From Pedobacter endophyticus (GTDB lineage: Bacteria; Bacteroidota; Bacteroidia; Sphingobacteriales; Sphingobacteriaceae): a stretch of DNA of 64,000 nt. The notes below the pieces were generated by a model. That model saw only the letters and a program-made list of their open reading frames with translations, ran no database searches and was not told the DNA's origin. Of this stretch, positions 1-64,000 are shown one piece after another (positions within the stretch are counted from its first letter, which is position 1; each line of letters opens with the position of its first letter). The position numbers and the translations under genes were made by a program. The stretch covers positions 1,488,001 to 1,552,000 of the forward strand of contig NZ_CP064939.1 of assembly GCF_015679185.1 (NCBI RefSeq). Reading direction: 5' to 3'.

Positions 1-402
1 ACGGCTTATCTTGCCTTTTATGCCGTAACCTGCGGCTTCAGCGCCTATTACTTTTTTAAGTTTTACAGGTTCTATAAAAACTCGTACGATATGAGTATGG
101 ACAGCCGAAAAAATATTCTTTGGTTTTATTATGAAATGAAACTGAATATCGAGCTTTATAAGGCGCTAACCTACATTATTGCCTTTATCGGAATCGCCTT
201 TCTTGCCACCCTTCTATTTATCGAAAAATTTTATGTTTTTAATAAGATCGTAAGCAAGCTTTCTACTTTTTATTTACTCGTAAACTGCTTTGTAACCATT
301 TTGTTTATTGGCGTAATTACCGAACTCTGGGCTTGGTATTACTACGGAAAACATTTAAAAAAAGTTAAAAAAATAGTCGATGAACTCGATTCTGAGGTTT
401 AG
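1..402 (+). CDS. Membrane protein, C-terminal part (cut by window start)
   Basis: The reading frame is open from the first base and ends with TAG at 400-402, so the true start lies upstream of the window. The visible 133 residues are rich in aromatic residues and contain at least two hydrophobic stretches, around residues 57-75 and 92-112, with a basic, lysine-rich tail after the last one. This pattern suggests a small integral inner-membrane protein. An internal ATG at 91 would give 103 residues, but the upstream frame has the same composition and no stop, so I read it as part of the same gene. I recognise no family and propose no function. Confidence 0.6.
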   Translation, partial: TAYLAFYAVTCGFSAYYFFKFYRFYKNSYDMSMDSRKNILWFYYEMKLNIELYKALTYIIAFIGIAFLATLLFIEKFYVFNKIVSKLSTFYLLVNCFVTILFIGVITELWAWYYYGKHLKKVKKIVDELDSEV

Positions 403-570
403 GCCCCGATGTTAGCTTTTTCATCATTACCTTACCTTGGAAATCCATGTTTTTTCGGCGGTCATTAATAGTGCATTAGCCCGTTTTTTCTGCATAAATC
501 GCACAGATTTAAAAAGATTTCATCGCCGCACATCTTTTTATTATCTGCGAAAAATAAGCCGGCTATTGAT

Positions 571-578
571 TAATTTTG
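571..578 (+). promoter_or_regulatory. Bacteroidota -7 element upstream of MFS gene
   Basis: TAATTTTG matches the Bacteroidota -7 consensus TAnnTTTG and lies 16 bases before the ATG at 595, which would give a very short leader. No clear TTTG -33 box is visible at the usual distance, so this is a partial match. Confidence 0.4.
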
Positions 579-594
579 GTGCTCAGAAACGATC

Positions 595-1827
595 ATGTTT
601 AAACCTATCCTTAATACCTATAAAGCTTCATTTAGCGGACTAACCAGAGAAACCTGGCTTTTGAGCAGTGTAATGATGTTTAACAGGTTTGGAAGCATGG
701 CCGTTCCGTTTATGGGCCTTTATGTTACCCAAAGCTTGCACCGTTCAGAAACCGACGCCGGGTTAATTATTACACTTTTCGGGGTAGGTTCAATTCTCGG
801 TTCGCTTACCGGGGGCAAACTTACCGATGTTATTGGCTTTAGGCCAGTACAAATACTATCATCAATAATTGGCGGCTTACTTTTTATTCTTTTTTCAACC
901 ATCGATCATTTTTTTACACTTTGCCTGTTGGCTGTCGTCATCAGCTTTTTTTCAGAAGCCTTTAGGCCAGCCAATTTCACCGCCGTAGCGCACTACGCTA
1001 AAAAAAAGAACATCACACGAGCCTATTCATTAAACAGGTTGGCAACCAATATCGGCTGGTCGGCAGGGATTAGCATGGCCGGAATAATTGCGTCAATCAA
1101 TTACAAATTGCTCTTTATTGTTGAGGGCGGCGTGAGCATTCTGGTTGGCCTTTCTATACTTTTCTTGCTCCCAAAGGTGAAGGGATTTATAAAGACTGCT
1201 AAAGCGAACCGCAGCACAATGGTGATTAAAAAGCCCTGGCAAGATCCTTTTTACATCAAATTTATCCTCATCACCACTATTTTTATCACTTCCGCATTTC
1301 TAATGTTTAGGGTTGTTCCTGTATTTTTTAAAGAACAATGGCACATTAACGAAGCCGCAATCGGTGTAATTATCGGTTTAAACGGCGCTATAATTGCCCT
1401 ATTCGAAATGGTTATGATCAATAAGATCGAAAACAGAAGATCGCCAATTTTTTTCATCATTATCGGTGCCATTTTGTTTGCGGTTTCCTATCTTATACTG
1501 AGCGTACCCTTTGCCCTACACGTAACCATGGCCGTGCTTACCGTTGTTATTTTTACCATCGGCGAAATGTTCGTTTTGCCATTTATTAACACCGTTGTAA
1601 TTAACAGCAGTAACGAACATAACCGCGGCCTATACGCTGCTGGCTACACCCTAAGCTGGTCAATTGCCCAGGTTTTAGGCCCATTAAGCGGCTTTTTTAT
1701 CGCGAAGCATCTTGGCTACAACATGCTATGGTTTGGCGAAGCCTGCATTTTGTTGCTCTGCGCTTACGCCTTCAGTATGCTCGGAAAAGCGAGTGTCAAG
1801 GCCATTTTAAATACCGATCAGGCATAA
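595..1827 (+). CDS. MFS transporter (drug/metabolite exporter type)
   Basis: A 410-residue protein with about twelve hydrophobic segments, the usual size of a major facilitator. The loop after the second segment reads GGKLTDVIGFRPV, a good match to MFS motif A (GxLaDrxGrkxx), and a second half with its own set of membrane segments follows a basic central loop near residues 195-210. Together these support a proton-driven transporter of the inner membrane, closest in look to the multidrug-efflux side of the superfamily. The substrate cannot be read from the sequence. It stands alone, with a candidate -7 promoter just upstream and no co-directional neighbour. Confidence 0.85.
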   Translation: MFKPILNTYKASFSGLTRETWLLSSVMMFNRFGSMAVPFMGLYVTQSLHRSETDAGLIITLFGVGSILGSLTGGKLTDVIGFRPVQILSSIIGGLLFILFSTIDHFFTLCLLAVVISFFSEAFRPANFTAVAHYAKKKNITRAYSLNRLATNIGWSAGISMAGIIASINYKLLFIVEGGVSILVGLSILFLLPKVKGFIKTAKANRSTMVIKKPWQDPFYIKFILITTIFITSAFLMFRVVPVFFKEQWHINEAAIGVIIGLNGAIIALFEMVMINKIENRRSPIFFIIIGAILFAVSYLILSVPFALHVTMAVLTVVIFTIGEMFVLPFINTVVINSSNEHNRGLYAAGYTLSWSIAQVLGPLSGFFIAKHLGYNMLWFGEACILLLCAYAFSMLGKASVKAILNTDQA

Positions 1828-1920
1828 AAAAAGGAATAAGCAGTTCGCCTATCCCTTCCATTTAATAGCAGTGCAATTACGATTATATTAGTTGAAACAT
1901 AATCGTTTTTTGTAGAAAAT

Positions 1921-2098
1921 GAGCGTTCTGGAACCTTTGGCCGGCCGCAGTCCCGCTATTAACCATAGTCCTCGCTTTGCCAGGCGCTCCATGCCCTACT
2001 GGCTCCGGGCTATTTGGCGCTATCGGGTTTAAAAACAGTGGAAACCAACCCTGAACGAGCATTAAAAATTACCGACAGAACGACCGCTGCATGAACGT
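1921..2098. other. Gap with possible degenerate intergenic repeat
   Basis: The gap between two convergent genes (MFS and GH43) is GC-richer than its surroundings. It contains the pieces tcccgctatt and gctatcgggtttaaaaacagtg, which look like the two ends of a degenerate dispersed repeat. I see no gene here. The assignment rests on general appearance only. Confidence 0.25.
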
Positions 2099-3079
2099 TT
2101 ACTTAACTTTTTGTGCTTTTACGCCCTCATTCGTAATCTTTACAGGCAGAATTTTTCCATCCGCATCAAATTTCATCTCATCAATACACGTAGCTCTGTG
2201 GTTTCCGTCAGTTTCCGTTAATGGGCGGCGATGATAAACAATATAATATGTACCCTTTTTTTCGTTAATAATGAGCGAATTATGACCTGCGCCTGTTGCA
2301 ATTGCAGGATCTTGTTTCAAAATTACACCCTCACGTTTAAAAGGTCCGAACGGCGAATCGCTAACCGCGTACGCCACAGCATAATCAGGGCCAGTCCAAC
2401 CACCTTCGCTCCACATAAAGTAGTATTTGCCATTTTTGATAAACATGTAAGGCCCTTCAACATATTTATCAGGTGTTATTTCCTTAAAAATTGTTCCGTC
2501 GGGAAAAGGCACGAAGCCCGAGAAATCGTTATTCAACTTCGCAATGTTGCAGTGTCTCCATCCACCGTAAATTAAATAGTATTGGCCGTCTTTATCTTTA
2601 AATACAAACTGGTCAATTGGTTGCGCACCATTATGAAATTTATCAACCAGTGGCTTACCCAAATGATCTTTATAAGGCCCTTCGGGCTTATCGGCTACTG
2701 CTACACCAATACCGCCGATTTCATTATCACTTTGAATATCGTTTGCGCCGAAAAACAGGTAGTATTTTTTATCTTTTTGAACAATTGCTGGCGCCCACAT
2801 GGCTTTATTTGCCCATTTAATGGCTGCCGTATCTACAATGTGCGGGTGCTTTTTCCAATTTACCAGGTCGTCAGAAGAGAAAGCATCCAAAAAAACCTGC
2901 TCTTTGTACTTGGCCGAATAGGTCGGATAAACCCAGTACTTATTGTTAAAAATTGCAGCGTCCGGATCTGCGTACCAACCCGGAAATATTGGGTTTCCAG
3001 ATTGCTTAATCGTTTTACTACTTTGAGCAAAAGCACCAAGGCCCGCTACAAGTAAAAGAGATGATAAGATGTATTTCAT
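2099..3079 (-). CDS. Glycoside hydrolase family 43 (arabinan/xylan-active)
   Basis: A 326-residue secreted enzyme with a signal peptide (about residues 1-18, ending GAFAQ). It has the five-bladed GH43 catalytic layout: Asp38 in YADPD (general base), Asp156 in QPIDQ (pKa modulator), Glu208 in YVEGP (general acid) and His266 in GAGHNS. The family includes arabinanases, arabinofuranosidases and beta-xylosidases acting by inversion. The single-domain size suits an exo- or endo-acting arabinan/xylan enzyme in the periplasm, but the exact bond cannot be read. No SusC/SusD genes lie next to it, so it is an orphan enzyme, not part of a visible PUL. Confidence 0.88.
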   Translation of the reverse strand: MKYILSSLLLVAGLGAFAQSSKTIKQSGNPIFPGWYADPDAAIFNNKYWVYPTYSAKYKEQVFLDAFSSDDLVNWKKHPHIVDTAAIKWANKAMWAPAIVQKDKKYYLFFGANDIQSDNEIGGIGVAVADKPEGPYKDHLGKPLVDKFHNGAQPIDQFVFKDKDGQYYLIYGGWRHCNIAKLNNDFSGFVPFPDGTIFKEITPDKYVEGPYMFIKNGKYYFMWSEGGWTGPDYAVAYAVSDSPFGPFKREGVILKQDPAIATGAGHNSLIINEKKGTYYIVYHRRPLTETDGNHRATCIDEMKFDADGKILPVKITNEGVKAQKVK

Positions 3080-3160
3080 GGGTACAATTTAGCAAAAATT
3101 ATGATTTCTAGAAATTATACCGAATGGTTCGGTTTGCGCAAGTTGTAGTCGCGGCGATAA

Positions 3161-3405
3161 GCAGATTCAAAGATTTCTCCTCCAAAGGAGCTCCTGCGGA
3201 GCGCTTCGGTCGAAATAACGACTCCTCTAAGATATTCTTCTAAAAAATAACGTCATTCACATTGATTTTATTCCAATAATTACCCCTCAGGATGACAGCG
3301 TTTAAAAAAACATCCGACGAATAGCTGCAAAGTGCTCGATATTCATCGGCTGACTAAATGCAGAGGCAGATTCAAAGATTTCTCCGCTTCGGTCGAAATG
3401 ACGGG
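3161..3405. repeat. Direct copies of a short dispersed repeat
   Basis: GCAGATTCAAAGATTTCTCC occurs at 3161-3180 and again at 3366-3385. Each is followed soon after by GCTTCGGTCGAAAT and ACG. The first copy has an extra insert containing the small palindrome aaggagctcc. The surrounding 416-base gap (3080-3495) holds these plus two hairpins listed separately, and no gene that I can see. Confidence 0.6.
3311..3355. repeat. Hairpin repeat, degenerate copy (CATCCGATGAATA family)
   Basis: Arms catccgacgaata and tattcatcggctgact flank a short loop. This is a weaker member of the hairpin family whose best copies lie at 3414-3461, 24518-24565 and 56917-57197. Confidence 0.6.
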
Positions 3406-3413
3406 CTCAGAAA

Positions 3414-3461
3414 AGTCATCCGATGAATAGCAGCGAACCGCCTATTATTCATCGGATGACT
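3414..3461. repeat. Hairpin repeat (CATCCGATGAATA family)
   Basis: AGTCATCCGATGAATA and ATTCATCGGATGACT form a long, perfectly paired stem around a loop of about 15 bases. It lies 35 bases downstream of the M20 dipeptidase stop codon, where it could act as a transcript end or a stabilising 3' structure. It lacks a T-run. Confidence 0.8.
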
Positions 3462-3495
3462 ACATAAAGGCCGTTATCGGCTAACGCTCCTGGTT

Positions 3496-4866
3496 TTATT
3501 TACTCAATTCAGCAAAGTATTTGTGAAAGAGTGGTAAAGTTTCGATGCCTTTATAATAGTTGTAAATATCGTATTTCTCGTTTGGCGAATGCAGCGCATC
3601 GCTATCTAAACCGAAGCCAAAAAGCACTGATTTAATCCCTAAAACATCTTCGAACAAGGCCACAATCGGAATACTGCCGCCACCACGTGTCGGAATTGCT
3701 TTTTTGCCAAAACTAGCCTCAATGGCCTTTTCAGCCGCTTGATAAGCCACACTATCGGTTGGTGTAACTACGGGCTCGCCACCGTGATGAGGCGTTACTT
3801 TTACCTTAACATTTTTAGGTGCAATGCTTTCGAAATGCTTTGCAAAAATTTCGGCAATTTCTTCTGAACTTTGATTTGGCACTAAACGCATCGAAATTTT
3901 AGCGTTGGCCTTACTTGGCAATACGGTTTTGGCACCTTCGCCGATGTAGCCGCTCCAAATTCCGTTAACCTCTAAAGTAGGTCGCGTTCCGGTACGTTCT
4001 AAAGTCGAATATCCTTTTTCGCCCCAAACTTCTTCAATATCAAGATCCTTTTTGTATTCTGCCTCATCATAAGGTGCAGAATTTAAGGCGTTTTTTTCCT
4101 CCTCTGTCAATTCAACAACTTTATCATAGAACGCCGGGATGGTAATGTGGTTATTTTCATCGTGTAAAGAAGCAATCATTTTACATAAAATAGTAGCCGG
4201 ATTAGCTACCGCACCACCATAAACACCCGAATGTAAATCGCGATTGGGTCCCACCACTTCTACTTCCATATAAGCTAAGCCACGCAGGCCGGTTTCGATT
4301 GATGGATGCTCCATGCTAATCATCGAAGTATCAGAAATAAGTACCACATCGGCTTTTAACCGCTCAGCGTTTGCCTTAACAAAAATGCCAAGGTTGGCAG
4401 AGCCTACTTCTTCTTCGCCCTCGATCATAAACTTAACGTTGCAAGCCAACGTATTGGTTTCCATCATCAATTCAAATGCCTTGACGTGCATGTAAAACTG
4501 ACCTTTATCATCGCAAGCGCCACGGGCGTATATTTTCCCATCGCGAACGGTGGGTTCAAACGGAGGGGTATGCCACAATTCCAACGGATCTGCGGGTTGA
4601 ACATCGTAATGACCATAAATTAAAACGGTTGGTAAAGATGCATCTACAATCTTCTCGCCATAAACAATTGGGTAACCTGCAGTTGGGCAAATCTCTACAT
4701 GATCTGCACCGGCATCCTTTAATTTTTGTGCAACGTAATCGGCAGTTTTTAAAACATCACCTTTATATTTCGGATCAGCACTAACCGATGGAAAACGCAG
4801 TAGTTCGAACAGCTCATCTAAAAAGCGTTGTTTGTGCGTTTCTACATAATTTTTAATCTCTTGCAT
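3496..4866 (-). CDS. M20 family dipeptidase (CNDP-like metallopeptidase)
   Basis: A 456-residue cytosolic metallo-dipeptidase. Its active-site order matches the carnosinase/CNDP branch of M20: His86 and Asp88 in YGHYDVQP, bridging Asp119 in GACDDKG, Glu152-Glu153 in EGEEEVGS, the Asp in LISDTS, and the C-terminal His in LHSPNE. The lid/dimerisation domain lies between the two catalytic halves. I chose the ATG at 4866 over a GTG at 4923 because the homology starts there and because TATATTTG, a -7 promoter element, sits at 4883-4890 inside the longer version. The enzyme would hydrolyse dipeptides; the exact preference is not visible. Confidence 0.92.
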   Translation of the reverse strand: MQEIKNYVETHKQRFLDELFELLRFPSVSADPKYKGDVLKTADYVAQKLKDAGADHVEICPTAGYPIVYGEKIVDASLPTVLIYGHYDVQPADPLELWHTPPFEPTVRDGKIYARGACDDKGQFYMHVKAFELMMETNTLACNVKFMIEGEEEVGSANLGIFVKANAERLKADVVLISDTSMISMEHPSIETGLRGLAYMEVEVVGPNRDLHSGVYGGAVANPATILCKMIASLHDENNHITIPAFYDKVVELTEEEKNALNSAPYDEAEYKKDLDIEEVWGEKGYSTLERTGTRPTLEVNGIWSGYIGEGAKTVLPSKANAKISMRLVPNQSSEEIAEIFAKHFESIAPKNVKVKVTPHHGGEPVVTPTDSVAYQAAEKAIEASFGKKAIPTRGGGSIPIVALFEDVLGIKSVLFGFGLDSDALHSPNEKYDIYNYYKGIETLPLFHKYFAELSK

Positions 4867-4882
4867 AACAAATGAATTTGCA

Positions 4883-4890
4883 CAAATATA
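4883..4890 (-). promoter_or_regulatory. Bacteroidota -7 element for M20 dipeptidase
   Basis: Read on the minus strand the bases are TATATTTG, an exact TAnnTTTG match, 16 bases before the chosen ATG at 4866. No TTTG box is seen at the -33 distance. Confidence 0.45.
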
Positions 4891-4990
4891 GGGTTTTAAT
4901 GTAAAAGCGATTTTGTAATTCACGCTAAGGAACGTAACAAAAGCCTAAAAAATTTATCATATTGCAAATCAATTTATCTTAACTCTAAAC

Positions 4991-5530
4991 ATGTCTGCCG
5001 AAACCTTTACAAACGAAGCTATCGATATTGATGCGCTGCCCAAATACGAAGAAATTTTGTTGAATAAGCCTCATCGGGATTACCTGAAGATCATATTTAT
5101 CGGTTTTACGATCTATTTCGTCGTTTTTGGTGTTGCAGTCGGTTTAGGCGTAACTTTTATCGACGAACTTAAGCCGCATGCCCTTTTAATCTTCTTGGTA
5201 TATGTTGGCTTTATGGCATTATTGATTTTGCTTTTGGTTGCAGGTTTTAAAAAACGAGGCTACGCAATCAGAACGAAGGATGTAATTTACAAAAGTGGAA
5301 TTATTGCAGAGTCGACAACGATTGTTCCGCTCAACCGGATTCAGCATATAGAGCTCAATGAGGGGGTTTTTTCGAGGATGTTCAAAGTTGGCACCTTACA
5401 GCTATTTAGTGCTGGCGGACAAAGCGGGCATTTGAACATTGCGGGCATACCGATTGAACAGGCAAAAGGCATTAGAGATTTGCTTTTAAAGCAACTTGAG
5501 GGATTAGACAACCAACCGACGGATTTGTAA
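4991..5530 (+). CDS. Bacterial PH-domain membrane protein (YdbS-like)
   Basis: A 179-residue protein with two membrane segments (about 32-55 and 64-85) followed by a bPH_2/DUF304 domain (about 89-170) that contains the typical run VPLNRIQHIE. It resembles Bacillus YdbS. Its stop codon is directly followed by the start codon of the larger PH-domain gene, so the two are co-translated and probably form one membrane complex, as YdbS-YdbT do. In Bacillus the pair has been linked to resistance to a bacteriocin-like toxin. Its role here is unknown. Confidence 0.82.
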   Translation: MSAETFTNEAIDIDALPKYEEILLNKPHRDYLKIIFIGFTIYFVVFGVAVGLGVTFIDELKPHALLIFLVYVGFMALLILLLVAGFKKRGYAIRTKDVIYKSGIIAESTTIVPLNRIQHIELNEGVFSRMFKVGTLQLFSAGGQSGHLNIAGIPIEQAKGIRDLLLKQLEGLDNQPTDL

Positions 5531-7030
5531 ATGGAAAGAGATTTTAGCAAGCCGCAAAGAGAATCGGCTTTTGGTATTATTATAATGGCCGCACACACCG
5601 TGCTAAAAGTTGGCAGGGCGCTCTTCTTTTTCCTGATTTATGCCTTCGTAAAAATGAGCGCCAGCAATGCGGCTTATGTATTGCTTGGTGCAGCAGTTAT
5701 CTTTGTGTTGTGCGTAATTTACGGCTACCTCTGGTATTTGAAGTTCACCTTCTTTTTAGATAAAGAGAAGGAGGAATTTGTGATCAATAAGGGTGTTTTA
5801 AACCGCGACCAGGTGATTATTCAACTGGATAAAATTCAGCAGGTAAACATTAACCAAAATGTGTTGCAGAAAATTATTGGCGTTTATGGCCTGAAGATCG
5901 ACACGGCGGGCGCAAATGGCGAGGAAGTGAGCATCAGGGCGATAGATGAAGCTTCGGCCTACAATTTAAGGGAGCATTTGTTGGGTAAATCGCTTCATGA
6001 GGAAGCAGAAAAGACTGAGCTTAACCCGGCAAAAACAGATGTTCCGTTATTGAGGATCAGTACCTGGACTTTGTTTAAGGTTGGCCTAACCTCTAATTAT
6101 GGGCGAAGCCTGGCCATTATACTGGCTTTTATGTTCTATATCATGCAGGAGGCCAGGCACATTATGGATTTGTTTGAAATTGATAAGGATTATGTGAAAA
6201 ATGCCATGCTCGGTATTACGGCGCTATTTTCGGTAGCTGTGGTGGTGGCGGTGTTACTGGCCATTTTACTTATTTTTAATTTAGCGAGAACCTTTTACAA
6301 ATATTTTGAACTCGAAATTATTCAACACCCGCACTCGCTGCTCCTCTCTTCGGGCTTAATTGCCAAAAAAAGTACATTAATTAGCCCGAGCAAGGTGCAG
6401 ATCACTACTTTTAGCCAGAATTATTTTCAAAGAAAGTTAAACTTACTTAATATTAATTTGAGGCAGGCGCATTTTGGACAAAGCAAAGACGGCAAAGAAA
6501 TGCAGGGAAATACGCTGGAGATTGTTGGTTGTAATGCTGGCGAACGCGATGAGCTGTTGAAAATGATTTTGGGCCAGATCCCTAAAACAGACAAAACTTT
6601 CATCCCCGATTGGCGCTTTTTAAATCTGCCCGTCTTTTTTAAACTGGTGTTGCCGGTTGCGCTTTTCTTAGTTATCGCATTGAATGTTCCTGAGATTAAA
6701 CCGTTTATCGGCTTCGCAATAGCATATATAGCGATCGGCTTTGCAATGATCTACATCAGTTACCGCAAGCACCGATTGGCAGTTAACCAGAATTTCATTA
6801 TCAAAACGAGCGGTATCTGGGATATCTCGAACGAAATTATACAGCCCAACAAAATACAGGCCATTACCACTTCGCAATATCCCTGGCATAAAGGTGTAGA
6901 TGTGGGCCATTTATGTCTCCATACCGCAGCAGGGCAAATTCGCTTCAAGTATGGAAATTACACGCAAATTAAACAACTGGTAAATTATTGGTTGTATCAG
7001 GTTGAAAGCGGAAACGAAAATTGGATGTAG
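5531..7030 (+). CDS. Bacterial PH-domain membrane protein (YdbT-like)
   Basis: A 499-residue membrane protein with three bPH_2/DUF304 units at roughly residues 60-150, 265-345 and 415-490, each preceded by paired hydrophobic segments. The units carry the family signature of a hydrophobic strand followed by a Lys/Gln-Ile-Gln turn (LDKIQQVNI, PSKVQITTF, PNKIQAITT). It starts on the base after the stop of the YdbS-like gene, which points to strict co-expression. It is probably an inner-membrane partner of that protein. The molecular function of this family remains poorly defined. Confidence 0.82.
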   Translation: MERDFSKPQRESAFGIIIMAAHTVLKVGRALFFFLIYAFVKMSASNAAYVLLGAAVIFVLCVIYGYLWYLKFTFFLDKEKEEFVINKGVLNRDQVIIQLDKIQQVNINQNVLQKIIGVYGLKIDTAGANGEEVSIRAIDEASAYNLREHLLGKSLHEEAEKTELNPAKTDVPLLRISTWTLFKVGLTSNYGRSLAIILAFMFYIMQEARHIMDLFEIDKDYVKNAMLGITALFSVAVVVAVLLAILLIFNLARTFYKYFELEIIQHPHSLLLSSGLIAKKSTLISPSKVQITTFSQNYFQRKLNLLNINLRQAHFGQSKDGKEMQGNTLEIVGCNAGERDELLKMILGQIPKTDKTFIPDWRFLNLPVFFKLVLPVALFLVIALNVPEIKPFIGFAIAYIAIGFAMIYISYRKHRLAVNQNFIIKTSGIWDISNEIIQPNKIQAITTSQYPWHKGVDVGHLCLHTAAGQIRFKYGNYTQIKQLVNYWLYQVESGNENWM

Positions 7031-7046
7031 TTTGAAGTCCGAGTTT

Positions 7047-7074
7047 GGAGTCTTGAGTCCGGAGTCTTGAGTCT
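7047..7074. repeat. Two tandem 14-bp units
   Basis: GGAGTCTTGAGTCC at 7047-7060 is directly followed by GGAGTCTTGAGTCT at 7061-7074, with a degenerate GAGTTT piece before. It is a simple short tandem repeat in the gap after the YdbT-like gene. Confidence 0.7.
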
Positions 7075-7153
7075 CGACGCCTAAGACAAAACAAATGGCT
7101 AAAGATTACTGTTGCAATTCGCTTTGAAAACAGAACCAATTATTTTTCATTAA

Positions 7154-7185
7154 TTTGCATCAAGTTTTAAGCTAGATTAGTTTTG
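7154..7185 (+). promoter_or_regulatory. Promoter with -33 and -7 boxes for the GntR gene
   Basis: TTTG at 7154-7157 and TAGTTTTG at 7178-7185 are separated by 20 bases. This matches both boxes and the spacing of the Bacteroidota housekeeping promoter (TTTG, 19-21, TAnnTTTG). The ATG of the regulator follows 17 bases later. Confidence 0.65.
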
Positions 7186-7202
7186 TTTTATTCAGAAGGC
7201 GA

Positions 7203-7931
7203 ATGAAATTTTCGATAGACCACAAAAGCCCTGTTCCACTACACATTCAGGCAGAAGAATTACTTCGCGATTTGATTAAGGATCCGGAATATGCTACTAA
7301 GTTTCTGCCTAACGAAGTAGATATGGCCAAACAACTGGCTATTTCGAGAACCACTTTGCGGCAGGCGCTCAATAAACTGGTGTATGAGGGTCTGTTGATC
7401 AGGAAAAAAGGCATTGGCACTAAAGTAGCCCAGGTTTCGGTAAGTTCGAAATCGAACAACTGGCTCAGTTTTTCGCAAGAGATGCAAGCGAGGGGAATTC
7501 CGATCAAAAATTTCGAACTCCACATCAGCTGGGTACATCCCGACGAAAAACTTGCACACTTCTTCGACATTGGCACGGATAAAAAAGTGTTAAAACTCGA
7601 GCGCTTGCGGGGGCGTGCCGAAGGTCCGTTTGTGTATTTTATTTCTTACTTTCATCCACGCGTAGGCTTAACTGGTGATGAAGATTTTAAGCGGCCTTTG
7701 TATGAGATTCTGGAGAAAGACCACTCTGTTATTGCCAACCTATCAAAAGAGGAAATCAGCGCCAAAGAAGCCGATAAGTTTCTAGCCACTAAGCTCGAAA
7801 TTGAACCGGGCAAAGCATTGCTATTCAGAAAACGCTTCGTTTTTGACCAGGCAGACCGGCCGATTGAATACAACCTGGGTTATTACCGGGCCGATAGCTT
7901 TGTTTATACAGTAGAAAGTCGCAGAGATTAA
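7203..7931 (+). CDS. GntR-family transcriptional regulator (HutC/UTRA type)
   Basis: A 242-residue regulator. Residues about 5-72 form the GntR winged helix (SPVPLHIQAEELLRDLI, then MAKQLAISRTTLRQALNKL). Residues about 95-235 form the UTRA ligand-binding fold, ending in the usual EYNLGYYRAD motif. HutC-type members sense sugars or their phosphates, or histidine breakdown products. The effector here is not evident, and no adjacent catabolic gene runs with it. It has its own well-formed promoter and ends facing the small acidic-protein gene, with a hairpin between them. Confidence 0.88.
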   Translation: MKFSIDHKSPVPLHIQAEELLRDLIKDPEYATKFLPNEVDMAKQLAISRTTLRQALNKLVYEGLLIRKKGIGTKVAQVSVSSKSNNWLSFSQEMQARGIPIKNFELHISWVHPDEKLAHFFDIGTDKKVLKLERLRGRAEGPFVYFISYFHPRVGLTGDEDFKRPLYEILEKDHSVIANLSKEEISAKEADKFLATKLEIEPGKALLFRKRFVFDQADRPIEYNLGYYRADSFVYTVESRRD

Positions 7932-7937
7932 ATTGCC

Positions 7938-7967
7938 TAGCGCTGCTAGTGCCTCACTGCAGCGCTA
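7938..7967. terminator. Bidirectional terminator-like hairpin between convergent genes
   Basis: TAGCGCTGC (7938-7946) pairs perfectly with GCAGCGCTA (7959-7967) around a 12-base loop. It sits between the ends of the GntR gene and the minus-strand small gene and overlaps the latter's TAG stop. No T-run follows, so it is a structural inference. Confidence 0.5.
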
Positions 7968-8198
7968 AATCAAAGTGGTATCTTCTCCCTGATCGCGGCG
8001 CCCCTTATCGGTATTCCGGTTTTCGTGCCGCATATTTACATTTTCATCCGGCTGCCCTTCATCATCGAGATATTCACGCTCTAAAGCTTCGTTTACTTCA
8101 TCATCGCGGGTTACTTCTTTAAGTCCGTTGCCACCACGCTCGGTACCAGACGGCTTTCCTTTTGGTGTTTTTGATTTGTGGTTACTGTGCTGTGTCAT
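7965..8198 (-). CDS. Small hydrophilic charged protein, function unknown
   Basis: A 77-residue protein, nearly all charged or polar (many Asp, Glu, Arg, Lys, Gly, Asn), with no hydrophobic core and a basic N-terminus followed by an acidic middle. It looks intrinsically disordered. A purine-rich gaaag precedes the ATG by a few bases. Such small acidic proteins are common in Sphingobacteriaceae and resemble the one at 9442-9732 in composition only. I do not recognise a named family. It could be a general stress protein, but nothing in the sequence proves that. Confidence 0.55.
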   Translation of the reverse strand: MTQHSNHKSKTPKGKPSGTERGGNGLKEVTRDDEVNEALEREYLDDEGQPDENVNMRHENRNTDKGRRDQGEDTTLI

Positions 8199-8317
8199 AT
8201 TCTTTCATCAAGTTGAGTAGTTATCTAAATCGCAACTAAATGCCCTGTTATCTAATAGTGCATGTGCGTCAGTTTTTTTAAGCGGCTGTCGCAAAATGTT
8301 ATGTCATTAGCCGATGT

Positions 8318-9391
8318 TTACAGTTTCATCCGATAAACAGTGTACGGCGAGGTGCGCTTATTTACGCCGTTGTTGTATTCGGGCTGCTTTTGAATTTGCG
8401 AGCAACTGATATACAAATAGCCATCGGCAATGCTATAGCTATCGGGCCAAATCAAGGGATCGTCTTTAACCAACGTAGTCATTTTGTGGTTCTGGTCAAT
8501 TTTAAGGATACTGTAATTTTGCAGGTCGCCCAAATACAGGTTACCGGCTTTATCGAAGATCATCCCATCGGTGGTAGCAAAATGACCGAGATCTTCTACT
8601 TTTGCCGCAAGATCGGTTTCGCTCATACCGAAATTCCGCAGGTATTCCGTCTTTATTCGGTATAGCTTATCATCGGTTAAAGGTTTATAATAAACCCAGT
8701 TGCCATCGGGTGTTAGTGCAATGCCATCTGAATTCATTTTTACCGGTTTACCCTCTTTCATTAATTCGCGGCCATCGATAATGAACTTGTAAGCGGGATC
8801 GGATTTTGTAGAATAATGCGTACTCAAAACCCGCCGCATTTCGCCCGATGTTAGGTTGACAACGATAATGCCTCCACCTTTTGATTCACTGAGGTAGGCA
8901 AAGTTCTTTTGCACATCAACCCGCACGTCGTTTACATAAGCGGTATCAGGCACGAGGTTCATAAACGAATACGTGCGTTCGGGCAAATTGGTAGATTTAT
9001 TCATTTTTACCAGCCTGGCACCATTTCCTTGTATGGTTTTCATCATCGGTGCTGCCGGATCGAGTATCCACAAGCCGCCATTATCATCGATATAAACCGA
9101 CTGTACGCAAACCCATTTGTTTGTTCCATCTTGCCCGGATTGCCAGTTGTTCATTTCTGCGTTGGGATATGGCGTTACCGTGTTGCCCTCGGCTGTTACC
9201 ACGGCGTAACGGTAAATTTCTGACCAACGGGGATAATTGATCCATAATTTGCCGGAAGGTTCTTTTGCCAGGCCAGTAAGCTGATAGGTATCGTCTGAGA
9301 AGACAAGTTCGAGCTTTTGCTCCGCAGATCGGTTTTTCTTGCAAGAACTCAGCGCCAGGCCCATAATCATTAAAACGAGTAATCTTTTCAT
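8318..9391 (-). CDS. Yellow/major royal jelly-type lipoprotein
   Basis: A 357-residue lipoprotein: signal peptide with lipobox LALSSC, followed by KK, so it is probably anchored to the outer membrane. The rest is a beta-propeller of the MRJP/yellow type. Characteristic pieces are the Asp-rich start of blades (YIDDNGGLWILD), the VNDVRVD strand, SDGIALTPDGNWVYYKPL and TTDGMIFDKAGNLYLGD. Bacterial members are usually annotated as L-dopachrome tautomerase-related or SMP-30-like, without known substrate. It stands with unrelated small genes, so the context adds nothing on function. Confidence 0.82.
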   Translation of the reverse strand: MKRLLVLMIMGLALSSCKKNRSAEQKLELVFSDDTYQLTGLAKEPSGKLWINYPRWSEIYRYAVVTAEGNTVTPYPNAEMNNWQSGQDGTNKWVCVQSVYIDDNGGLWILDPAAPMMKTIQGNGARLVKMNKSTNLPERTYSFMNLVPDTAYVNDVRVDVQKNFAYLSESKGGGIIVVNLTSGEMRRVLSTHYSTKSDPAYKFIIDGRELMKEGKPVKMNSDGIALTPDGNWVYYKPLTDDKLYRIKTEYLRNFGMSETDLAAKVEDLGHFATTDGMIFDKAGNLYLGDLQNYSILKIDQNHKMTTLVKDDPLIWPDSYSIADGYLYISCSQIQKQPEYNNGVNKRTSPYTVYRMKL

Positions 9392-9441
9392 AACTATTTT
9401 TCTATGCTATGTTTGAATTGATGCTGCCAACAACACCACAG

Positions 9442-9732
9442 TTAAATGTCGCGATCGGGTACACCTGGTTCGGGATCGGGATTTTCTTTCACGTCGTTCA
9501 GGTCGGGTCTTTCGTCATCGCTTTCACTCTCGCTTATAGGTCCATCAGAAGGTAAAGAACCGGTATCATCGCCTAATTCGGGCGCTGCAGCATCTTCACC
9601 GCTAATATCGGTACCCCCCATGCCGCTCGACTGCCCTGTGTTGGTAATTTCAGGATTGTTGCCTGCATTTTCGCTTGTATCGCCACTGGTAACCTTGTTA
9701 CCTTCTTGCTCTAATTCTTTGTTTTCGTCCAT
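9442..9732 (-). CDS. Small acidic disordered protein
   Basis: A 96-residue protein dominated by Glu, Asp, Gly, Ser, Asn and Pro, with no hydrophobic stretch. It is probably disordered and soluble. An alternative 100-residue frame exists on the other strand over the same bases. I prefer this one because it is co-directional with its neighbours, ends 51 bases upstream of the yellow-type gene, and has the same odd composition as the protein at 7965-8198. Function unknown. Confidence 0.5.
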   Translation of the reverse strand: MDENKELEQEGNKVTSGDTSENAGNNPEITNTGQSSGMGGTDISGEDAAAPELGDDTGSLPSDGPISESESDDERPDLNDVKENPDPEPGVPDRDI

Positions 9733-9752
9733 GATGTTTATTTTTTAATTGT

Positions 9753-10109
9753 TTAACGTTTGTTGCTCCAATCGGTAAGTAATACACTAACCAGCCCGAC
9801 GCTAAGCAGCGCCAGGTTGAAGCGAAAAATTCTTTTATCGGATTTTATTTGCTCACATGCGCTCAGGAGTGCAATGCCGGCAAGGTTCAGTACGTCGATA
9901 TTTCGGTGCATGTGTAATGGCAGCAGCCGCTTTAACGCAAACCTGTAATCAGTTAGCGCACCATAGAGCAGCACTTCCACGCCAATAGCCTGATATAGCC
10001 GCGTTGTATTCTTATTTGCGCCGAGCAACGCCGGAACGGTTAGCGATGCGAGGCCAAAAGCGTAATCGGCAATGCCATGTGCCGAAGGCGACATTGGTTT
10101 CGTTTTCAT
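9753..10109 (-). CDS. Small integral membrane protein, function unknown
   Basis: A 118-residue protein with about four hydrophobic segments (roughly residues 16-32, 40-55, 70-84 and 95-112) and the N-terminal motif SPSAHGIADYAFG. Short membrane proteins beginning in this way occur widely in Bacteroidota, and their function is not established. It is followed 20 bases later by the acidic-protein gene, so the two may be co-transcribed. Confidence 0.6.
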   Translation of the reverse strand: MKTKPMSPSAHGIADYAFGLASLTVPALLGANKNTTRLYQAIGVEVLLYGALTDYRFALKRLLPLHMHRNIDVLNLAGIALLSACEQIKSDKRIFRFNLALLSVGLVSVLLTDWSNKR

Positions 10110-10335
10110 AAGCTTTGTTTAATTATAGAACCAGTGCAATTACGGTTTTGTTCAACCGAATTGACAAATAGGTATTTCGCCACAATAGTGGTAATTTATA
10201 CGTTTAATGCGTTCAATGATGGAAGGATGGAGATATAGCTGAAGCATTAAGATCCCCGCCTGCGCGGGGATGACGATTTATCAAAGGATGTGTCGAACTC
10301 GCTCGCTTCTGTACCGTACAGTTCGGCCTGCTGCA

Positions 10336-11373
10336 CTAGGAATTAAAAATATTTTGATTAACTGGTTTCGAAGAGTCGCGAATTTCCAGCTTCGCATCGA
10401 GTGTTATAAAAATTTTGTCTTTAGATGAATTGTCCGACATTCGGTACAGTAATGTTTCTATGATTTTCGTCGCAATTTCTTCTAACGGCTGCGATATTGC
10501 GGTTATTGATGGTTTGAGGTAACGCAACATATCGAGATCATCGAAAGAAACCACGGCCATATCTTCCCCGATTTTGAGTTCGGCTGCGACAAGAGCGTCC
10601 AGCCCATCAACACTGAGGTAGTTACACGAAAATATTACGGCATCGAGTTCGTTGTTTTTTAGCAAGAAGCTTTTTATTTCATCAACGCTCTGTTTTTTAT
10701 TCTGGTAGTTGATTCGTTTTACGCAGGTTTCTAACCCGTGTGTCCGAACAGCGTTTTCATAGCCAATCTCGCGATCTACCATTTGCTTTTCGTCGGTTTC
10801 TATAGTTACAAAAGCAATGTGCTTATAACCATTAGCCTGGAGATGATCTACAGCCTGTTTCACACTGTTTTCGTTATCAATCAGAACATAGTCGCTATCA
10901 ATTGCAGGCAAATATCGGTCGAACAGGACCACAGGAATGCCTGATGCGATAATCCGCTGCACTTCTTCTTCAAGTCCGCCGGGTAAGGCGATGATAAATC
11001 CATCGACACACCGCCCGCTAAAAACTTCGAGAATTTCGCTTCCTCTTTTCTTATTGTTTTTTGTACTGCTAAAAAGTATGTTATAACCGTACTCTGAAGC
11101 TATTTCGTCGATAAACCTTGCAATTCCAGAGAAAAAAGGCTGCGAAATTTCATCAACGATGAAACCGATAGTCTTTGTTTTTCCAGTTCTGAAGCTTTTG
11201 GCAAGTGCGTTGGGCTGGTAATTTAGCTTGGCCACTAGTTCCTCTACCTTTTCAATAAGCTCATCGCTGATTTTCTTTTCCCTTCCTTTTCCATTGATAA
11301 CAAAAGAAACCGTGGTGGTCGAAGTACCAAGCTGCTTCGCGATGTCTTTTATCGATACTTTCTTTTCTCTCAC
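10336..11373 (-). CDS. LacI-family transcriptional regulator
   Basis: A 345-residue regulator with an N-terminal LacI helix-turn-helix (VSIKDIAKQLGTSTTTVSFVINGK, then hinge helix YQPNALAKSFRTGKTKTIG). A periplasmic-binding-protein-like sensor follows from about residue 62 to 330 (IGFIVDEISQPFF, DGFIIALP, VVLFDRY, VVSFDDLD). The start is GTG; no ATG lies nearby and an in-frame stop precedes it. It most likely senses a sugar or uronate. It is not beside the genes it might control, but LacI-type palindromes occur upstream of the mannan operon (56573) and the glucuronidase operon (61623). A link to either is a guess. Confidence 0.88.
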   Translation of the reverse strand: MREKKVSIKDIAKQLGTSTTTVSFVINGKGREKKISDELIEKVEELVAKLNYQPNALAKSFRTGKTKTIGFIVDEISQPFFSGIARFIDEIASEYGYNILFSSTKNNKKRGSEILEVFSGRCVDGFIIALPGGLEEEVQRIIASGIPVVLFDRYLPAIDSDYVLIDNENSVKQAVDHLQANGYKHIAFVTIETDEKQMVDREIGYENAVRTHGLETCVKRINYQNKKQSVDEIKSFLLKNNELDAVIFSCNYLSVDGLDALVAAELKIGEDMAVVSFDDLDMLRYLKPSITAISQPLEEIATKIIETLLYRMSDNSSKDKIFITLDAKLEIRDSSKPVNQNIFNS

Positions 11374-11518
11374 TTTGAATACTTTATTGTTATTACCTGT
11401 CGTCTGCTGCGCTCGAAGTAGCTAAGGTAAAAAAAAAGTGATAAACCGAAGTTTATAACTGAACTTCAGCTGCTTCATCGATGGGTTAGCCAAATGAATG
11501 AAACACCAATTAAGAACA

Positions 11519-11640
11519 GTCGTAGCGAGACGCTACCAATGCTATTAAGTTAAGCTTGTCAATTGTTATCCGATAGCTATCAGATCTGACAATATTTTTT
11601 CGTTTTATCCTTAACTTAATAGCATTGGAGACGCTACGAC
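11519..11640. repeat. Inverted-repeat element of about 120 bp
   Basis: The left arm (11519-11554) contains GTCGTAGCG and CCAATGCTATTAAGTTAAG; the right arm (11610-11640) carries the same pieces in reverse complement. A nested TTGTCA / TGACAA pair lies inside. It looks like a small non-coding foldback element. It fills most of the 307-base gap between the LacI gene and the HTCS gene, in which I see no gene. Confidence 0.65.
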
Positions 11641-11680
11641 GAGTTGAGTTGATCTCTCAGGCTAACTACCGCCCATGCTA

Positions 11681-14600
11681 CTAAACCACGTTATCCTGCT
11701 TCGCCTTATTAGTCAAATAAGCTTTTGGTGTATAACCGTACTGCTTTTTAAACTCGCGGCTAAAATATTTCGCATCATTGAAACCAACGAGGTAAGCCAC
11801 TTCCGATACGTTATGAATCTTCGATTCGAGTAAAACGGCGGCCTTTTTTAAGCGGATTGATTTGATAAAATCGTTGACCGACAAATCGGTTATCGCCCTT
11901 ATTTTTTTATAAAGTACGGGCTGGCTCATCCCCACCTCCTTAGCCAGTTCATAAACCCCAAAATCCTGATCGGTCATCCTATCCTCTATACATTTAATGG
12001 CATTGATAATAAATTTATGATCAACGGTGTTAACGGTTACATCCTGCGGTTGGAGCGTTACCTGCTCACTAAATTTTCTGCGCATATTTGCCCGCGATTG
12101 CAAAAGGTTTTTCACGTTCAACAAGAGAAGCTCCACGCTAAAAGGCTTGGTAATATAACTATCAGCCCCTGTTTCCAAACCGCTAACCTGCTGCGCATGT
12201 GCAGCCCTTGCGGTTAACAATATCACGGGGATATGTGCCGTTCGCACATCATTTTTAAGCTGCTTGCACAACTCCAATCCATCCATAACGGGCATCATCA
12301 CATCGCAAACAATTAAATCGGGTATGTGCGTACTGGCCATTTCCCACCCATTTTTACCGTCTTCGCTTTCCAAAACCTGATAAAATGCACCTAATGTGGT
12401 TTGCAAAAGCTGTCTGATCTCTGCATTATCCTCAACAATCAATACCGTTTCCTTATTTGGATATTTTGCGGATGTAGTTTCGTTAACAACAGTTTCGGGC
12501 GGAAGTACAGGCGAATATAACGAATGATTGTGTGCTGCATGCTCCTTTTCGTTTGCTGTTTCGAGCCCATTATTCCCTTTCTTTAAAACAACCGTAAAAC
12601 AAGTGTCGCCCGCTTCAAATTCAGTTTCAGGCTTACTTTTTAACAACAAATTGCCGTGGTGTGCATTTACAATACTTTTTGAAAGGGCCAAGCCTATGCC
12701 CGAGCCGATATGTGCCACTCCGGGACTCTCGACCTGAAAAAAATCGCTGAACAATTTATCCCGGCTATGCTCAGGGATTCCGACGCCATTATCCCGCACT
12801 TCAATGCAAACCACATCTTGATCTTCGGTAATGAGGATCCGAATTGACCCATTATTTTTGGTAAACTTAAAGGCGTTGGAGAGCAGGTTAAAAAAAACCT
12901 TCTCCATTTGGGTTTTATCAAACCAAATCTCGGTCGATGCCACCTTGGCTACAAAGGTGTAGGTAATGTTGCGGCTCTCGGCCAGCTGACTGAAGGACTG
13001 ATAAATTTCGTGCACAAAATTTACAATATCCTGTTTGGCTGCATACAGCCTGAGGTTTCCGGTTTCAGTTTTTCTAAAATCCATCAACTCATTAATCAGC
13101 CGCATTAACCGATCGGCGTTTTGCTTAATCGGCACCACCTGTTGGTGTATTTCGGGCAGGTTATGGCTGCTTTTTAAGAGTCGCTCCAAGGGCCCAAGGA
13201 TCAGGGTAAGTGGCGTTCTGATTTCGTGAGAAACGTTGGTAAAAAACCGCAATTTCATTTGCTGTATATCTTTGGTGCGTTTCAACAGCGCCCGGAGGAA
13301 CAAAAATCTCACCACCAAAAAAAGAATGGCAGAAAACGCTATAAAATAAAGCAGGTAAGCCCACCACGTTGCCCAAACGGCAGGTTTAATAATCACCTCG
13401 GTAACTGAAACGGCCTTCCCGGGAATACCATCATTATTTGTTGCCTTAACTAAAAAGCGATATTTGCCGGCAGGAAGGTTGGTGTAGGTAGCACTCGGTG
13501 TAGCCGTGTAGTTCCATTCGCGATCGTAGCCCGCTAAAAAATAGCCGTACTTGTTCTTATCTGGTTTAACAAAGTTTAACAAGGCAAACTCAATGGTAAA
13601 GTGGTTTTGATTGTGTTTAAACACCAATTTTTTCGAATCGTTTATGGGTGCCCGCAATAATCCATCGTCGCCATTAACCTGAACAGGCTGGTTAAATAGC
13701 TTGAGTTCCGTCAAAATAAGTGGCGATACATACTTGTTCAGCTGAATATCCCTCGGGTAAAAGGATGTAAGCCCGTTTATTCCACCTAAAAAAATCTCCC
13801 CACGGCTATCTTTAAAGTACGATCGGGCGTTAAATTCATTGCCCGCCAGGCCATCGCTCTTGGTGTAATTTCTAAATCTGCCCGTTGCTGGGTTCAGCTC
13901 CGAAAGGCCGTTCGCTGTGCTGATCCATAAATTCTGTTTCTCATCCTCAACCACACTTAAAACATTATTGTTAATCAATCCGTTATGTTCGGTATACGTT
14001 TTAAACTGATTGGTTTTGGGATGATAAATGCTCAGGCCACCAAAATAAGTTCCGATTAAGATATGGCCAGCGCTGTTTTCTGCAATGCAGTTAATATAAT
14101 CCGATTGTAGCTTGCCTTCCCTTGTTTCGTCTCTGTAAAATTGGGTAAACTGCTTTGTAATGAAGTTAAAACGGTACAGGCCAGCATTGGTACCAATCCA
14201 CAAATCGCCTCGGCTGTCTTCAAAAAGATGCTGAATCGTTTTGTTAACCAAGTAACGATCCAAAGTGCTTTTGGTGGTTTGCGCCGGATATTTGCCGTTT
14301 TGCTGACGTAGCGTAGTCAACCCGTTTTGTGAACCTACCCAAACCGTTCCACGGCGATCGACCTGCAGGGCAACAATTTCTGCCGAGCCAATTGCCCCCG
14401 CGCTGTTCTTTACGTTTTTTACATGTTGAAATCGTCCCGTTGCCGGGTCAAAGATATTTAAGCCGCCGCGGTGCGTACCAATAATCAGCCTGTTGCTTCC
14501 CCTACCCTCGCTAACCATCATTTTGATCAGGTTTGAACTGATGCTGTTCGGATCTTCGGAGTTGGTTTTGTAGCTTTTAAAGCTATTCGTTTTTCTATTG

Positions 14601-15748
14601 TAGTAATTGAGTCCACCACCTTCAGTACCGATCCACAGGTTATGTTGGCTATCCTCTACCATGGCGCTGATTACATTGCCGCTGATACTGGGCGTAAACC
14701 TGCTGTTGCGATACACCTTAAACTTGGTTGTAACGGGATAAACCATGTTTACGCCACCAAAATAGGTACCCACCCAAGTGTTTTTGTTTCTATCGATAAA
14801 AATACTGTGAATGGAATTATGGCTGATGGTATTGTTGATTTCGGGATCGTGCTGATAGTTTACAAACCTGAGGTTTTTAGGATTGAGGATACTTAAACCA
14901 TCTTGTGTACCTACCCACAGCTGGCCGTTTGGGTTTGCAACCACCTCCCGAATATCGTTGTGAATAAGTGAATGAGGGTTGCTGTTATCGTGAAAAAACA
15001 CTTGCATACTACCGCTTAATGGATGATATCGGCAGAGGCCATTGGCTGTGCCTATCCAAATATTGCCCGCATCATCGGCCGTAAGTGCAGTGACATAATT
15101 GGATGGAAGCGCTTGCCTAAAGTGCATTTTACGGCATTCATATTTTCCGTTTTTTAAATTGATGGTAAAGATTCCGTTGCCCGTGCCTACCCAAACTTCA
15201 CCATTTTTAGCTTTAAAAATGGCGTAAATGCTATTTGCCGGATCGTTTGGTTGGTTGCCGAAACGAAAGGTTTTAAACCGATCGCTTTTATCGCTCGTCA
15301 ACAGGTTCAACCCGTTTAAGGTACCCACCCAAATCTGCTTGTTCCGATCTTGATAAACAACTTCTATACCCTTGCTGCTTAGTCCTTTAATTAGCTGAAA
15401 ATCGTCGGTTTTTTCGTTATAGCGGTTTAAGCCTGCAGTTGTGCCCACCCAAATCGTTCCTTTGGTATCGGTAAGGATCGAAGTGATTTCGCCATTTGAA
15501 ATACTGCCAGCGATTTTTGGATCGTGCTTGTAGGTTTTAAAGTGATGTCCGTCGTACCGATTTAACCCCTGTCTGGTGCCGAGCCAAATCAATCCCGTAC
15601 TATCTTGCGCAATAGCAATTACAGAATTTTGAGATAAGCCGTTCTCCACGGCCAGATTTGAAAATGACAATTGAGCCTTAGCAGGAAAAATTGCAAGCGA
15701 AATCGACAGGCAGAGCAAAACTTGAACGAGCCGATTACACTTCATCAT
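11681..15748 (-). CDS. Hybrid two-component system (HTCS) sensor-regulator of PUL1
   Basis: A 1355-residue one-protein signalling system. After a signal peptide (MMKCNRLVQ...AKA) come fourteen propeller repeats of the W[VIL]GT-x-x-GL type, two seven-bladed sensors in the periplasm, then a Y_Y_Y domain. One membrane segment near 796-820 leads to the cytoplasmic part: HisKA with the phospho-His in FTNVSHEIRTPL (about 841), an HATPase, a receiver with the Asp in VCDVMMPVMDG (about 1147) and an AraC-type DNA-binding domain (about 1260-1350). A GTG-started longer version is possible, but the signal peptide fixes the ATG at 15748. Such proteins bind oligosaccharides and switch on the neighbouring SusC/SusD operon, here the divergent one at 16304. 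Confidence 0.95.
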   Translation of the reverse strand: MMKCNRLVQVLLCLSISLAIFPAKAQLSFSNLAVENGLSQNSVIAIAQDSTGLIWLGTRQGLNRYDGHHFKTYKHDPKIAGSISNGEITSILTDTKGTIWVGTTAGLNRYNEKTDDFQLIKGLSSKGIEVVYQDRNKQIWVGTLNGLNLLTSDKSDRFKTFRFGNQPNDPANSIYAIFKAKNGEVWVGTGNGIFTINLKNGKYECRKMHFRQALPSNYVTALTADDAGNIWIGTANGLCRYHPLSGSMQVFFHDNSNPHSLIHNDIREVVANPNGQLWVGTQDGLSILNPKNLRFVNYQHDPEINNTISHNSIHSIFIDRNKNTWVGTYFGGVNMVYPVTTKFKVYRNSRFTPSISGNVISAMVEDSQHNLWIGTEGGGLNYYNRKTNSFKSYKTNSEDPNSISSNLIKMMVSEGRGSNRLIIGTHRGGLNIFDPATGRFQHVKNVKNSAGAIGSAEIVALQVDRRGTVWVGSQNGLTTLRQQNGKYPAQTTKSTLDRYLVNKTIQHLFEDSRGDLWIGTNAGLYRFNFITKQFTQFYRDETREGKLQSDYINCIAENSAGHILIGTYFGGLSIYHPKTNQFKTYTEHNGLINNNVLSVVEDEKQNLWISTANGLSELNPATGRFRNYTKSDGLAGNEFNARSYFKDSRGEIFLGGINGLTSFYPRDIQLNKYVSPLILTELKLFNQPVQVNGDDGLLRAPINDSKKLVFKHNQNHFTIEFALLNFVKPDKNKYGYFLAGYDREWNYTATPSATYTNLPAGKYRFLVKATNNDGIPGKAVSVTEVIIKPAVWATWWAYLLYFIAFSAILFLVVRFLFLRALLKRTKDIQQMKLRFFTNVSHEIRTPLTLILGPLERLLKSSHNLPEIHQQVVPIKQNADRLMRLINELMDFRKTETGNLRLYAAKQDIVNFVHEIYQSFSQLAESRNITYTFVAKVASTEIWFDKTQMEKVFFNLLSNAFKFTKNNGSIRILITEDQDVVCIEVRDNGVGIPEHSRDKLFSDFFQVESPGVAHIGSGIGLALSKSIVNAHHGNLLLKSKPETEFEAGDTCFTVVLKKGNNGLETANEKEHAAHNHSLYSPVLPPETVVNETTSAKYPNKETVLIVEDNAEIRQLLQTTLGAFYQVLESEDGKNGWEMASTHIPDLIVCDVMMPVMDGLELCKQLKNDVRTAHIPVILLTARAAHAQQVSGLETGADSYITKPFSVELLLLNVKNLLQSRANMRRKFSEQVTLQPQDVTVNTVDHKFIINAIKCIEDRMTDQDFGVYELAKEVGMSQPVLYKKIRAITDLSVNDFIKSIRLKKAAVLLESKIHNVSEVAYLVGFNDAKYFSREFKKQYGYTPKAYLTNKAKQDNVV

Positions 15749-15854
15749 TAATGGAAATATTTTTTTTAAGGACTCAGTAAATATATAAAATTTCTTTTCA
15801 GCGAGAAATGAAAGCACAGGGTAGGTGGAATTGATGCCTGTGGTTTATCATTTT

Positions 15855-15994
15855 GCTGGTCGGTGGGGACACCGACCAATAGATAAAAAGTTATCCAAGA
15901 AAGGTCAGTTGCTTATGGCCTAGAGAAGTCAAGTTTTTAAAACTTGACTTCTCTTACACTCGCCTTATTCTACTGGTTGGTGTCCCCACCAATC
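15855..15994. repeat. Foldback element with terminal inverted repeats
   Basis: GGTCGGTGGGGACACC near 15858 and the related inverted copy GGTGTCCCCACCAA near 15979 form the ends. Between them is a 33-bp perfect palindrome (15922-15954) built from AGAGAAGTCAAGTTTT and its complement. Almost the same palindrome lies at 30911-30941 and 41458-41488. The rest of the 555-base gap between the HTCS gene and the PUL1 operon should contain the operon promoter and regulator site, but I could not pick out a convincing box. Confidence 0.6.
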
Positions 15995-16303
15995 AAATGT
16001 GAATCACCCAGATTATTCGCTTTCATGCGGTAAATCATTCCCAAACCATCCTATTTATTCAATTTTCTACCATTTTCTTTTAAATATTCATCTTTTTTTA
16101 AAGCCAAATAGCCCAGTTTTGATTTAACCAAATGAGCATCGCTACACTTTATAGTTCAAGGTACTGCCAGCGATTAACATGACAACCAACTAATAAATTA
16201 CCCTAACCTAACTATGCATTAACCAACCAAAAAACCCAAAAAACCAACACGAATCGATCGTTTGACCCTGATCAATTCAAACTAACCCTAAACAACCAAA
16301 CTC

Positions 16304-16777
16304 ATGAAATCAATCTCTTTTTTAAAGGGGGTCAGGGTGCTATGCCTTTGCCTACCCTTGCTGTTATTCTCTTGCAAAAAGGAAGATACTTCAGCCATTT
16401 ACACGCTGAGACAGTGGAAAGTAGACTTAACTACAGGCAATGTTTTACCTGCTATTTCGGGCAGAACCGACCATGCGGTTGCTGTATTTTATTTAATGAC
16501 CGACAATAAGCTTTACTACTACCTGTATTTTGATAGCCCACTAAACAATAACGATGTTCCGCTTAAGGGTAGCATTTATACGGGCGCAAACGGAACAAGC
16601 GGCACCGTATTAATTGAGCTGGCTAACGAAGCCTTTGACGCCAACAGGGAGGTAAAAGGCGCTGTTGAGCTTAGCCAACAGGTTATTGCCGACTTAAATA
16701 CCAAAACCAATTATTTGCAGATCTCATCCTCGCAACAGCCAAACGGACTGGTAAGGGGCGCAATGCAATCTTATTAA
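16304..16777 (+). CDS. CHRD-domain lipoprotein, first gene of PUL1 operon
   Basis: A 157-residue lipoprotein with signal peptide and lipobox (LLLFSCKK), so outer-membrane anchored. The remainder resembles the CHRD domain: paired strands DHAVAVFYLMTDNKLYYYLYF, an xGSIYTGANGTSGTVLIEL stretch and the closing NGLVRGAMQ. CHRD domains occur in chordin and in many bacterial secreted proteins; their role in sugar loci is unknown. It lies 16 bases ahead of the first SusC gene and is presumably the first gene read from the promoter in the HTCS-facing gap. Confidence 0.72.
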   Translation: MKSISFLKGVRVLCLCLPLLLFSCKKEDTSAIYTLRQWKVDLTTGNVLPAISGRTDHAVAVFYLMTDNKLYYYLYFDSPLNNNDVPLKGSIYTGANGTSGTVLIELANEAFDANREVKGAVELSQQVIADLNTKTNYLQISSSQQPNGLVRGAMQSY

Positions 16778-16793
16778 CCCTTAAGCTTATATC

Positions 16794-19604
16794 ATGAATA
16801 AAACAACTACACCTTTTAACTTCAAAATCGTTGTAGCTTGCTTAGGGCTGTTTCCGGCTTTAAGCTATGCGCAACAAACGCCCACCAAAACGGTAGATAG
16901 CACTTTGATTAAGCGATACGATCAAAAGAACTATCAGCAAAAAGAGCTGGGCGCCTGGAATAGCACCATAAAAAAGGAAAACCAGATTGAGGGCGTTGCA
17001 ACTATTTACAGCGACGACGTAAATTCTACCCCGGTTTCGGATATTACCAGCACCTTGGCAGGTAGGATAACGGGTTTGTATACCGTGCAATCATCGGCTC
17101 GTACCGGTTTCGATAATTCGGTGTTAACCTTAAGGGGGCAAGCGCCGCTAATTGTGATTGATGGTGTGGTGCGATCGTTCACCAGCTTTAATCCCGACGA
17201 TGTGGAGAGCATTTCCGTATTTAAGGATGCTTTATCGGCTTCGATGTACGGCCAGCGATCATCGGGCGGCGTGGTTTACATCACCACCAAAAAACAGGCT
17301 TACAATAACCCCTTCGAGATCCATTTCGGAGCCGAATACGGTCACCTCGAAAATCTGTTTACCCCCAAATTTTTAACCGGAGGAGATTACGCCCGAATAT
17401 ATAACGAAGCACAACAAAACACCTCGCCGGGCAGTACGCCGCTATATAGCGATGCCGTAATTGCTGCCTACGATAACCGAACGAACGATCCGTTTTTGCA
17501 ACCCAACAACAATTGGTACGATCTGGTTTATAAAAAGAACAGCGCCCAAAAGCGATACAACGTTGGCGTTGCGGGCAAATCAGAAAACTTTAAATATTAT
17601 GCCAGTTTAGAGAATTTTAACTCAGACGGAAACTTTGTAACCGACAGTAAAAACAACTACAATACCAACAACTTTTACAAGCGATACAACATTAGAACCA
17701 ACGCCGAAATTAAGTTTAACGATGATATTTCGTTACAGCTGAACATATTTGGCTCAATAGAAAACAACAATCAGCCCGGCGGTTTTGCGACCAACATCAT
17801 GAACTTGATTTACAGCACTTCGCCTTTGGCTTATGCCGTAAAAAACCCTGATGGTACCTATGGCGGAACCGCTTCCATTACCAGCAATATTTTGGCCAAC
17901 ACCATTGATGCCGGGTACATTAGGGCAACAACGCGTTCCATTAACTCGGATGTCGCGTTAACCTATAAGCTCGATGATATTACCCCCGGTTTGTGGGTTA
18001 AAGGCGGTTTATCCATCAACAATTACTACAATGAGTTTATCTCCAAAAACAAAACCTTTGCCATTTACTACCCAACGGTAAACGGCAGCGATGTAAGCTA
18101 CACCAAATCGGGCACGGATGGAAATGTGGGCTTGGGAACGGGCAGCTTTAACCTCGATGCACAGCTTAAGCAAACCTACTATAATTTTATGGCCGGGTAC
18201 GACAGAAGCTTCAACGATCATCATCTGCATGTGCTCGCTACCTACAATGGCGACAATAGCTTACTATCAATCGGGCAGCTGAACCAAATTTTTAAGACCG
18301 CGGGCTTAGCGTTGAAATACAATTTTAAAGAGAAATATTTTGCCGAAATGGGCAATGCCTACGGAAGCTATAACCGCTATGCGGATGCCAAAAAATGGAT
18401 CTATTTACCCTCAATTGGTTTAGGCTGGCAAGTATCAAAAGAAGACTGGTTTAACACCAATACCGTAAACTTTTTAAAGCTGAGGAGCACTTTCGGCTTA
18501 ACGGCCAATGCCAACACGGCCGATTATTATTCTTATTTACAACGATACTCGCTCAATACCACGGGCTATGTGTTTGGAACGGGCCTTACTGGGGTAGCTG
18601 GCGCAGCCGAAATGGGCCTGGCCACGGTAGGCGTTGGGCCCGAAAAAGCACAAAAATTTGAGATCGGTGCCGATGCCGCCTTTATCAACAACAAGCTAAA
18701 CGTAGGCTTAACCTACTACAACAACAAATATTACGATCTTTTACTCGCGAAGCCATACGCGTCGACCATTATCGGCAAGCCCTACCCTAGTCAAAACCTT
18801 GGCAAAACACGTTTTACGGGCTTCGAGGGTACAATAGATTTTTTAGGAAGAGCGGGCGAGCTGGGCTACAAGATCGGCTTAAACGTAAGCGTGCAAAAGA
18901 ACAAGCTGCTTGATGCCGCAGAGCCTAACTTGCCTTACCCTTGGATGTATGCGGCCGGGCAACCTGCCGGACTATTCGGTTATGAGGCCATCGGATTTTA
19001 TAAAAGTGGTGAAACTGCCGCTAATACGGCAACATTATTGGGGTATAGCCCCGTTCCAGGCGATATTAAGTATCGCGATTTAAACGCCGACGGGGTAATC
19101 TCAACACTCGACCAAAAGCGGATTAGTGGCGACAAACCGCTTGTTTTTGGCGGACTAAATCTTTCATTTAACTATAAAGGATTTGATTTAAAAGCGCTTC
19201 TTCAAGGGGTCGCTAACCGAGAGATTATGATTGATCCGACCTCGCAACTGGCGCTAAACAACAACACGGGTTATGTGCTTGATTATACCACTGAAAACCG
19301 TTGGACACCGCAAAATCAAGAAAACGCAACCTTGCCTCGCTTAACGTTAGGTACCAATGTAAACAACAACCAAACATCAACCTTTTGGTCAAAAAACGGC
19401 AATTACCTCAGGCTTAAAAATGTAGAGCTTGGCTATAGCTTGCCCCGTCAGCTCACCAATAAACTGAAGATTAAAAGCCTCCGGTTTTTTGTAAACAGCT
19501 ACAATTTATTAACCATAAGCCAGTTGGATTTTGATCCGGAATCGTACTTGAGCGGCTTCCCCAATCAACGCGTAATTAACGGTGGTGTATCATTAACATT
19601 ATAG
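16794..19604 (+). CDS. SusC/RagA-type TonB-dependent transporter, short N-terminus
   Basis: A 936-residue outer-membrane receptor. A signal peptide (to about residue 26) is followed by the plug domain (about 60-170) with LRGQAPLIVIDGVV, VESISVFKDALSASMYGQRSSGGVVYITTK, and then the long beta-barrel ending in GVSLTL. It lacks the carboxypeptidase-regulatory-like domain that normally precedes the plug in SusC proteins; only about 35 polar residues stand there. It should import glycan fragments together with the SusD protein encoded directly after it (start codon follows the stop without a gap). Confidence 0.93.
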   Translation: MNKTTTPFNFKIVVACLGLFPALSYAQQTPTKTVDSTLIKRYDQKNYQQKELGAWNSTIKKENQIEGVATIYSDDVNSTPVSDITSTLAGRITGLYTVQSSARTGFDNSVLTLRGQAPLIVIDGVVRSFTSFNPDDVESISVFKDALSASMYGQRSSGGVVYITTKKQAYNNPFEIHFGAEYGHLENLFTPKFLTGGDYARIYNEAQQNTSPGSTPLYSDAVIAAYDNRTNDPFLQPNNNWYDLVYKKNSAQKRYNVGVAGKSENFKYYASLENFNSDGNFVTDSKNNYNTNNFYKRYNIRTNAEIKFNDDISLQLNIFGSIENNNQPGGFATNIMNLIYSTSPLAYAVKNPDGTYGGTASITSNILANTIDAGYIRATTRSINSDVALTYKLDDITPGLWVKGGLSINNYYNEFISKNKTFAIYYPTVNGSDVSYTKSGTDGNVGLGTGSFNLDAQLKQTYYNFMAGYDRSFNDHHLHVLATYNGDNSLLSIGQLNQIFKTAGLALKYNFKEKYFAEMGNAYGSYNRYADAKKWIYLPSIGLGWQVSKEDWFNTNTVNFLKLRSTFGLTANANTADYYSYLQRYSLNTTGYVFGTGLTGVAGAAEMGLATVGVGPEKAQKFEIGADAAFINNKLNVGLTYYNNKYYDLLLAKPYASTIIGKPYPSQNLGKTRFTGFEGTIDFLGRAGELGYKIGLNVSVQKNKLLDAAEPNLPYPWMYAAGQPAGLFGYEAIGFYKSGETAANTATLLGYSPVPGDIKYRDLNADGVISTLDQKRISGDKPLVFGGLNLSFNYKGFDLKALLQGVANREIMIDPTSQLALNNNTGYVLDYTTENRWTPQNQENATLPRLTLGTNVNNNQTSTFWSKNGNYLRLKNVELGYSLPRQLTNKLKIKSLRFFVNSYNLLTISQLDFDPESYLSGFPNQRVINGGVSLTL

Positions 19605-21368
19605 ATGAATAGTATGAAAAAGTATTTTACAGTTGGCCTTTTCGCCTGCTTTTTAACGATAATATGGGGTTGTAAAAAATTAAGTGAGGATTCGCCGCTC
19701 GAGGTTACGGGATTGGAGTATGTTTTCGATTCAAAAGACTCATTGGGCGTAAATGCAGAGCGTTTTTTAAACAACATTTACTCGGGTTTACCAAACGGCT
19801 ATAATCGCATTAACAACAACATTTTAGATGCGGGTACAGATGATGCCATACCCAACGCAGTAGGCGATATTGTGCAGTATTATAGCAATAATGGCATCAG
19901 CCCAACCAATATTCCGGATAATGTTTGGGCAAAAAACTACGAGAATATCAGAAAGGTGAATATTTTCCTCGCCAATATCGATGTAGTGCCGCTTAATTTG
20001 CCCGGTTACAAAAACAGGTGGAAGGCCGAAGCCCGCTGCTTAAGAGCCATGGCCTACTTCGAATTAATTAAAAGATGGGGCGGTGTGCCAGTAATAGGCG
20101 ATAAAATATACAACGCAGGCGAAGTGGTCGATATTCCGCGGAGCACCTACCAGCAATGCAGCGATTATATTATTGCGGAGCTTGATGCCGCCATGCCCTT
20201 TTTATTAACCGCAAACAACTCGGTAAACGGAACATTTGCATCTAATTTTTATGGGCGATTTGGCCGTGGCGCCGCCATGGCGTTAAAAAGCCGATTGTTG
20301 CTCTACTTGGCCAGCCCGCTGAACAACCCCACAAACGATGTAAGCAAATGGGCCAACGCAGCAGCAGCAGCCAAAGCAGTAATGGATAGCGTAAGTGCCA
20401 CCAAATTTACGTACACGCTACAAAATGCAGCCACCACGGCACATTATACCAATACCCAATTAACCCCATTGGTTCCAACGGCAGCACTAAGTAGCTATAC
20501 CGTTAACGTAAACAAATTCTTAAGCATTTTCAGCACCGCAAGTAACAACGAGATTATTTTGCCCTACATGGCTACCAATAACTCAACCGTCGAAAGTGCT
20601 AACGATCCCGTTGGCTATACACGTGCCACAGCTACATCGGGCAAAACCAATCCTACGCAAGAACTGGTAGACGAGTATGAAATGACGAATGGCAAACAGA
20701 TCACCGAAAGTGGTTCGGGCTACGATCATACCATGCCTTATTATAACAGAGACCCGCGTTTGCCCGGAACCGTTATGTTCGATGGCTTGTATTGGCTAAA
20801 CCGAAACGTACAAACCTACGATGGCGGTTTGGATAGACCTTTTGGCTATGGCAGGGTTACCAAGGGCGAAACCCGCACAGGTTATTACCTGCGCAAGTTT
20901 ATGACCAGCAATTCGAGTGCGACCAGCTATTCCAATTACCCGCATGTATTCCCGATTTTTAGGTATGCCGAGATTTTATTGAATTATGCCGAAGCTCAAA
21001 ATGAAGCAGCAGGACCCGACAATACCGTTTACAGCGCCGTAAACGCCATCCGCAACCGAGTAGGGATGCCAGGTTTGCCAGCAGGATTAACGCAGGCGCA
21101 AATGCGTGATAAAATCAGGCACGAGCGAAGAGTGGAGTTTGCCTTTGAGGAACATCGCTTTTGGGACATTAGGAGATGGAAAATTGCGGGCAATGTTTTA
21201 AACGGAACGCTACACGGCATTCAGGCCACGCTAAATAATGGCGTTAAAACCTACAAAGTGGTTGATGCTACAACGATAATGTTCGATGTGAACAAGATGT
21301 ACCTGTTTCCCATTCCGCTAAACGAGGTAATATCGAACAAATCAATGGCTCAAAATCCTAATTGGTAA
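19605..21368 (+). CDS. SusD/RagB-type glycan-binding lipoprotein
   Basis: A 587-residue surface lipoprotein. The lipobox is IIWGC followed by KK near residue 23 (a second ATG at 19614 is possible). The TPR-like SusD fold shows in WKAEARCLRAMAYFELIKRWGGVP, AMALKSRLLLYLASP and the C-terminal RYAEILLNYAEAQNEA, RHERRVEFAFEEHRFWDIRRW and FPIPLNEV. It forms the lid on the barrel of the SusC encoded just upstream and captures oligosaccharides at the cell surface. Confidence 0.94.
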   Translation: MNSMKKYFTVGLFACFLTIIWGCKKLSEDSPLEVTGLEYVFDSKDSLGVNAERFLNNIYSGLPNGYNRINNNILDAGTDDAIPNAVGDIVQYYSNNGISPTNIPDNVWAKNYENIRKVNIFLANIDVVPLNLPGYKNRWKAEARCLRAMAYFELIKRWGGVPVIGDKIYNAGEVVDIPRSTYQQCSDYIIAELDAAMPFLLTANNSVNGTFASNFYGRFGRGAAMALKSRLLLYLASPLNNPTNDVSKWANAAAAAKAVMDSVSATKFTYTLQNAATTAHYTNTQLTPLVPTAALSSYTVNVNKFLSIFSTASNNEIILPYMATNNSTVESANDPVGYTRATATSGKTNPTQELVDEYEMTNGKQITESGSGYDHTMPYYNRDPRLPGTVMFDGLYWLNRNVQTYDGGLDRPFGYGRVTKGETRTGYYLRKFMTSNSSATSYSNYPHVFPIFRYAEILLNYAEAQNEAAGPDNTVYSAVNAIRNRVGMPGLPAGLTQAQMRDKIRHERRVEFAFEEHRFWDIRRWKIAGNVLNGTLHGIQATLNNGVKTYKVVDATTIMFDVNKMYLFPIPLNEVISNKSMAQNPNW

Positions 21369-21377
21369 TCCTTAAAG

Positions 21378-24300
21378 ATGAAGCACATGAAAAAATTTAT
21401 AAAACTATTTGCCTTGTTTGTTGCGCTCATGGCTAGCCACGCCACTTTTGCACAAGTAGGGAAAACAATAACAGGTACCATTTCTGATAACAGAGGACCT
21501 TTACCTGCCGCAACCATATTCGAAAAAGAGTTTACAAACAACGGTGTATCGACAGATGAAAATGGAAAGTTCAAGCTGAAACTCCGCGGACAGCAAGGCA
21601 TTATCGTGGTAAAATCAATCGGTTATCTTTCTCAGGAAATCAATGTATCAACCAAAACAACCGTTAATGTATCGCTAAAGGAAGATGCAACGGGTTTAGA
21701 AGAAGTGGTGGTGCTGGGCGTTGGGCAAACTACCAAAAAGATAACCTTAACGGGTGCTGTAAGCTCAATTTCGGGTACGCAAATCAGGCAGAGCCCTTCG
21801 GCCAGCTTACAGAACAGCTTAGCAGGACGCTTGCCGGGGTTTTTCTCGCAGCAACGTAGCGGGCAACCGGGTAGAGACGGCGCCGATTTCCAAATTAGGG
21901 GAATAAGCACCTATTCGGGCGGTACCACGCCGTTAATTATTGTGGATGATGTGGAAGTAACGAGCGATCAAATCAGCCTGATCGACCAAAACGAGGTAGA
22001 AAACGTTACGATTTTAAAAGATGCCTCAACAACGGCCGTTTATGGTGTTAGGGGCGCAAACGGCGTCATCATTATCACCACCCGTCGTGGTGCCAGCGGT
22101 AAACCTACCTTAAACTTTAAAAACGAAACAGGCCTGCAAACACCCACGCAACGCCCCGTTATTAACGATGGTTATACAACCTTAAACTTATTACGCGAAC
22201 GTTTAGCGGGCTTGTACACCAATCCGTTAACTTCTTATGCCGATTACTTTTCGGGCGATAACCTGCAACATTATCTCACCAATGATGATCCCTACAATCA
22301 TCCAAACATCAACTGGTGGGATGAAGTGATGAAAAAGGTAAGTATTCAAAACCGGATCAATTTTGATATTTCGGGCGGAAACAATACCGTAAAGTACTTT
22401 GTCAACTTAGGTTATTTGTATCAGGGCGGTTTATTTAAAGATTTTTCTGAAGATCAGGGATACAACTCAAACTATTTGTACAACCGATACAATTTCAGAT
22501 CGAACATCGATATTACGCCCAATAAATCGCTGAAGATCAAGATCGATTTATCGGGCAGGTTTGGTGTAACCAACGAACCGAACGATAAACCCTGGAACAA
22601 TGGCGGAACAACCTTTCAATACTTATGGAATGGCGAATTGTCGTCCTTTTTATATCCAATTTATTGGCCAAATGGTTTAATCGCCAGTTCATCATCATCA
22701 CTTACCAAGCCAAATCCCGTGGCTAATTTGATGTATTCGGGCTATAACCGTTCGTATGGGAACAATATATCAGCGGTTACCAGCGCCAATCAACAGCTCG
22801 ATTTCATTACTCCCGGTTTATCGGCCAATGTATTACTGGCCTTTTCAACCGATTACTCGTTCAGCTCAAACTTAACCCGAAATTCGGGTGAGATTTTGGC
22901 CTACACCTACGATCCCGCAACACAACGCTACAATCCGGTAACCGCCAACCTCTACAGGATGGGCGCTTTAACCCGCTCATCATCAAGCACATTAACCAAG
23001 AAAAACCTGAACATTAGGGCAGGATTAAACTACAACCGCGATTTTGGAAAGCACAACATTGGCGGTTTGGCCTTAATTAACCGAACAACCTCAACCGTGT
23101 TGCCTGTAGGCGCATCAACAGTTACTTTGCTTGATCCATATAATATTCAGGGCTTTACCGGTAAGGTTAATTATGCTTACAACCAAAAATATTTGTTAGA
23201 TCTTACCGCAGCGTATAATGGGTCTGACAGGTTCGAATCGAGCAAGCGTTACAAGTGGTTTCCGGCGGTAAGTGTGGGCTGGAATCTCGGCGAGGAAAGC
23301 TTTGTTAAGAACAACCTGAAGTTTATCGATTTCTTTAAAATCAGGGCCGCTTACGGTATCACCGGAAATGATAATATTGGCACTTCGACCTTTGCTTATC
23401 AAAAAACCTACACCACTGGCGCAAGTGGGGCCATTTTTGGCGAAACGCCACAAAGTTACACCGGAATTATTGAACCAACCCTGGGCAACACAAACATTAC
23501 GTGGATGACTACCGAAGATTTTAATGCGGGTATCGACATGAAGTTGTTCAACAACAAGTTATCGGTAACGGTTGATTATTTCAGGAAACTGACCAAGGAT
23601 ATTTTAACCACGCCGGGCTTAATTCCGAGCTCGTTCGGCGCTGCCCTACCGCCCTATAATCTCGGTCGTGTGCAAAACAGAGGCTACGAGTTGGATTTGA
23701 CCTACAGAGACAAAATCGGCGAAAACATCGAGTTTTTTGTCAATACCAACCTCACCTTTGCCAAAAACAAGGTATTGTACCGTGATGAGCCCGCTTATTT
23801 ATATGATGGATTGGCCCTGACCGGAAAACCTGTAAGTGCTGTTTTTCAATATACTTACGATGGTTTTTATCAAAGCTTGGCCGATTTATATACAGCGCCC
23901 CGCCTGGCAGCATCTACGCCGCTATCCTCGCTACAGTTAGGATCGGTAAAATACAAAGATTTAACAGGCGATGGCATCATCAATGCCAACGATAAACAAT
24001 ATATTGGCAACAATAACCCCAATTACACAGGCGGATTAAGCTTCGGTTTTTCTTACAAAGGCTTCGATATTTCCACCTTGTTTCAGGGATCTTTCGATTA
24101 CATCATCAATATGAACAGAGGCGCCTTTGCCTATGCACGTCCTGATCGTGTTTCTGTACCGTGGAACTTAAACCGCTGGACACCCATTACCGCCGAAAAC
24201 GCAACTTTCCCCGAGTTATCGGGCAGTGCCCAAAACGGCTTTGATGGAAGCGGCTCTTACTGGTCAACATTTTGGTTTGTAAAGGGCGATTATATCCGCT

Positions 24301-24512
24301 GGAAAAACTTCGAACTCGGCTATCGGTTTCCATCAAGCTTCAGCAAAAAACTGCATGTAAACAACATCCGCGTGTATGCAAATGGCTATAACATGGGCAT
24401 TGTTTACACCAAATTACCAACCTCAGTCGATCCCGAATCAGCCTTAACTTCATCTGCTGGTGAGTATCCGCAACAACGCGTGTTCAATTTTGGGGTTCAG
24501 TTTGGCTTATAA
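21378..24512 (+). CDS. SusC/RagA-type TonB-dependent transporter (second of PUL1)
   Basis: A 1044-residue full-length SusC. After the signal peptide comes a carboxypeptidase-D regulatory-like domain (about 28-105: GKTITGTISDNRGPLPAATI ... VNVSLKED), the linker LEEVVVLGVGQ, a plug (about 115-230: GADFQIRGISTYSGGTTPLIIVDDVEV, VTILKDASTTAVYGVRGANGVIIITT) and a C-terminal barrel ending VQFGL. Unlike the first SusC of this locus it keeps the N-terminal domain. It probably pairs with the SusD-like protein at 24596, but the two genes are separated by 83 bases that hold a strong hairpin. Confidence 0.94.
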   Translation: MKHMKKFIKLFALFVALMASHATFAQVGKTITGTISDNRGPLPAATIFEKEFTNNGVSTDENGKFKLKLRGQQGIIVVKSIGYLSQEINVSTKTTVNVSLKEDATGLEEVVVLGVGQTTKKITLTGAVSSISGTQIRQSPSASLQNSLAGRLPGFFSQQRSGQPGRDGADFQIRGISTYSGGTTPLIIVDDVEVTSDQISLIDQNEVENVTILKDASTTAVYGVRGANGVIIITTRRGASGKPTLNFKNETGLQTPTQRPVINDGYTTLNLLRERLAGLYTNPLTSYADYFSGDNLQHYLTNDDPYNHPNINWWDEVMKKVSIQNRINFDISGGNNTVKYFVNLGYLYQGGLFKDFSEDQGYNSNYLYNRYNFRSNIDITPNKSLKIKIDLSGRFGVTNEPNDKPWNNGGTTFQYLWNGELSSFLYPIYWPNGLIASSSSSLTKPNPVANLMYSGYNRSYGNNISAVTSANQQLDFITPGLSANVLLAFSTDYSFSSNLTRNSGEILAYTYDPATQRYNPVTANLYRMGALTRSSSSTLTKKNLNIRAGLNYNRDFGKHNIGGLALINRTTSTVLPVGASTVTLLDPYNIQGFTGKVNYAYNQKYLLDLTAAYNGSDRFESSKRYKWFPAVSVGWNLGEESFVKNNLKFIDFFKIRAAYGITGNDNIGTSTFAYQKTYTTGASGAIFGETPQSYTGIIEPTLGNTNITWMTTEDFNAGIDMKLFNNKLSVTVDYFRKLTKDILTTPGLIPSSFGAALPPYNLGRVQNRGYELDLTYRDKIGENIEFFVNTNLTFAKNKVLYRDEPAYLYDGLALTGKPVSAVFQYTYDGFYQSLADLYTAPRLAASTPLSSLQLGSVKYKDLTGDGIINANDKQYIGNNNPNYTGGLSFGFSYKGFDISTLFQGSFDYIINMNRGAFAYARPDRVSVPWNLNRWTPITAENATFPELSGSAQNGFDGSGSYWSTFWFVKGDYIRWKNFELGYRFPSSFSKKLHVNNIRVYANGYNMGIVYTKLPTSVDPESALTSSAGEYPQQRVFNFGVQFGL

Positions 24513-24517
24513 ACAGC

Positions 24518-24565
24518 AGTCATCGGATGAATATAGCCACTTCGCGAGGTATTCATCCGATGACT
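24518..24565. repeat. Hairpin repeat inside the PUL1 operon, arms swapped
   Basis: AGTCATCGGATGAATA pairs perfectly with TATTCATCCGATGACT around a 16-base loop. Relative to the other copies one stem base pair is exchanged on both sides (CC to CG in the left arm, GG to CC side in the right), so pairing is retained. It lies between a SusC stop and the next SusD start on the same strand. Confidence 0.85.
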
Positions 24566-24595
24566 TAAGAAGAAAATCTTTAAAAATTAGCAATT

Positions 24596-26398
24596 ATGAA
24601 AAATAAAATATTCACTTCGCTTCTAGTCATCGCGAGTTCAATATTGATCTATTCTTGCAAAAAGGGAAGCTCCCTCGATCCAAAAGTAGAGCCTTTAACC
24701 GAAGAAAAGGTGTTTGCCGATAGCGCATTAACCTTTAACTTTCTAAATAACTTGTATTGGAACACCGGTTTGGATCTCCACTCCTACCGCAACACCATTG
24801 GCGGTGCAACAGGCGGTGGCCCCGGCAGCAGCGATTGGAACGATAGTTTCGAAACCCTAACATCAAACGCCGCCAGTGGCTATTCGGGGCAAGATGCTTT
24901 TTTAAAAGGAACATCAACCAGCACCAGTCACCCGTTATTACCGATGTGGGCCTTGATGTACCGAAAAATTAGAGGGGCAAATAAGTTTATGGCCAACGTG
25001 GGCGCATCGCCTATCTCGGCTGCGAGAAAAAAAGTTCTAACCGCTGAAGCTCGGTTTTTAAGGGCCTTTTATTACCAGATGTTGGTTCGCTTTTACGGCG
25101 GCGTACAATTGGTAGGCGATTTGGTTAGCGACGATTTCCCGACCTACGATTACAAAAGAAACACCTATAAAGAATGTATTGATTACATTGCTACCGAGTA
25201 CGATCAGGCGGCCGCAGATTTGCCCAGCTCGGCTACGCTAGAGGCCATTAATTACGGCAGGGCCACATCAGGCGCTTGCAAGGCCATGAAGGCCCGATTA
25301 TTGGTTACCGCCGCCAGCCCCTTGTTTAACGGGAGCCCCGCGAGTACTGATGCGAGCATAGCACCGTTAATTTCTTATTCAACAAGCTACGATGCTTCAT
25401 TATGGCAAAAAGCTGCCGACGCCTGTAAAGCCGTGATCGATTTGCCCGAATACGCCTTGGTGGTGGATAATACCTTGCCTGCCTATCCGGGCAACGGCTT
25501 TTGGAAACTGTTTACCAGCGGGCGCAAAAATTCGGAATTTATTTTTGTGTACAATTTGGCCGCCGGAGGAAAAACTTTGGAGGCCGCATGGTTTCCACGA
25601 TCAATTAGTGGCGCCGGAGACCTGACCTATATGAACCCCAGCCAAAACGTGGTTGATGCATTTGGCATGGCCAATGGGAAATTAATTACCGACGGAACTT
25701 CGGGCTACAATGTGCAAGATCCCTATAAAAACCGCGATCCGCGGTTTTATTACTCGATCTTGTATAACCAGGCCACCATGACCAGCAGAACTACTACGGC
25801 GCAAACCACCATCAACATTTATTCGGATGCAAACAACAATAGAGTTGGTGACGGATTACAAGCCTATTATACCAAAACGGGTTACTACGCCCGTAAAATG
25901 TGCAACGATCGGGTGCCTTACACCAGCTTAACCGTTGATAGAGCGTTGCCAGTGATGCGTTTGGCAGAAATAGTGCTTGGTTACGCCGAAGCCTTAAACG
26001 AGTTGGGGCAAACCGAAGCAGCAGTAATTCAGTTGAAAAAGATTCGCCAGCGAGCAGGCATTACAGCAGCGACGGATGGCCGTTACGGCATACCTGTTGG
26101 CGTAAGCAAAGAACAATTAAGAGCCTTGATTAGAAATGAATACCGGGTGGAGTTTTTTGCCGAAGGACATTGGTTTTACGATACACGCAGGTGGAAAACC
26201 GCCGAGGAAACTGAAAACGGCAACTCTACGCTAATCCGGGCGAAACCGAGCGCAACGGGTAGCACCTATCCGTTTACCTATAGCGTAGAAAACCGACTGG
26301 AAATGAAATTTTTAGCACCGGCCATGTATTTTGTGCCAATTCCGTTGGCCGAGATATTGAAAAGTAAAAACTTGTTAGTCCAAAACCCGGGATGGTAA
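24596..26398 (+). CDS. SusD/RagB-type glycan-binding lipoprotein (second of PUL1)
   Basis: A 600-residue lipoprotein with lipobox IYSCKK near residue 21. It has the SusD hallmarks KKVLTAEARFLRAFYYQMLVRFYGGV, ACKAMKARLLVTAASPLFNG, MRLAEIVLGYAEALNELG, RNEYRVEFFAEGHWFYDTRRW and the closing FVPIPLAEI with NPGW at the end. It should act with the SusC at 21378 in binding a glycan on the cell surface. Two SusC/SusD pairs in one operon suggest two related ligands or branched substrates. Confidence 0.94.
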   Translation: MKNKIFTSLLVIASSILIYSCKKGSSLDPKVEPLTEEKVFADSALTFNFLNNLYWNTGLDLHSYRNTIGGATGGGPGSSDWNDSFETLTSNAASGYSGQDAFLKGTSTSTSHPLLPMWALMYRKIRGANKFMANVGASPISAARKKVLTAEARFLRAFYYQMLVRFYGGVQLVGDLVSDDFPTYDYKRNTYKECIDYIATEYDQAAADLPSSATLEAINYGRATSGACKAMKARLLVTAASPLFNGSPASTDASIAPLISYSTSYDASLWQKAADACKAVIDLPEYALVVDNTLPAYPGNGFWKLFTSGRKNSEFIFVYNLAAGGKTLEAAWFPRSISGAGDLTYMNPSQNVVDAFGMANGKLITDGTSGYNVQDPYKNRDPRFYYSILYNQATMTSRTTTAQTTINIYSDANNNRVGDGLQAYYTKTGYYARKMCNDRVPYTSLTVDRALPVMRLAEIVLGYAEALNELGQTEAAVIQLKKIRQRAGITAATDGRYGIPVGVSKEQLRALIRNEYRVEFFAEGHWFYDTRRWKTAEETENGNSTLIRAKPSATGSTYPFTYSVENRLEMKFLAPAMYFVPIPLAEILKSKNLLVQNPGW

Positions 26399-26640
26399 AA
26401 AGCTTTAGTTGATGATTAGTTGACCGCTGAATTGGCCGCTCGAATGAGCGGTCGATAAGGTGGTTTCCAGAACATCAAAATAAATGGCGTAATTTGGGAG
26501 TTAGCCGCAAAGCAAATTCTTAAAGATTTCATCATCCTCAGAAGTCAGTTTTAGAAAAATAACGGAGTTGGGATGAAAAAACCCGTGCTGTCATTTGTAG
26601 TTTGGATGACAGGTTTTAACATAATCAAAGGTAGCCATTT

Positions 26641-26724
26641 CGTCATTGCGAAGCTGGCTTGAGCGAGCTGAAGCAATCTTAAAGCGGCCCCCACAGGGAG
26701 ATTGCTTCGTGCCTCGCAATGACG
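26641..26724. repeat. Nested inverted repeat (CGTCATTGCGA type)
   Basis: CGTCATTGCGA at 26641 is matched by TCGCAATGACG ending at 26724, and inside them GAAGCAATCTT faces AGATTGCTTC. This is a common kind of dispersed foldback repeat in this phylum. The 503-base gap (26399-26901) also holds a small hairpin CCGCTC-gaat-GAGCGG at 26435-26450 that may end the SusC/SusD transcript. I see no gene on either strand that I would trust. Confidence 0.65.
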
Positions 26725-26901
26725 ACCGTTGCAGCTGTCATTGACTGAGGATCTTAATGCGCAAAAATTGGGTGCTTTGCAGCAATCCCGTGCATACGGA
26801 ACCACCTGCCTGCCTGTCCGTTCAGGCGGGCTCGGGGAAGACAATCGACTGAAAGGAAAGGTGACAAAAAACATTAAACACAACATTAACACACATACAA
26901 A

Positions 26902-28356
26902 ATGAAAAAGAACCAACAACGCCTGCTCAAAATCATCCCGCTTTTGCTGTTGTTTATTTACGGCAATTGCGTTACTGCGCAGGATATAGCTCCTGTAAAA
27001 AAAGAAAAAATTAACCTTGTTCATGGTGCCCATCGCGATGGTAAGCGCCCGGATGAAGCCATGAAAAAGTGGCGTGGCTATGGCCTTGGCCAGTTTATCC
27101 ACTGGGGATTATACGCTATCCCGGGTGGCGAATGGAATGGTAAAACGTATAACGGAGCCGCCGAATGGATTCGCTCGTGGGACGGTATTCCGAAATCTAC
27201 TTACGATTCGCTGATCTATAAGTTCAATCCCGTAAACTTTGATGCCAAGGCCTGGGCGGCAACGGCCAAGCAAATGGGCGCAAAATACGTAACCATTACC
27301 ACCAAACACCACGACGGGTTTTGCCTATGGCCAAGCAAGTACACCGATTATACCGTTGCCAATTCGCCGTGGAAAAAGGATATTATAAAACCGCTGGTTG
27401 ATGCTTATGATGCCGCGGGCATAGATGTGATCCTGTATTTCTCGGTAATGGACTGGAACCATCCCGGCTGGCGATACGACATTAAAACGGAGGCAGACAG
27501 CATCGCTTTCGAAGGCTTTAAGCAATTTACCCGCAATCAACTCATCGAATTATTAACGCTGTACCCCACCGCCAAAGGTTTATGGTTTGATGGAACCTGG
27601 GATAAATCGTGGGTAAAACAGGCCGCATTTGCCGATGAGCTGGAACAAGAATTAAGGAAACTACGCCCCGGAATTATTATCGGCAGTCGTTTCCGTGCTG
27701 ATGAATACGGAAAACGCCATTTCGATTCGAACGGGGTATTGATTGGCGATTACGAGCAAGGTTGGGAAAGGAAGCTTCCTGAAAAGATAGCGGATGTGCA
27801 TGGAAATGATTGGGATTGTGTAATGACGGTTCCCGAAAACCAATGGGGGTATAACAAGGCTTGGAAAGGCCACATTAAAACGGCATTTGAACTGATTGAA
27901 ATGACTGCCAAATCGGTTTCGTTAGGCGGAAACTTCGTGATGAACTTCGGTCCGCAGGGCGATGGAGCCATCCGAAAGGAGGAACTTCAATTGGCAAAGG
28001 AAATCGGCGACTGGATGAAAGTAAACAGCGAGGCCATTTACAATTGTGAATATGCTGTCCTTGATAAGCAAGATTGGGGCTATTTCACCAAAAAAACAGG
28101 CAGCAATAAAATTTATATGCTGGTTTTTAACACGCCTATAAACGGAAAATATAGGGTTAAGCTTCCCGCAAAAATGGGTATTAGTATGGCTGCGCCGTTA
28201 TCGAACCCGGGCGTAAAACTTAAGATTGAGGAAATTAAGGCCAACGAATATTTTATTGAGTTTAACAACCCAAGTGCCAAACAACCGTTCGTAATCACCT
28301 TCGAAACAGATACCGATAAAAAATCAAACCAGAACTACGAGAAAGCGAAAACCTAA
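26902..28356 (+). CDS. GH29 alpha-L-fucosidase
   Basis: A 484-residue secreted enzyme with a signal peptide (about 1-26, ending VTAQ). The catalytic barrel has the GH29 signatures GLGQFIHWGLYAIPGGEW, KYVTITTKHHDGFCLW and the nucleophile Asp230 in GLWFDGTW. The acid/base residue varies in the family and I do not assign it. It retains configuration while releasing L-fucose from glycans in the periplasm. It begins a tight group of three enzymes (gaps of 13 and 7 bases) and thereby ties PUL1 to a fucose-containing substrate. Confidence 0.93.
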   Translation: MKKNQQRLLKIIPLLLLFIYGNCVTAQDIAPVKKEKINLVHGAHRDGKRPDEAMKKWRGYGLGQFIHWGLYAIPGGEWNGKTYNGAAEWIRSWDGIPKSTYDSLIYKFNPVNFDAKAWAATAKQMGAKYVTITTKHHDGFCLWPSKYTDYTVANSPWKKDIIKPLVDAYDAAGIDVILYFSVMDWNHPGWRYDIKTEADSIAFEGFKQFTRNQLIELLTLYPTAKGLWFDGTWDKSWVKQAAFADELEQELRKLRPGIIIGSRFRADEYGKRHFDSNGVLIGDYEQGWERKLPEKIADVHGNDWDCVMTVPENQWGYNKAWKGHIKTAFELIEMTAKSVSLGGNFVMNFGPQGDGAIRKEELQLAKEIGDWMKVNSEAIYNCEYAVLDKQDWGYFTKKTGSNKIYMLVFNTPINGKYRVKLPAKMGISMAAPLSNPGVKLKIEEIKANEYFIEFNNPSAKQPFVITFETDTDKKSNQNYEKAKT

Positions 28357-28369
28357 CATTTACATTAAC

Positions 28370-29548
28370 ATGAAGAGACTATTTTTTTTACTGGCTTCGA
28401 TTTTTTGCCTTGCCTATGCAAACGGGCAGGAACCGATGAAGAACCTAATTGACCGACAATTTAAACTTGCTCAAAAACAATATGAGTTATTGGCTCAGAA
28501 TACACCGGAAAACCGGATGCCAAAAACTTTTTATCCATTGACTAAAAAATCCGAAAGCAGTGATACGCAATGGTGGTGCAGTGGTTTTTATCCCGGTTCA
28601 CTGCTCTATATTTACGAATACACCAAAGATTCGGCTACTTTAAATGAAGCTAAAAAACGGCTTGTCATCTTAGAGAAAGAGAAGCATTACACAGGCAACC
28701 ATGATTTGGGCTTTATGATGTTTTGCAGCTTCGGCAACGCGTATCGCATCACCGGAAATGCGCACTACAAACCTACGATCGACACAGCGGCCGCATCGTT
28801 AATTACCCGTTATCGCCCTGCGGCCAATGTAATTCAATCGTGGAACTCGGGAAAAACATGGAAAGGTCCGGTTATTATCGATAATTTGATGAACCTCGAA
28901 TTGCTGTTGTGGGTGTCGGCACATGGTGGCGACAAAAAGTACCGCGAAATTGCACTTAACCATGCCAATACGACGATGAAAAATCATTTCAGACCTGATT
29001 TCAGTTCCTATCACGTGGTAGATTACGATATGGCAACGGGCAAAGTGATCAGAAAAGGCACTTCGCAAGGTGCTGCTGATGGTTCATCATGGAGCCGCGG
29101 TCAGGCTTGGGCACTTTATGGCTACACGATGCTTTATCGCTTTACCAAAGAAAGGAAATACCTCGATTTTGCGCAAAACATTGCAAAATTTATCCTTAAA
29201 AACCCATCAATGCCGAAAGATTTTGTAGCTTATTGGGACTTTAATGCACCAAAAATCCCGAACACCTATCGCGATGCCTCGGCAGCGGCTGTTACCGCAT
29301 CGGCATTGCTGGAGCTAGGGCAGTTTAGCAGCGGCAAAAACAAGGCACTTTATAAAAACAGTGCTGAGCTGATGTTAAGGTCGCTTTCATCAAATGCTTA
29401 CACGGCAGCTAAAGGCTCAAATGGTGGCTTCATATTGATGCACAGCACGGGAGCATTGCCGCTAAAATCGGAAATCGATGTTCCTTTAACCTATGCAGAC
29501 TATTACTATCTCGAAGCTTTAACACGTTATAAAAATTGGTACTTATAA
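28370..29548 (+). CDS. GH88 unsaturated glucuronyl hydrolase
   Basis: A 392-residue (alpha/alpha)6-barrel enzyme with signal peptide (to about residue 19). The catalytic pair is visible as Asp112 in NHDLGFMMFCSFGNAYR and Asp171 in VIIDNLMNLELLLW. Also typical are SSWSRGQAWALYGYTMLYR and YRDASAAAVTASALLEL. The family hydrates the 4,5-unsaturated uronic acid left by polysaccharide lyases, so releasing the sugar. No lyase is encoded in this window, so the matching lyase must lie elsewhere, or another enzyme supplies the substrate. Confidence 0.92.
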   Translation: MKRLFFLLASIFCLAYANGQEPMKNLIDRQFKLAQKQYELLAQNTPENRMPKTFYPLTKKSESSDTQWWCSGFYPGSLLYIYEYTKDSATLNEAKKRLVILEKEKHYTGNHDLGFMMFCSFGNAYRITGNAHYKPTIDTAAASLITRYRPAANVIQSWNSGKTWKGPVIIDNLMNLELLLWVSAHGGDKKYREIALNHANTTMKNHFRPDFSSYHVVDYDMATGKVIRKGTSQGAADGSSWSRGQAWALYGYTMLYRFTKERKYLDFAQNIAKFILKNPSMPKDFVAYWDFNAPKIPNTYRDASAAAVTASALLELGQFSSGKNKALYKNSAELMLRSLSSNAYTAAKGSNGGFILMHSTGALPLKSEIDVPLTYADYYYLEALTRYKNWYL

Positions 29549-29555
29549 AATAAAT

Positions 29556-30818
29556 ATGGAAAGAAGAAAATTTATCGGAGCGCTTTCGTTTACCGGGGTG
29601 TTGAGTTTTTTAAAGCCCAACGAAGTATTCTCGGCCGAAAAAAACAAAAATTCGGCGCTGAGCACAAAGCCGAAAAACGATCGCGTTTATTGGTATAAAT
29701 TGCTGCACAAAATTGCAAATCCGGTGGTTTCTAATCTGGCAAACGGAACTTTAAAGCAAAACATGCCCTTAATTACTTCTCCAACGTTCGATTCGCGGAG
29801 CCCAACGGTAACTTATTTAGAAGCCGTTGGCCGAACATACGCTGGCATTGCGCCTTGGCTTGCCCTGCCAGACGACAATACAGAAGAGGGTGTTTTAAGA
29901 AAGAAGTTTCGCCAGCAGGCCGTTACAGGTTTAGATAATTGCTTTGCACCAAACAGTCCCGATCAACTGAACTTTAGTAAAGATTACCAACCCATTGTGG
30001 ATGCCGCTTATTTGGCGCAAACTTTTTTAAGGGCACCCAATGCACTTTGGAAGCCCTTAAAACCCGAAACCAAGGAAGCGATTATTGAATCATTTAAACT
30101 CTTGCGTAGCAAAAAGCCATTTCAAAACAACTGGTTATTATTTGGTTCTATTACCGAAGCATTCTTACTATCTATTGGAATTGCTCCTGATGAAAAACGT
30201 TTAAACGAAGGGGTAGATAAACTTACTGAATGGTACAAAGGCGACGGCTGGTATGGCGACGGGCCGCATTTGGCTTTTGATTATTATAACTCTTTCGTTA
30301 TTCACCCGATGATGGTGGATACACTTGCCGTTATGTTGGATAAGAATCTGATCAAAAAGGAACGCTACGATCTGGCCTTGAAAAGAATGCAGCGCTACGC
30401 GACTGGATTGGAAAGAATGATTTCTCCGGAAGGCACCTATCCACCCATTGGCAGATCAATTACTTACCGCACAGGCGCTTTTCAGGCATTAAGTCAGGTT
30501 GCATTGATGAAACAATTACCAGATGGCATTAAACCTGCGCAGGTGCGTTCGGCATTAACACTGGTGAAGCAGAACATGTACGAAACGCCGGGTACTTTCG
30601 ACAAAAACAACTGGCTGCAACTCGGCTTCTGCGGCCACGACCCCGATATTGCCGATTATTACACTTCTACAGGCAGTTTGTATATGGCCACGCTTTCATT
30701 TTTACCGTTAGGACTTCCTGCTGACGACGAGTTTTGGAGCGCACCAGCTGCTGAATGGACAGCCAAAAAAGCCTGGGCGGGAAAAAAATTCCCTAAAGAT
30801 TATCATGTAGATTTTTAG
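29556..30818 (+). CDS. DUF2264 protein, probable uronate-active glycosidase
   Basis: A 420-residue protein. The N-terminus MERRKFIGALSF has an Arg-Arg pair followed by a hydrophobic stretch, like a twin-arginine export signal. The body matches DUF2264, an (alpha/alpha)-barrel family: NNWLLFGSITEAFLLSIG, WYGDGPHLAFDYYNSFVIHPMM and PPIGRSITYRTGAFQALSQVAL. I recall this family being connected with CAZy GH154 (beta-glucuronidase), but I cannot confirm that here. As last gene of the fucosidase-GH88 group it probably acts on the same uronate-containing glycan. Confidence 0.8.
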   Translation: MERRKFIGALSFTGVLSFLKPNEVFSAEKNKNSALSTKPKNDRVYWYKLLHKIANPVVSNLANGTLKQNMPLITSPTFDSRSPTVTYLEAVGRTYAGIAPWLALPDDNTEEGVLRKKFRQQAVTGLDNCFAPNSPDQLNFSKDYQPIVDAAYLAQTFLRAPNALWKPLKPETKEAIIESFKLLRSKKPFQNNWLLFGSITEAFLLSIGIAPDEKRLNEGVDKLTEWYKGDGWYGDGPHLAFDYYNSFVIHPMMVDTLAVMLDKNLIKKERYDLALKRMQRYATGLERMISPEGTYPPIGRSITYRTGAFQALSQVALMKQLPDGIKPAQVRSALTLVKQNMYETPGTFDKNNWLQLGFCGHDPDIADYYTSTGSLYMATLSFLPLGLPADDEFWSAPAAEWTAKKAWAGKKFPKDYHVDF

Positions 30819-30856
30819 GTTGAGAGGGGTAAGTCTTACGCTAGCTGTCACCCTGA

Positions 30857-30954
30857 GCGTAGTCGAAGGGCAATACAGGTTTAAGTGCTCCATCGGATCA
30901 CGTGACATCAGAGAAGTCAAGTTTTAAAAACTTGACTTCTCTAAATGTGTTCAG
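30857..30954. repeat. 98-bp direct repeat, left copy
   Basis: This stretch recurs at 41404-41501 in the same orientation with a single visible difference (ctctaaatg against ctccaaatg). It includes the palindrome GAGAAGTCAAGTTTT-a-AAAACTTGACTTCTC. The two copies stand on either side of the toxin cassette. Confidence 0.85.
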
Positions 30955-30990
30955 CTCATGGCAAGCGGCTCCTCAACTACATTTCAACCA

Positions 30991-31089
30991 AAGCTGAGCA
31001 ATCTTTAAACCTTGTTCATTCGAAAAAGAACTTTAATAGCAGTACATCTTATGCAAGCTGTCACCCTGAGCGTAGTCGAAGGGCAATAC
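30991..31089. repeat. Second repeat block, left copy
   Basis: Contains aagctgag, then attcgaaaaagaacttta and ctgtcaccctgagcgt. The same series stands at 41074-41157 on the other side of the cassette, less well conserved than the 98-bp pair. Its tail (agtcgaagggcaatac) also repeats the start of the 98-bp unit. Confidence 0.7.
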
Positions 31090-31164
31090 CTCCACAGATT
31101 CAAGTGTTCCATCGGGTCGCTTAAACCTTTTTGAAATCAAGGTCTCCAGACCGAAATATAACAA

Positions 31165-31200
31165 TGGCCCTACTTTACTTCAAGACAGGGCCACTTTTTT
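31165..31200 (+). terminator. Intrinsic terminator
   Basis: TGGCCCT (31165-31171) pairs with AGGGCCA (31187-31193), followed by a C and six T. It would stop transcripts coming from PUL1 before they run into the opposing toxin cassette. Confidence 0.6.
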
Positions 31201-31247
31201 AAGGACTTAACTAAAACTTGACATTTTTTAAGATGCAGTTCGTCAAA

Positions 31248-31542
31248 TTATTTACATTCTGATAGAGAGAGCAAATTGTTTTTGGTGCTAGTATCCGCTT
31301 CAGTTTTCACATATTTTGTTCCAGTTGAAGTTTCTGCAGTAATCAATTTTGCCTTATTCCCGCTAGCATCCTTTACGTATAGTTGCTTATTATCATTTTT
31401 TATCCAGTTGTAAACCTCTAATCTGGTACTTTTGCCGGAGGTTGCTTCTACCTCATCTAATCAACCAAGATGTGTAATTGCAACATTTGGATTTTCATGA
31501 TTTCCATTGTCCTTGTTAATGCATGTAATTTTAATCGCCATG
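31248..31542 (-). pseudogene. DUF3892 gene remnant with frameshift and stop
   Basis: Read on the minus strand from the ATG at 31542, the protein starts MAIKITCINKDNG and then meets a one-base shift near 31500 followed by a stop. In the next frame the match resumes with HENPNVAITHLG, hits TGA (31461-31463), and runs on to the typical DUF3892 end: YVKTEADTSTKNNLLSLSEC, then TAA at 31248-31250. The spacing of the conserved pieces (ITHLG, then LYVKD, then KY[VI]KT.AD...NLLSL.EC) supports the family. With two separate lesions it is most likely dead. It follows the endonuclease V gene by 146 bases. The family's function is unknown. Confidence 0.75.
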
Positions 31543-31688
31543 TTAATAGTTTTAAATTGACCTGAATTAGTCAAGAGCAAAGCTAAGGCCTTCTTTTGGC
31601 AAAAAATTCCGGTTTCCCCTTACTTAACAGAAATGCTGCCTGTTTTCAAAACTAATGTTCGACACAAAATCGAAACTGTAAAAATTTC

Positions 31689-32186
31689 CTATTCCTTGGT
31701 TATAGTATCTAATTGCTTAAGTAAGCTGGGCATTCTAAAATCTCCCTTCATATTTTTAATCAATTCTGCGGCTGTTTTTAACTCCATTCCGATTGCTGAA
31801 ATATACAAAGGCTTGATACTTGCTCCTCTAACAATCTCAATAACAGTCTCTTTGTTTTTGAAGAATGATGTTTTTGCTATTCCAATTATAGAGATTTGTT
31901 CATTTAATTTTTCCCATAAAACACCTCCTAAACCAAACTTATAATCGTTGTCTACATACACATAACCATCAATTACGATCACCTCAACGGTTCGTAAGTC
32001 TATTTTTTTAATAACATTTAATAAGCAAGGTAATTCTCGCTTAAAAAATTGCCCTGGGATATATTCTTCAATATCTTCATAGTAATCTACAATAATGCTT
32101 TGTGGTTCAATATCATTCCAATTAAACAAGATACCAACTGATTTGGCTTTTTGTTCTCTATAATGTACATCTAAAGCTAAAATCAT
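31689..32186 (-). CDS. nfi: Endonuclease V (deaminated-base repair), last intact gene of toxin cassette
   Basis: A 165-residue protein with the endonuclease V metal-site residues in order: Asp6 in ALDVHY, Glu51 in YIPGQFFKRELPCL and Asp73 in VIDGYVYVDNDYKFGLGG. It also has the GIAKTSF strand found in the family as GVAKS. It is shorter than E. coli Nfi (about 220 residues). These enzymes nick DNA (or RNA) one base 3' of inosine and other deaminated bases. The ATG at 32186 overlaps the TAA of the preceding immunity candidate (TAATG), so translation is coupled; a TTG at 32207 is a less likely start. Next to a deaminase toxin it plausibly limits self-damage, as YwqL may beside YwqJ/YwqK in Bacillus subtilis. 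Confidence 0.85.
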   Translation of the reverse strand: MILALDVHYREQKAKSVGILFNWNDIEPQSIIVDYYEDIEEYIPGQFFKRELPCLLNVIKKIDLRTVEVIVIDGYVYVDNDYKFGLGGVLWEKLNEQISIIGIAKTSFFKNKETVIEIVRGASIKPLYISAIGMELKTAAELIKNMKGDFRMPSLLKQLDTITKE

Positions 32187-32521
32187 TAAAGAATTGTTTT
32201 TATCCAATTGCCAAATTCGTCATTCTCTTGATGGCTTATCAGGTTGCCCTTTTCATCCCATCTTTTAAATGAGCCAATGTGGTAATCGTACTTCTGGAAA
32301 TACTCTTCTTTTAATTTTCCATTTGGCCAATACGTTGCCTGGCGGCCATCAAAAATGCCGTCCATATATTCATATTCTGCCACTAATATATTTGTATTAG
32401 GGTCATGATAAGTCTCTACTCCTGTAAAAGGCTGACCTTTATAAAGGTAAACCCCCCCCCCCCAGTTTGTGGGCCTATTTCTTAACTTCATATCGGGGTC
32501 GTTGTATTCTACTCGTAACAT
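32186..32521 (-). CDS. YwqK-like MORN-repeat immunity protein (candidate antitoxin)
   Basis: A 111-residue protein with MORN-2-type repeats, as in the YwqK antitoxin family: KGQPFTGVETYHDP, then LVAEYEYMDGIFDGRQATYWPNGKLKEEYFQ and YHIGSFKRWDEKGNLISHQ. The ATG at 32521 is used; a TTG further up would overlap the toxin gene. It lies 20 bases after the deaminase toxin gene and overlaps the endonuclease V start by one base. The expected role is to bind and neutralise the toxin in the cytoplasm. Its codons 20-24 (W-G-G-G-V) consist of an unbroken run of 12 G on the coding strand, a likely slippage site. Confidence 0.75.
   Translation of the reverse strand: MLRVEYNDPDMKLRNRPTNWGGGVYLYKGQPFTGVETYHDPNTNILVAEYEYMDGIFDGRQATYWPNGKLKEEYFQKYDYHIGSFKRWDEKGNLISHQENDEFGNWIKTIL
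32452..32463 (-). repeat. Poly-G tract (G12) inside the immunity gene
   Basis: Twelve consecutive C on the plus strand, G on the coding strand. The frame matches the YwqK family on both sides of the tract at the present length. A change by one base would truncate the protein and uncouple endonuclease V translation. An assembly or base-calling error in length is also possible. Confidence 0.8.
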
Positions 32522-32541
32522 AATTGTGTATTTTTTAATAT

Positions 32542-35500
32542 TTAAGGTTTTATAAAGGTAACTAAATCTAAAATATGAAAGCAATCTACACAGGTGTGCA
32601 TAATTACCTCTTGTTGATCGATGCCATATCTAATGTTTCGGTTATAGCCCAACACATCGTTTTTTAGCCAGGCATCAAAAACCTCGTCAGTCGGTGGGTT
32701 TGTTAAATAACTAGGAAATCTTTTTTTGGCCGAATCGTCCAGCGCCCGTATTTCGGCATGGGCTCCTGGCATGTTACCCGCATTACCAAAAAATTCGATA
32801 TCCGACATGTTGTAGTTTTCCTTAGCTTTAAAAGCAATAACATCTTCAATCCTTTTTCTTAGATTAGGAAAACACCTATTAGGATTATTCATTGCACCGT
32901 TCATAAAAATATCGTAAGCACCACCTTTGTTAAAATCATAACCACTAAAATTATGAAAAGTCTTAGAGATTGTATTCGTTGCTTTATCATACATCCCAGA
33001 TATTAACTCGTGCTTTTTTAATAGACTAAAATCGACTGTAGAAATATGATCCAACGCCTTTGCCTCTACATGATTAACAAAGCCTAATGGTCCTTGCCCA
33101 AAACGTTGGATTATTTCTGTATCTGAAAGACGTGCGGCATACGGTATATTCTGATAAAGCCTATCGAATGTGTAAAGCCATTTATTAGGATTACTTTTCG
33201 CAATAGCCTTTCCAATTGGATTTAGTGTTACCCAGCGGCTAATAGCTGAAGGATTGGTTTTTAAAAAATTGAACCATTCATCTGATTGTTGCCCAAATGA
33301 ATCAAAAAACATTAACTTTTTGCTAGCGCTAAAAGTCTCTAAAATTTCACGAAACTCTGCCTCATCGTAATACCTTGTTAGGGCTTGGTATCTATCAACA
33401 TGAGTGATATAATTCATGTCAACAGCTTCTACAATTCCTTTTATTTTTAATGCCAACCAACGATCGACGGCTACTCCGTTATTAAGGTTTAATTTGGCCC
33501 ATTCCTTCGGGTCGTTCATTTTACCAAAACCTTGCCAAAACTCATATCGGTCTTTGTTGGTTAAAGTATTGAGTCTCGAAATTACATCGTCAACCTGTGC
33601 ACCGCTGGTCTTCAGGGCTTGAAGTTTGTTTTGCAGATCGTTGGCTCCCTTGGCTATGGCCACACTCTCTTTTCCTGCCAATTTGTTCAATAAGTCAACC
33701 ACATCGTCTGGCACTCCGTGGGTCTTTCCAGGGAATTTTCCAATAATCTCCAATACTTCCTCAGCTTCTCTTACAGCTCTAAATCTTGAATAAACAACAG
33801 CTCCTGCAGAGGCAAATAAAAGCCCCATAAAAATCCATTGGATCCTTTTAAGATGCTTCCTTTTTTCCTCGTCATCTTCGGTTGCTATTAGATAATTGTT
33901 AATATTGGCAAGGGTAGAATTAGTCAACGCTACTCCCTCCAGTCCAATTTCCGCTCCTCGCCAAACGGTAAGTGCTTCACTCGCTGCAAATCTTCCTGCT
34001 AAGGCACGCCCAAGTTGCGTGCTGTACTTTAAGTACTTGAGGTCATTGATAACCGAGATGCCTCCTGTTGCAAAAAACAAGGCTATATCAATCGAGACAT
34101 CGATGGCCAGCGAAACCCTTGCGTCGTACTCGACTAGTTTATCGTATTCCTCGGCATAGTAGAACAGAAAGGCAGGTATTGGCTTACGATCTGGGATTGT
34201 TAGGTCGAGGTTGTTTTTGTAATCCAATAATAACAGGGGATGGAATATATGAAAGGCCTTTAAGTCTTCATTCCATGTTTGTTCTTCTGATTTTCCCGCA
34301 TACTTATCTTTTACATAGCTATAATTATGGCGAATTGTATTAAACTGGTCGCCAACCAAGGTAAATGTATATGTCGAGTTTTTAAGTGTTCCCCAGTAAA
34401 GGGAATTATCTTTTATAACGTCGCCAGCTTTCCATTTGTATGTGCTAAACTCAAAAATGTTCTTCTCATTATATCTTTTTGGGTTTTTGATAAAGAACGA
34501 TTGTGCATTAACTCCATCATCATCGGGCGCATACATTGGATTATATTTAGACACCTTCCATAACTCGTGCACCGCATAAGCGAAGTATTTTCTGTTTGGT
34601 TGCTCATCTACAAACCAGTTGACAATAGTGTAGCGTTCCTTTCTATCATCTACCAACAAGCGATACAGTATCTCGAAATTCGTGGTTTTCGTATCAGGTC
34701 TTTCCAATAAGAAATCCAAGAAAAGATCAGCCAGCTCTGCCCTGTTCGACAAGGCTATTACCAAGTGTACCAGATACCTTTGTGTATTTTGAGGCAAGCT
34801 CTTAAACTGCAACAGATTTGATAACTCATCTTTAATAATCTCAAAGGGAATAACTGCAAATGCCGATATAGGCAGGATATCCAATAGGTAATGTAACCTT
34901 AAATCCTCATTTATATCCAAGAGTTTATCCTGAATATCATAGAGTGTAAAGTAAAAACTGCTTAGATTGTTGTAATACTGCAAATAGTCATCATAATCTG
35001 GAGTATCGGCAAATACGGGTTGTGGTTCTTTCTTATAAAGGTAATCTGGGGCGGCATAACGATCGTAATAATAGCACCAAGATTGCTTGAGGGAAAACAG
35101 CAGCTTTTGAAACTGGCTTAACCCATCTAAATTGCCTGCCAGGATATTTGGCACCGCGTCGATATTGTCCCAAGTTGAGGATTGTGCCAGCTTTGGAAAG
35201 ATCTCATTGTTAATATCATTGATCCTAAAGGCAGTCAAGGTTGCAAGTTTCTTTATATTTCGCTTGGTGGTATCATCCTGCCATTTATCTAGATATGCCG
35301 TATAGTTTACCTGATAGAAATACCGGGTTGCTGGATTACTTGTAACATATTCTGTAAGTTTTCTAGTGGCATTTTTGGGCACACTGATCTCATAACCAAT
35401 CAGCTTTAGACCTTGATAAATTGAATGCTTATAGTTCTTTACGGTTTTATCGTCGACAGCTTTTTCGACGTTAAATGTATAATCAGCTGTTTGATAATAG

Positions 35501-35856
35501 GTATTGTACGGGGGGCCAAAATCTACAATGCTCAGCTTTACAGGATCACCTTCTTTCGATTTGAAACTGTCAAAGTTAAACTTGTATTTTGAGATTAGTA
35601 ACTGAACTGTAGGTGGATCACTCACGTTCTGTTGGAGATATTTTAGAAACTCTTTCTCTAAATAATAGCCCGCTAATGATGTATAGCGTTTTCTATCATC
35701 CTCTTTGAACATCGTATGGTTATAGTACCTAAAGCGATTATCAATGTTGTCCTTATAATTAAACTCTATTAAAAAACCATCTGTATCCAGCGCCTTGTTC
35801 TTAAAATCTGTGTTCAAGGTTACGGGCGTACCGTCTGTTAAAATTACAACTTCCAT
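32542..35856 (-). CDS. Large polymorphic-toxin protein with C-terminal deaminase domain
   Basis: A 1104-residue protein. The last about 130 residues look like a YwqJ-type cytidine-deaminase-fold toxin: His1033-Ala-Glu1035 in GAHAEIRAL and Cys1089-x-x-Cys1092 in HTCVDCFHIL, the zinc ligands and proton-shuttling Glu. The first about 950 residues are a carrier region that I do not recognise, with two hydrophobic stretches near 577-600 and 670-690 and no signal peptide. It starts at TAATG, overlapping the previous stop by one base. The expected action is deamination of bases in nucleic acids or nucleotides of a target cell. How it leaves the producer is not shown: no VgrG, Hcp, PAAR, Rhs or LXG part is seen. 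Confidence 0.78.
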   Translation of the reverse strand: MEVVILTDGTPVTLNTDFKNKALDTDGFLIEFNYKDNIDNRFRYYNHTMFKEDDRKRYTSLAGYYLEKEFLKYLQQNVSDPPTVQLLISKYKFNFDSFKSKEGDPVKLSIVDFGPPYNTYYQTADYTFNVEKAVDDKTVKNYKHSIYQGLKLIGYEISVPKNATRKLTEYVTSNPATRYFYQVNYTAYLDKWQDDTTKRNIKKLATLTAFRINDINNEIFPKLAQSSTWDNIDAVPNILAGNLDGLSQFQKLLFSLKQSWCYYYDRYAAPDYLYKKEPQPVFADTPDYDDYLQYYNNLSSFYFTLYDIQDKLLDINEDLRLHYLLDILPISAFAVIPFEIIKDELSNLLQFKSLPQNTQRYLVHLVIALSNRAELADLFLDFLLERPDTKTTNFEILYRLLVDDRKERYTIVNWFVDEQPNRKYFAYAVHELWKVSKYNPMYAPDDDGVNAQSFFIKNPKRYNEKNIFEFSTYKWKAGDVIKDNSLYWGTLKNSTYTFTLVGDQFNTIRHNYSYVKDKYAGKSEEQTWNEDLKAFHIFHPLLLLDYKNNLDLTIPDRKPIPAFLFYYAEEYDKLVEYDARVSLAIDVSIDIALFFATGGISVINDLKYLKYSTQLGRALAGRFAASEALTVWRGAEIGLEGVALTNSTLANINNYLIATEDDEEKRKHLKRIQWIFMGLLFASAGAVVYSRFRAVREAEEVLEIIGKFPGKTHGVPDDVVDLLNKLAGKESVAIAKGANDLQNKLQALKTSGAQVDDVISRLNTLTNKDRYEFWQGFGKMNDPKEWAKLNLNNGVAVDRWLALKIKGIVEAVDMNYITHVDRYQALTRYYDEAEFREILETFSASKKLMFFDSFGQQSDEWFNFLKTNPSAISRWVTLNPIGKAIAKSNPNKWLYTFDRLYQNIPYAARLSDTEIIQRFGQGPLGFVNHVEAKALDHISTVDFSLLKKHELISGMYDKATNTISKTFHNFSGYDFNKGGAYDIFMNGAMNNPNRCFPNLRKRIEDVIAFKAKENYNMSDIEFFGNAGNMPGAHAEIRALDDSAKKRFPSYLTNPPTDEVFDAWLKNDVLGYNRNIRYGIDQQEVIMHTCVDCFHILDLVTFIKP

Positions 35857-37997
35857 TATCTTTCCACTTTACTGATTAAAAACTCTTTGTATTCTTGCTC
35901 GATGTTTGGCATATACTCACTATACCCCTTGCTAAAGTGGTACTTCCTGTCGAGCGAGTATACCATCACGTCCTCCTCGGGCGTGTAGAGCCTTAATACG
36001 CCATCGCCGTCCTCGCCCACTATACCTGCCCTGTACTTTTGGTAGGTAATGTTCTCTGGTGAGATCAGCTCGTTGCCGTCCCCAAAGAGGTCGACAAGGA
36101 ACAGCCGGGCGTTGGTTACCTTGTCCGTGCTGATCAGGTCCCTTAGCCTGTCGTTCTCTGCCTTGGTGAGCCCGAGCACGATCTTGGCGGGGATGGTGCC
36201 ATCGCTCACCTTTAGGATGGGCCCTCTAATGGTCTCTGTCCCATCGGTAAAGGGCTGCAGGCTGTAGTAATAGGGCTCGGGCAGCTGGTAGGTATTGCTG
36301 CCGCCTACCGCTCCGGATACGGAGGGCCGCGTTTTTGTGTCGGCGGTGATGGTGCCCGATAGGGAGAATGCGCTGTTCAGCACGTCTACCGCCTCGGTTA
36401 CGTAGGTTACCCGTTTCAGGGTCGCCCCGGTTTCATCCGTGTCTATCGCATCGTTGATGTTCAGGCTCTGTACGGCCGTAATGCCGTATTGTTTCTTGTT
36501 GTAATAGTGGTTGATAAGCTTGAGGCGCTGAGCGGAGAGGATGCCAAAGTCGCTCGCCTCGCTGGCCTTTAGCAGAGGCTCGGCGGTAACCTGGTCAAAT
36601 ACGTCGTCGAAGAAGTTGGGTATGCCATATGTTGGTGTAACCTGTCCATTGCTATCGGTCGCCGTTCCCGTTTGGTATGGGTTTGCCCGGCCCTGATAGA
36701 CCAGGGTATTGAAGTTGGCGATGTTGAGCTTTGCACCGCCCTCGCCCACGGCGGGGTTGCTTAGGGTAATGGTGCTGGTATAGTCGCTGGTTGTCCCGTC
36801 GTCGGCCGTGGGCTGCCTAAGGCCTGCGGCATCCATGAAGTTGTTCTTGGCACTGGCAATCTCTGCCACCTGCCCGTAGAGCATGGTGTCCTGGCCATTG
36901 TCGGTGCTTAGTTGAAGGCAGAGGGTGTTTGCTACCTCGTCGTGTGCCTGTGGGGCCTTGTCAATCATCAGGGGCCAGCCGTCATTTTGGTAGGCTTTGT
37001 TGTCAAGGCTTTCTTGGGTTGGGCCGACCTTCAGGTCGCCGTAGTTGCCGTAATAGTCGTAGGAACGTCCCCTGTTGCTCTGAATGTAGAGGTAGAGGTT
37101 GTTCCTGGTATGGAACTTGGACACGATGTCGGTGTAGATGGCCTCGCCCTTCTTCTTCTCATTCCCATCGCCCTTTTTCAGCGTTACCTCGCCGTTGTCG
37201 CTGTGGAACCCATAATAGGCGGCGGCATCGAGGAACTGAAAGATCTGTTCTCGTTTGTGCCTCTTTTGGATATCGCTATCTTCCTCAGCAAGGGTTATCA
37301 CGGCCTTTTTGTCCCTGGCATAGGCGAGGTCGAAGGTAAACTGGTCGTGGGGCGTGGGTAGCGAATAGTCGCCATAGCTGAGCACGATATCGATCCCGCA
37401 CTCGCCAGTGATGAAGTGCCCAAGGCTGGAACCTGCGCCTATCATGGGCAGCTCAAAGGCCTCCTCCTCCTTCTCAACGAACTCGCCGTTGCTCTCCACG
37501 TACTCCGACTGCTTGAAAAACAGCTGATCCAAAGGCAGGCTGTCGGGTTGAAGTGCGGGGTCGAAGCCGATGTATCTTGCCAAAAACGGCGGCACGTCAC
37601 TGTCGGGTGCGGTACTGGCGTAAAAGTCCCTGAAGCTCTTGTTGATCTTCTTGACGAAGTCTGAGGCGCTATCGCCATCGGCCAGTACGGTCTCGCCGCT
37701 GATGAAGTCGGCCTTGGCCAGCCCCCTGTAAACGAAGTACTTGATATTTAGCCCGGTAATGGGCTGCCCGAAGGGGCGCAGGATCAGGTTGACGGCGTCC
37801 GTGTTTCCTGCCTGCGGCTGTAGCAGCGCAACTCCCTTGCAGATGGAATAGGCCATGGCCCCGCTGCTGCTGAAAGCGCAGGTGAGGTTGAACCTCTCCG
37901 CATTCACAGGGCCGAAGGCCTCCGATTCGGATTGGGTAATCGAGGCAGGATCGGTGAAAAAATAAGACTGAGGAGCGAAGTTAGATGAAAATGACAT
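35856..37997 (-). CDS. Unrecognised 713-residue protein of the toxin cassette
   Basis: I do not recognise this protein. It has no signal peptide and no clear membrane segment. It is rich in Asp, Gly, Ser and Tyr, with beta-type stretches (FGQPITGLNIKYFVYRGL; LFLVDLFGDGNELISPENITYQKYRAG). It may be a structural or adaptor component that carries or recruits the toxin. Its gene ends in TAATG, so the toxin is translationally coupled to it. Base composition is odd: sampled lines give about 50-60 % GC, against about 35-42 % in the genes on both sides. This hints at a separate origin or strong codon bias. Confidence 0.7.
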   Translation of the reverse strand: MSFSSNFAPQSYFFTDPASITQSESEAFGPVNAERFNLTCAFSSSGAMAYSICKGVALLQPQAGNTDAVNLILRPFGQPITGLNIKYFVYRGLAKADFISGETVLADGDSASDFVKKINKSFRDFYASTAPDSDVPPFLARYIGFDPALQPDSLPLDQLFFKQSEYVESNGEFVEKEEEAFELPMIGAGSSLGHFITGECGIDIVLSYGDYSLPTPHDQFTFDLAYARDKKAVITLAEEDSDIQKRHKREQIFQFLDAAAYYGFHSDNGEVTLKKGDGNEKKKGEAIYTDIVSKFHTRNNLYLYIQSNRGRSYDYYGNYGDLKVGPTQESLDNKAYQNDGWPLMIDKAPQAHDEVANTLCLQLSTDNGQDTMLYGQVAEIASAKNNFMDAAGLRQPTADDGTTSDYTSTITLSNPAVGEGGAKLNIANFNTLVYQGRANPYQTGTATDSNGQVTPTYGIPNFFDDVFDQVTAEPLLKASEASDFGILSAQRLKLINHYYNKKQYGITAVQSLNINDAIDTDETGATLKRVTYVTEAVDVLNSAFSLSGTITADTKTRPSVSGAVGGSNTYQLPEPYYYSLQPFTDGTETIRGPILKVSDGTIPAKIVLGLTKAENDRLRDLISTDKVTNARLFLVDLFGDGNELISPENITYQKYRAGIVGEDGDGVLRLYTPEEDVMVYSLDRKYHFSKGYSEYMPNIEQEYKEFLISKVER

Positions 37998-38024
37998 GTA
38001 TTTTGAATTTTATTTAAAAATTTT

Positions 38025-39875
38025 TTAATTGCTTAATACTACATTGATATGATGATTATCACTTCTTGATGGCCAAAAGAGATGACTTAAAACACTGATG
38101 GTGCCGTGAGGACTAGGGTTAATACTATCATCCTGTATGCTAGTAGTGTATGCTGGCAACGTAATTGTAGCGTTTAACAAAGGAGATTCTTCCCCTGGAT
38201 AGTTGGGGTCATTTGGCGAATAATTAATTTTATACGTCATCTCCACAGATAAATCCTCAGTAATGGGTTCATTATCTGCTTTTAGTAAAAAGCCATTCCC
38301 TGTTACAAAAACAGTAAAAGTTCTATCGACTGATGCATCGGCGCATGTACCACTATAATTTGCATGCTGTTGCTTATTCGAGTCGAAGAATTTCCTAGCA
38401 TGATTATTGGCCTCGACTTGGCTTATACGTGAACTGAATGCCCCAGCAGGTAGGGTATAAGTAACCCACGAACCTTCAAGGTCTTGATCGCAGTCATTTT
38501 TTTGGACTACTTCCTGAATTTCATCAGAAAGATAGTCCAAGCTTGAGAGCGAATAGGTTAAAATATCGTTAGGTACGTTATAGTTAAATTTAATAATGGT
38601 AGATAACGTCTGTTCTGTAAAATCTCCATTGGCTCCCCCTCCTGCATTTGCACTGAAGTTGACCAGACTACTGTAATTACTGCCTCCAGAAACCGATGGG
38701 ACTAGACTGCCTGAAGCTCCTCTCATGATCATCTGAGCGTCGTGGGTTTTTAAAGAGTAAGCACCCGACAATCCCGTGGCCTGATTTGCTCGGCCTTTAA
38801 TGTGAAATGCAAAGTTTTCTGATCCTGGGTATTCTGCCATTAATCTGGCAATGTTAAACTGAACTCGCCATTTAACCGGCCCTTCACTTATAAAGTCAGA
38901 TGCTAAAACATACATTTGCGCTATATCTCCAAAACTCGGAACAGTGTTTCTTCTAGTATAAGCTGGTTCATGGCTTACCGTAACCTCATCGTTTTCGATG
39001 AAGGCGATCATGTTCATTGGCGGCGAGTTAAGAAAATCGACAACTAAAACTCCTGGCTTGGAATTAACGTCCTTAATGGTAATTACGGAAGTCGCCTTTA
39101 TTGCTCCGTTTTGGACCGCCGTAATGGTAACCTGGCGGGTATCGTTAAAGGTATTATTAGTGGGTGCATAATAGGTTAATCCATCAAAATGCCCCTCGCT
39201 GCTTTGTAGCGTATAACTGGCAGAAATATCTCGCTTGATGCCGTCAGAGTATGTTCCAGTAACCGCATACGGGGTGGTCGTTCCCTCATTAACAACAGTC
39301 AATCCATTTATCATAATCGATTTTAATACAGGCCCTGTGGTGTTAATAATTGTCACATCTTTAGTTACATCGCTATTTTTCGACGCATTTATCGTAATCT
39401 TCATATCCTGATCTGAATCAGGATCTATCCTTGCAGTAAAGATATTTCCATCGAAACATCCTCCGGTGCTCCAAAGCGTATATTCGTCTGTTACATCCTC
39501 TGTAGTTTGATCAGAGAAAACTCTAACTATTCGATATTCAGTGCTTCCCCCCTCATCAAGGGTATCCACGCCATAAATATTAAGTGATACTGGAAACTTA
39601 TAGGTGTTAAAACTGAAAGTTTTGATTCCCGACCAACCATCTGCGGTAAGAATCCTTACCCCAACAATATGCTTTCCCTCGGTAACCTTAGCTCTAAACG
39701 CACTTGTATTGTTTTCCAAAACCAACGATTGATCAAGGTACCATTCATAGGCTTTAATGGTGTTTTGTTGTGCTGAACTATCAACAGATACGTAAAAATC
39801 TACTTGATCGTCAATAAAATACATTTCTCCCAACAAGGAAAAAGGCGGCCCGTAAAGACATGGTGTATTAGGCAT
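38025..39875 (-). CDS. Ig-like / DUF5977-type protein of the toxin cassette
   Basis: A 616-residue protein. Residues about 20-290 look like three tandem Ig-like (Big-type) units, two of them with the repeated pattern VNEGTTTPYAVTGTYSDG... / DEGGSTEYRIVRVFSDQTTEDVT... and [IV]TI.A. A later piece VEANNHARKFFDSNKQQ followed by HANYSGTC resembles DUF5977, found in large surface proteins of Bacteroidota. I use the ATG at 39875 rather than a GTG at 39920. No obvious signal peptide is seen, although the N-terminus is hydrophobic in places. It may be an extracellular or spike-like part of the delivery apparatus; this is inference from its position. Confidence 0.65.
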   Translation of the reverse strand: MPNTPCLYGPPFSLLGEMYFIDDQVDFYVSVDSSAQQNTIKAYEWYLDQSLVLENNTSAFRAKVTEGKHIVGVRILTADGWSGIKTFSFNTYKFPVSLNIYGVDTLDEGGSTEYRIVRVFSDQTTEDVTDEYTLWSTGGCFDGNIFTARIDPDSDQDMKITINASKNSDVTKDVTIINTTGPVLKSIMINGLTVVNEGTTTPYAVTGTYSDGIKRDISASYTLQSSEGHFDGLTYYAPTNNTFNDTRQVTITAVQNGAIKATSVITIKDVNSKPGVLVVDFLNSPPMNMIAFIENDEVTVSHEPAYTRRNTVPSFGDIAQMYVLASDFISEGPVKWRVQFNIARLMAEYPGSENFAFHIKGRANQATGLSGAYSLKTHDAQMIMRGASGSLVPSVSGGSNYSSLVNFSANAGGGANGDFTEQTLSTIIKFNYNVPNDILTYSLSSLDYLSDEIQEVVQKNDCDQDLEGSWVTYTLPAGAFSSRISQVEANNHARKFFDSNKQQHANYSGTCADASVDRTFTVFVTGNGFLLKADNEPITEDLSVEMTYKINYSPNDPNYPGEESPLLNATITLPAYTTSIQDDSINPSPHGTISVLSHLFWPSRSDNHHINVVLSN

Positions 39876-39977
39876 ATAAAAGTTTAATTTTATTTGGTTA
39901 AAAGATAAATATTCGCACACGCGACGCGTACCAGAGCTTATGGGCTCGCAATAATTGAAGAAATTACGTTTGTAAGG

Positions 39978-40811
39978 CTATCTTTGATAAGCTTTCGATT
40001 GGCGTTCAACTGATATGTACTCTGCGTAAACCCACTTTGCCTTGTCGATACGATACCAATTGTTTTTTGTTTCGTATATAGAGACGAGTGTGTTTTTCAT
40101 AATTGCCTCAATTTTTTGAAAGGATTTAGATGGTCCTTTACGTACGTTAAGTTGGCTTACAGAAACCCGACCTTTCATTAAAACGGGCTCCTTATGTGTC
40201 TTCAAAAACGACATAGTCCGTTGCACACCAGGCAAAAAATAAGTCTGAAAATCTAGGACTGTATTGCCACCGAAAAAATTTGTTCCCGGACAGGTTTTAT
40301 GATTTTCTAGAATCCGCTTTCCACCAGCGTCATCTCTAACGCCATCTGTTTGTCTAAACCAGTGATGATATATAATGGAGTTTAAACTCGGTTCGAGGTT
40401 GAATTTGTCGCAAAGTAGTGCCGTAAGTTTAATAATACTTTCTCGTTGAGCATTCGTCATTACGTCATGCCCGAGATCAAAGTTACCTATGTTTTCGATG
40501 CAGATCCCTCCGGTATTATGTCGCTTGATGCCGGCTGGAATTATAGATAAACTTCTACAAACAGCAATTTGTCCGTCAGGAAATGTGGTGTAGTGTTGTG
40601 CAATTTGTCCGAGGTTGTTCTGCACATGATATCTTTCCATAGCAGCAAGTCGGGCAAAATGATTCTTCCCATCGAAATTTTTATACGAGGGTACGTGGGT
40701 GTGATGATGTTGTAAATGGTTTATCTTACGAGTGAAGTATATTTGAAGATTATGCATATAATCCTCAAATTCCGATAGATTCATAAGAATAAATTTTCCT
40801 TGCTGTTGCAT
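39978..40811 (-). CDS. N-acetylmuramoyl-L-alanine amidase (PGRP type) with SH3 domain
   Basis: A 277-residue protein with an amidase_2/PGRP domain (about 35-195): HVPSYKNFDGKNHFARLAAMERYHV, GQIAQHYTTFPDGQIAVCRSL, NTGGICIENIGNFD and HKTCPGTNFFGGN. A bacterial SH3 domain follows (about 212-270: VSQLNVRKGPSKSFQKIEAIMKNT...NNWYRID...WVYAEYI). It cuts the amide bond between muramic acid and the stem peptide. There is no signal peptide, like phage endolysins. As the first gene of the cassette it could open the wall for release or penetration, or it could be an effector itself. Confidence 0.85.
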   Translation of the reverse strand: MQQQGKFILMNLSEFEDYMHNLQIYFTRKINHLQHHHTHVPSYKNFDGKNHFARLAAMERYHVQNNLGQIAQHYTTFPDGQIAVCRSLSIIPAGIKRHNTGGICIENIGNFDLGHDVMTNAQRESIIKLTALLCDKFNLEPSLNSIIYHHWFRQTDGVRDDAGGKRILENHKTCPGTNFFGGNTVLDFQTYFLPGVQRTMSFLKTHKEPVLMKGRVSVSQLNVRKGPSKSFQKIEAIMKNTLVSIYETKNNWYRIDKAKWVYAEYISVERQSKAYQR

Positions 40812-41004
40812 TGTGAATTAGTTGAGAGCGTTAAATAAATTGATTCGAGTATTCCAAAGATTCAACTTAATTTGTCGTTGTAAAAAAATTTTATATCGAA
40901 AGGTTAAAATCCTTTACGAAAACATTAATTTTCTCGATTAAAGAGTTTCATGGCTGTATGAGTTTTTTATCCGCCATTCATGGAGTTTGAAGAGAAAATT
41001 GAGT

Positions 41005-41051
41005 AGTCATCTGACGAATATAGGCTACCTGCAGCTATTCATCGGATGGCT
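41005..41051. repeat. Hairpin repeat, degenerate copy (CATCCGATGAATA family)
   Basis: agtcatctgacgaata and tattcatcggatggct flank a loop that matches the loop of the 56917 group (taggctac.tgcag). Pairing is imperfect. Confidence 0.65.
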
Positions 41052-41073
41052 TATCCCGATAGCTATACTTTCG

Positions 41074-41157
41074 AAGCTGAGAAAATCTTTAAGAGTTCGC
41101 CCATTCGAAAAAGAACTTTAGTACAGTGCATCTTACGCTAGCTGTCACCCTGAGCGT
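41074..41157. repeat. Second repeat block, right copy
   Basis: Matches 30991-31073: aagctgag, attcgaaaaagaacttta, ctgtcaccctgagcgt, same orientation. It belongs to the 743-base gene-free gap (40812-41554) that is almost filled with repeats. Confidence 0.7.
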
Positions 41158-41204
41158 GAATTTTTCAGAAAAAATCAATAGGAATGACGTTATGTATTCT
41201 TGCC

Positions 41205-41313
41205 GTCTTTCCCGCGCCCGCCTGAACGGACGGGCAGGCGGTCCCGTACGTACGGGACTAATGCCAAGCTAAAGCCTTTCTTTCGCTTTAGGATTCCCAA
41301 TTAAATTGGGAAT
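41205..41313. repeat. Cluster of short palindromes
   Basis: Three foldbacks in a row: gcctgaac/gggcaggc near 41220-41239, the perfect palindrome GTCCCGTACGTACGGGAC at 41241-41258, and ATTCCCAATT-a-AATTGGGAAT at 41293-41313. The first has a relative near 26808-26830. These are probably merged dispersed repeats, possibly also transcript ends for the opposing units. Confidence 0.55.
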
Positions 41314-41403
41314 GACGACCGTTCGTAGTTGGCGTTCCATTTATTTGGCTAGCCTATAAATAATTAACTACTACCAATAAGTTACCAAATAACGTCAGTG
41401 CTA

Positions 41404-41501
41404 GCGTAGTCGAAGGGCAATACAGGTTTAAGTGCTCCATCGGATCACGTGACATCAGAGAAGTCAAGTTTTAAAAACTTGACTTCTCCAAATGTGTTCA
41501 G
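41404..41501. repeat. 98-bp direct repeat, right copy
   Basis: Partner of 30857-30954, same orientation, one visible mismatch. It ends about 50 bases downstream of the ROK kinase stop codon. The distance between the two copies is about 10.5 kb. Confidence 0.85.
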
Positions 41502-41554
41502 GTCCGGCAAATCGACACTTAAATGAGTTGGGGCAAAAACGAGTAAAACCGAAT

Positions 41555-42412
41555 CTATACCGAACACGCGGCCCCAATTAATGCCGCAGCCTCGCCCCTG
41601 GTAGAAATGTAAACTGAAACCGCTACCGACATGGTTTGGAGATAGTAGCGCAATTGGGGCAGAAAAAGTGTAGATGCATTGGCAATATTACCGCCCAGAA
41701 CCACACAATCGAACTTGCTTTTTTTGTGTAACTGAGTCAAAAAAATGCCGAGGTTCATGGCAAACTCATCAAATACTTGCAGTAAATGACTACCGCGATC
41801 GCTATTATCGATCAGCTCTTTTACGTTTGCCACTTCGAGACCCGAGTATTGGTTGTATTTGGCAACAAACCACTTTGAAGAGAAAAAATCTTCGCAAATG
41901 CCGCCCATAAACGGATAGCACCAATAATCGGCATCTGTTGCTTTTCCCTGAATGCCTGCCGCCGATCCAAAGCCGGTGCCTAGCGTAAATCCCATTACAT
42001 TTGCATAATCTCTCGCCGCTCCGTGGCTAAGTTCGCCCTGTAAAAAGCAACCCGCATCGTTTATAAAACAAAGGTCGTTTACCGCTATACCCAACGCTTT
42101 AAGCATTAGCGAGCGCACGTTATGGCCATAAAGTCCATCGTATTTACCCATGCCAATCATGTGCGAAATTCCGTTCTCGTAATCAAATGGCCCCGGCATG
42201 GCTATTGCTACCCGGCCAGAATTGTTTCCTGCTTGCAGGCTCCTTTTAATTACGTTGCACCAGGCGGCGATTACCTGATCTGCTTCGGCTGAGGAATCGA
42301 TCTTTTCGCGATGCAATGAGCCTGCTAAAATTACGCCCTGGTTTACATCGACCAAAGCCGAGGTAATGTGCGAACCGCCAATATCAACGCCTGCAATAAT
42401 ATTTTCGTGCAT
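41555..42412 (-). CDS. ROK-family sugar kinase
   Basis: A 285-residue kinase of the ROK family: nucleotide-binding start AGVDIGGSHITSALVD, catalytic Asp in CFINDAGCFLQGEL, and phosphate 2 motif GFTLGTGFGSAAGI, with GGNIAN near the C-terminus. The zinc-binding CxCGxxGC motif of many ROK proteins is not seen; only two Cys (YWCY, GICED) stand in that region. It begins one base after the stop of the GH76 gene. As last gene of the mannan locus it most likely phosphorylates mannose to mannose-6-phosphate in the cytoplasm, feeding the isomerase encoded at the other end of the operon. Confidence 0.82.
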   Translation of the reverse strand: MHENIIAGVDIGGSHITSALVDVNQGVILAGSLHREKIDSSAEADQVIAAWCNVIKRSLQAGNNSGRVAIAMPGPFDYENGISHMIGMGKYDGLYGHNVRSLMLKALGIAVNDLCFINDAGCFLQGELSHGAARDYANVMGFTLGTGFGSAAGIQGKATDADYWCYPFMGGICEDFFSSKWFVAKYNQYSGLEVANVKELIDNSDRGSHLLQVFDEFAMNLGIFLTQLHKKSKFDCVVLGGNIANASTLFLPQLRYYLQTMSVAVSVYISTRGEAAALIGAACSV

Positions 42413-42413
42413 T

Positions 42414-43595
42414 TTATTCTTGCTTGGATTTAATATTCAATAAACTCATTCTGCCATACAGTTCGGCAATGCAGGCCTCATCCAGCAACCATTTCGGCTT
42501 CCGTTTAGAAGCATCGTCGGTGGCCCATTTAGCGGTTAAAAAGCCATAGCGATCTGCCGATTCTTGCCAGGCCCTATCTAGATTTGCAGCAACGGCGTTA
42601 ATGTACCGCGGGTTGCGGTCTACCTTATACAGCGCTTCGTAGCCGCGAAACAGAACAGTAACAAACCACGGCAAATCGATTTTAAACTGCCTTACGCCAT
42701 GATGTTCTTCTGAGAAAAAACCGAACGAATTGCTGGCCACAAGCTGTGCCTCCTTTAAATATTTTTGATCGGCGGTAAAATGGTACATCAACACCGCAGC
42801 CTCCAGCATCGAGCCGGTATTGTAGGTGTAATAGGTTTCGTTTGGCTTGCCATCCATTTTAACGTCGTTATAATAAATTCCATCCGGGTTTCTGAGCGTG
42901 CTGTGCATCCAATTGTAAAAACGTGTGCCCCAGGTGAGGTAAAATGGCTCTTTTGTGGCCTGATACAGTTTTAATGCCGCCAAAGTGGCCATGCCATTGC
43001 TGCAAGCCGGTTTTTGGTCTTTATGCCCCTCGAGCCAGTAAACGCCGCCGCCCAGCTTGTCATCCCACCCGCTGATGATAAAGTTGAACACTTCTTTGGC
43101 TTTGGTAATGTAAGTAGCATCTTTGGTATTGAAATAGGCTTCGACATAATCGATGCAAACTAATCCATTGTCGTCGTAATAACGATCAGACTTTTCGAGG
43201 GTTGCCGGATAAGCCTGATATCCTACCGGAATACGGGTTGTATCACGGTAGGCCAAAACGCCAATGCTTAAAGTGTCGAGGTATTTTTTGTATTTGGCTT
43301 GCAGATCGGGGTATTTAATCAGCACGTTCGCGGCAGAAAACACGCCAGAAAAGGGCCACAAGAAACTGACTTCTTTCTCTTTTACTCCGGCACCCTGAAA
43401 GTAGTCGAGGTTAACCCTTCCGCCCGTTGGATAATGCTCGCTGAACAGACCGCTATGTTGTGGTACGCGGTAATGCTGCCAAACCTTTTGGAACATCAGC
43501 TCGGCCCTTTCTTTATAAAATGCGCTGTATTTGGCCTCCTGAGCATAGCTGTGTTGGAACAGGATGATTCCAAGAAAGATCAAAAAATACTTCAT
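42414..43595 (-). CDS. GH76 family protein (alpha-1,6-mannanase type)
   Basis: A 393-residue (alpha/alpha)6-barrel protein with signal peptide (to about residue 18). The adjacent acidic pair of GH76 is present as Asp141-Asp142 in RYYDDNGLVCIDY, and the barrel motifs GGGVYWLEGH, ACSNGMATLAALKLY and YTYNTGSMLEAA follow. GH76 enzymes cut alpha-1,6-mannan backbones with retention. It is the second GH76 of this locus and is quite different in sequence from the one at 45985, with no lipobox, so it is probably periplasmic. Confidence 0.85.
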   Translation of the reverse strand: MKYFLIFLGIILFQHSYAQEAKYSAFYKERAELMFQKVWQHYRVPQHSGLFSEHYPTGGRVNLDYFQGAGVKEKEVSFLWPFSGVFSAANVLIKYPDLQAKYKKYLDTLSIGVLAYRDTTRIPVGYQAYPATLEKSDRYYDDNGLVCIDYVEAYFNTKDATYITKAKEVFNFIISGWDDKLGGGVYWLEGHKDQKPACSNGMATLAALKLYQATKEPFYLTWGTRFYNWMHSTLRNPDGIYYNDVKMDGKPNETYYTYNTGSMLEAAVLMYHFTADQKYLKEAQLVASNSFGFFSEEHHGVRQFKIDLPWFVTVLFRGYEALYKVDRNPRYINAVAANLDRAWQESADRYGFLTAKWATDDASKRKPKWLLDEACIAELYGRMSLLNIKSKQE

Positions 43596-43610
43596 AATAA
43601 GGATTTGTTT

Positions 43611-45965
43611 TTATTGCACTGAGGGCGGCGGAAGCTTAACACCCCAGGTTTGGTTGGGCTTGCTGCCCATAGTTAATACCAGCGTACCGCCATTCATTAA
43701 TACGTCGCGATACAGCCATGCGTTATTTAATGCCTTGCCGTTCCACAGGGCCGACTGCACGTAAACGTTCTCCTTTGAGTTGTTTTTAGTTTCGATTACC
43801 AGGCGCTTTCCATTGCCAAGCTGAATTTCGGATTTATCAAAAACGGGGCTTCCGATCTGGATTGTTGGTCTGGCGTCGGTTAAACCCTTCACATCAAACA
43901 GACCCATTGAGGCCATTACGTACCAGGAGCCGAGTTGTCCCTGATCTTCATCCTGCCCATAACCATACCCGTGGATGCTTTCGATGCCATAAAATTCATC
44001 GCATATTGCCCGCGTCCATTTTTGTGTAAGCCACGGTGCAGCTGAATAATTGAACAACCAGCTAATATGGAGGTTTGGCTGGTTGCCGTGGTTATAGAGC
44101 GATTGAATACCTGCAAAGGCGTCGATCGTTTTTCCGCCTCCAAAGGCATTTTTTTGAGACGTTTGAAAAATTCCATTTAAACGCTCAGTAAAAGTTTTGC
44201 GCCCGATTGCCTGAATTAAACCTTCGGGATTTTGCGGAACGTAAAACGTATATTGTGTGGCATTGCCTTCCTGAAAGCCCCGCCATGCCTCTAAGGGATC
44301 GAACTTATCAATAAAATTTCCGTTTTCATCCTTAGGATGCACAAGTTTAAGGTCTTGATCAAAAATCAGTTTCCAGCCATTAGATAAATTGATGAGTTTA
44401 TTGTAATCGGCCGTTTTACCCATCTTTTTAGCCAGTTGTGCCGCAGCAAAGGCGCTGAAGCTGTATTCGAGCGTATGGGAGCCAGAGAAATGAGCGCCTG
44501 TAGAATCGGTTTTATCAGCATCCAAAAACGGAACAAATCCTCGCGATACAAAGCTTTTGGTGTCCATTTTTCCCGATCCAACCAATCGGTTTTTATAATT
44601 GAGCTCGTTGCCCAGCACGGCTTTATAGGCTAAATCCAAATCATAATCGCGGATATTGGCCTGATAAGCGCCCGCAATGGCCAGACCAACAAAGTTTGTA
44701 CCTACGCCCGAAACGAAGTTGCTGTTTGCGATACCATCGCCAAACCAACCCCGCTCCTTATAAATTTCTAGTTGTGTATGTACAAAATCGCTGTAATGCG
44801 AGGGGTACGATAGTGCCCACAATTGTGTAAGGTTCCAAAATCCGCCCCAAATGGCATCGGTATTCATAAAGTTATAGCTGAATTTCCCTTTCGCATCTTT
44901 GGGTAACTGGCCAATTGTACCATCGTGACGTGGAAAGTTCCCGTTCACATCGCTGGCTATGCCCCTACCGAGTAAAGCATGGTAAAGCCCGGTATAAAAT
45001 TTTGTTTTATCGGCTTCGTTTTTACCTGAAACCTTAAGTTTTGCCATTTCGCTGCGCCACTCGTTTTGGGCGGCCGCTTTTGCCTGGGCAAAGGTTAAGT
45101 TCGCTGCTTCTGTTTGGAGATTTAGCTTTGCATTTTGAATGGAAGTGTAAGAAAGGCCAACCTTAATTTCAATCTGCTCATTTTGTTGCGTAGTATAGTT
45201 GAGGAACAAACCTGCACCTATTCCTTGTGATGATTTTTGATTGGCAATAGCGTCTGTTTTACTTAAGGCGCCAACTTCTGCGGGCTTTTTACCAAGTTCT
45301 CCAAAAAAATACATGGCCACTTTCCCGCCCTCATCATAGGTTTTTACATATTTCGGATAAGTAATCACGAAGCCCTGAAAATGCGTATCATCAATCATTT
45401 CCACAGATGCATCGGTAATTGGGCCGCTTTCGCCCTGAACATTGCCAACGGATAAAATGATCCTCGAAGTGTTGCTCTTAGGAAAGGTATAGCGATGGAA
45501 ACCGACCCGTTTTGTAGCGGTGAGCTCTGCTTTTATATTAAAATCATCTAACAGTACCGAATAGTAGCCCGGCTGTGCAACTTCATTCTTACGATCGAAG
45601 GCCGACCGGTATCCACTTCCCGGCTTCTCTAATTCGCCGGGCACGGTTTTTAGCGTTCCTGCTGTTGGCATAAAACTGATTCCGCCAACTTGCCATTCGT
45701 GAAAATGGACAAAACCCTCTATCGAGTTGTGGCGGGTATCGTACCCTACGGCCTCCCATCCCTGGTTGTTTCCATAACTTCCATTTGTTGATGGCGCCAA
45801 TTTGGCCATTCCGTACGGAACGGCGGCGGGCGTGTAAAAAAACCACCTGCTGTGTGCAGTACCGATGTTTGGATTTACATATTTTAAAACGTCCTGGGCA
45901 AACGCCGCGGGCATAAGGAAGAGCAAGATAATTAAGGGAAGTGCTGATTTATAACCTATTTTCAT
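43611..45965 (-). CDS. GH92 exo-alpha-mannosidase
   Basis: A 784-residue secreted enzyme (signal peptide to about residue 23). It shows the N-terminal beta-sandwich start YVNPNIGTAHSR and the catalytic-domain motifs EGNATQYTFYVPQNPEGL (Glu as general acid) and QDEDQGQLGSWYVMASMG (usually GNDDxGQMSAWY). GH92 enzymes are calcium-dependent, inverting exo-mannosidases, mostly alpha-1,2 or alpha-1,3. The common FSHTHLSG motif is replaced by FVHFHEWQVGG, so linkage preference may differ. In this locus it would strip mannan side chains to let GH76 enzymes reach the backbone. Confidence 0.92.
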   Translation of the reverse strand: MKIGYKSALPLIILLFLMPAAFAQDVLKYVNPNIGTAHSRWFFYTPAAVPYGMAKLAPSTNGSYGNNQGWEAVGYDTRHNSIEGFVHFHEWQVGGISFMPTAGTLKTVPGELEKPGSGYRSAFDRKNEVAQPGYYSVLLDDFNIKAELTATKRVGFHRYTFPKSNTSRIILSVGNVQGESGPITDASVEMIDDTHFQGFVITYPKYVKTYDEGGKVAMYFFGELGKKPAEVGALSKTDAIANQKSSQGIGAGLFLNYTTQQNEQIEIKVGLSYTSIQNAKLNLQTEAANLTFAQAKAAAQNEWRSEMAKLKVSGKNEADKTKFYTGLYHALLGRGIASDVNGNFPRHDGTIGQLPKDAKGKFSYNFMNTDAIWGGFWNLTQLWALSYPSHYSDFVHTQLEIYKERGWFGDGIANSNFVSGVGTNFVGLAIAGAYQANIRDYDLDLAYKAVLGNELNYKNRLVGSGKMDTKSFVSRGFVPFLDADKTDSTGAHFSGSHTLEYSFSAFAAAQLAKKMGKTADYNKLINLSNGWKLIFDQDLKLVHPKDENGNFIDKFDPLEAWRGFQEGNATQYTFYVPQNPEGLIQAIGRKTFTERLNGIFQTSQKNAFGGGKTIDAFAGIQSLYNHGNQPNLHISWLFNYSAAPWLTQKWTRAICDEFYGIESIHGYGYGQDEDQGQLGSWYVMASMGLFDVKGLTDARPTIQIGSPVFDKSEIQLGNGKRLVIETKNNSKENVYVQSALWNGKALNNAWLYRDVLMNGGTLVLTMGSKPNQTWGVKLPPPSVQ

Positions 45966-45984
45966 AAGGGTAAGGATTGTGATT

Positions 45985-47190
45985 TTAATATTTCGACAAG
46001 AGCGCCTGAATCCGCTGCATCCAGGCCTGATCTACAGTTTCCATTTCCGTTGAGCGGTTTTGCCCATCAAAGCCGGCAAAGAAATAATAGCCGAAATTAG
46101 TTGTATTTCTGTTGGCAATATTTAAACGGTTGATATTTTCTTTAGCGTATACCAGCCAGCTTTCGTTTTTGTCTGTTTCGTAAAGGCGAATCATCGCTTG
46201 CGAGCCCCAGGCACACCACGCCGGGTTAATCCGCGTTTCGGCTGTGTTAAAAACATAGCCTTTATATAATGCATTCCATAAGGTGTTGTTCATTGCCCGG
46301 CCAAGGCTCTGTGCTTTGGTTAGGTAAGCGGCATCGTTCATTATTTTACTGTACAATATAAAGGCTTCAACCATAATGGCGTTATCGTAAGTGAATTTTT
46401 CATTATGCTTCACACCATCTCCAGCGCCATCAATCTTCCAGATATAGAGGCCAGTGTTGGTATCAAACATTTTGGTGTTTAGCCAGGTGTTTACCTGTAC
46501 GGCCCAATCGCGGTAGATGGCATCGCCAGTTAAACTGTATAGCTTTAAAAACAGTTGCAATGCCAGCCCATTGGTTTGCGTGGGTTTTTCGGGCTTAGCC
46601 GTATTCCAGTAAAATCCGCCTCCGTACACGTTGTCCCATAAGCCACTGTTAATGAGCCAGTCGCCACAAGCCTTTGCCTTAGCCAAATAAGCTTGCTTAT
46701 CGGCGCCAGTGGTTACTTCTGCGGCTTCGAGAAAAACAATACCTGTTAAGGCGTTGTCATCAACATATTTATCTCCGGCAGCGCCCGAGCCATCAAGATT
46801 TACCGATGCAAAATACCCGCCTCGCAGGTCTCTTTTGTCCCACATGTTCTCCATAAACTTAAAAGTATTGTTCATGTAGGCCAGATAGGTGGTTTCGCCG
46901 AGGCTTACCATTGCTGCATCGGCATAAATTTGACTCACGTTGTACCATTCGTAACAATTGTTTGAATGTGTTGTGGTATTGGCCCGATACCCATAACTGG
47001 CAGTTAACAGGTTGTTTACGGTAAAGGTGTGGGTTTCTTTTGCCTGTTGAAGATAATTTACTGTTGTGCCCGGCGTAACAGGCGGGGTAACCGGCGGCGG
47101 CGTAACGGGTACCGGTGCCGGATCTTTTTTGCACGAGGCATAAAGAAACAACGCAAATATCAGGCAGGTATTTCTAATGATTTTTTTCAT
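45985..47190 (-). CDS. GH76 surface lipoprotein (endo-alpha-1,6-mannanase type)
   Basis: A 401-residue lipoprotein. I use the ATG at 47190 because it starts a signal peptide with lipobox LYASCKK; a longer GTG-started frame would run into the SusE-like gene. A Pro/Val/Thr linker (PVPVTPPPVTPP) leads to the GH76 barrel with Asp144-Asp145 in KYVDDNALTGIVFLEAAE, GGGFYWNTAKPEKPTQTNGLALQLFLKLY and YDNAIMVEAFILYSK. As a lipid-anchored enzyme it is the likely surface endo-mannanase that produces fragments for the SusC/SusD pair. Confidence 0.88.
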   Translation of the reverse strand: MKKIIRNTCLIFALFLYASCKKDPAPVPVTPPPVTPPVTPGTTVNYLQQAKETHTFTVNNLLTASYGYRANTTTHSNNCYEWYNVSQIYADAAMVSLGETTYLAYMNNTFKFMENMWDKRDLRGGYFASVNLDGSGAAGDKYVDDNALTGIVFLEAAEVTTGADKQAYLAKAKACGDWLINSGLWDNVYGGGFYWNTAKPEKPTQTNGLALQLFLKLYSLTGDAIYRDWAVQVNTWLNTKMFDTNTGLYIWKIDGAGDGVKHNEKFTYDNAIMVEAFILYSKIMNDAAYLTKAQSLGRAMNNTLWNALYKGYVFNTAETRINPAWCAWGSQAMIRLYETDKNESWLVYAKENINRLNIANRNTTNFGYYFFAGFDGQNRSTEMETVDQAWMQRIQALLSKY

Positions 47191-47242
47191 AGGATCGATT
47201 TTTTTTCCGCCAGCAAGTTCTGCCGGCGGAGTGCGCAAACAA

Positions 47243-48367
47243 TTATTGAACAACAATACTGTGGGTGTAAGCACCGCCAGAACCGAAGTTTAACATTGCC
47301 TTAACGCTTTTGTTATCTGCTGCAGGGTTAAATTTGTAGGTATTGTTCCATTGATCGTTGGTTACCGGATTGAGATAAAAGTACGAGGCCGATTGCCCAA
47401 CCGGGCTCACATTGTTTACATTGCTGCTTCCCATATACTTAATACCAGCCGAGGTATGCAGCGCAAATTTGTAGCGTTCATCTCTTCCCCACGAAAATTG
47501 GTAAAACTCTACCGGAATATTTCCCGATTGCCAAACGCCATTGGCTACATAAGCCAATTGACCAATTTCTGCGGCGTAGGCCGACATAAACAATCCAACG
47601 CTTTGAATTTCGGTAGCCTCAACAACCGCAGCAACATTGAAATCGTATTTTAAATAATAGGCTTTGGTGCTGCCCGATACGGTGACTGACGAGGTTCCTT
47701 CTTTAATCTGCGTCCCTTCAGCGAAGAATTTCCGACCTCCGTCGCCCGCTTTATTGGTGAGCTGATAAGTGCCCGGTTTTAAAGAGGTATAAATTTCGAA
47801 TACACCTTCTTCGAGTTTTTTAAACTTAAGTGCCTTAGCCAAGTCATCGCCCGCTTCGGTAGCCGACCCGGTTAAATAGAGTTCGGTTGGCACTTCAGCA
47901 AATCCTGCCGGGCGTTCGAGCTGAAGTGTTCTGCTTTCCTGTCCGGGTTTGGCGTTGCTCGCTTTCGATGCGATAACCGTCCACCTCACCTTTCCGGTAG
48001 ATGATGAATTGATGCCGCACAGGGCCGCTATTTTTGTTAAGTCTTTATGAGAGATGGTTACCTGCGGTTGCACGCCTGCTCCATCAGACACGACTTTAAA
48101 AACGGGATTAGCAAAGTCGCCGCCGTCTTTATCAAAAGCCACCTCGTAAAGAACCAGCCCGCCGTCGTCTGGTGTGGCCGCCGCCCATTTAAACTGCTGC
48201 GTCGCAGTAGCATCAGAAGGGGTTAATTTAATGCTTGCCTGATCGGATGGTAAGTTTAACGCGCCAACAGCGCCGATGTTCTCGTTTAACGCTCTTTCAT
48301 CCTTTTTACATGAGCTTAGTGCAATGCATGCAAACCACAAGCCGAATACTATTTTTAAAGTTTTCAT
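47243..48367 (-). CDS. SusE-like surface glycan-binding lipoprotein
   Basis: A 374-residue lipoprotein with lipobox ALSSCKK near residue 20. The first about 120 residues resemble the SusE domain (LNLPSDQASIKLTPSDATATQQFKW...YEVAFDKDGGDFANPVF). Two beta-rich starch-binding-like units follow (ELYLTGSATEAGDD..., VGLFMSAYAAEIGQLAYVANGVWQSG). Such proteins sit after SusD and help to hold the glycan on the surface. Start at 48367, 11 bases after the SusD stop. Confidence 0.82.
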   Translation of the reverse strand: MKTLKIVFGLWFACIALSSCKKDERALNENIGAVGALNLPSDQASIKLTPSDATATQQFKWAAATPDDGGLVLYEVAFDKDGGDFANPVFKVVSDGAGVQPQVTISHKDLTKIAALCGINSSSTGKVRWTVIASKASNAKPGQESRTLQLERPAGFAEVPTELYLTGSATEAGDDLAKALKFKKLEEGVFEIYTSLKPGTYQLTNKAGDGGRKFFAEGTQIKEGTSSVTVSGSTKAYYLKYDFNVAAVVEATEIQSVGLFMSAYAAEIGQLAYVANGVWQSGNIPVEFYQFSWGRDERYKFALHTSAGIKYMGSSNVNNVSPVGQSASYFYLNPVTNDQWNNTYKFNPAADNKSVKAMLNFGSGGAYTHSIVVQ

Positions 48368-48378
48368 ACCGTTGCTGA

Positions 48379-50004
48379 TTATTGATATCCTGGGTTCTGA
48401 GTTAAATTTTTATTGAGGCCGATTTCACTTGAGGGAATCGCCCATAAATAATCTCTTTGGGGATTAAATTTGCGTTGCTGGGTTCTGATGTATCCCCCAT
48501 CGATGGTTTGGTCGGCTGCAAACTTTGCGCCGTGGGCGAAGCCGTTCATCGTCACTTCGGCCACTTTCCATCGCCTGATGTCATCCACTCTCAATCCTTC
48601 CATGGCCAATTCTGCCCTACGCTCTCGACGGATCACGTTGGTTAAATCGCCCGAGGGAAAACTCAATGCCGCAGCATCGGTAAACCCTGCCCTTGCACGA
48701 AGCGCACCAATTGTTTTTGCCCAAACTGCCGCATCCATTTGACCAAGACTATTCTTGGCCTCGGCATAGGTCAATAAAACTTCGGCATAACGGAATAAAT
48801 GCAGGTTATTGCCCGATACAAAACTCGATAATGCGCTGGGATCAAAATATTTCCGCCAGTAATAGCCCGTTGCCGATGCACTTTGCGAGCCAGGCGAATA
48901 TTCGTCAAGGCCGGGCTGAACCGGATCTGAACCGGGCCTGATGTAAATCGTTTTTGTCGTATTATCGGGATTTACCCAGCTATATCGATCGTAAACTACC
49001 GTTGCCGTAAGCCTTGGGTCGCGGTTTACGTACGGGTTGCTTTCTACATAGCCCGAACCGGCCTCTTTAATTCCTTTTCCATTGAGCATAATATAATCAT
49101 CTACCAACTCTTGCGTTGGTGCCATATTGCTCACCCTGCCGCCGACAGTTCTCGGTGCAAAGTCCCAGAAATTTTGCCATGTTCTTACCGCAGGCACATA
49201 TTGAAGCGACAATATGCTTTCGTTGTTGGTTGTATTAGTCGCGGGATCGCTGAACAAGGCACTGTAACTTGGCGTTAGTGAATAGGTGCCGTAAGTTGCC
49301 TGGTTATTAATCAGTTTTTCGCAAATGGTTACAACTTCCTGCATCCTGTTTCCCTGATACAACAATGTGCGCATTTGTAAAGCAAGCGCTGCGCCTTTGG
49401 TTATGCGGCCGTTTTCGCTCGCTGGCAGCTGGTCTTTGCTCGGCAAGTTGGGAATAGCTTCCTCTAGTTGGCTCACTATATAATCTACTACTGCTGCTTT
49501 GGAAGTGCGTGGAATCACTTGTGCTTCTTCCGGCGTTAAATCGTGATCTGGAAGCGGCACATCGCCATACCATTTAGTTAGGTTAAACAGCGCAAATGCC
49601 CGCATAAACTGGTTTTCGGCCTTCATGCGTGCAATGGTTGCCTGCGGAAGCGTTTTGTTCTGATCTACATTTTCTAAAAATATGTTTACCGACTTGATGG
49701 TTTTATAATAACTCGCCCAATCGCCGGCAAATTTCGCCGTAAGCGATGTTGCGTTGCCACTGGCAATGAGGTTTAAATCGCCCGATGGAGAATAGGCATT
49801 ATCTGAAAGCGCCTCGGGTTCAAAATATAGATTACTGTTGTACAGCAGGCTATAATTATTATTTAAGGCATTGGTTACGTTGATATCCACTGTCCAGAAG
49901 GTTAAGTCCGAAAACCTATCCGTTGGGGCGATATCCAGCTTCTTACATCCTGCAATTGCAAGGATGATGGCAGCTATGATGAGGCTTTTATTTAAAAATT
50001 TCAT
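48379..50004 (-). CDS. SusD/RagB-type glycan-binding lipoprotein (mannan locus)
   Basis: A 541-residue lipoprotein with lipobox IAGCKK (Cys about residue 20). It shows the SusD series MKAENQFMRAFALFNLTKWYGDVPLP, ITKGAALALQMRTLLYQG, FRYAEVLLTYAEAKNSLGQ, RRERRAELAMEGLRVDDIRRWKVAE and WAIPSSEI with a closing NPGYQ. It pairs with the SusC encoded 23 bases upstream. In this context its ligand should be alpha-mannan fragments. Confidence 0.94.
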   Translation of the reverse strand: MKFLNKSLIIAAIILAIAGCKKLDIAPTDRFSDLTFWTVDINVTNALNNNYSLLYNSNLYFEPEALSDNAYSPSGDLNLIASGNATSLTAKFAGDWASYYKTIKSVNIFLENVDQNKTLPQATIARMKAENQFMRAFALFNLTKWYGDVPLPDHDLTPEEAQVIPRTSKAAVVDYIVSQLEEAIPNLPSKDQLPASENGRITKGAALALQMRTLLYQGNRMQEVVTICEKLINNQATYGTYSLTPSYSALFSDPATNTTNNESILSLQYVPAVRTWQNFWDFAPRTVGGRVSNMAPTQELVDDYIMLNGKGIKEAGSGYVESNPYVNRDPRLTATVVYDRYSWVNPDNTTKTIYIRPGSDPVQPGLDEYSPGSQSASATGYYWRKYFDPSALSSFVSGNNLHLFRYAEVLLTYAEAKNSLGQMDAAVWAKTIGALRARAGFTDAAALSFPSGDLTNVIRRERRAELAMEGLRVDDIRRWKVAEVTMNGFAHGAKFAADQTIDGGYIRTQQRKFNPQRDYLWAIPSSEIGLNKNLTQNPGYQ

Positions 50005-50027
50005 ATGAGTAATTCTAACCGTGAATA

Positions 50028-53000
50028 TTAAAAAGTGATATCGAGCCCTGCGCCATAAAATATTGGTAAAGGATATTGGCGGGCACTGTTTGAGCTTGAA
50101 CCGGTGCTTAGGTTGTTTCCAAACTCCGAAGTTTCGGGATCGATGAATTTAAGCTTGCTGAGCGTAAACAGATTTTGGCCGATCAGCGATACACGCAAAC
50201 GCTCTATGCCTGCTTTTTTGGTGAAAGCTTGCGGTAGTGTATAGCCAATATTTACGTTTTTGAGGCGTGCATAGGCCGCATCGTATTTGTAAAGGTCTGA
50301 TCCTGTTCTCCAGTTATTGGTGTTTGATGGTGATCCGATGTTTGCAAATATCGGGTAACGGGCATCCGGGTTGTTGGGTGTCCAGTAATCCGTCATGTGC
50401 TCATAAACCGTTGCGCCGTAGCCATAGTGAAATGGTTCAACAAGCTCGCCCCTTAAAAATGTTTCACGCTTGCCAACGCCTTGTATAAACAACTGAAAAT
50501 CGAAGCCTTTAACAGCCAAACGGTAGGTAAATCCAAAAGTGTACCGTGGGAAAGGGTTGCCCAGCACCGTTTTGTCTTTGGCATCGATCACGCCGTCGTT
50601 GTTCAGGTCTTTAAATTTCACATCGCCCGGAACCACCGCATTGCCTGCAATTTTTGGCGAGTTGGTAATGTCTGCCTGATTTTGGAAGAAACCATTGGTT
50701 TCATAACCATAATACTGAGTAATTGGTTCTCCAACACGGCGCAAGAGTTGAAACACATCCTGATTGATGATTTGCTCGGTTGCGCCTCCCGATAGCTTAA
50801 GTAACTTATTTTGGTTATCGGCTACGTTAATGCTGAAGCTCTGGGTAACATTTTCTCCGCGTAAGTTGTAGGTTAAAGCTGCTTCCCAACCTTTGCTTCG
50901 TACTTTGGCCACATTAAAATCGGGCGTTGCGGCACCAAAAATTGCGGGTACATCCTGCCTTGGCTGAAGAATATCTCTGGTTACCTTGTTAAAATAATCA
51001 AAAGAGGCCGTTAACCTGTTATCAAAAAGGCTTGCGTCTAAACCGATATTAAAAGTCGATGCTTTTTCCCAGGTTAGGTCTTTGTTTGATAGCAGGGTGC
51101 CCGCTCCGCCCACGGGTACATTATTAAAGCCGTAAGCACTGGCATAATTGAAATAGGTGGTTTGGTACTGAAAATTGCCCACATTCTGATTGCCGACTAC
51201 GCCATAAGTAACCCGCAGCTTAAGGTTGTTAACTGTTTTTTTGATGGATTGCATGAACGGTTCTTCAGAGATAATCCAGCCGGTACTTACCGCAGGAAAA
51301 AAGCTGCCGCGATTTCCTTTCGCAAACTTTGATGAAGCATCGTACCTTGCGTTGGCCTCAAACAGGTACTTGTTTTTAAAACTGTAGTTTAACCGGCCAA
51401 GCGCCGAAACAAGGCTGTAAGAATTTATGGCCAGGCTGTTGTTTGAGTTAATGGCATCAACAAGGGTTCCGGTTGTTGGGGTACCCAGTAACTGATCGGT
51501 AAGTGTTTTTTGCAATTGAAATCCCCGCTGATTGTAGTTTTCGCTTTCGACGCCTACTTGCGCCTTAAACTCGTGGTCGGAGATTGTTTTACCGTATTCG
51601 AGGTAAACTTTGGTGTTAAAAAGCTGCGATTTACTGTTTGCATCGAGCACCGAACGGTCATCGCCATAAACTCCCGAAGGCAGATAATTTACCTGTGTCC
51701 GACGGAAAAACGTGCCGTTATTTTGCAGCGTACCACCGAATTGACCTGTTAACTTTAAATCGTTTGTAATGTTCAACTGCCCATTGAAAGAGCCGAAAAT
51801 TTCGTCGTTATCGGCCTGATTGAAACCGCCTTTTTCTAACACGCCATATTCGTTGTACTGAGAGGCGAAGGGATTGGTTAAATAGTTGCCGTTTTCATCT
51901 TGCCAGTTAAAGTTGTGCGGAACCCTGTTGGCATCGGCGAAGATGTTATTATCGCCCACGCTGTTGGTTTTGTTTCGGCTTTTTGTGTAAAGGAGGATAA
52001 AGTTTGTTCTGAGCTTGCCGATAATATTGGTCTGGTTCAACCTCAGGTTATACTTTTGATAGCCAAAATTAGCGCCCTCTCCGCCATTGCCGATGAAATT
52101 GCTTTCCTGATCCTGGAATCCGGCAGAAACAAAAAATGCACTTTTTTCGCCACCACCTGCGATATTTACATTATGCGATTGCTGGGGTGCGGTGCGCAAA
52201 AGGTGCTCAATATCCCATGTACCATCGCCCTGCGCTTTCAGCTCCTGAATTTGATCGGGCGTATAGGCAGGACTTAACCCGGAGTTGACCAGCGATTCGT
52301 TTTTATAATAAGCATTTTGATAGGCCGGCACTTTATGTACCAAAACGTTGGCATCTTGAACGCCATAACTGCCATTATAGGTAACAGTGGTCTTCTTGTT
52401 TATCTTTCCGGCCTTGGTGGTAATGAGTATAACGCCATTGGCGGCTCTGGAACCATAAATGGCGGCCGAACCTGCGTCTTTCAGTACGGATACACTGGCA
52501 ATGTCGTTTGGGTTGATTGTATTTAAATTGCCACCAACGATACCATCTACAACAACCAATGGGGTGTTGTCTCCCAGCGTGCCTACGCCCCTGATATTTA
52601 CGGTTACATTGCTGCCCGGATTTAAGTTTGTTTGCTGAATAATTAAATTCGGCGACTCGCCCTGCAAGGCCTGATAGGCATTAAGTACAGGTTTATTCTC
52701 TATGTTTTTTGCATCGATAGTGCTTACTGCACCGGTAATCGATACCCGCTTTTGAGTACCGTAACCTACAACAACAACCTCATCCAACGCATTTTCGCCG
52801 CCCGGCTGCAACCGAACATTGATTGTGGTTTGCCCGGCAATTGCAACATCCTGACTAATGTAGCCTACATAGGAGAAAGTAAGGCTCCGGGAAACGAGAT
52901 TATCGGGAACGGAAAGGCTGTATACACCGCTGTTGTCGGTAACTGCTCCTACCGATGTACCCTTAATTTGCACGGTTACACCGGGAAGCCCCAATCCTTT

Positions 53001-53180
53001 TTCGTCAACAACTTTACCGCTAACGGTAACATTTGCAGCGTGTTGCGCTGTAACGGCCGTTGCTAATGGCTTGGCAGCGAGGTAGCCAGGCGTAAAGGGA
53101 ACCAGTATTGATACCAGTAGCACAAGCTGCCAGAGGGGCAGTCGCCTAAGTTTTTTTGTTTCGTAAAATTTAAGTCTCAT
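50028..53180 (-). CDS. SusC/RagA-type TonB-dependent transporter (mannan locus)
   Basis: A 1050-residue receptor. Residues 1 to about 45 are a long basic signal region. A carboxypeptidase-regulatory-like domain follows (about 52-130: VTVSGKVVDEKGLGLPGVTV...), then LDEVVVVGYGTQK, the plug (about 140-255: VTVNIRGVGTLGDNTPLVVVDGIV, VSVLKDAGSAAIYGSRAANGVILITT) and the barrel ending in DITF. It should carry mannan oligosaccharides across the outer membrane, with energy from TonB. No tonB/exbBD genes are in the window. Confidence 0.94.
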   Translation of the reverse strand: MRLKFYETKKLRRLPLWQLVLLVSILVPFTPGYLAAKPLATAVTAQHAANVTVSGKVVDEKGLGLPGVTVQIKGTSVGAVTDNSGVYSLSVPDNLVSRSLTFSYVGYISQDVAIAGQTTINVRLQPGGENALDEVVVVGYGTQKRVSITGAVSTIDAKNIENKPVLNAYQALQGESPNLIIQQTNLNPGSNVTVNIRGVGTLGDNTPLVVVDGIVGGNLNTINPNDIASVSVLKDAGSAAIYGSRAANGVILITTKAGKINKKTTVTYNGSYGVQDANVLVHKVPAYQNAYYKNESLVNSGLSPAYTPDQIQELKAQGDGTWDIEHLLRTAPQQSHNVNIAGGGEKSAFFVSAGFQDQESNFIGNGGEGANFGYQKYNLRLNQTNIIGKLRTNFILLYTKSRNKTNSVGDNNIFADANRVPHNFNWQDENGNYLTNPFASQYNEYGVLEKGGFNQADNDEIFGSFNGQLNITNDLKLTGQFGGTLQNNGTFFRRTQVNYLPSGVYGDDRSVLDANSKSQLFNTKVYLEYGKTISDHEFKAQVGVESENYNQRGFQLQKTLTDQLLGTPTTGTLVDAINSNNSLAINSYSLVSALGRLNYSFKNKYLFEANARYDASSKFAKGNRGSFFPAVSTGWIISEEPFMQSIKKTVNNLKLRVTYGVVGNQNVGNFQYQTTYFNYASAYGFNNVPVGGAGTLLSNKDLTWEKASTFNIGLDASLFDNRLTASFDYFNKVTRDILQPRQDVPAIFGAATPDFNVAKVRSKGWEAALTYNLRGENVTQSFSINVADNQNKLLKLSGGATEQIINQDVFQLLRRVGEPITQYYGYETNGFFQNQADITNSPKIAGNAVVPGDVKFKDLNNDGVIDAKDKTVLGNPFPRYTFGFTYRLAVKGFDFQLFIQGVGKRETFLRGELVEPFHYGYGATVYEHMTDYWTPNNPDARYPIFANIGSPSNTNNWRTGSDLYKYDAAYARLKNVNIGYTLPQAFTKKAGIERLRVSLIGQNLFTLSKLKFIDPETSEFGNNLSTGSSSNSARQYPLPIFYGAGLDITF

Positions 53181-53243
53181 AACATTTTGGTTAGTTAAAT
53201 GCTGGTAAGCATTTTGTATATCGGGTTAGGTTTTTATTAGGGT

Positions 53244-54671
53244 TTAATTGGTGTGCTTGTTTTGCTGATAGCTTCGCTGCCAATGGGCATCGATTTCTTC
53301 GAGCGATCGTCCTTTGGTTTCGGGAATCAGTTTCCAGGTAAGGTAAAGTGCCGGAGAGCAGCAAATTGCGAAGATCCAAAACGTCCACGATGAGCCGAGT
53401 CCCTGCAGCATAATCGGGGTAAGCTGTCCGACGAAGAAGTTGCCGATCCAAAGTGTTAGCGTGGCCAACGACATGGCCTTGCCACGGATTCCGTTGGGAA
53501 AAATCTCTCCGATGACCACCCAGCAAACGGGTCCGAAAGAAAAGGCAAAACAGGCAATAAAAGCAAGAATGAAAATCAATATCCACGGACCTGAAATAAC
53601 GCCGAGTTGAAACAGCAGACCAATAATGATTAGCGAAACTACTGCGCCGCCAACACCAATGTATAACAGCGGCTTTCTTCCCCATTTATCAACGGTAAAA
53701 ATGGCTACAAAGGTAAAAACCACGTTTACAAGGCCAATAGTTACCTGACCGCCCAGTGCATTATTTAAGGTAAAACCGGCTTGCTCGAGGATTCTTGGTC
53801 CGTAATAAATTACTGCATTAATGCCGCAAACCTGCGATAAAAAGGGCAGTAAAAGGCCAATCCACAATGCTTTTCGGTAAACTGGTTTAAACAAGGTGCT
53901 GAGCGAGCGGTCTTCGCTGGCGGTTTCTTGTGCGGCAAAGGCATCGAGTTCTTTTCTCGCGGCCGTTTCGCCATCAATTTTGATAAGGATTTTACTGGCC
54001 AGATCGGTTCGCCCTCTGGAAAGCAACCAGCGGGGAGATTCGGGCACCAAAAACAACGAGATAAGGAATATAAGTGCAGGCACTGCGCCAAGCCCGAGCA
54101 TTGCCCGCCAAACCTCGGCCGAAAATATTTTTTCAGCATGATTGCCTGAAAACAAATCGATTTGGTGGCTTGCCAGATAAGCATTGGTAAAATAAGCGGT
54201 TACAATGCCAATGGTTAGCGCAAGCTGATATAATGATACCATGGTTCCCCTTAACCTTGATGGTGCAAACTCGGAAATATAAAGCGGCGACACCATAGAG
54301 GCTACGCCAATTCCAATTCCGCCAATAAGCCTAAACACGATTAAGGAAGTGAACGAAGCGGCATACATACAACCGAGTGCGGAGGCCAGAAACAGCAATG
54401 CGGAAAGAATAAGCACAATTTTTCTGCCGAATTTGTCGCTCAGCTTACCAGAAATTACTACACCGATAATGCAGCCAAGGAGTGCACAACTCACAAACCA
54501 GCCTTCGCTAACGGCATCGAGCCCGAAATCGTTTTTTACGAGGCTTATCGTTCCGGATATTACTGCGGTATCGAAGCCAAACAAAAACCCGCCAAGCGCC
54601 GCAACCAAACAAACCAGATAGAGGTAGGAACTGCTTCTTTTTATTTCCATATTTTGTTCTTTTAGCATCAT
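53244..54671 (-). CDS. Sugar porter (MFS, XylE/GLUT type)
   Basis: A 475-residue inner-membrane transporter with twelve segments and the sugar-porter signatures: FLFGFDTAVISGT, DKFGRK and GRKP loops, RGTMVSLYQLALTIGI, PESPRWLLSRG, QVCGINAVIYYGPRI and the C-terminal PETKGRSLEEID. It probably brings free mannose, a hexose released in the periplasm, into the cytoplasm by proton symport. It starts 4 bases after the isomerase stop; a second ATG at 54650 is also possible. Confidence 0.9.
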   Translation of the reverse strand: MMLKEQNMEIKRSSSYLYLVCLVAALGGFLFGFDTAVISGTISLVKNDFGLDAVSEGWFVSCALLGCIIGVVISGKLSDKFGRKIVLILSALLFLASALGCMYAASFTSLIVFRLIGGIGIGVASMVSPLYISEFAPSRLRGTMVSLYQLALTIGIVTAYFTNAYLASHQIDLFSGNHAEKIFSAEVWRAMLGLGAVPALIFLISLFLVPESPRWLLSRGRTDLASKILIKIDGETAARKELDAFAAQETASEDRSLSTLFKPVYRKALWIGLLLPFLSQVCGINAVIYYGPRILEQAGFTLNNALGGQVTIGLVNVVFTFVAIFTVDKWGRKPLLYIGVGGAVVSLIIIGLLFQLGVISGPWILIFILAFIACFAFSFGPVCWVVIGEIFPNGIRGKAMSLATLTLWIGNFFVGQLTPIMLQGLGSSWTFWIFAICCSPALYLTWKLIPETKGRSLEEIDAHWQRSYQQNKHTN

Positions 54672-54675
54672 GTTT

Positions 54676-56496
54676 CTATTTTAAGAAAGCCTTAATCACT
54701 TTCGCCCTTGCCTTGCCATTATTTATTATCTTGTAGCTTTTAGCTGCTGCGGGGATAACGAACGTTTCGGCAAAAGCAAAACTCATGGTAGCGCTATTAT
54801 CTGTGGTTACCGCAATTGAGGTTCCCTCAACCAGCATCAGCACATGGCAAAGGCCTTCGGTTTGTACTTCAACTTCCGAATCGAATTCTAACCGGTGTAT
54901 ATCGTAAAAATGGTCGGCATGCGTAGGCAAATGATAGCACACCACTCCATCGGCTTCGTCCAACAAATACGGTTTGGATATTAATTGTTCTGTAACCTTG
55001 TCGCCTTTTCTGCTGAAATCGAGATTTTTAAAGGCGTGATCGATGTTGATTGGCCGAGGTTTCCCATTCAGGTCAAGCCTCAGCCAGTCGTACATTTTGA
55101 ACGTAAAGATGTATGGAGTTGCACTAATTTCTAATACGAGGTTTTGTGCGCCGGCGCTGTGAATGGTGCGATTTGGAATCAAAAACAGGTCGTGCTTTTT
55201 GGCTTTGTGAACCTGAACATATTTTTCAATGTCCACTTCTACTCCATTTTCATTGCTATTTTGAAGCACATTTTTAAATTCATCGGCATTAATGTCTTCC
55301 TGAAAACCGAGGTATACGGAAGCATCGTCGTTACAATCTAATATATAGTAGGTTTCATCCTGCGTAATTTGCTCGCCGAATTGTTCTTTAATATAGTTTA
55401 GGCTTGGGTGGCACTGTATAGATAGATTGCCGCCCTCGAAAGTATCGAGAAAATCGAACCTGATCGGAAACTCGGTTCCAAAACGTTCAGCGTGTTTGCC
55501 CAAAATATTTTTGCCCTGGAGAAACATCAGTAAATCAAACGATACTTCGAGCAAGAGCCCTTCACTTTCGAAAACGATGCCATTCTCTGGCACAATCAGT
55601 TCGAACGACCAGGCGTAATTAACCTCATTCTGATCGAGCTGCGGCATGTGCCGTTTCATCCATTGGCCGCCCCAGGCGCCGGCGGCAAACCACGGGCGGG
55701 CCCGAAAAACGGAGGTAGACATTTTATTCAACCCATCGCGAATGGTATCAGCATGCGCCCAGTTAATTTCTTCATCCCACTGCGCATCGACGAATACATC
55801 TGCACGCTGCACCAAACTTTCTTTATGGTTGTTGAGCACCACCCAATCAACAAAATAGAAACGTTTGTACATTTCTGTTGGCTCCTGTGGTTGCGATTTA
55901 CCTAAATTGCAGATTGCACCTGCACTCATACGGTGCTGGAGCTCATTTTTGGGTAAATCTACATAAACAAGGGCGGCATCCCAATCGCTTAGCGAAGCAC
56001 CGCAGCCTACCATAATATTAATATCGAACTCGTGGCTGGCAGCACTGCTTTTCATTGCCTCCAAATCGAAAAAGTCTGCCAATGTTAATGTAGTCTTTCT
56101 GCCCCAAACGGCGTCTTTTTCGCCGAGAAATTCACCGGCCATTTCGTCGATTACCGCTTCATTTTTGAAAAAAGAGGCGGTATCTATAATGTTTAAGCTC
56201 AAGCCCCGCGAACCGAGTTCCTGTGTTAATGAACTAATAAAAAGATTCCAATAAACGCCTACATAACCGTCGATAACAACTGTTTTTTGTTCGGCGATAT
56301 AATCACTTAAGGCTGCGTAACCGTTAAATATTTTTTGATCACCAAGGGGATAATACGGATATATATCGTAACCAGTGGGCTTATTAATGGCTTCAGTAAA
56401 TGCCGGCATAATCTCCTGCTGGGTTTTTCGCATCGGTTCTTCTATAGACATATCTGTGTTGAGATTCTGATAAATGTTGCTTTTATTTTCGTTCAT
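54676..56496 (-). CDS. Class I mannose-6-phosphate isomerase with N-terminal kinase-like domain
   Basis: A 606-residue fusion. The C-terminal half is a cupin-type phosphomannose isomerase: FAAGAWGGQWMKRH, FDTFEGG-type turn, NLSIQCHPSLNYIKEQFG and QDETYYIL (zinc His and Glu), and LIPNRTIHSAGAQNLVLEIS. The N-terminal about 230 residues resemble a nucleoside/uridine-kinase fold, but the P-loop reads VIDGYVGVYWN instead of GxxGxGKST, so nucleotide phosphorylation is unlikely. It converts mannose-6-phosphate to fructose-6-phosphate, the last step of mannose entry into glycolysis, and is first in the operon. Confidence 0.87.
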   Translation of the reverse strand: MNENKSNIYQNLNTDMSIEEPMRKTQQEIMPAFTEAINKPTGYDIYPYYPLGDQKIFNGYAALSDYIAEQKTVVIDGYVGVYWNLFISSLTQELGSRGLSLNIIDTASFFKNEAVIDEMAGEFLGEKDAVWGRKTTLTLADFFDLEAMKSSAASHEFDINIMVGCGASLSDWDAALVYVDLPKNELQHRMSAGAICNLGKSQPQEPTEMYKRFYFVDWVVLNNHKESLVQRADVFVDAQWDEEINWAHADTIRDGLNKMSTSVFRARPWFAAGAWGGQWMKRHMPQLDQNEVNYAWSFELIVPENGIVFESEGLLLEVSFDLLMFLQGKNILGKHAERFGTEFPIRFDFLDTFEGGNLSIQCHPSLNYIKEQFGEQITQDETYYILDCNDDASVYLGFQEDINADEFKNVLQNSNENGVEVDIEKYVQVHKAKKHDLFLIPNRTIHSAGAQNLVLEISATPYIFTFKMYDWLRLDLNGKPRPINIDHAFKNLDFSRKGDKVTEQLISKPYLLDEADGVVCYHLPTHADHFYDIHRLEFDSEVEVQTEGLCHVLMLVEGTSIAVTTDNSATMSFAFAETFVIPAAAKSYKIINNGKARAKVIKAFLK

Positions 56497-56572
56497 GTTT
56501 ACACATTGTTTTCAATTTAAAAGTCGCTGCTATTCATCTAAACGAGCATTGGTGAACGCTACTGACTCTGTA

Positions 56573-56586
56573 TGAAAACGTTTTAG
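56573..56586. promoter_or_regulatory. Candidate LacI-type operator upstream of the mannan operon
   Basis: TGAAAACGTTTTAG has the central CG and near-perfect dyad symmetry (core AAAACGTTTT) typical of LacI-family operators. It sits 77 bases before the isomerase ATG. The LacI-type regulator at 10336-11373 is one possible reader; others outside the window are equally possible. Confidence 0.5.
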
Positions 56587-56589
56587 TTA

Positions 56590-56870
56590 TTCCAAAAACT
56601 GTATTGACTAGCCCCGTTTTAAAAAATGAATTTGGTAATTTTAATTTTTGAGAAAACTCGCTAAAAATTTGGTTAGACAATACACTTTGTTAGTATGTAC
56701 ATACAAATGTATTATTAAAAAATTAGGATGCAAATATTTTTTGATTATTTATTTAGGGTTAATATGTGTCTTAATGACAGTTTATTCTTTTTTTAGGAAT
56801 ATTAGAATTGAAAAGCGAGTTATTTATGTATATACATAGTGAGGAGCTTTTCTTGGTCGTACAGGATTTC
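56590..56870. other. AT-rich gap upstream of the mannan operon
   Basis: Very AT-rich, with two perfect palindromes: GTATGTACATAC at 56693-56704 and TATGTATATACATA at 56825-56838. It contains a 63-codon frame on the plus strand (56648-56839) that I do not trust as a gene. It probably holds promoter and control sites. Confidence 0.4.
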
Positions 56871-56880
56871 TCCATTATTT

Positions 56881-57197
56881 CGGCAATGAATGCAATGAGC
56901 CTACCAGTGGCCTATCAGTCATCCGATCAATATAGGCTACTTGCAGGTATTCATCGGATGACTACATGTTCTTTTTTTATCCGTTGACTAAAGTCAACGG
57001 CAATGAATGCAATGAGCCTACCAGTGGCCTCTCGGTCATCCGACGAATATAGGCTACTTGCAGGTATTCATCGGATGACTACATGTTCTTTTTTTATCCG
57101 CTAACTGAAGTCAACGGCAATGAATGTAATGAGCCTACCAGTGGCCTATCGGTCATCCGATGAATATAGGCTACTTGCAGGTGTTCATCGGATGACT
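56881..57197. repeat. Threefold 117-bp tandem repeat, each unit with a hairpin
   Basis: Units start at 56881, 56998 and 57115 (CGGCAATGAATG...), exactly 117 bases apart, the last one incomplete. Each carries gagcctaccagtggcct, then a hairpin (56917-56963, 57034-57080, 57151-57197) with arms GTCATCCGATGAATA / TATTCATCGGATGAC and loop taggctacttgcagg, with few mismatches. Between units stands a small foldback gttgact-aa-agtcaac. It lies just downstream of the GH67 stop codon (on the minus strand) and far upstream of the mannan operon. Confidence 0.9.
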
Positions 57198-57231
57198 AAA
57201 AGATTTAACGACTCCACAATTGGAATGAACC

Positions 57232-59385
57232 TTAGCGACTGCCTTGGGTTTTTAATAATGCTTTCACTTCATCGAGTGAGCGGCCGGGCGGCGTAAGCAC
57301 AGCTGGAATCGGCCGATTAGAAAGCGACTGAAAATAAAGCACATTGGCATCACGCCACAGCGTGGCTTCCTCATGTTGAGTGGTTAAAAGCGACTGCACT
57401 TTTTTGAACTGCTCAGCATCAACAAAGGGGCCAAGTTGGTTCCATTGGTCAGCCATTTTTGCCACCTGTTCAACACCTTGATAATAATGTCTGCATAATC
57501 CATCCCAAACCGGAAGTCCTGATTTCAGTTTAAAATCCCAGCTCACATGATGAAACCACAGGAGGTATTTTTCGGGACAGCTTTTAGGATCATCAAAAAT
57601 CTCTTTGAGCGGGGTTTGGTATTGTGCGGTGGCCTTGCTGCCAGCGCTGCTCCTATCGTACCCAATTCCTAAACGGTCTGCCCGGTGAAAACTCTCTGCT
57701 GAAAGAACGGGAGCTGGCTTATCTCGCCTCCAGGGCGCCGGCCGGTAGTGGCTAACGTCCATTAACATCGTTAATCCCAAAGGCGTCATGTAATCTACAG
57801 CGGCCTCCCTTGAGTTCATCATCATATCGAGTGCGGTATTGATAAATTTCGGATCGTTGGAAAACGTTAATCCGAGCCATTCCTTTGCAATGTCAGCTGA
57901 TGTTAGATCAGGGTTCCAGGCCAACCTGCCAAACGCAAACCAATTGGCCTGTCCAAAGGGATGCCCTGTCCAGTTTTTAATGTTACCGACGTTGGCCACA
58001 CCCGCAATTGCCGTTTGCTGCCCGGCTGAGATCTTTTTGCTGATCACCTTTGAAATCGTCGCCCCCTTTCCCCATGCATAAGTATCTGCTTGCAGGCATT
58101 CCTCAAATAAGGGCGCCAGATAAACGAGATGCTTGTCGAACCCCAGATACTCCTGGGTAATCTGCACTTCAAGCATCAGCTGTGTATTTGGCATTGCGCC
58201 GAACAAAGGGTTAAAAGGTTCGCGGGGCTGAAAATCGATGGGGCCATTTTTAACTTGCAAAAGCACATTGGAGCTGAATTGTCCATCGAGCGGTTTAAAT
58301 TCGTTGTAGGCTTCAACCACCCGGTCGTCGCTCGCCTTGTTGTTGTAAACAAAGGCCCTCCACATCAATAAACCATTATGCGGCTTTAATAAATCGGCCA
58401 GTAGGTTGGCTCCCTGTGCATGGCTGCGCCCGTAATCTTGCGGGCCTGGTTGCCCCTCGGAGTTTGCTTTTACGCAGAAGCCGCCAAAATCAGGTATCGC
58501 CTGATAAATTTCTGCTATCTTCTCTTTCCACCATTTTTTAACGTCCTCATTTAGTGGATCGGCAGTTTTTAACCCGCCCAGTTCCATTGGCGCCGTAAAT
58601 TTAGCGGTGAGATAAACCCTGATGCCGTACAGCCGCAACACATTGGCCAATGCTTTTACTTTTGCAATGTATGCTGTAGAAAGTATTTTTGAGTTGGCGT
58701 TTACGTTGTTTAATACCGTTCCATTGATTCCTATTGAAGCGTTGGCCCGTGCATAATCGATGTAGCGGGGATCAATTCGTTTGGGCAACTCTTCCCACTT
58801 AAAAATGGAATTTCCGGCATAGCCCCGCTCAACCGAGCCGTCTAAATTATCCCAATGGTTAAGAATCCTGTTCTCAATTTTCGGGTAATCGCTAATGAAG
58901 ATACTTTTCAAATGTACGCCATTTTGTAATTCAGTAAGCAGTTTAAACACGCCATAAAGCAAGCCAACATCCTCGTTGGCGACAACAACCAAACGTTGCT
59001 TTCCCTTAAGTTTGGCAGTAAATACCATAAAACCATCTTTGCCCAATTTGCTCAGCGCTTTGGTTTGTTCTAAATCTCCAAGTTCTGGGCACGTTCTGGG
59101 CGTTGCTACAATAAGGGTAGCCTGTTCAACCGAGCTCGCCAGCCTTAAACGCGCTTCCAGGAGGCCGATTGAAGCGGTTTCGATCTCTTGTTTTGCCACC
59201 GTGGCAGTGGGCGAAGTTGAGGGGAAATAAACAGCACTTAAAAAGCTTCTGTATTCGGCTGCCACGGCTTTGTTGGTAATGCGGTTATACCGCAGCCACA
59301 ACTTGTAACCATCTTCGGCCTTTGCCCAATAACTACCGAGTACAAGAAGGAGTAAACAAGCGATTCTCAAAAAATTTTTCAACAT
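57232..59385 (-). CDS. GH67 alpha-glucuronidase
   Basis: A 717-residue enzyme with signal peptide (MLKNFLRIACLLLLVLG...AKA). Family hallmarks are the N-terminal domain with ANEDVGLLYGVFKLL, NHWDNLDGSVERGYAG, the general-acid Glu310 in KANSEGQPGPQDYGRSHAQGAN, the base region LDGQFSSNVLLQVKNGPIDFQPREP, and HHVSWDFKLKSGLPVWDGLCRHYYQGVE. It removes (4-O-methyl-)glucuronic acid from the non-reducing end of xylo-oligosaccharides. The ATG at 59385 is preferred over a TTG at 59400. It follows the GH115 gene by about 20 bases, so the two form an operon. Confidence 0.93.
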   Translation of the reverse strand: MLKNFLRIACLLLLVLGSYWAKAEDGYKLWLRYNRITNKAVAAEYRSFLSAVYFPSTSPTATVAKQEIETASIGLLEARLRLASSVEQATLIVATPRTCPELGDLEQTKALSKLGKDGFMVFTAKLKGKQRLVVVANEDVGLLYGVFKLLTELQNGVHLKSIFISDYPKIENRILNHWDNLDGSVERGYAGNSIFKWEELPKRIDPRYIDYARANASIGINGTVLNNVNANSKILSTAYIAKVKALANVLRLYGIRVYLTAKFTAPMELGGLKTADPLNEDVKKWWKEKIAEIYQAIPDFGGFCVKANSEGQPGPQDYGRSHAQGANLLADLLKPHNGLLMWRAFVYNNKASDDRVVEAYNEFKPLDGQFSSNVLLQVKNGPIDFQPREPFNPLFGAMPNTQLMLEVQITQEYLGFDKHLVYLAPLFEECLQADTYAWGKGATISKVISKKISAGQQTAIAGVANVGNIKNWTGHPFGQANWFAFGRLAWNPDLTSADIAKEWLGLTFSNDPKFINTALDMMMNSREAAVDYMTPLGLTMLMDVSHYRPAPWRRDKPAPVLSAESFHRADRLGIGYDRSSAGSKATAQYQTPLKEIFDDPKSCPEKYLLWFHHVSWDFKLKSGLPVWDGLCRHYYQGVEQVAKMADQWNQLGPFVDAEQFKKVQSLLTTQHEEATLWRDANVLYFQSLSNRPIPAVLTPPGRSLDEVKALLKTQGSR

Positions 59386-59405
59386 GGTTGCTTTCGTCAA
59401 TGGTG

Positions 59406-61481
59406 CTATTTTAACAGATTTTGAAGTTTTTCGAGTACGTTATTGAACCCGAATACGCGATCGCCGGCATACCAGTCGACAAAAATTCCGTGCTGGGTGC
59501 TACCAAGTGCCGAACGTGCCTGCTGAAGTTCGTCGATTGCTTTTTTAACAAATGCCAACCGCTGCCCGTTGTTATCAGGTTGTTTGCTATAGCCCATCGA
59601 AAGATTAAACAGCGCCAGATTAAGGTGTTCCATGTATTTGGCCTGAGCAATTAAATTATCATCGAGAAAAGTACGCTGCCCGGCACTTACCGACTTTTTA
59701 ACGATCTCTGCCTTGCGTGCTACCTCGCCAAAACGTGTAGCTGAGCGCTCGGTTTCTTTAATCAGCGCCTCAATTACCGTTTCACATCCGTTATCTTGCG
59801 GCACAATGTTATAAGTTCGGTTCTTCTCTTGTTCGGCTGGTATATCTGTTAACGGGTTACTGGTATAAGGGCGGCCAAAGGCTGTGGCAAGCTCTTTCAA
59901 GGCACGGTTATACCGCAAATCCTGAAATACAAACTGGCGGTCGAACCCTTCCAGTACCGGCTTTCGCTGGTTCCAGTAAGATTGGTAAAAGGCGCTGTAT
60001 AGTGTCGCGATGCTGTTAGCCCGCTGTTTACCAAAGTAGGTGGCGCAATAACGTTTAAGAAAGGCATCGGTATCGAAGCTGTTAAAATTCCACATCATTT
60101 CGGCGTGGGCAGAAAGCTCCATTAAATGCTCGCGGAGGTTGCCGGCATTAACCACAGCAAATGCAATTGGCTGATTGGTTTTAGAGGCAACGTAACGGAA
60201 ATTCTGCTCCATTTTCCACGGACCTTCTGCTGCAGCCAGGTGGCTTCCGGTTGATGTAAACTGGTAATTGAAGTAATAACCAAGGCGTAGATTTCTCGAT
60301 TGATCCAACTGCTGTAAATCTAGGTTCGGGTAGTGATCTCTGCGGGTTGCTACATAAGTCCATATAAAAGTACTATCTGCCGGTGGTTTAATGAGGTTTC
60401 TGGCCAGAAGATCAGAGAGCTCATCGTAAAAAATGGTTCGGAATTGCGTGTTTGGATTTTTGGTAACGCTCAATACAATCTGGCGTTGTCTTTCCAGCAT
60501 GTCGCTAATTACTTTTCCGCGTTCGGTGGCCGATTCGGGCGCATCGGTAAAGGTATACCAGAAAGGGTGATCGCCACTGCCCCTAAAGCCCAGCACCCAA
60601 AGCATATCGATTTTATTTCGAACGATGCTTTCTACATTGTATCGCCAAAATTCTTCCAGCTTATCTAAATTAGCCAGCAATAACTTAGGCGGCGCCATGT
60701 GCCTTACTTTTTCCCAGTAATCTTTCCAACCGGCAAATGAGGCATTAAGCGGACTGTGGTGATGGGTGGTATTGATCAATCCGTAAGCCTGAATGAGCTT
60801 GGTGGTTTTAGATACGCTGTAGGGCTTGTTGTAGTCGCGTTCATCGTCAAACCACTCTACCGTATTTAGTTTTAAGCGCAGCATTGTTTCCAGCCAGGTC
60901 TCATAATTAGCCTCGCTCTTTTGCCTCCAGGGCGCAAATAAGTCGGTATCGTTGGGAAACCACGCCCTATATTTAACTGTTGGCGATTTGCTCAGGATAT
61001 TTAGTCGATCACTCACCGCAACCTGCTTTTTTGCGATTGGCTTCCAGGAGCAAAAATACCACAACGGCGGCACGCCAAGTATTTTTTCGCTAAAGGTATA
61101 AATGGCGTATATAGTTCCGCGAACGTCACTCCCCTCGAGTACAATGTGTTCCCCCGAAGATACTTTGCTAATATAAACGTGGCTCTCCTCCCACCCTGTT
61201 ACAGTGGCAGGAAGTGCAACGGCAGATTTGGAGTTAAACACAATAATACCCGGACCGGCAAGTTGTGCAGTAGGCTTAATTACCACATTGGCACCCAACA
61301 CTGTGCCCAGGTCGCGTTTTAGGGCCGAAATGGCGATAGCAATAGGACTATCGGCCGGGGCATCGGTGTAAATTACCACTTGGTTGCCGAGAATAACATC
61401 CTTTCCAACCGCATTAAAACCCACGAGGCAATTAAACAAAATGGCTACAAAAACCAAAATAAGAGGCTTGTTTAAGATCAT
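59406..61481 (-). CDS. GH115-type alpha-glucuronidase, short form
   Basis: A 691-residue secreted protein (signal peptide to about residue 26). It carries GH115 signatures in altered form: VLEGSDVRGTIYAIYTFSEKILGVPPLWYF, VKYRAWFPNDTDLFAPWR (usually YRGIFINDE), TMLRLKLNTVEWFDDERDYNK and GLINTTHHHSPLNASFAGWKDYWEK. Typical family members are longer (roughly 800-1000 residues), and this one seems to lack the last C-terminal domain. GH115 enzymes remove internal (4-O-methyl-)glucuronate side chains from xylan, complementing the GH67 partner. The changed catalytic-area motifs leave the precise substrate open. Confidence 0.82.
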   Translation of the reverse strand: MILNKPLILVFVAILFNCLVGFNAVGKDVILGNQVVIYTDAPADSPIAIAISALKRDLGTVLGANVVIKPTAQLAGPGIIVFNSKSAVALPATVTGWEESHVYISKVSSGEHIVLEGSDVRGTIYAIYTFSEKILGVPPLWYFCSWKPIAKKQVAVSDRLNILSKSPTVKYRAWFPNDTDLFAPWRQKSEANYETWLETMLRLKLNTVEWFDDERDYNKPYSVSKTTKLIQAYGLINTTHHHSPLNASFAGWKDYWEKVRHMAPPKLLLANLDKLEEFWRYNVESIVRNKIDMLWVLGFRGSGDHPFWYTFTDAPESATERGKVISDMLERQRQIVLSVTKNPNTQFRTIFYDELSDLLARNLIKPPADSTFIWTYVATRRDHYPNLDLQQLDQSRNLRLGYYFNYQFTSTGSHLAAAEGPWKMEQNFRYVASKTNQPIAFAVVNAGNLREHLMELSAHAEMMWNFNSFDTDAFLKRYCATYFGKQRANSIATLYSAFYQSYWNQRKPVLEGFDRQFVFQDLRYNRALKELATAFGRPYTSNPLTDIPAEQEKNRTYNIVPQDNGCETVIEALIKETERSATRFGEVARKAEIVKKSVSAGQRTFLDDNLIAQAKYMEHLNLALFNLSMGYSKQPDNNGQRLAFVKKAIDELQQARSALGSTQHGIFVDWYAGDRVFGFNNVLEKLQNLLK

Positions 61482-61622
61482 ATTTCTGAGATGATTTTCT
61501 ATCGATGTCGTAGCGCTGATCTAAAAATGAACAGGTGACAGCTAAGGCTGAATGTAGACAGAGAATACCAAAAACACATTATCTTTTTTCATTTTAATGC
61601 GGCGATGCGGACTATCGGGGCA

Positions 61623-61638
61623 TTTCAAACGTTTGAAA
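61623..61638. promoter_or_regulatory. Candidate LacI-type operator upstream of the glucuronidase operon
   Basis: TTTCAAACGTTTGAAA is a perfect 16-base palindrome with central CG, as in LacI-family operators. It lies 142 bases before the GH115 ATG, in the 242-base gap after the TauE/SafE gene. No gene is seen in this gap. Confidence 0.55.
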
Positions 61639-61723
61639 CGCATGCAGTGGTGGGAAAGAAAATAAGGGTGTATTTATTTCCAGATAATGGGTTTACGAAA
61701 AATAACGGCAACGGTTGTTCAGG

Positions 61724-62425
61724 CTATTGGCATAGCACGGAATGGCCATAAACACCAGGCAATTCGGGTGATAAAAAAGGAATGCCCAAATTGAGCGCCC
61801 GAAGAATAAACAGGAGCCCAAAAAACACCATAAACCAGGGAACTAATTGCTGGGTATTGAACCGAATGTACTTTTTGAGGTAAATGCCACCGATGGAAAT
61901 CATCATCATCAAAGGCATCGTTCCGAGGCCAAAAAGAAACATAAACAATGCCCCGGCCTGTACATTTCCGGTATTTAGTGCTGTTGCGAGTGCAAGGTAA
62001 ACCATGCCACAAGGGATTAATCCGTTTAGCATGCCGGCAAACAGCCCCCACAATTTAAGCTTAAAAACGGTTCCCATTAACTTACTGATGGGATTTAACA
62101 GCTTGTTTTGAAAAATAGCGAAGTGGTGGCGGTATTTTGCATTGTATTGGAAGGCTGTAAACAGAAGCAACAAAATGCCAATGGTAATGCCCAGGCTTTT
62201 TTGATTGGCGTAAATTCGGATGGTACTGCCTAATGCGCCAACCAACAGGCCCAAAAGGGTGTATACCAATATTCGCCCAAACTGATAGAGCAAAAGCTGC
62301 AGGGCCGACTGGAGGAAGCTCTTTTTCTGGAATGGCATTCCAAGCGCAATCGGCCCGCACATCACTGCACAGTGGAGGCTGCCGAAAAGCCCCATCAAAA
62401 ATGCGAGTGGAAAAAAATTTATCAC
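61724..62425 (-). CDS. TauE/SafE-family membrane protein of cbb3-oxidase assembly locus
   Basis: A 233-residue polytopic membrane protein with about six segments. The first carries AFLMGLFGSLHCAVMCGPIALG, the Cys-x-x-x-Cys-Gly-Pro motif of the SafE-like group (also called CcoH-linked or DUF2231-like in some listings). I take the GTG at 62425, which overlaps the FixH stop as GTGA; this puts the first membrane segment at the N-terminus. Placed after ccoG and fixH, it is likely to help copper delivery or maturation of cytochrome cbb3 oxidase. Homologues in this position are usually annotated as sulfite exporter; the sulfite role is doubtful here. Confidence 0.82.
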   Translation of the reverse strand: MINFFPLAFLMGLFGSLHCAVMCGPIALGMPFQKKSFLQSALQLLLYQFGRILVYTLLGLLVGALGSTIRIYANQKSLGITIGILLLLFTAFQYNAKYRHHFAIFQNKLLNPISKLMGTVFKLKLWGLFAGMLNGLIPCGMVYLALATALNTGNVQAGALFMFLFGLGTMPLMMMISIGGIYLKKYIRFNTQQLVPWFMVFFGLLFILRALNLGIPFLSPELPGVYGHSVLCQ

Positions 62426-62850
62426 AACGTAATGTTTTGTTTGTACAAATACTCTTTTTTTCCTGAGTGCCAGGTCAGGTGTAGAAACCACAAACCGCTA
62501 CCCATTTTTACTTTATCAACAAGGATTACATTTGAACTGCCTGCGGTATTTCCCTTCCACCTTAAATCGTCGGCGCTGTTTGCCGCCCGTCGTAAAACGA
62601 GTTCGTAACTTGCAGAGTCTTTTAACCGAATGATGATTTGTTTAGGTGTGACCGATATTGCCGGCTTCGCATTATCGGCATCAACATTCTGTTTTGCGTT
62701 ATATTCTGTGTTGTAATCGATGCCTTTTTGGTAGTAGTCTTCTTCAATCAGGGCATCGCGACCGTGCACATGAAACATGTAAATTACCATACCAACGATG
62801 AATAACATAAAACTTATCATCCCTAAAACTATCTTCGTTCCCCAGTTCAT
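62422..62850 (-). CDS. fixH: FixH-family protein
   Basis: A 142-residue protein with one N-terminal membrane anchor (about 7-26, WGTKIVLGMISFMLFIVGMVIYMF) and the motif EEDYYQKGIDYNTEYNAKQNV typical of FixH/CcoH. A small beta-domain follows outside the membrane. FixH is needed for assembly of cbb3-type cytochrome oxidase. The gene starts 38 bases after ccoG and its stop overlaps the next start. Confidence 0.88.
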   Translation of the reverse strand: MNWGTKIVLGMISFMLFIVGMVIYMFHVHGRDALIEEDYYQKGIDYNTEYNAKQNVDADNAKPAISVTPKQIIIRLKDSASYELVLRRAANSADDLRWKGNTAGSSNVILVDKVKMGSGLWFLHLTWHSGKKEYLYKQNITL

Positions 62851-62888
62851 AACTTTATCTTCTTTTACATGTCTACGCTATTCCATTA

Positions 62889-64000
62889 TTATTCGCCCGG
62901 CTGTGCAAAAAAGCTCGTTTTAGCCGTGCTTAAAACTTTCCGTTCAGATACTACTTCAAAAACAACATCAGTTTTGTAGCGCTTTATTGCATTGTTTTTT
63001 CTTACAAGAAAGAAAGTAAGGTGTGCGGTGCCCTCTTTTGGCAAAATCTGTGCATGCTGAATGAAGTCGATCTCGTCTTCATCGCTTTGCGGTTTGAAAC
63101 TGAATTTTATGTTTTTATTTGTTTTGTTGGTTAACTCCGCATTATACAGGTTGCTGGTTTTGTTCGGCCCTTTAGCCTGGTACAAAGTACCGCTGGCCCG
63201 CAAAACGGTAGTTTGAACGGCCTCCCGTTTATAAATCAATGATGAAAAAACGATCAAAACAGCAATGAGTACAGCGGCATAGGCATAGGGCTTTATTCCT
63301 ATTTTATAGGGTTTGCGTTCGCTAATGAAGTCCTGATTGTAGAAACCAATTAAATTTTTGGGCTTACCGATTTTAACCATTACCTCGTTACAGGCATCAA
63401 TACAGGCGGTACAATTAACACATTCGAGTTGCGTGCCTTTTCTGATATCGATACCCGTTGGGCATACTTGCACACACAAAGTACAATCGACACAATCGCC
63501 GCTTTTAATAGCCTCATTTTGTTTTTGAATTTTTCCCCGGGGCTCGCCCCTGGTAACATCATAAGCTACCACCAAACTCTGGCTATCGAGCAAAACGCCT
63601 TGTAAACGCCCATAAGGGCAAATTACCGTGCAAACTATTTCTCTAACATAGGCAAACACCAGATAAAATATAAATGTGAAAAAGCAGATGGATGCAAAGC
63701 CCGAAATATGCAAGCGAATGGGCTCAGTAACAATCTTGATCAATACGTCTGAGCCGATGATGTAAGCGAGAAAAGTATTGGCGATTGCAAACGAGATAAC
63801 AATAAAAATGAGGTGCTTTATCGTCTTTTTAAACACTTTTTCGGCGTTCCAGGGGCCGGCATCGAGTTTTCTTTGTTTATTCGCGTCTCCTTCAATCCAG
63901 TATTCAATCCGTCTGAAAACCATTTCCATAAAAATGGTTTGCGGACAGAGCCAGCCGCACCATAACCTCCCTAAAACCACGGTAAAACTCACAATAAAAA
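62889..64000 (-). CDS. ccoG: CcoG cytochrome c oxidase accessory protein (cut by window end)
   Basis: The frame is open to the last base of the window, so the N-terminus is missing. Visible are membrane segments with GRLWCGWLCPQTIFMEM and TVICPYGRLQG, two ferredoxin-type cluster motifs (CVDCTLCVQVCPTGIDI and ECVNCTACIDACNEVM), a further membrane segment (about YAYAAVLIAVLIVFSSLIY) and a C-terminal Ig-like FixG domain. CcoG reduces copper during assembly of cbb3 oxidase. The catalytic subunit genes should lie upstream, outside the window. Confidence 0.94.
   Translation of the reverse strand, partial: FIVSFTVVLGRLWCGWLCPQTIFMEMVFRRIEYWIEGDANKQRKLDAGPWNAEKVFKKTIKHLIFIVISFAIANTFLAYIIGSDVLIKIVTEPIRLHISGFASICFFTFIFYLVFAYVREIVCTVICPYGRLQGVLLDSQSLVVAYDVTRGEPRGKIQKQNEAIKSGDCVDCTLCVQVCPTGIDIRKGTQLECVNCTACIDACNEVMVKIGKPKNLIGFYNQDFISERKPYKIGIKPYAYAAVLIAVLIVFSSLIYKREAVQTTVLRASGTLYQAKGPNKTSNLYNAELTNKTNKNIKFSFKPQSDEDEIDFIQHAQILPKEGTAHLTFFLVRKNNAIKRYKTDVVFEVVSERKVLSTAKTSFFAQPGE

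Follow-up and report, generated by a model that had tools for sequence, protein, structure and literature searches.

The 64,000-nt stretch of DNA analysed here (the window) corresponds to G000:C1:1488001-1552000 of the 5.43-Mb single-contig genome of Pedobacter endophyticus. It contains a hairpin in the short gap between genes for a SusC-like TonB-dependent receptor and a SusD-like protein (Table 1). Nucleotides 24519-24564 consist of GTCATCGGATGAAT-18 nt-ATTCATCCGATGAC, in which all 14 arm positions are paired, and A24518 and T24565 add one pair outside the 14-bp stem to give 15-bp arms. These data bear out the initial annotation, which had described this copy as changed in both arms yet perfectly paired. 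When folded as DNA the hairpin had a predicted energy of -15.5 kcal/mol compared to a mean of -3.9 for shuffled sequences (z -7.5), and the RNA fold gave -26.9 kcal/mol (z -7.1). No T-run was present 3' of the hairpin, and Rfam models produced 0 matches in the 64-kb window at gathering scores.

Related elements were classified by the base at the centre of the left arm: C-type elements have C at this position and G opposite, while G-type elements have G with C opposite. The element at 24518-24565 is G-type. In both types the arm core, TCATC-S-GATGA, is palindromic about the variable base. It had also been proposed that inversion of the whole hairpin cannot yield the G-type. This claim was correct, since the reverse complement of an element keeps its type; moreover, the forward and reverse counts were equal. 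A search of the window for arm matches with at most two mismatches identified 15, compared to 0.44 expected. These 15 matches comprised seven elements: five C-type, one G-type and one in which T and G occupy the centre. Full pairing of the 14 positions was found in just two of the seven.

Table 1. Hairpin elements of the family and the genes flanking the element under study (window positions)
Feature	Position	Strand	Remarks
C-type element, decayed	3309..3354	.	4 unpaired positions
C-type element	3415..3460	.	14/14 paired
SusC-like TonB-dependent receptor	21378..24512	+	directly upstream of the hairpin; Pfam Plug, CarbopepD_reg_2, TonB barrel
G-type element under study	24518..24565	.	arms AGTCATCGGATGAAT/ATTCATCCGATGACT, 15 bp, 18-nt loop; susC-like stop to susD-like start
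SusD-like protein	24596..26398	+	directly downstream of the hairpin; Pfam SusD_RagB 1e-54
Decayed element	41006..41050	.	T and G at centre, 3 unpaired positions
C-type element	56918..56962	.	no. 1 of three in 117-nt tandem array
C-type element	57035..57079	.	no. 2 of 117-nt tandem array
C-type element	57152..57196	.	no. 3 of 117-nt tandem array

Other dispersed repeats were observed in the window. A second foldback family, AGAGAAGTCAAGTTTT(T/A)AAAACTTGACTTCTCT, is present at 15922-15954, 30910-30942 and 41457-41489, and its core had 20 matches in a 2.0-Mb sample with both strands counted. Repeats of the CTGTCACCCTGAGCGTAGTCGAAGGGC type occur at 30820-30876, 31033-31089 and 41117-41173 (46 core matches in the same sample, both strands). 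In addition, a 35-nt G+C-rich repeat beginning with GCCTGCCTGTCCGTTCAGGCGGGC was found at 26808-26842 and 41205-41239 in opposite orientation, the two copies being 91% complementary; its core gave 15 matches in the 2.0-Mb sample, again with both strands counted.

The entire P. endophyticus genome contained 137 elements with both 12-base arms exact and C or G at the centre. There were 70 C-type, 64 G-type and three mixed elements, the mixed count being obtained by subtraction; two of the three were seen directly in the element list. The initial annotation had set one deviating member against most copies. This imbalance was an effect of the window, as the two types are of similar abundance genome-wide. 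We conclude that the 24518 copy is unexceptional: its version is about as common as the C-type, and it is not a lone compensated copy. The centre was matched in 179 of 182 exact-arm elements from the six element-bearing genomes of a 60-genome sample. The six-genome total was 100 C-type, 79 G-type and three mixed elements, the latter by subtraction and all from P. endophyticus. The other five genomes, G005, G007, G036, G037 and G052, contributed 2, 3, 6, 19 and 0 C-type elements and 1, 7, 1, 3 and 3 G-type elements, respectively.

Decay of the dispersed copies was followed in 100 evenly spaced 20-kb stretches (2.0 Mb) of the genome, in which elements were sought from one arm at a time. The 478 anchor matches yielded 99 elements with at most six changes and at most four per arm, and 77 remained after removal of overlaps. 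From these, the 74 elements with at most four changes were counted. They represent 42 loci, elements less than 400 nt apart being taken as one cluster from which the first element was counted. With one element per locus the centre was paired in 39 of the 42 loci, compared to 23.9 expected by shuffling, and there were 11 G/G loci compared to 3.1 expected. At the other 13 positions of the 42 loci we found 34 unpaired changes versus three paired doubles, the latter a slight excess over the 0.46 expected by shuffling. The stem covariation that had been suggested as a check was apparent at the centre; at the remaining 13 positions unpaired changes prevailed. From the off-centre counts we conclude that dispersed copies mostly decay without compensation. 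This result argues against selection on pairing in each copy. For the earlier suggestion that pairing is selected or kept, equal numbers of unpaired stem changes among genomic copies had been named as the opposing outcome.

Loop lengths ranged from 15 to 19 nt across the family; loops were mostly 17 nt at C-type loci (15 of 28) and mostly 18 nt at G-type loci (6 of 11). The loop was considered as a mark of type and rejected, as no more than two bases separate the G-type loop at 2525903 from the C-type loop at 5329511. Ten of the 42 sampled loci held 2-10 copies. ORFs cover 83% of the sequence, and 41 of the 42 loci lay outside them. Orientation of the loop with respect to the replichores, which were guessed from GC skew, did not reveal a bias (12/9 versus 7/9, p 0.51; 5 of the 42 loci could not be oriented). 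Derivation of the G-type by a register shift, from the spacer that separates two C-type elements, would need further end changes.

The same susC-susD junction was identified in three relatives (G027, G009 and G001), with flanking pieces of 66-80% identity and a short intergenic gap. The hairpin was absent from this orthologous junction in all three aligned relatives, and their genomes contain zero exact-arm elements anywhere. This alignment comprised three relatives with matches to both flanks; G022, with pieces of both flanks, was left out. Either the hairpin was inserted in P. endophyticus or it was lost in the relatives, and insertion would be the simpler reading.

The initial annotation had offered a structured RNA and a transposase-made, REP-like foldback as explanations for the pairing. 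For the former, selection would maintain pairing in the RNA between susC and susD, where the element would serve mRNA processing, stability or attenuation. The stable RNA fold is consistent with such a role, as are the co-directional genes flanking the 24518 copy and the position of 23 of the 38 classifiable loci between tandem genes. However, convergent (11) and divergent (4) gaps are also occupied, and the bias in these gap classes relative to the gap-length background was not significant. Uncompensated changes prevail (34 versus 3), both central states are common, the orthologous junctions of three relatives are without the hairpin, and neither an Rfam match in the window nor a T-run after the hairpin was found. 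A structured RNA is therefore very improbable, and this half of the earlier reading is not supported.

Template switching between the arms during replication (quasi-palindrome correction), by which the polymerase copies a change in one arm into the other, may have made the matched C-G to G-C change as a by-product, without selection on pairing. This mechanism concerns the origin of the changed pair rather than the nature of the element, and can hold together with the REP reading. Template switching has been proposed to create compensatory hairpin changes and could do so in one step, according to the available text of PMC8794818. The small excess of paired doubles away from the centre (3 versus 0.46) and the existence of mixed elements (3 of 137, by subtraction) point in the same direction. 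If frequent, however, template switching should not leave 34 unpaired versus three paired changes in dispersed copies, nor does it agree with the concentration of the matched change at one position. We consider this origin of the G-type possible but rather unlikely.

A RAYT/REP-type transposase gene, for which a search elsewhere in the genome had been recommended, was found between mraZ and pgk at G000:C1:1924122-1924694. This RAYT-like gene of 190 aa is embedded in an array of family hairpins, of which 10 scored elements, mostly spaced by 64 nt, are upstream of the gene and one is downstream. RAYT-like genes with family hairpins on either side were also present in G036 and G037. The P. endophyticus gene was recovered solely by a protein query from relative G036. 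Its Pfam Y1_Tnp score was 16.0 bits, under the gathering cut-off of 23; the G036 protein scored 21.2, and the G037 protein scored 28.2, above the cut-off in its genome search. The predicted structure had a pLDDT of 93, and its best PDB match was 4er8, entitled REP-associated tyrosine transposase bound to REP hairpin (E 1.3e-7, 14% identity), followed by IS200/IS605-type transposases, in agreement with a Y1 transposase fold. A PDB sequence search yielded weak matches only. In the fold alignment, which took 71 of the 86 listed proteins, N54, H55 and H57 were invariant and Y124 was conserved in at least 90% of the 71 sequences, indicating that both the HUH and the single-tyrosine motifs are present. 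The protein is without WQ and has FQ at 97-98, with F97 nearly invariant; the W-Q guide-recognition site was judged by motif reading against the available text of PMC6006769.

Two Pfam Y1_Tnp (PF01797) proteins of the P. endophyticus genome were considered as the source and rejected, as no family element was found within 1.5 kb of them. The 1.5-kb search around both proteins produced one single-arm match with three mismatches, near L032. L032 (2454941-2455204) is itself RAYT-like (NHIH, YIHQNP) and is bracketed by two-hairpin repeats of another kind, ATCGTAAAATACGAT and CTCGTTNNNAACGAG. L031 (3738771-3739112, minus strand) is a Y1 protein with, by eye, the YIKNQ..HH motif of subclass 1.2. It is adjoined by CCGTCGGCTGAAGCCAGACGG-type repeats, although subclass 1.2 has been reported without REPs.

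The exact-arm hairpin was present in 13 of 145 genomes of the genus. A close RAYT match (E<=1e-20, at least 59% identity) was found in 11 of these 13 genomes and in 0 of the 132 others (Fisher 8e-15); the 59% line was drawn after the list had been seen, with the next match down at 49%. Three of the 11 matches (G115, G007 and G005) were broken or partial. The hairpin-bearing genomes G117 (one hairpin) and G159 (four hairpins) had no close RAYT at these thresholds. None of the 147 genomes from other genera in a 149-genome class-wide sample contained an exact-arm hairpin, P. endophyticus alone being positive. Named records with this RAYT clade were from Pedobacter; the RAYT protein of G052 was identical to that of P. 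psychrotolerans, and the G036 protein to that of a Pedobacter bin. A tblastn search with MraZ and Pgk against 110 RAYT loci matched 14, which were the loci of this RAYT clade. They correspond to 11 distinct loci (three were fetched twice); 13 of the 14 had both genes and G005 had pgk only.

These results establish two kinds of link, adjacency and co-occurrence, between the hairpin family and a single clade of RAYT/TnpA-REP-like HUH/Y1 proteins at mraZ-pgk, and they support the transposase-made half of the earlier reading. Mobility of the hairpin by the RAYT is putative, as adjacency is no proof of mobilisation. The RAYT might instead be a passenger within a hairpin array that was spread by another activity. 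The two genomes with hairpins but without a close RAYT match would fit this explanation, as would the tandem arrays, which suggest local duplication. However, the co-occurrence (11/13 versus 0/132) and the finding that the hairpins beside the RAYT vary between species along with the RAYT make it very unlikely.

The type of the RAYT-flanking elements differed between species. C-type flanks were present in P. endophyticus (11 of 11 elements), G036, G037, P. frigiditerrae and P. cryotolerans, while the flanks were G-type in P. psychrotolerans, P. sp. R20-19, P. petrophilus and G005, and mostly G-type in P. paludis. The centre was paired in 57 of the 63 elements at the 11 RAYT loci and unpaired in six. 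P. paludis contained a second switched pair, GCCATC/GATGGC, and the G036/G037 group contained a switched pair at position 13. A RAYT protein tree was built from 22 of the 110 RAYT rows; L215, L254 and L197 are fragments, and L216 was omitted from the state count. This tree placed P. endophyticus inside the G-type rows (96/92), such that two central changes would be needed. In topology tests a single G-type clade was not rejected (AU p 0.098), whereas a single C-type clade was rejected (p 0.002). As the type of the flanks at the RAYT locus depends on the species, the base pair at this orthologous source changed with pairing retained, once as a minimum and probably twice. RAYT-linked elements were not compensated significantly more often than dispersed elements (8/39 versus 3/43 paired/unpaired, p 0.20).

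The paired changes also bear on a reading of the arms as paired operator sites, in which each TCATC-S-GATGA core would be a dyad for a putative dimeric protein. The palindromic core of both types would suit this explanation. However, the off-centre paired changes in P. paludis (GCCATCGGATGAAT/ATTCATCCGATGGC) and the G037 group (GATGAG/CTCATC) follow the opposite-arm partner, not the same-arm dyad partner, and loop length varies (15-19 nt). Operator sites are hardly plausible.

Further arrangements were seen at individual RAYT loci. The L216 locus contains both central states and other-register arms, including 13-base near-palindromes (GTCATCSGATGAC), and G137 has elements similar to the L216 hairpins. 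The RAYT arrays L181, L173 and L219 alternate two hairpin types, like paired REPs in a REPIN, and in one of these types position 4 forms a G.T pair on one strand.

With the resident RAYT flanked by C-type elements only, nothing at present ties the G-type copies of P. endophyticus to a source. The idea that the C-type copies are the recent ones, given the C-type flanks of the resident RAYT, was not supported, as the trend was in the opposite direction: the least-changed copy per locus carried 1.0 changes for the C-type compared to 0.36 for the G-type (26 and 11 loci, respectively; p 0.034).

The family resembles REP/REPIN elements and their RAYTs (REPtrons) in being short, palindromic, high in copy number, intergenic and partly clustered, with a Y1/HUH gene amid the same palindromes. 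GTAG REP families are already reported to include sub-families that differ by alternative, complementary residues in the stem (PMC3733652, available text). REPIN hairpins with compensatory changes are described in the accessible parts of PMC3116915, and those of PMC3686654 describe orthologous RAYT groups whose REPs differ. Unlike REPtrons, the Pedobacter elements have no GT[AG]G foot: within 6 nt of an arm, none of the 74 sampled elements carried it on either strand. They differ further in a 14-15 bp stem with a 15-19 nt loop and in a RAYT with FQ and no WQ, and 65 of 74 copies have arms that are symmetric once the flanking A and T are included. The missing foot argues for an atypical rather than a canonical REP. 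On the basis of the missing foot and the missing WQ, we file the family as an atypical REP with its RAYT.

Among described TnpA-Y1 proteins, W-Q at the guide-recognition site is given for subclasses 2.2, 2.4, 2.5 and 2.7, and Bacteroidetes TnpA genes with atypical flanking structures are also described, in the available text of PMC6006769. Subclass 2.6, as presented there, shares with the Pedobacter RAYT its occurrence in Bacteroidetes, a Y[IV]HQNP-like motif, a similar length and atypical flanking structures repeated across the genome; the Pedobacter RAYT differs in having NHFH rather than NH[LIV]H and FQ rather than WQ. By the same excerpts, L032, with its NHIH and YIHQNP motifs and other hairpins, fits subclass 2.6 better than the RAYT of the family. 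The 'double foot' REPs of subclass 2.4 are also similar (NHFH, median length of 194 aa, Bacteroidetes, symmetric ends) in that part of PMC6006769, except that the Pedobacter ends are AGTC/GACT instead of GT[AG]G/C[TC]AC and the RAYT has YVHQNP instead of YIxNNP and FQ instead of WQ. Compared by motif, the RAYT would appear to fit neither subclass 2.4 nor subclass 2.6 fully. CGTC repeats, for which Bacteroidetes are among the phyla reported in the available text of PMC3733652, are likewise short palindromes with sub-families. In that account, stems of 8-9 bp, loops of 4-5 nt and unpaired tails, most of which fit CCA, set those repeats apart from the elements described here. A word search of open-access papers did not find the Pedobacter hairpin family.

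The explanation that we consider likely is that the 24518 copy belongs to the G-type part of a two-state family of atypical REPs on which a RAYT/TnpA-REP-like transposase acts. The RAYT would recognise the folded single-stranded hairpin and move, amplify or help to copy it. The source element would have to pair, with its central pair free to be C-G or G-C. This pair may have switched jointly in source lineages, after which each version spread and the dispersed copies would mostly have decayed uncompensated. With switching in the source lineages and subsequent spread, the central base change would mark the repeat version, not repair at 24518. Work on two other TnpA-REP systems points in this direction: in the available text of PMC8266576, cleavage was seriously impaired or nearly lost when the stem contained a mismatch, and swapping stem bases to their complements had milder effects. 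The E. coli system in that account requires a mid-stem bulge, the opposite of a perfect stem. By analogy with mismatch-sensitive, complement-tolerant TnpA-REP systems one would expect the C/G toggle.

A bolder version of the likely explanation, which we put forward tentatively and regard as unlikely to hold in full, is a REPtron outside the GTAG code. Here a RAYT clade without the guide-motif W would read stem geometry and the loop, not a strand-marking foot. Symmetric arms would make both strands near-identical foldbacks in P. endophyticus, and the central pair could toggle freely, having done so more than once at the mraZ-pgk source.

The hairpin between susC and susD is best regarded as a fairly ordinary selfish and probably mobile small repeat, not as a lone hairpin repaired by selection. 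Its RAYT escapes the usual Pfam cut-off. Covariation among dispersed repeats should be interpreted with caution, as it can mean that matched versions have spread rather than that each copy is under selection. Two stem versions together with an identifiable transposase in 11 genomes constitute a natural experiment on pairing versus base identity for a hairpin transposase.
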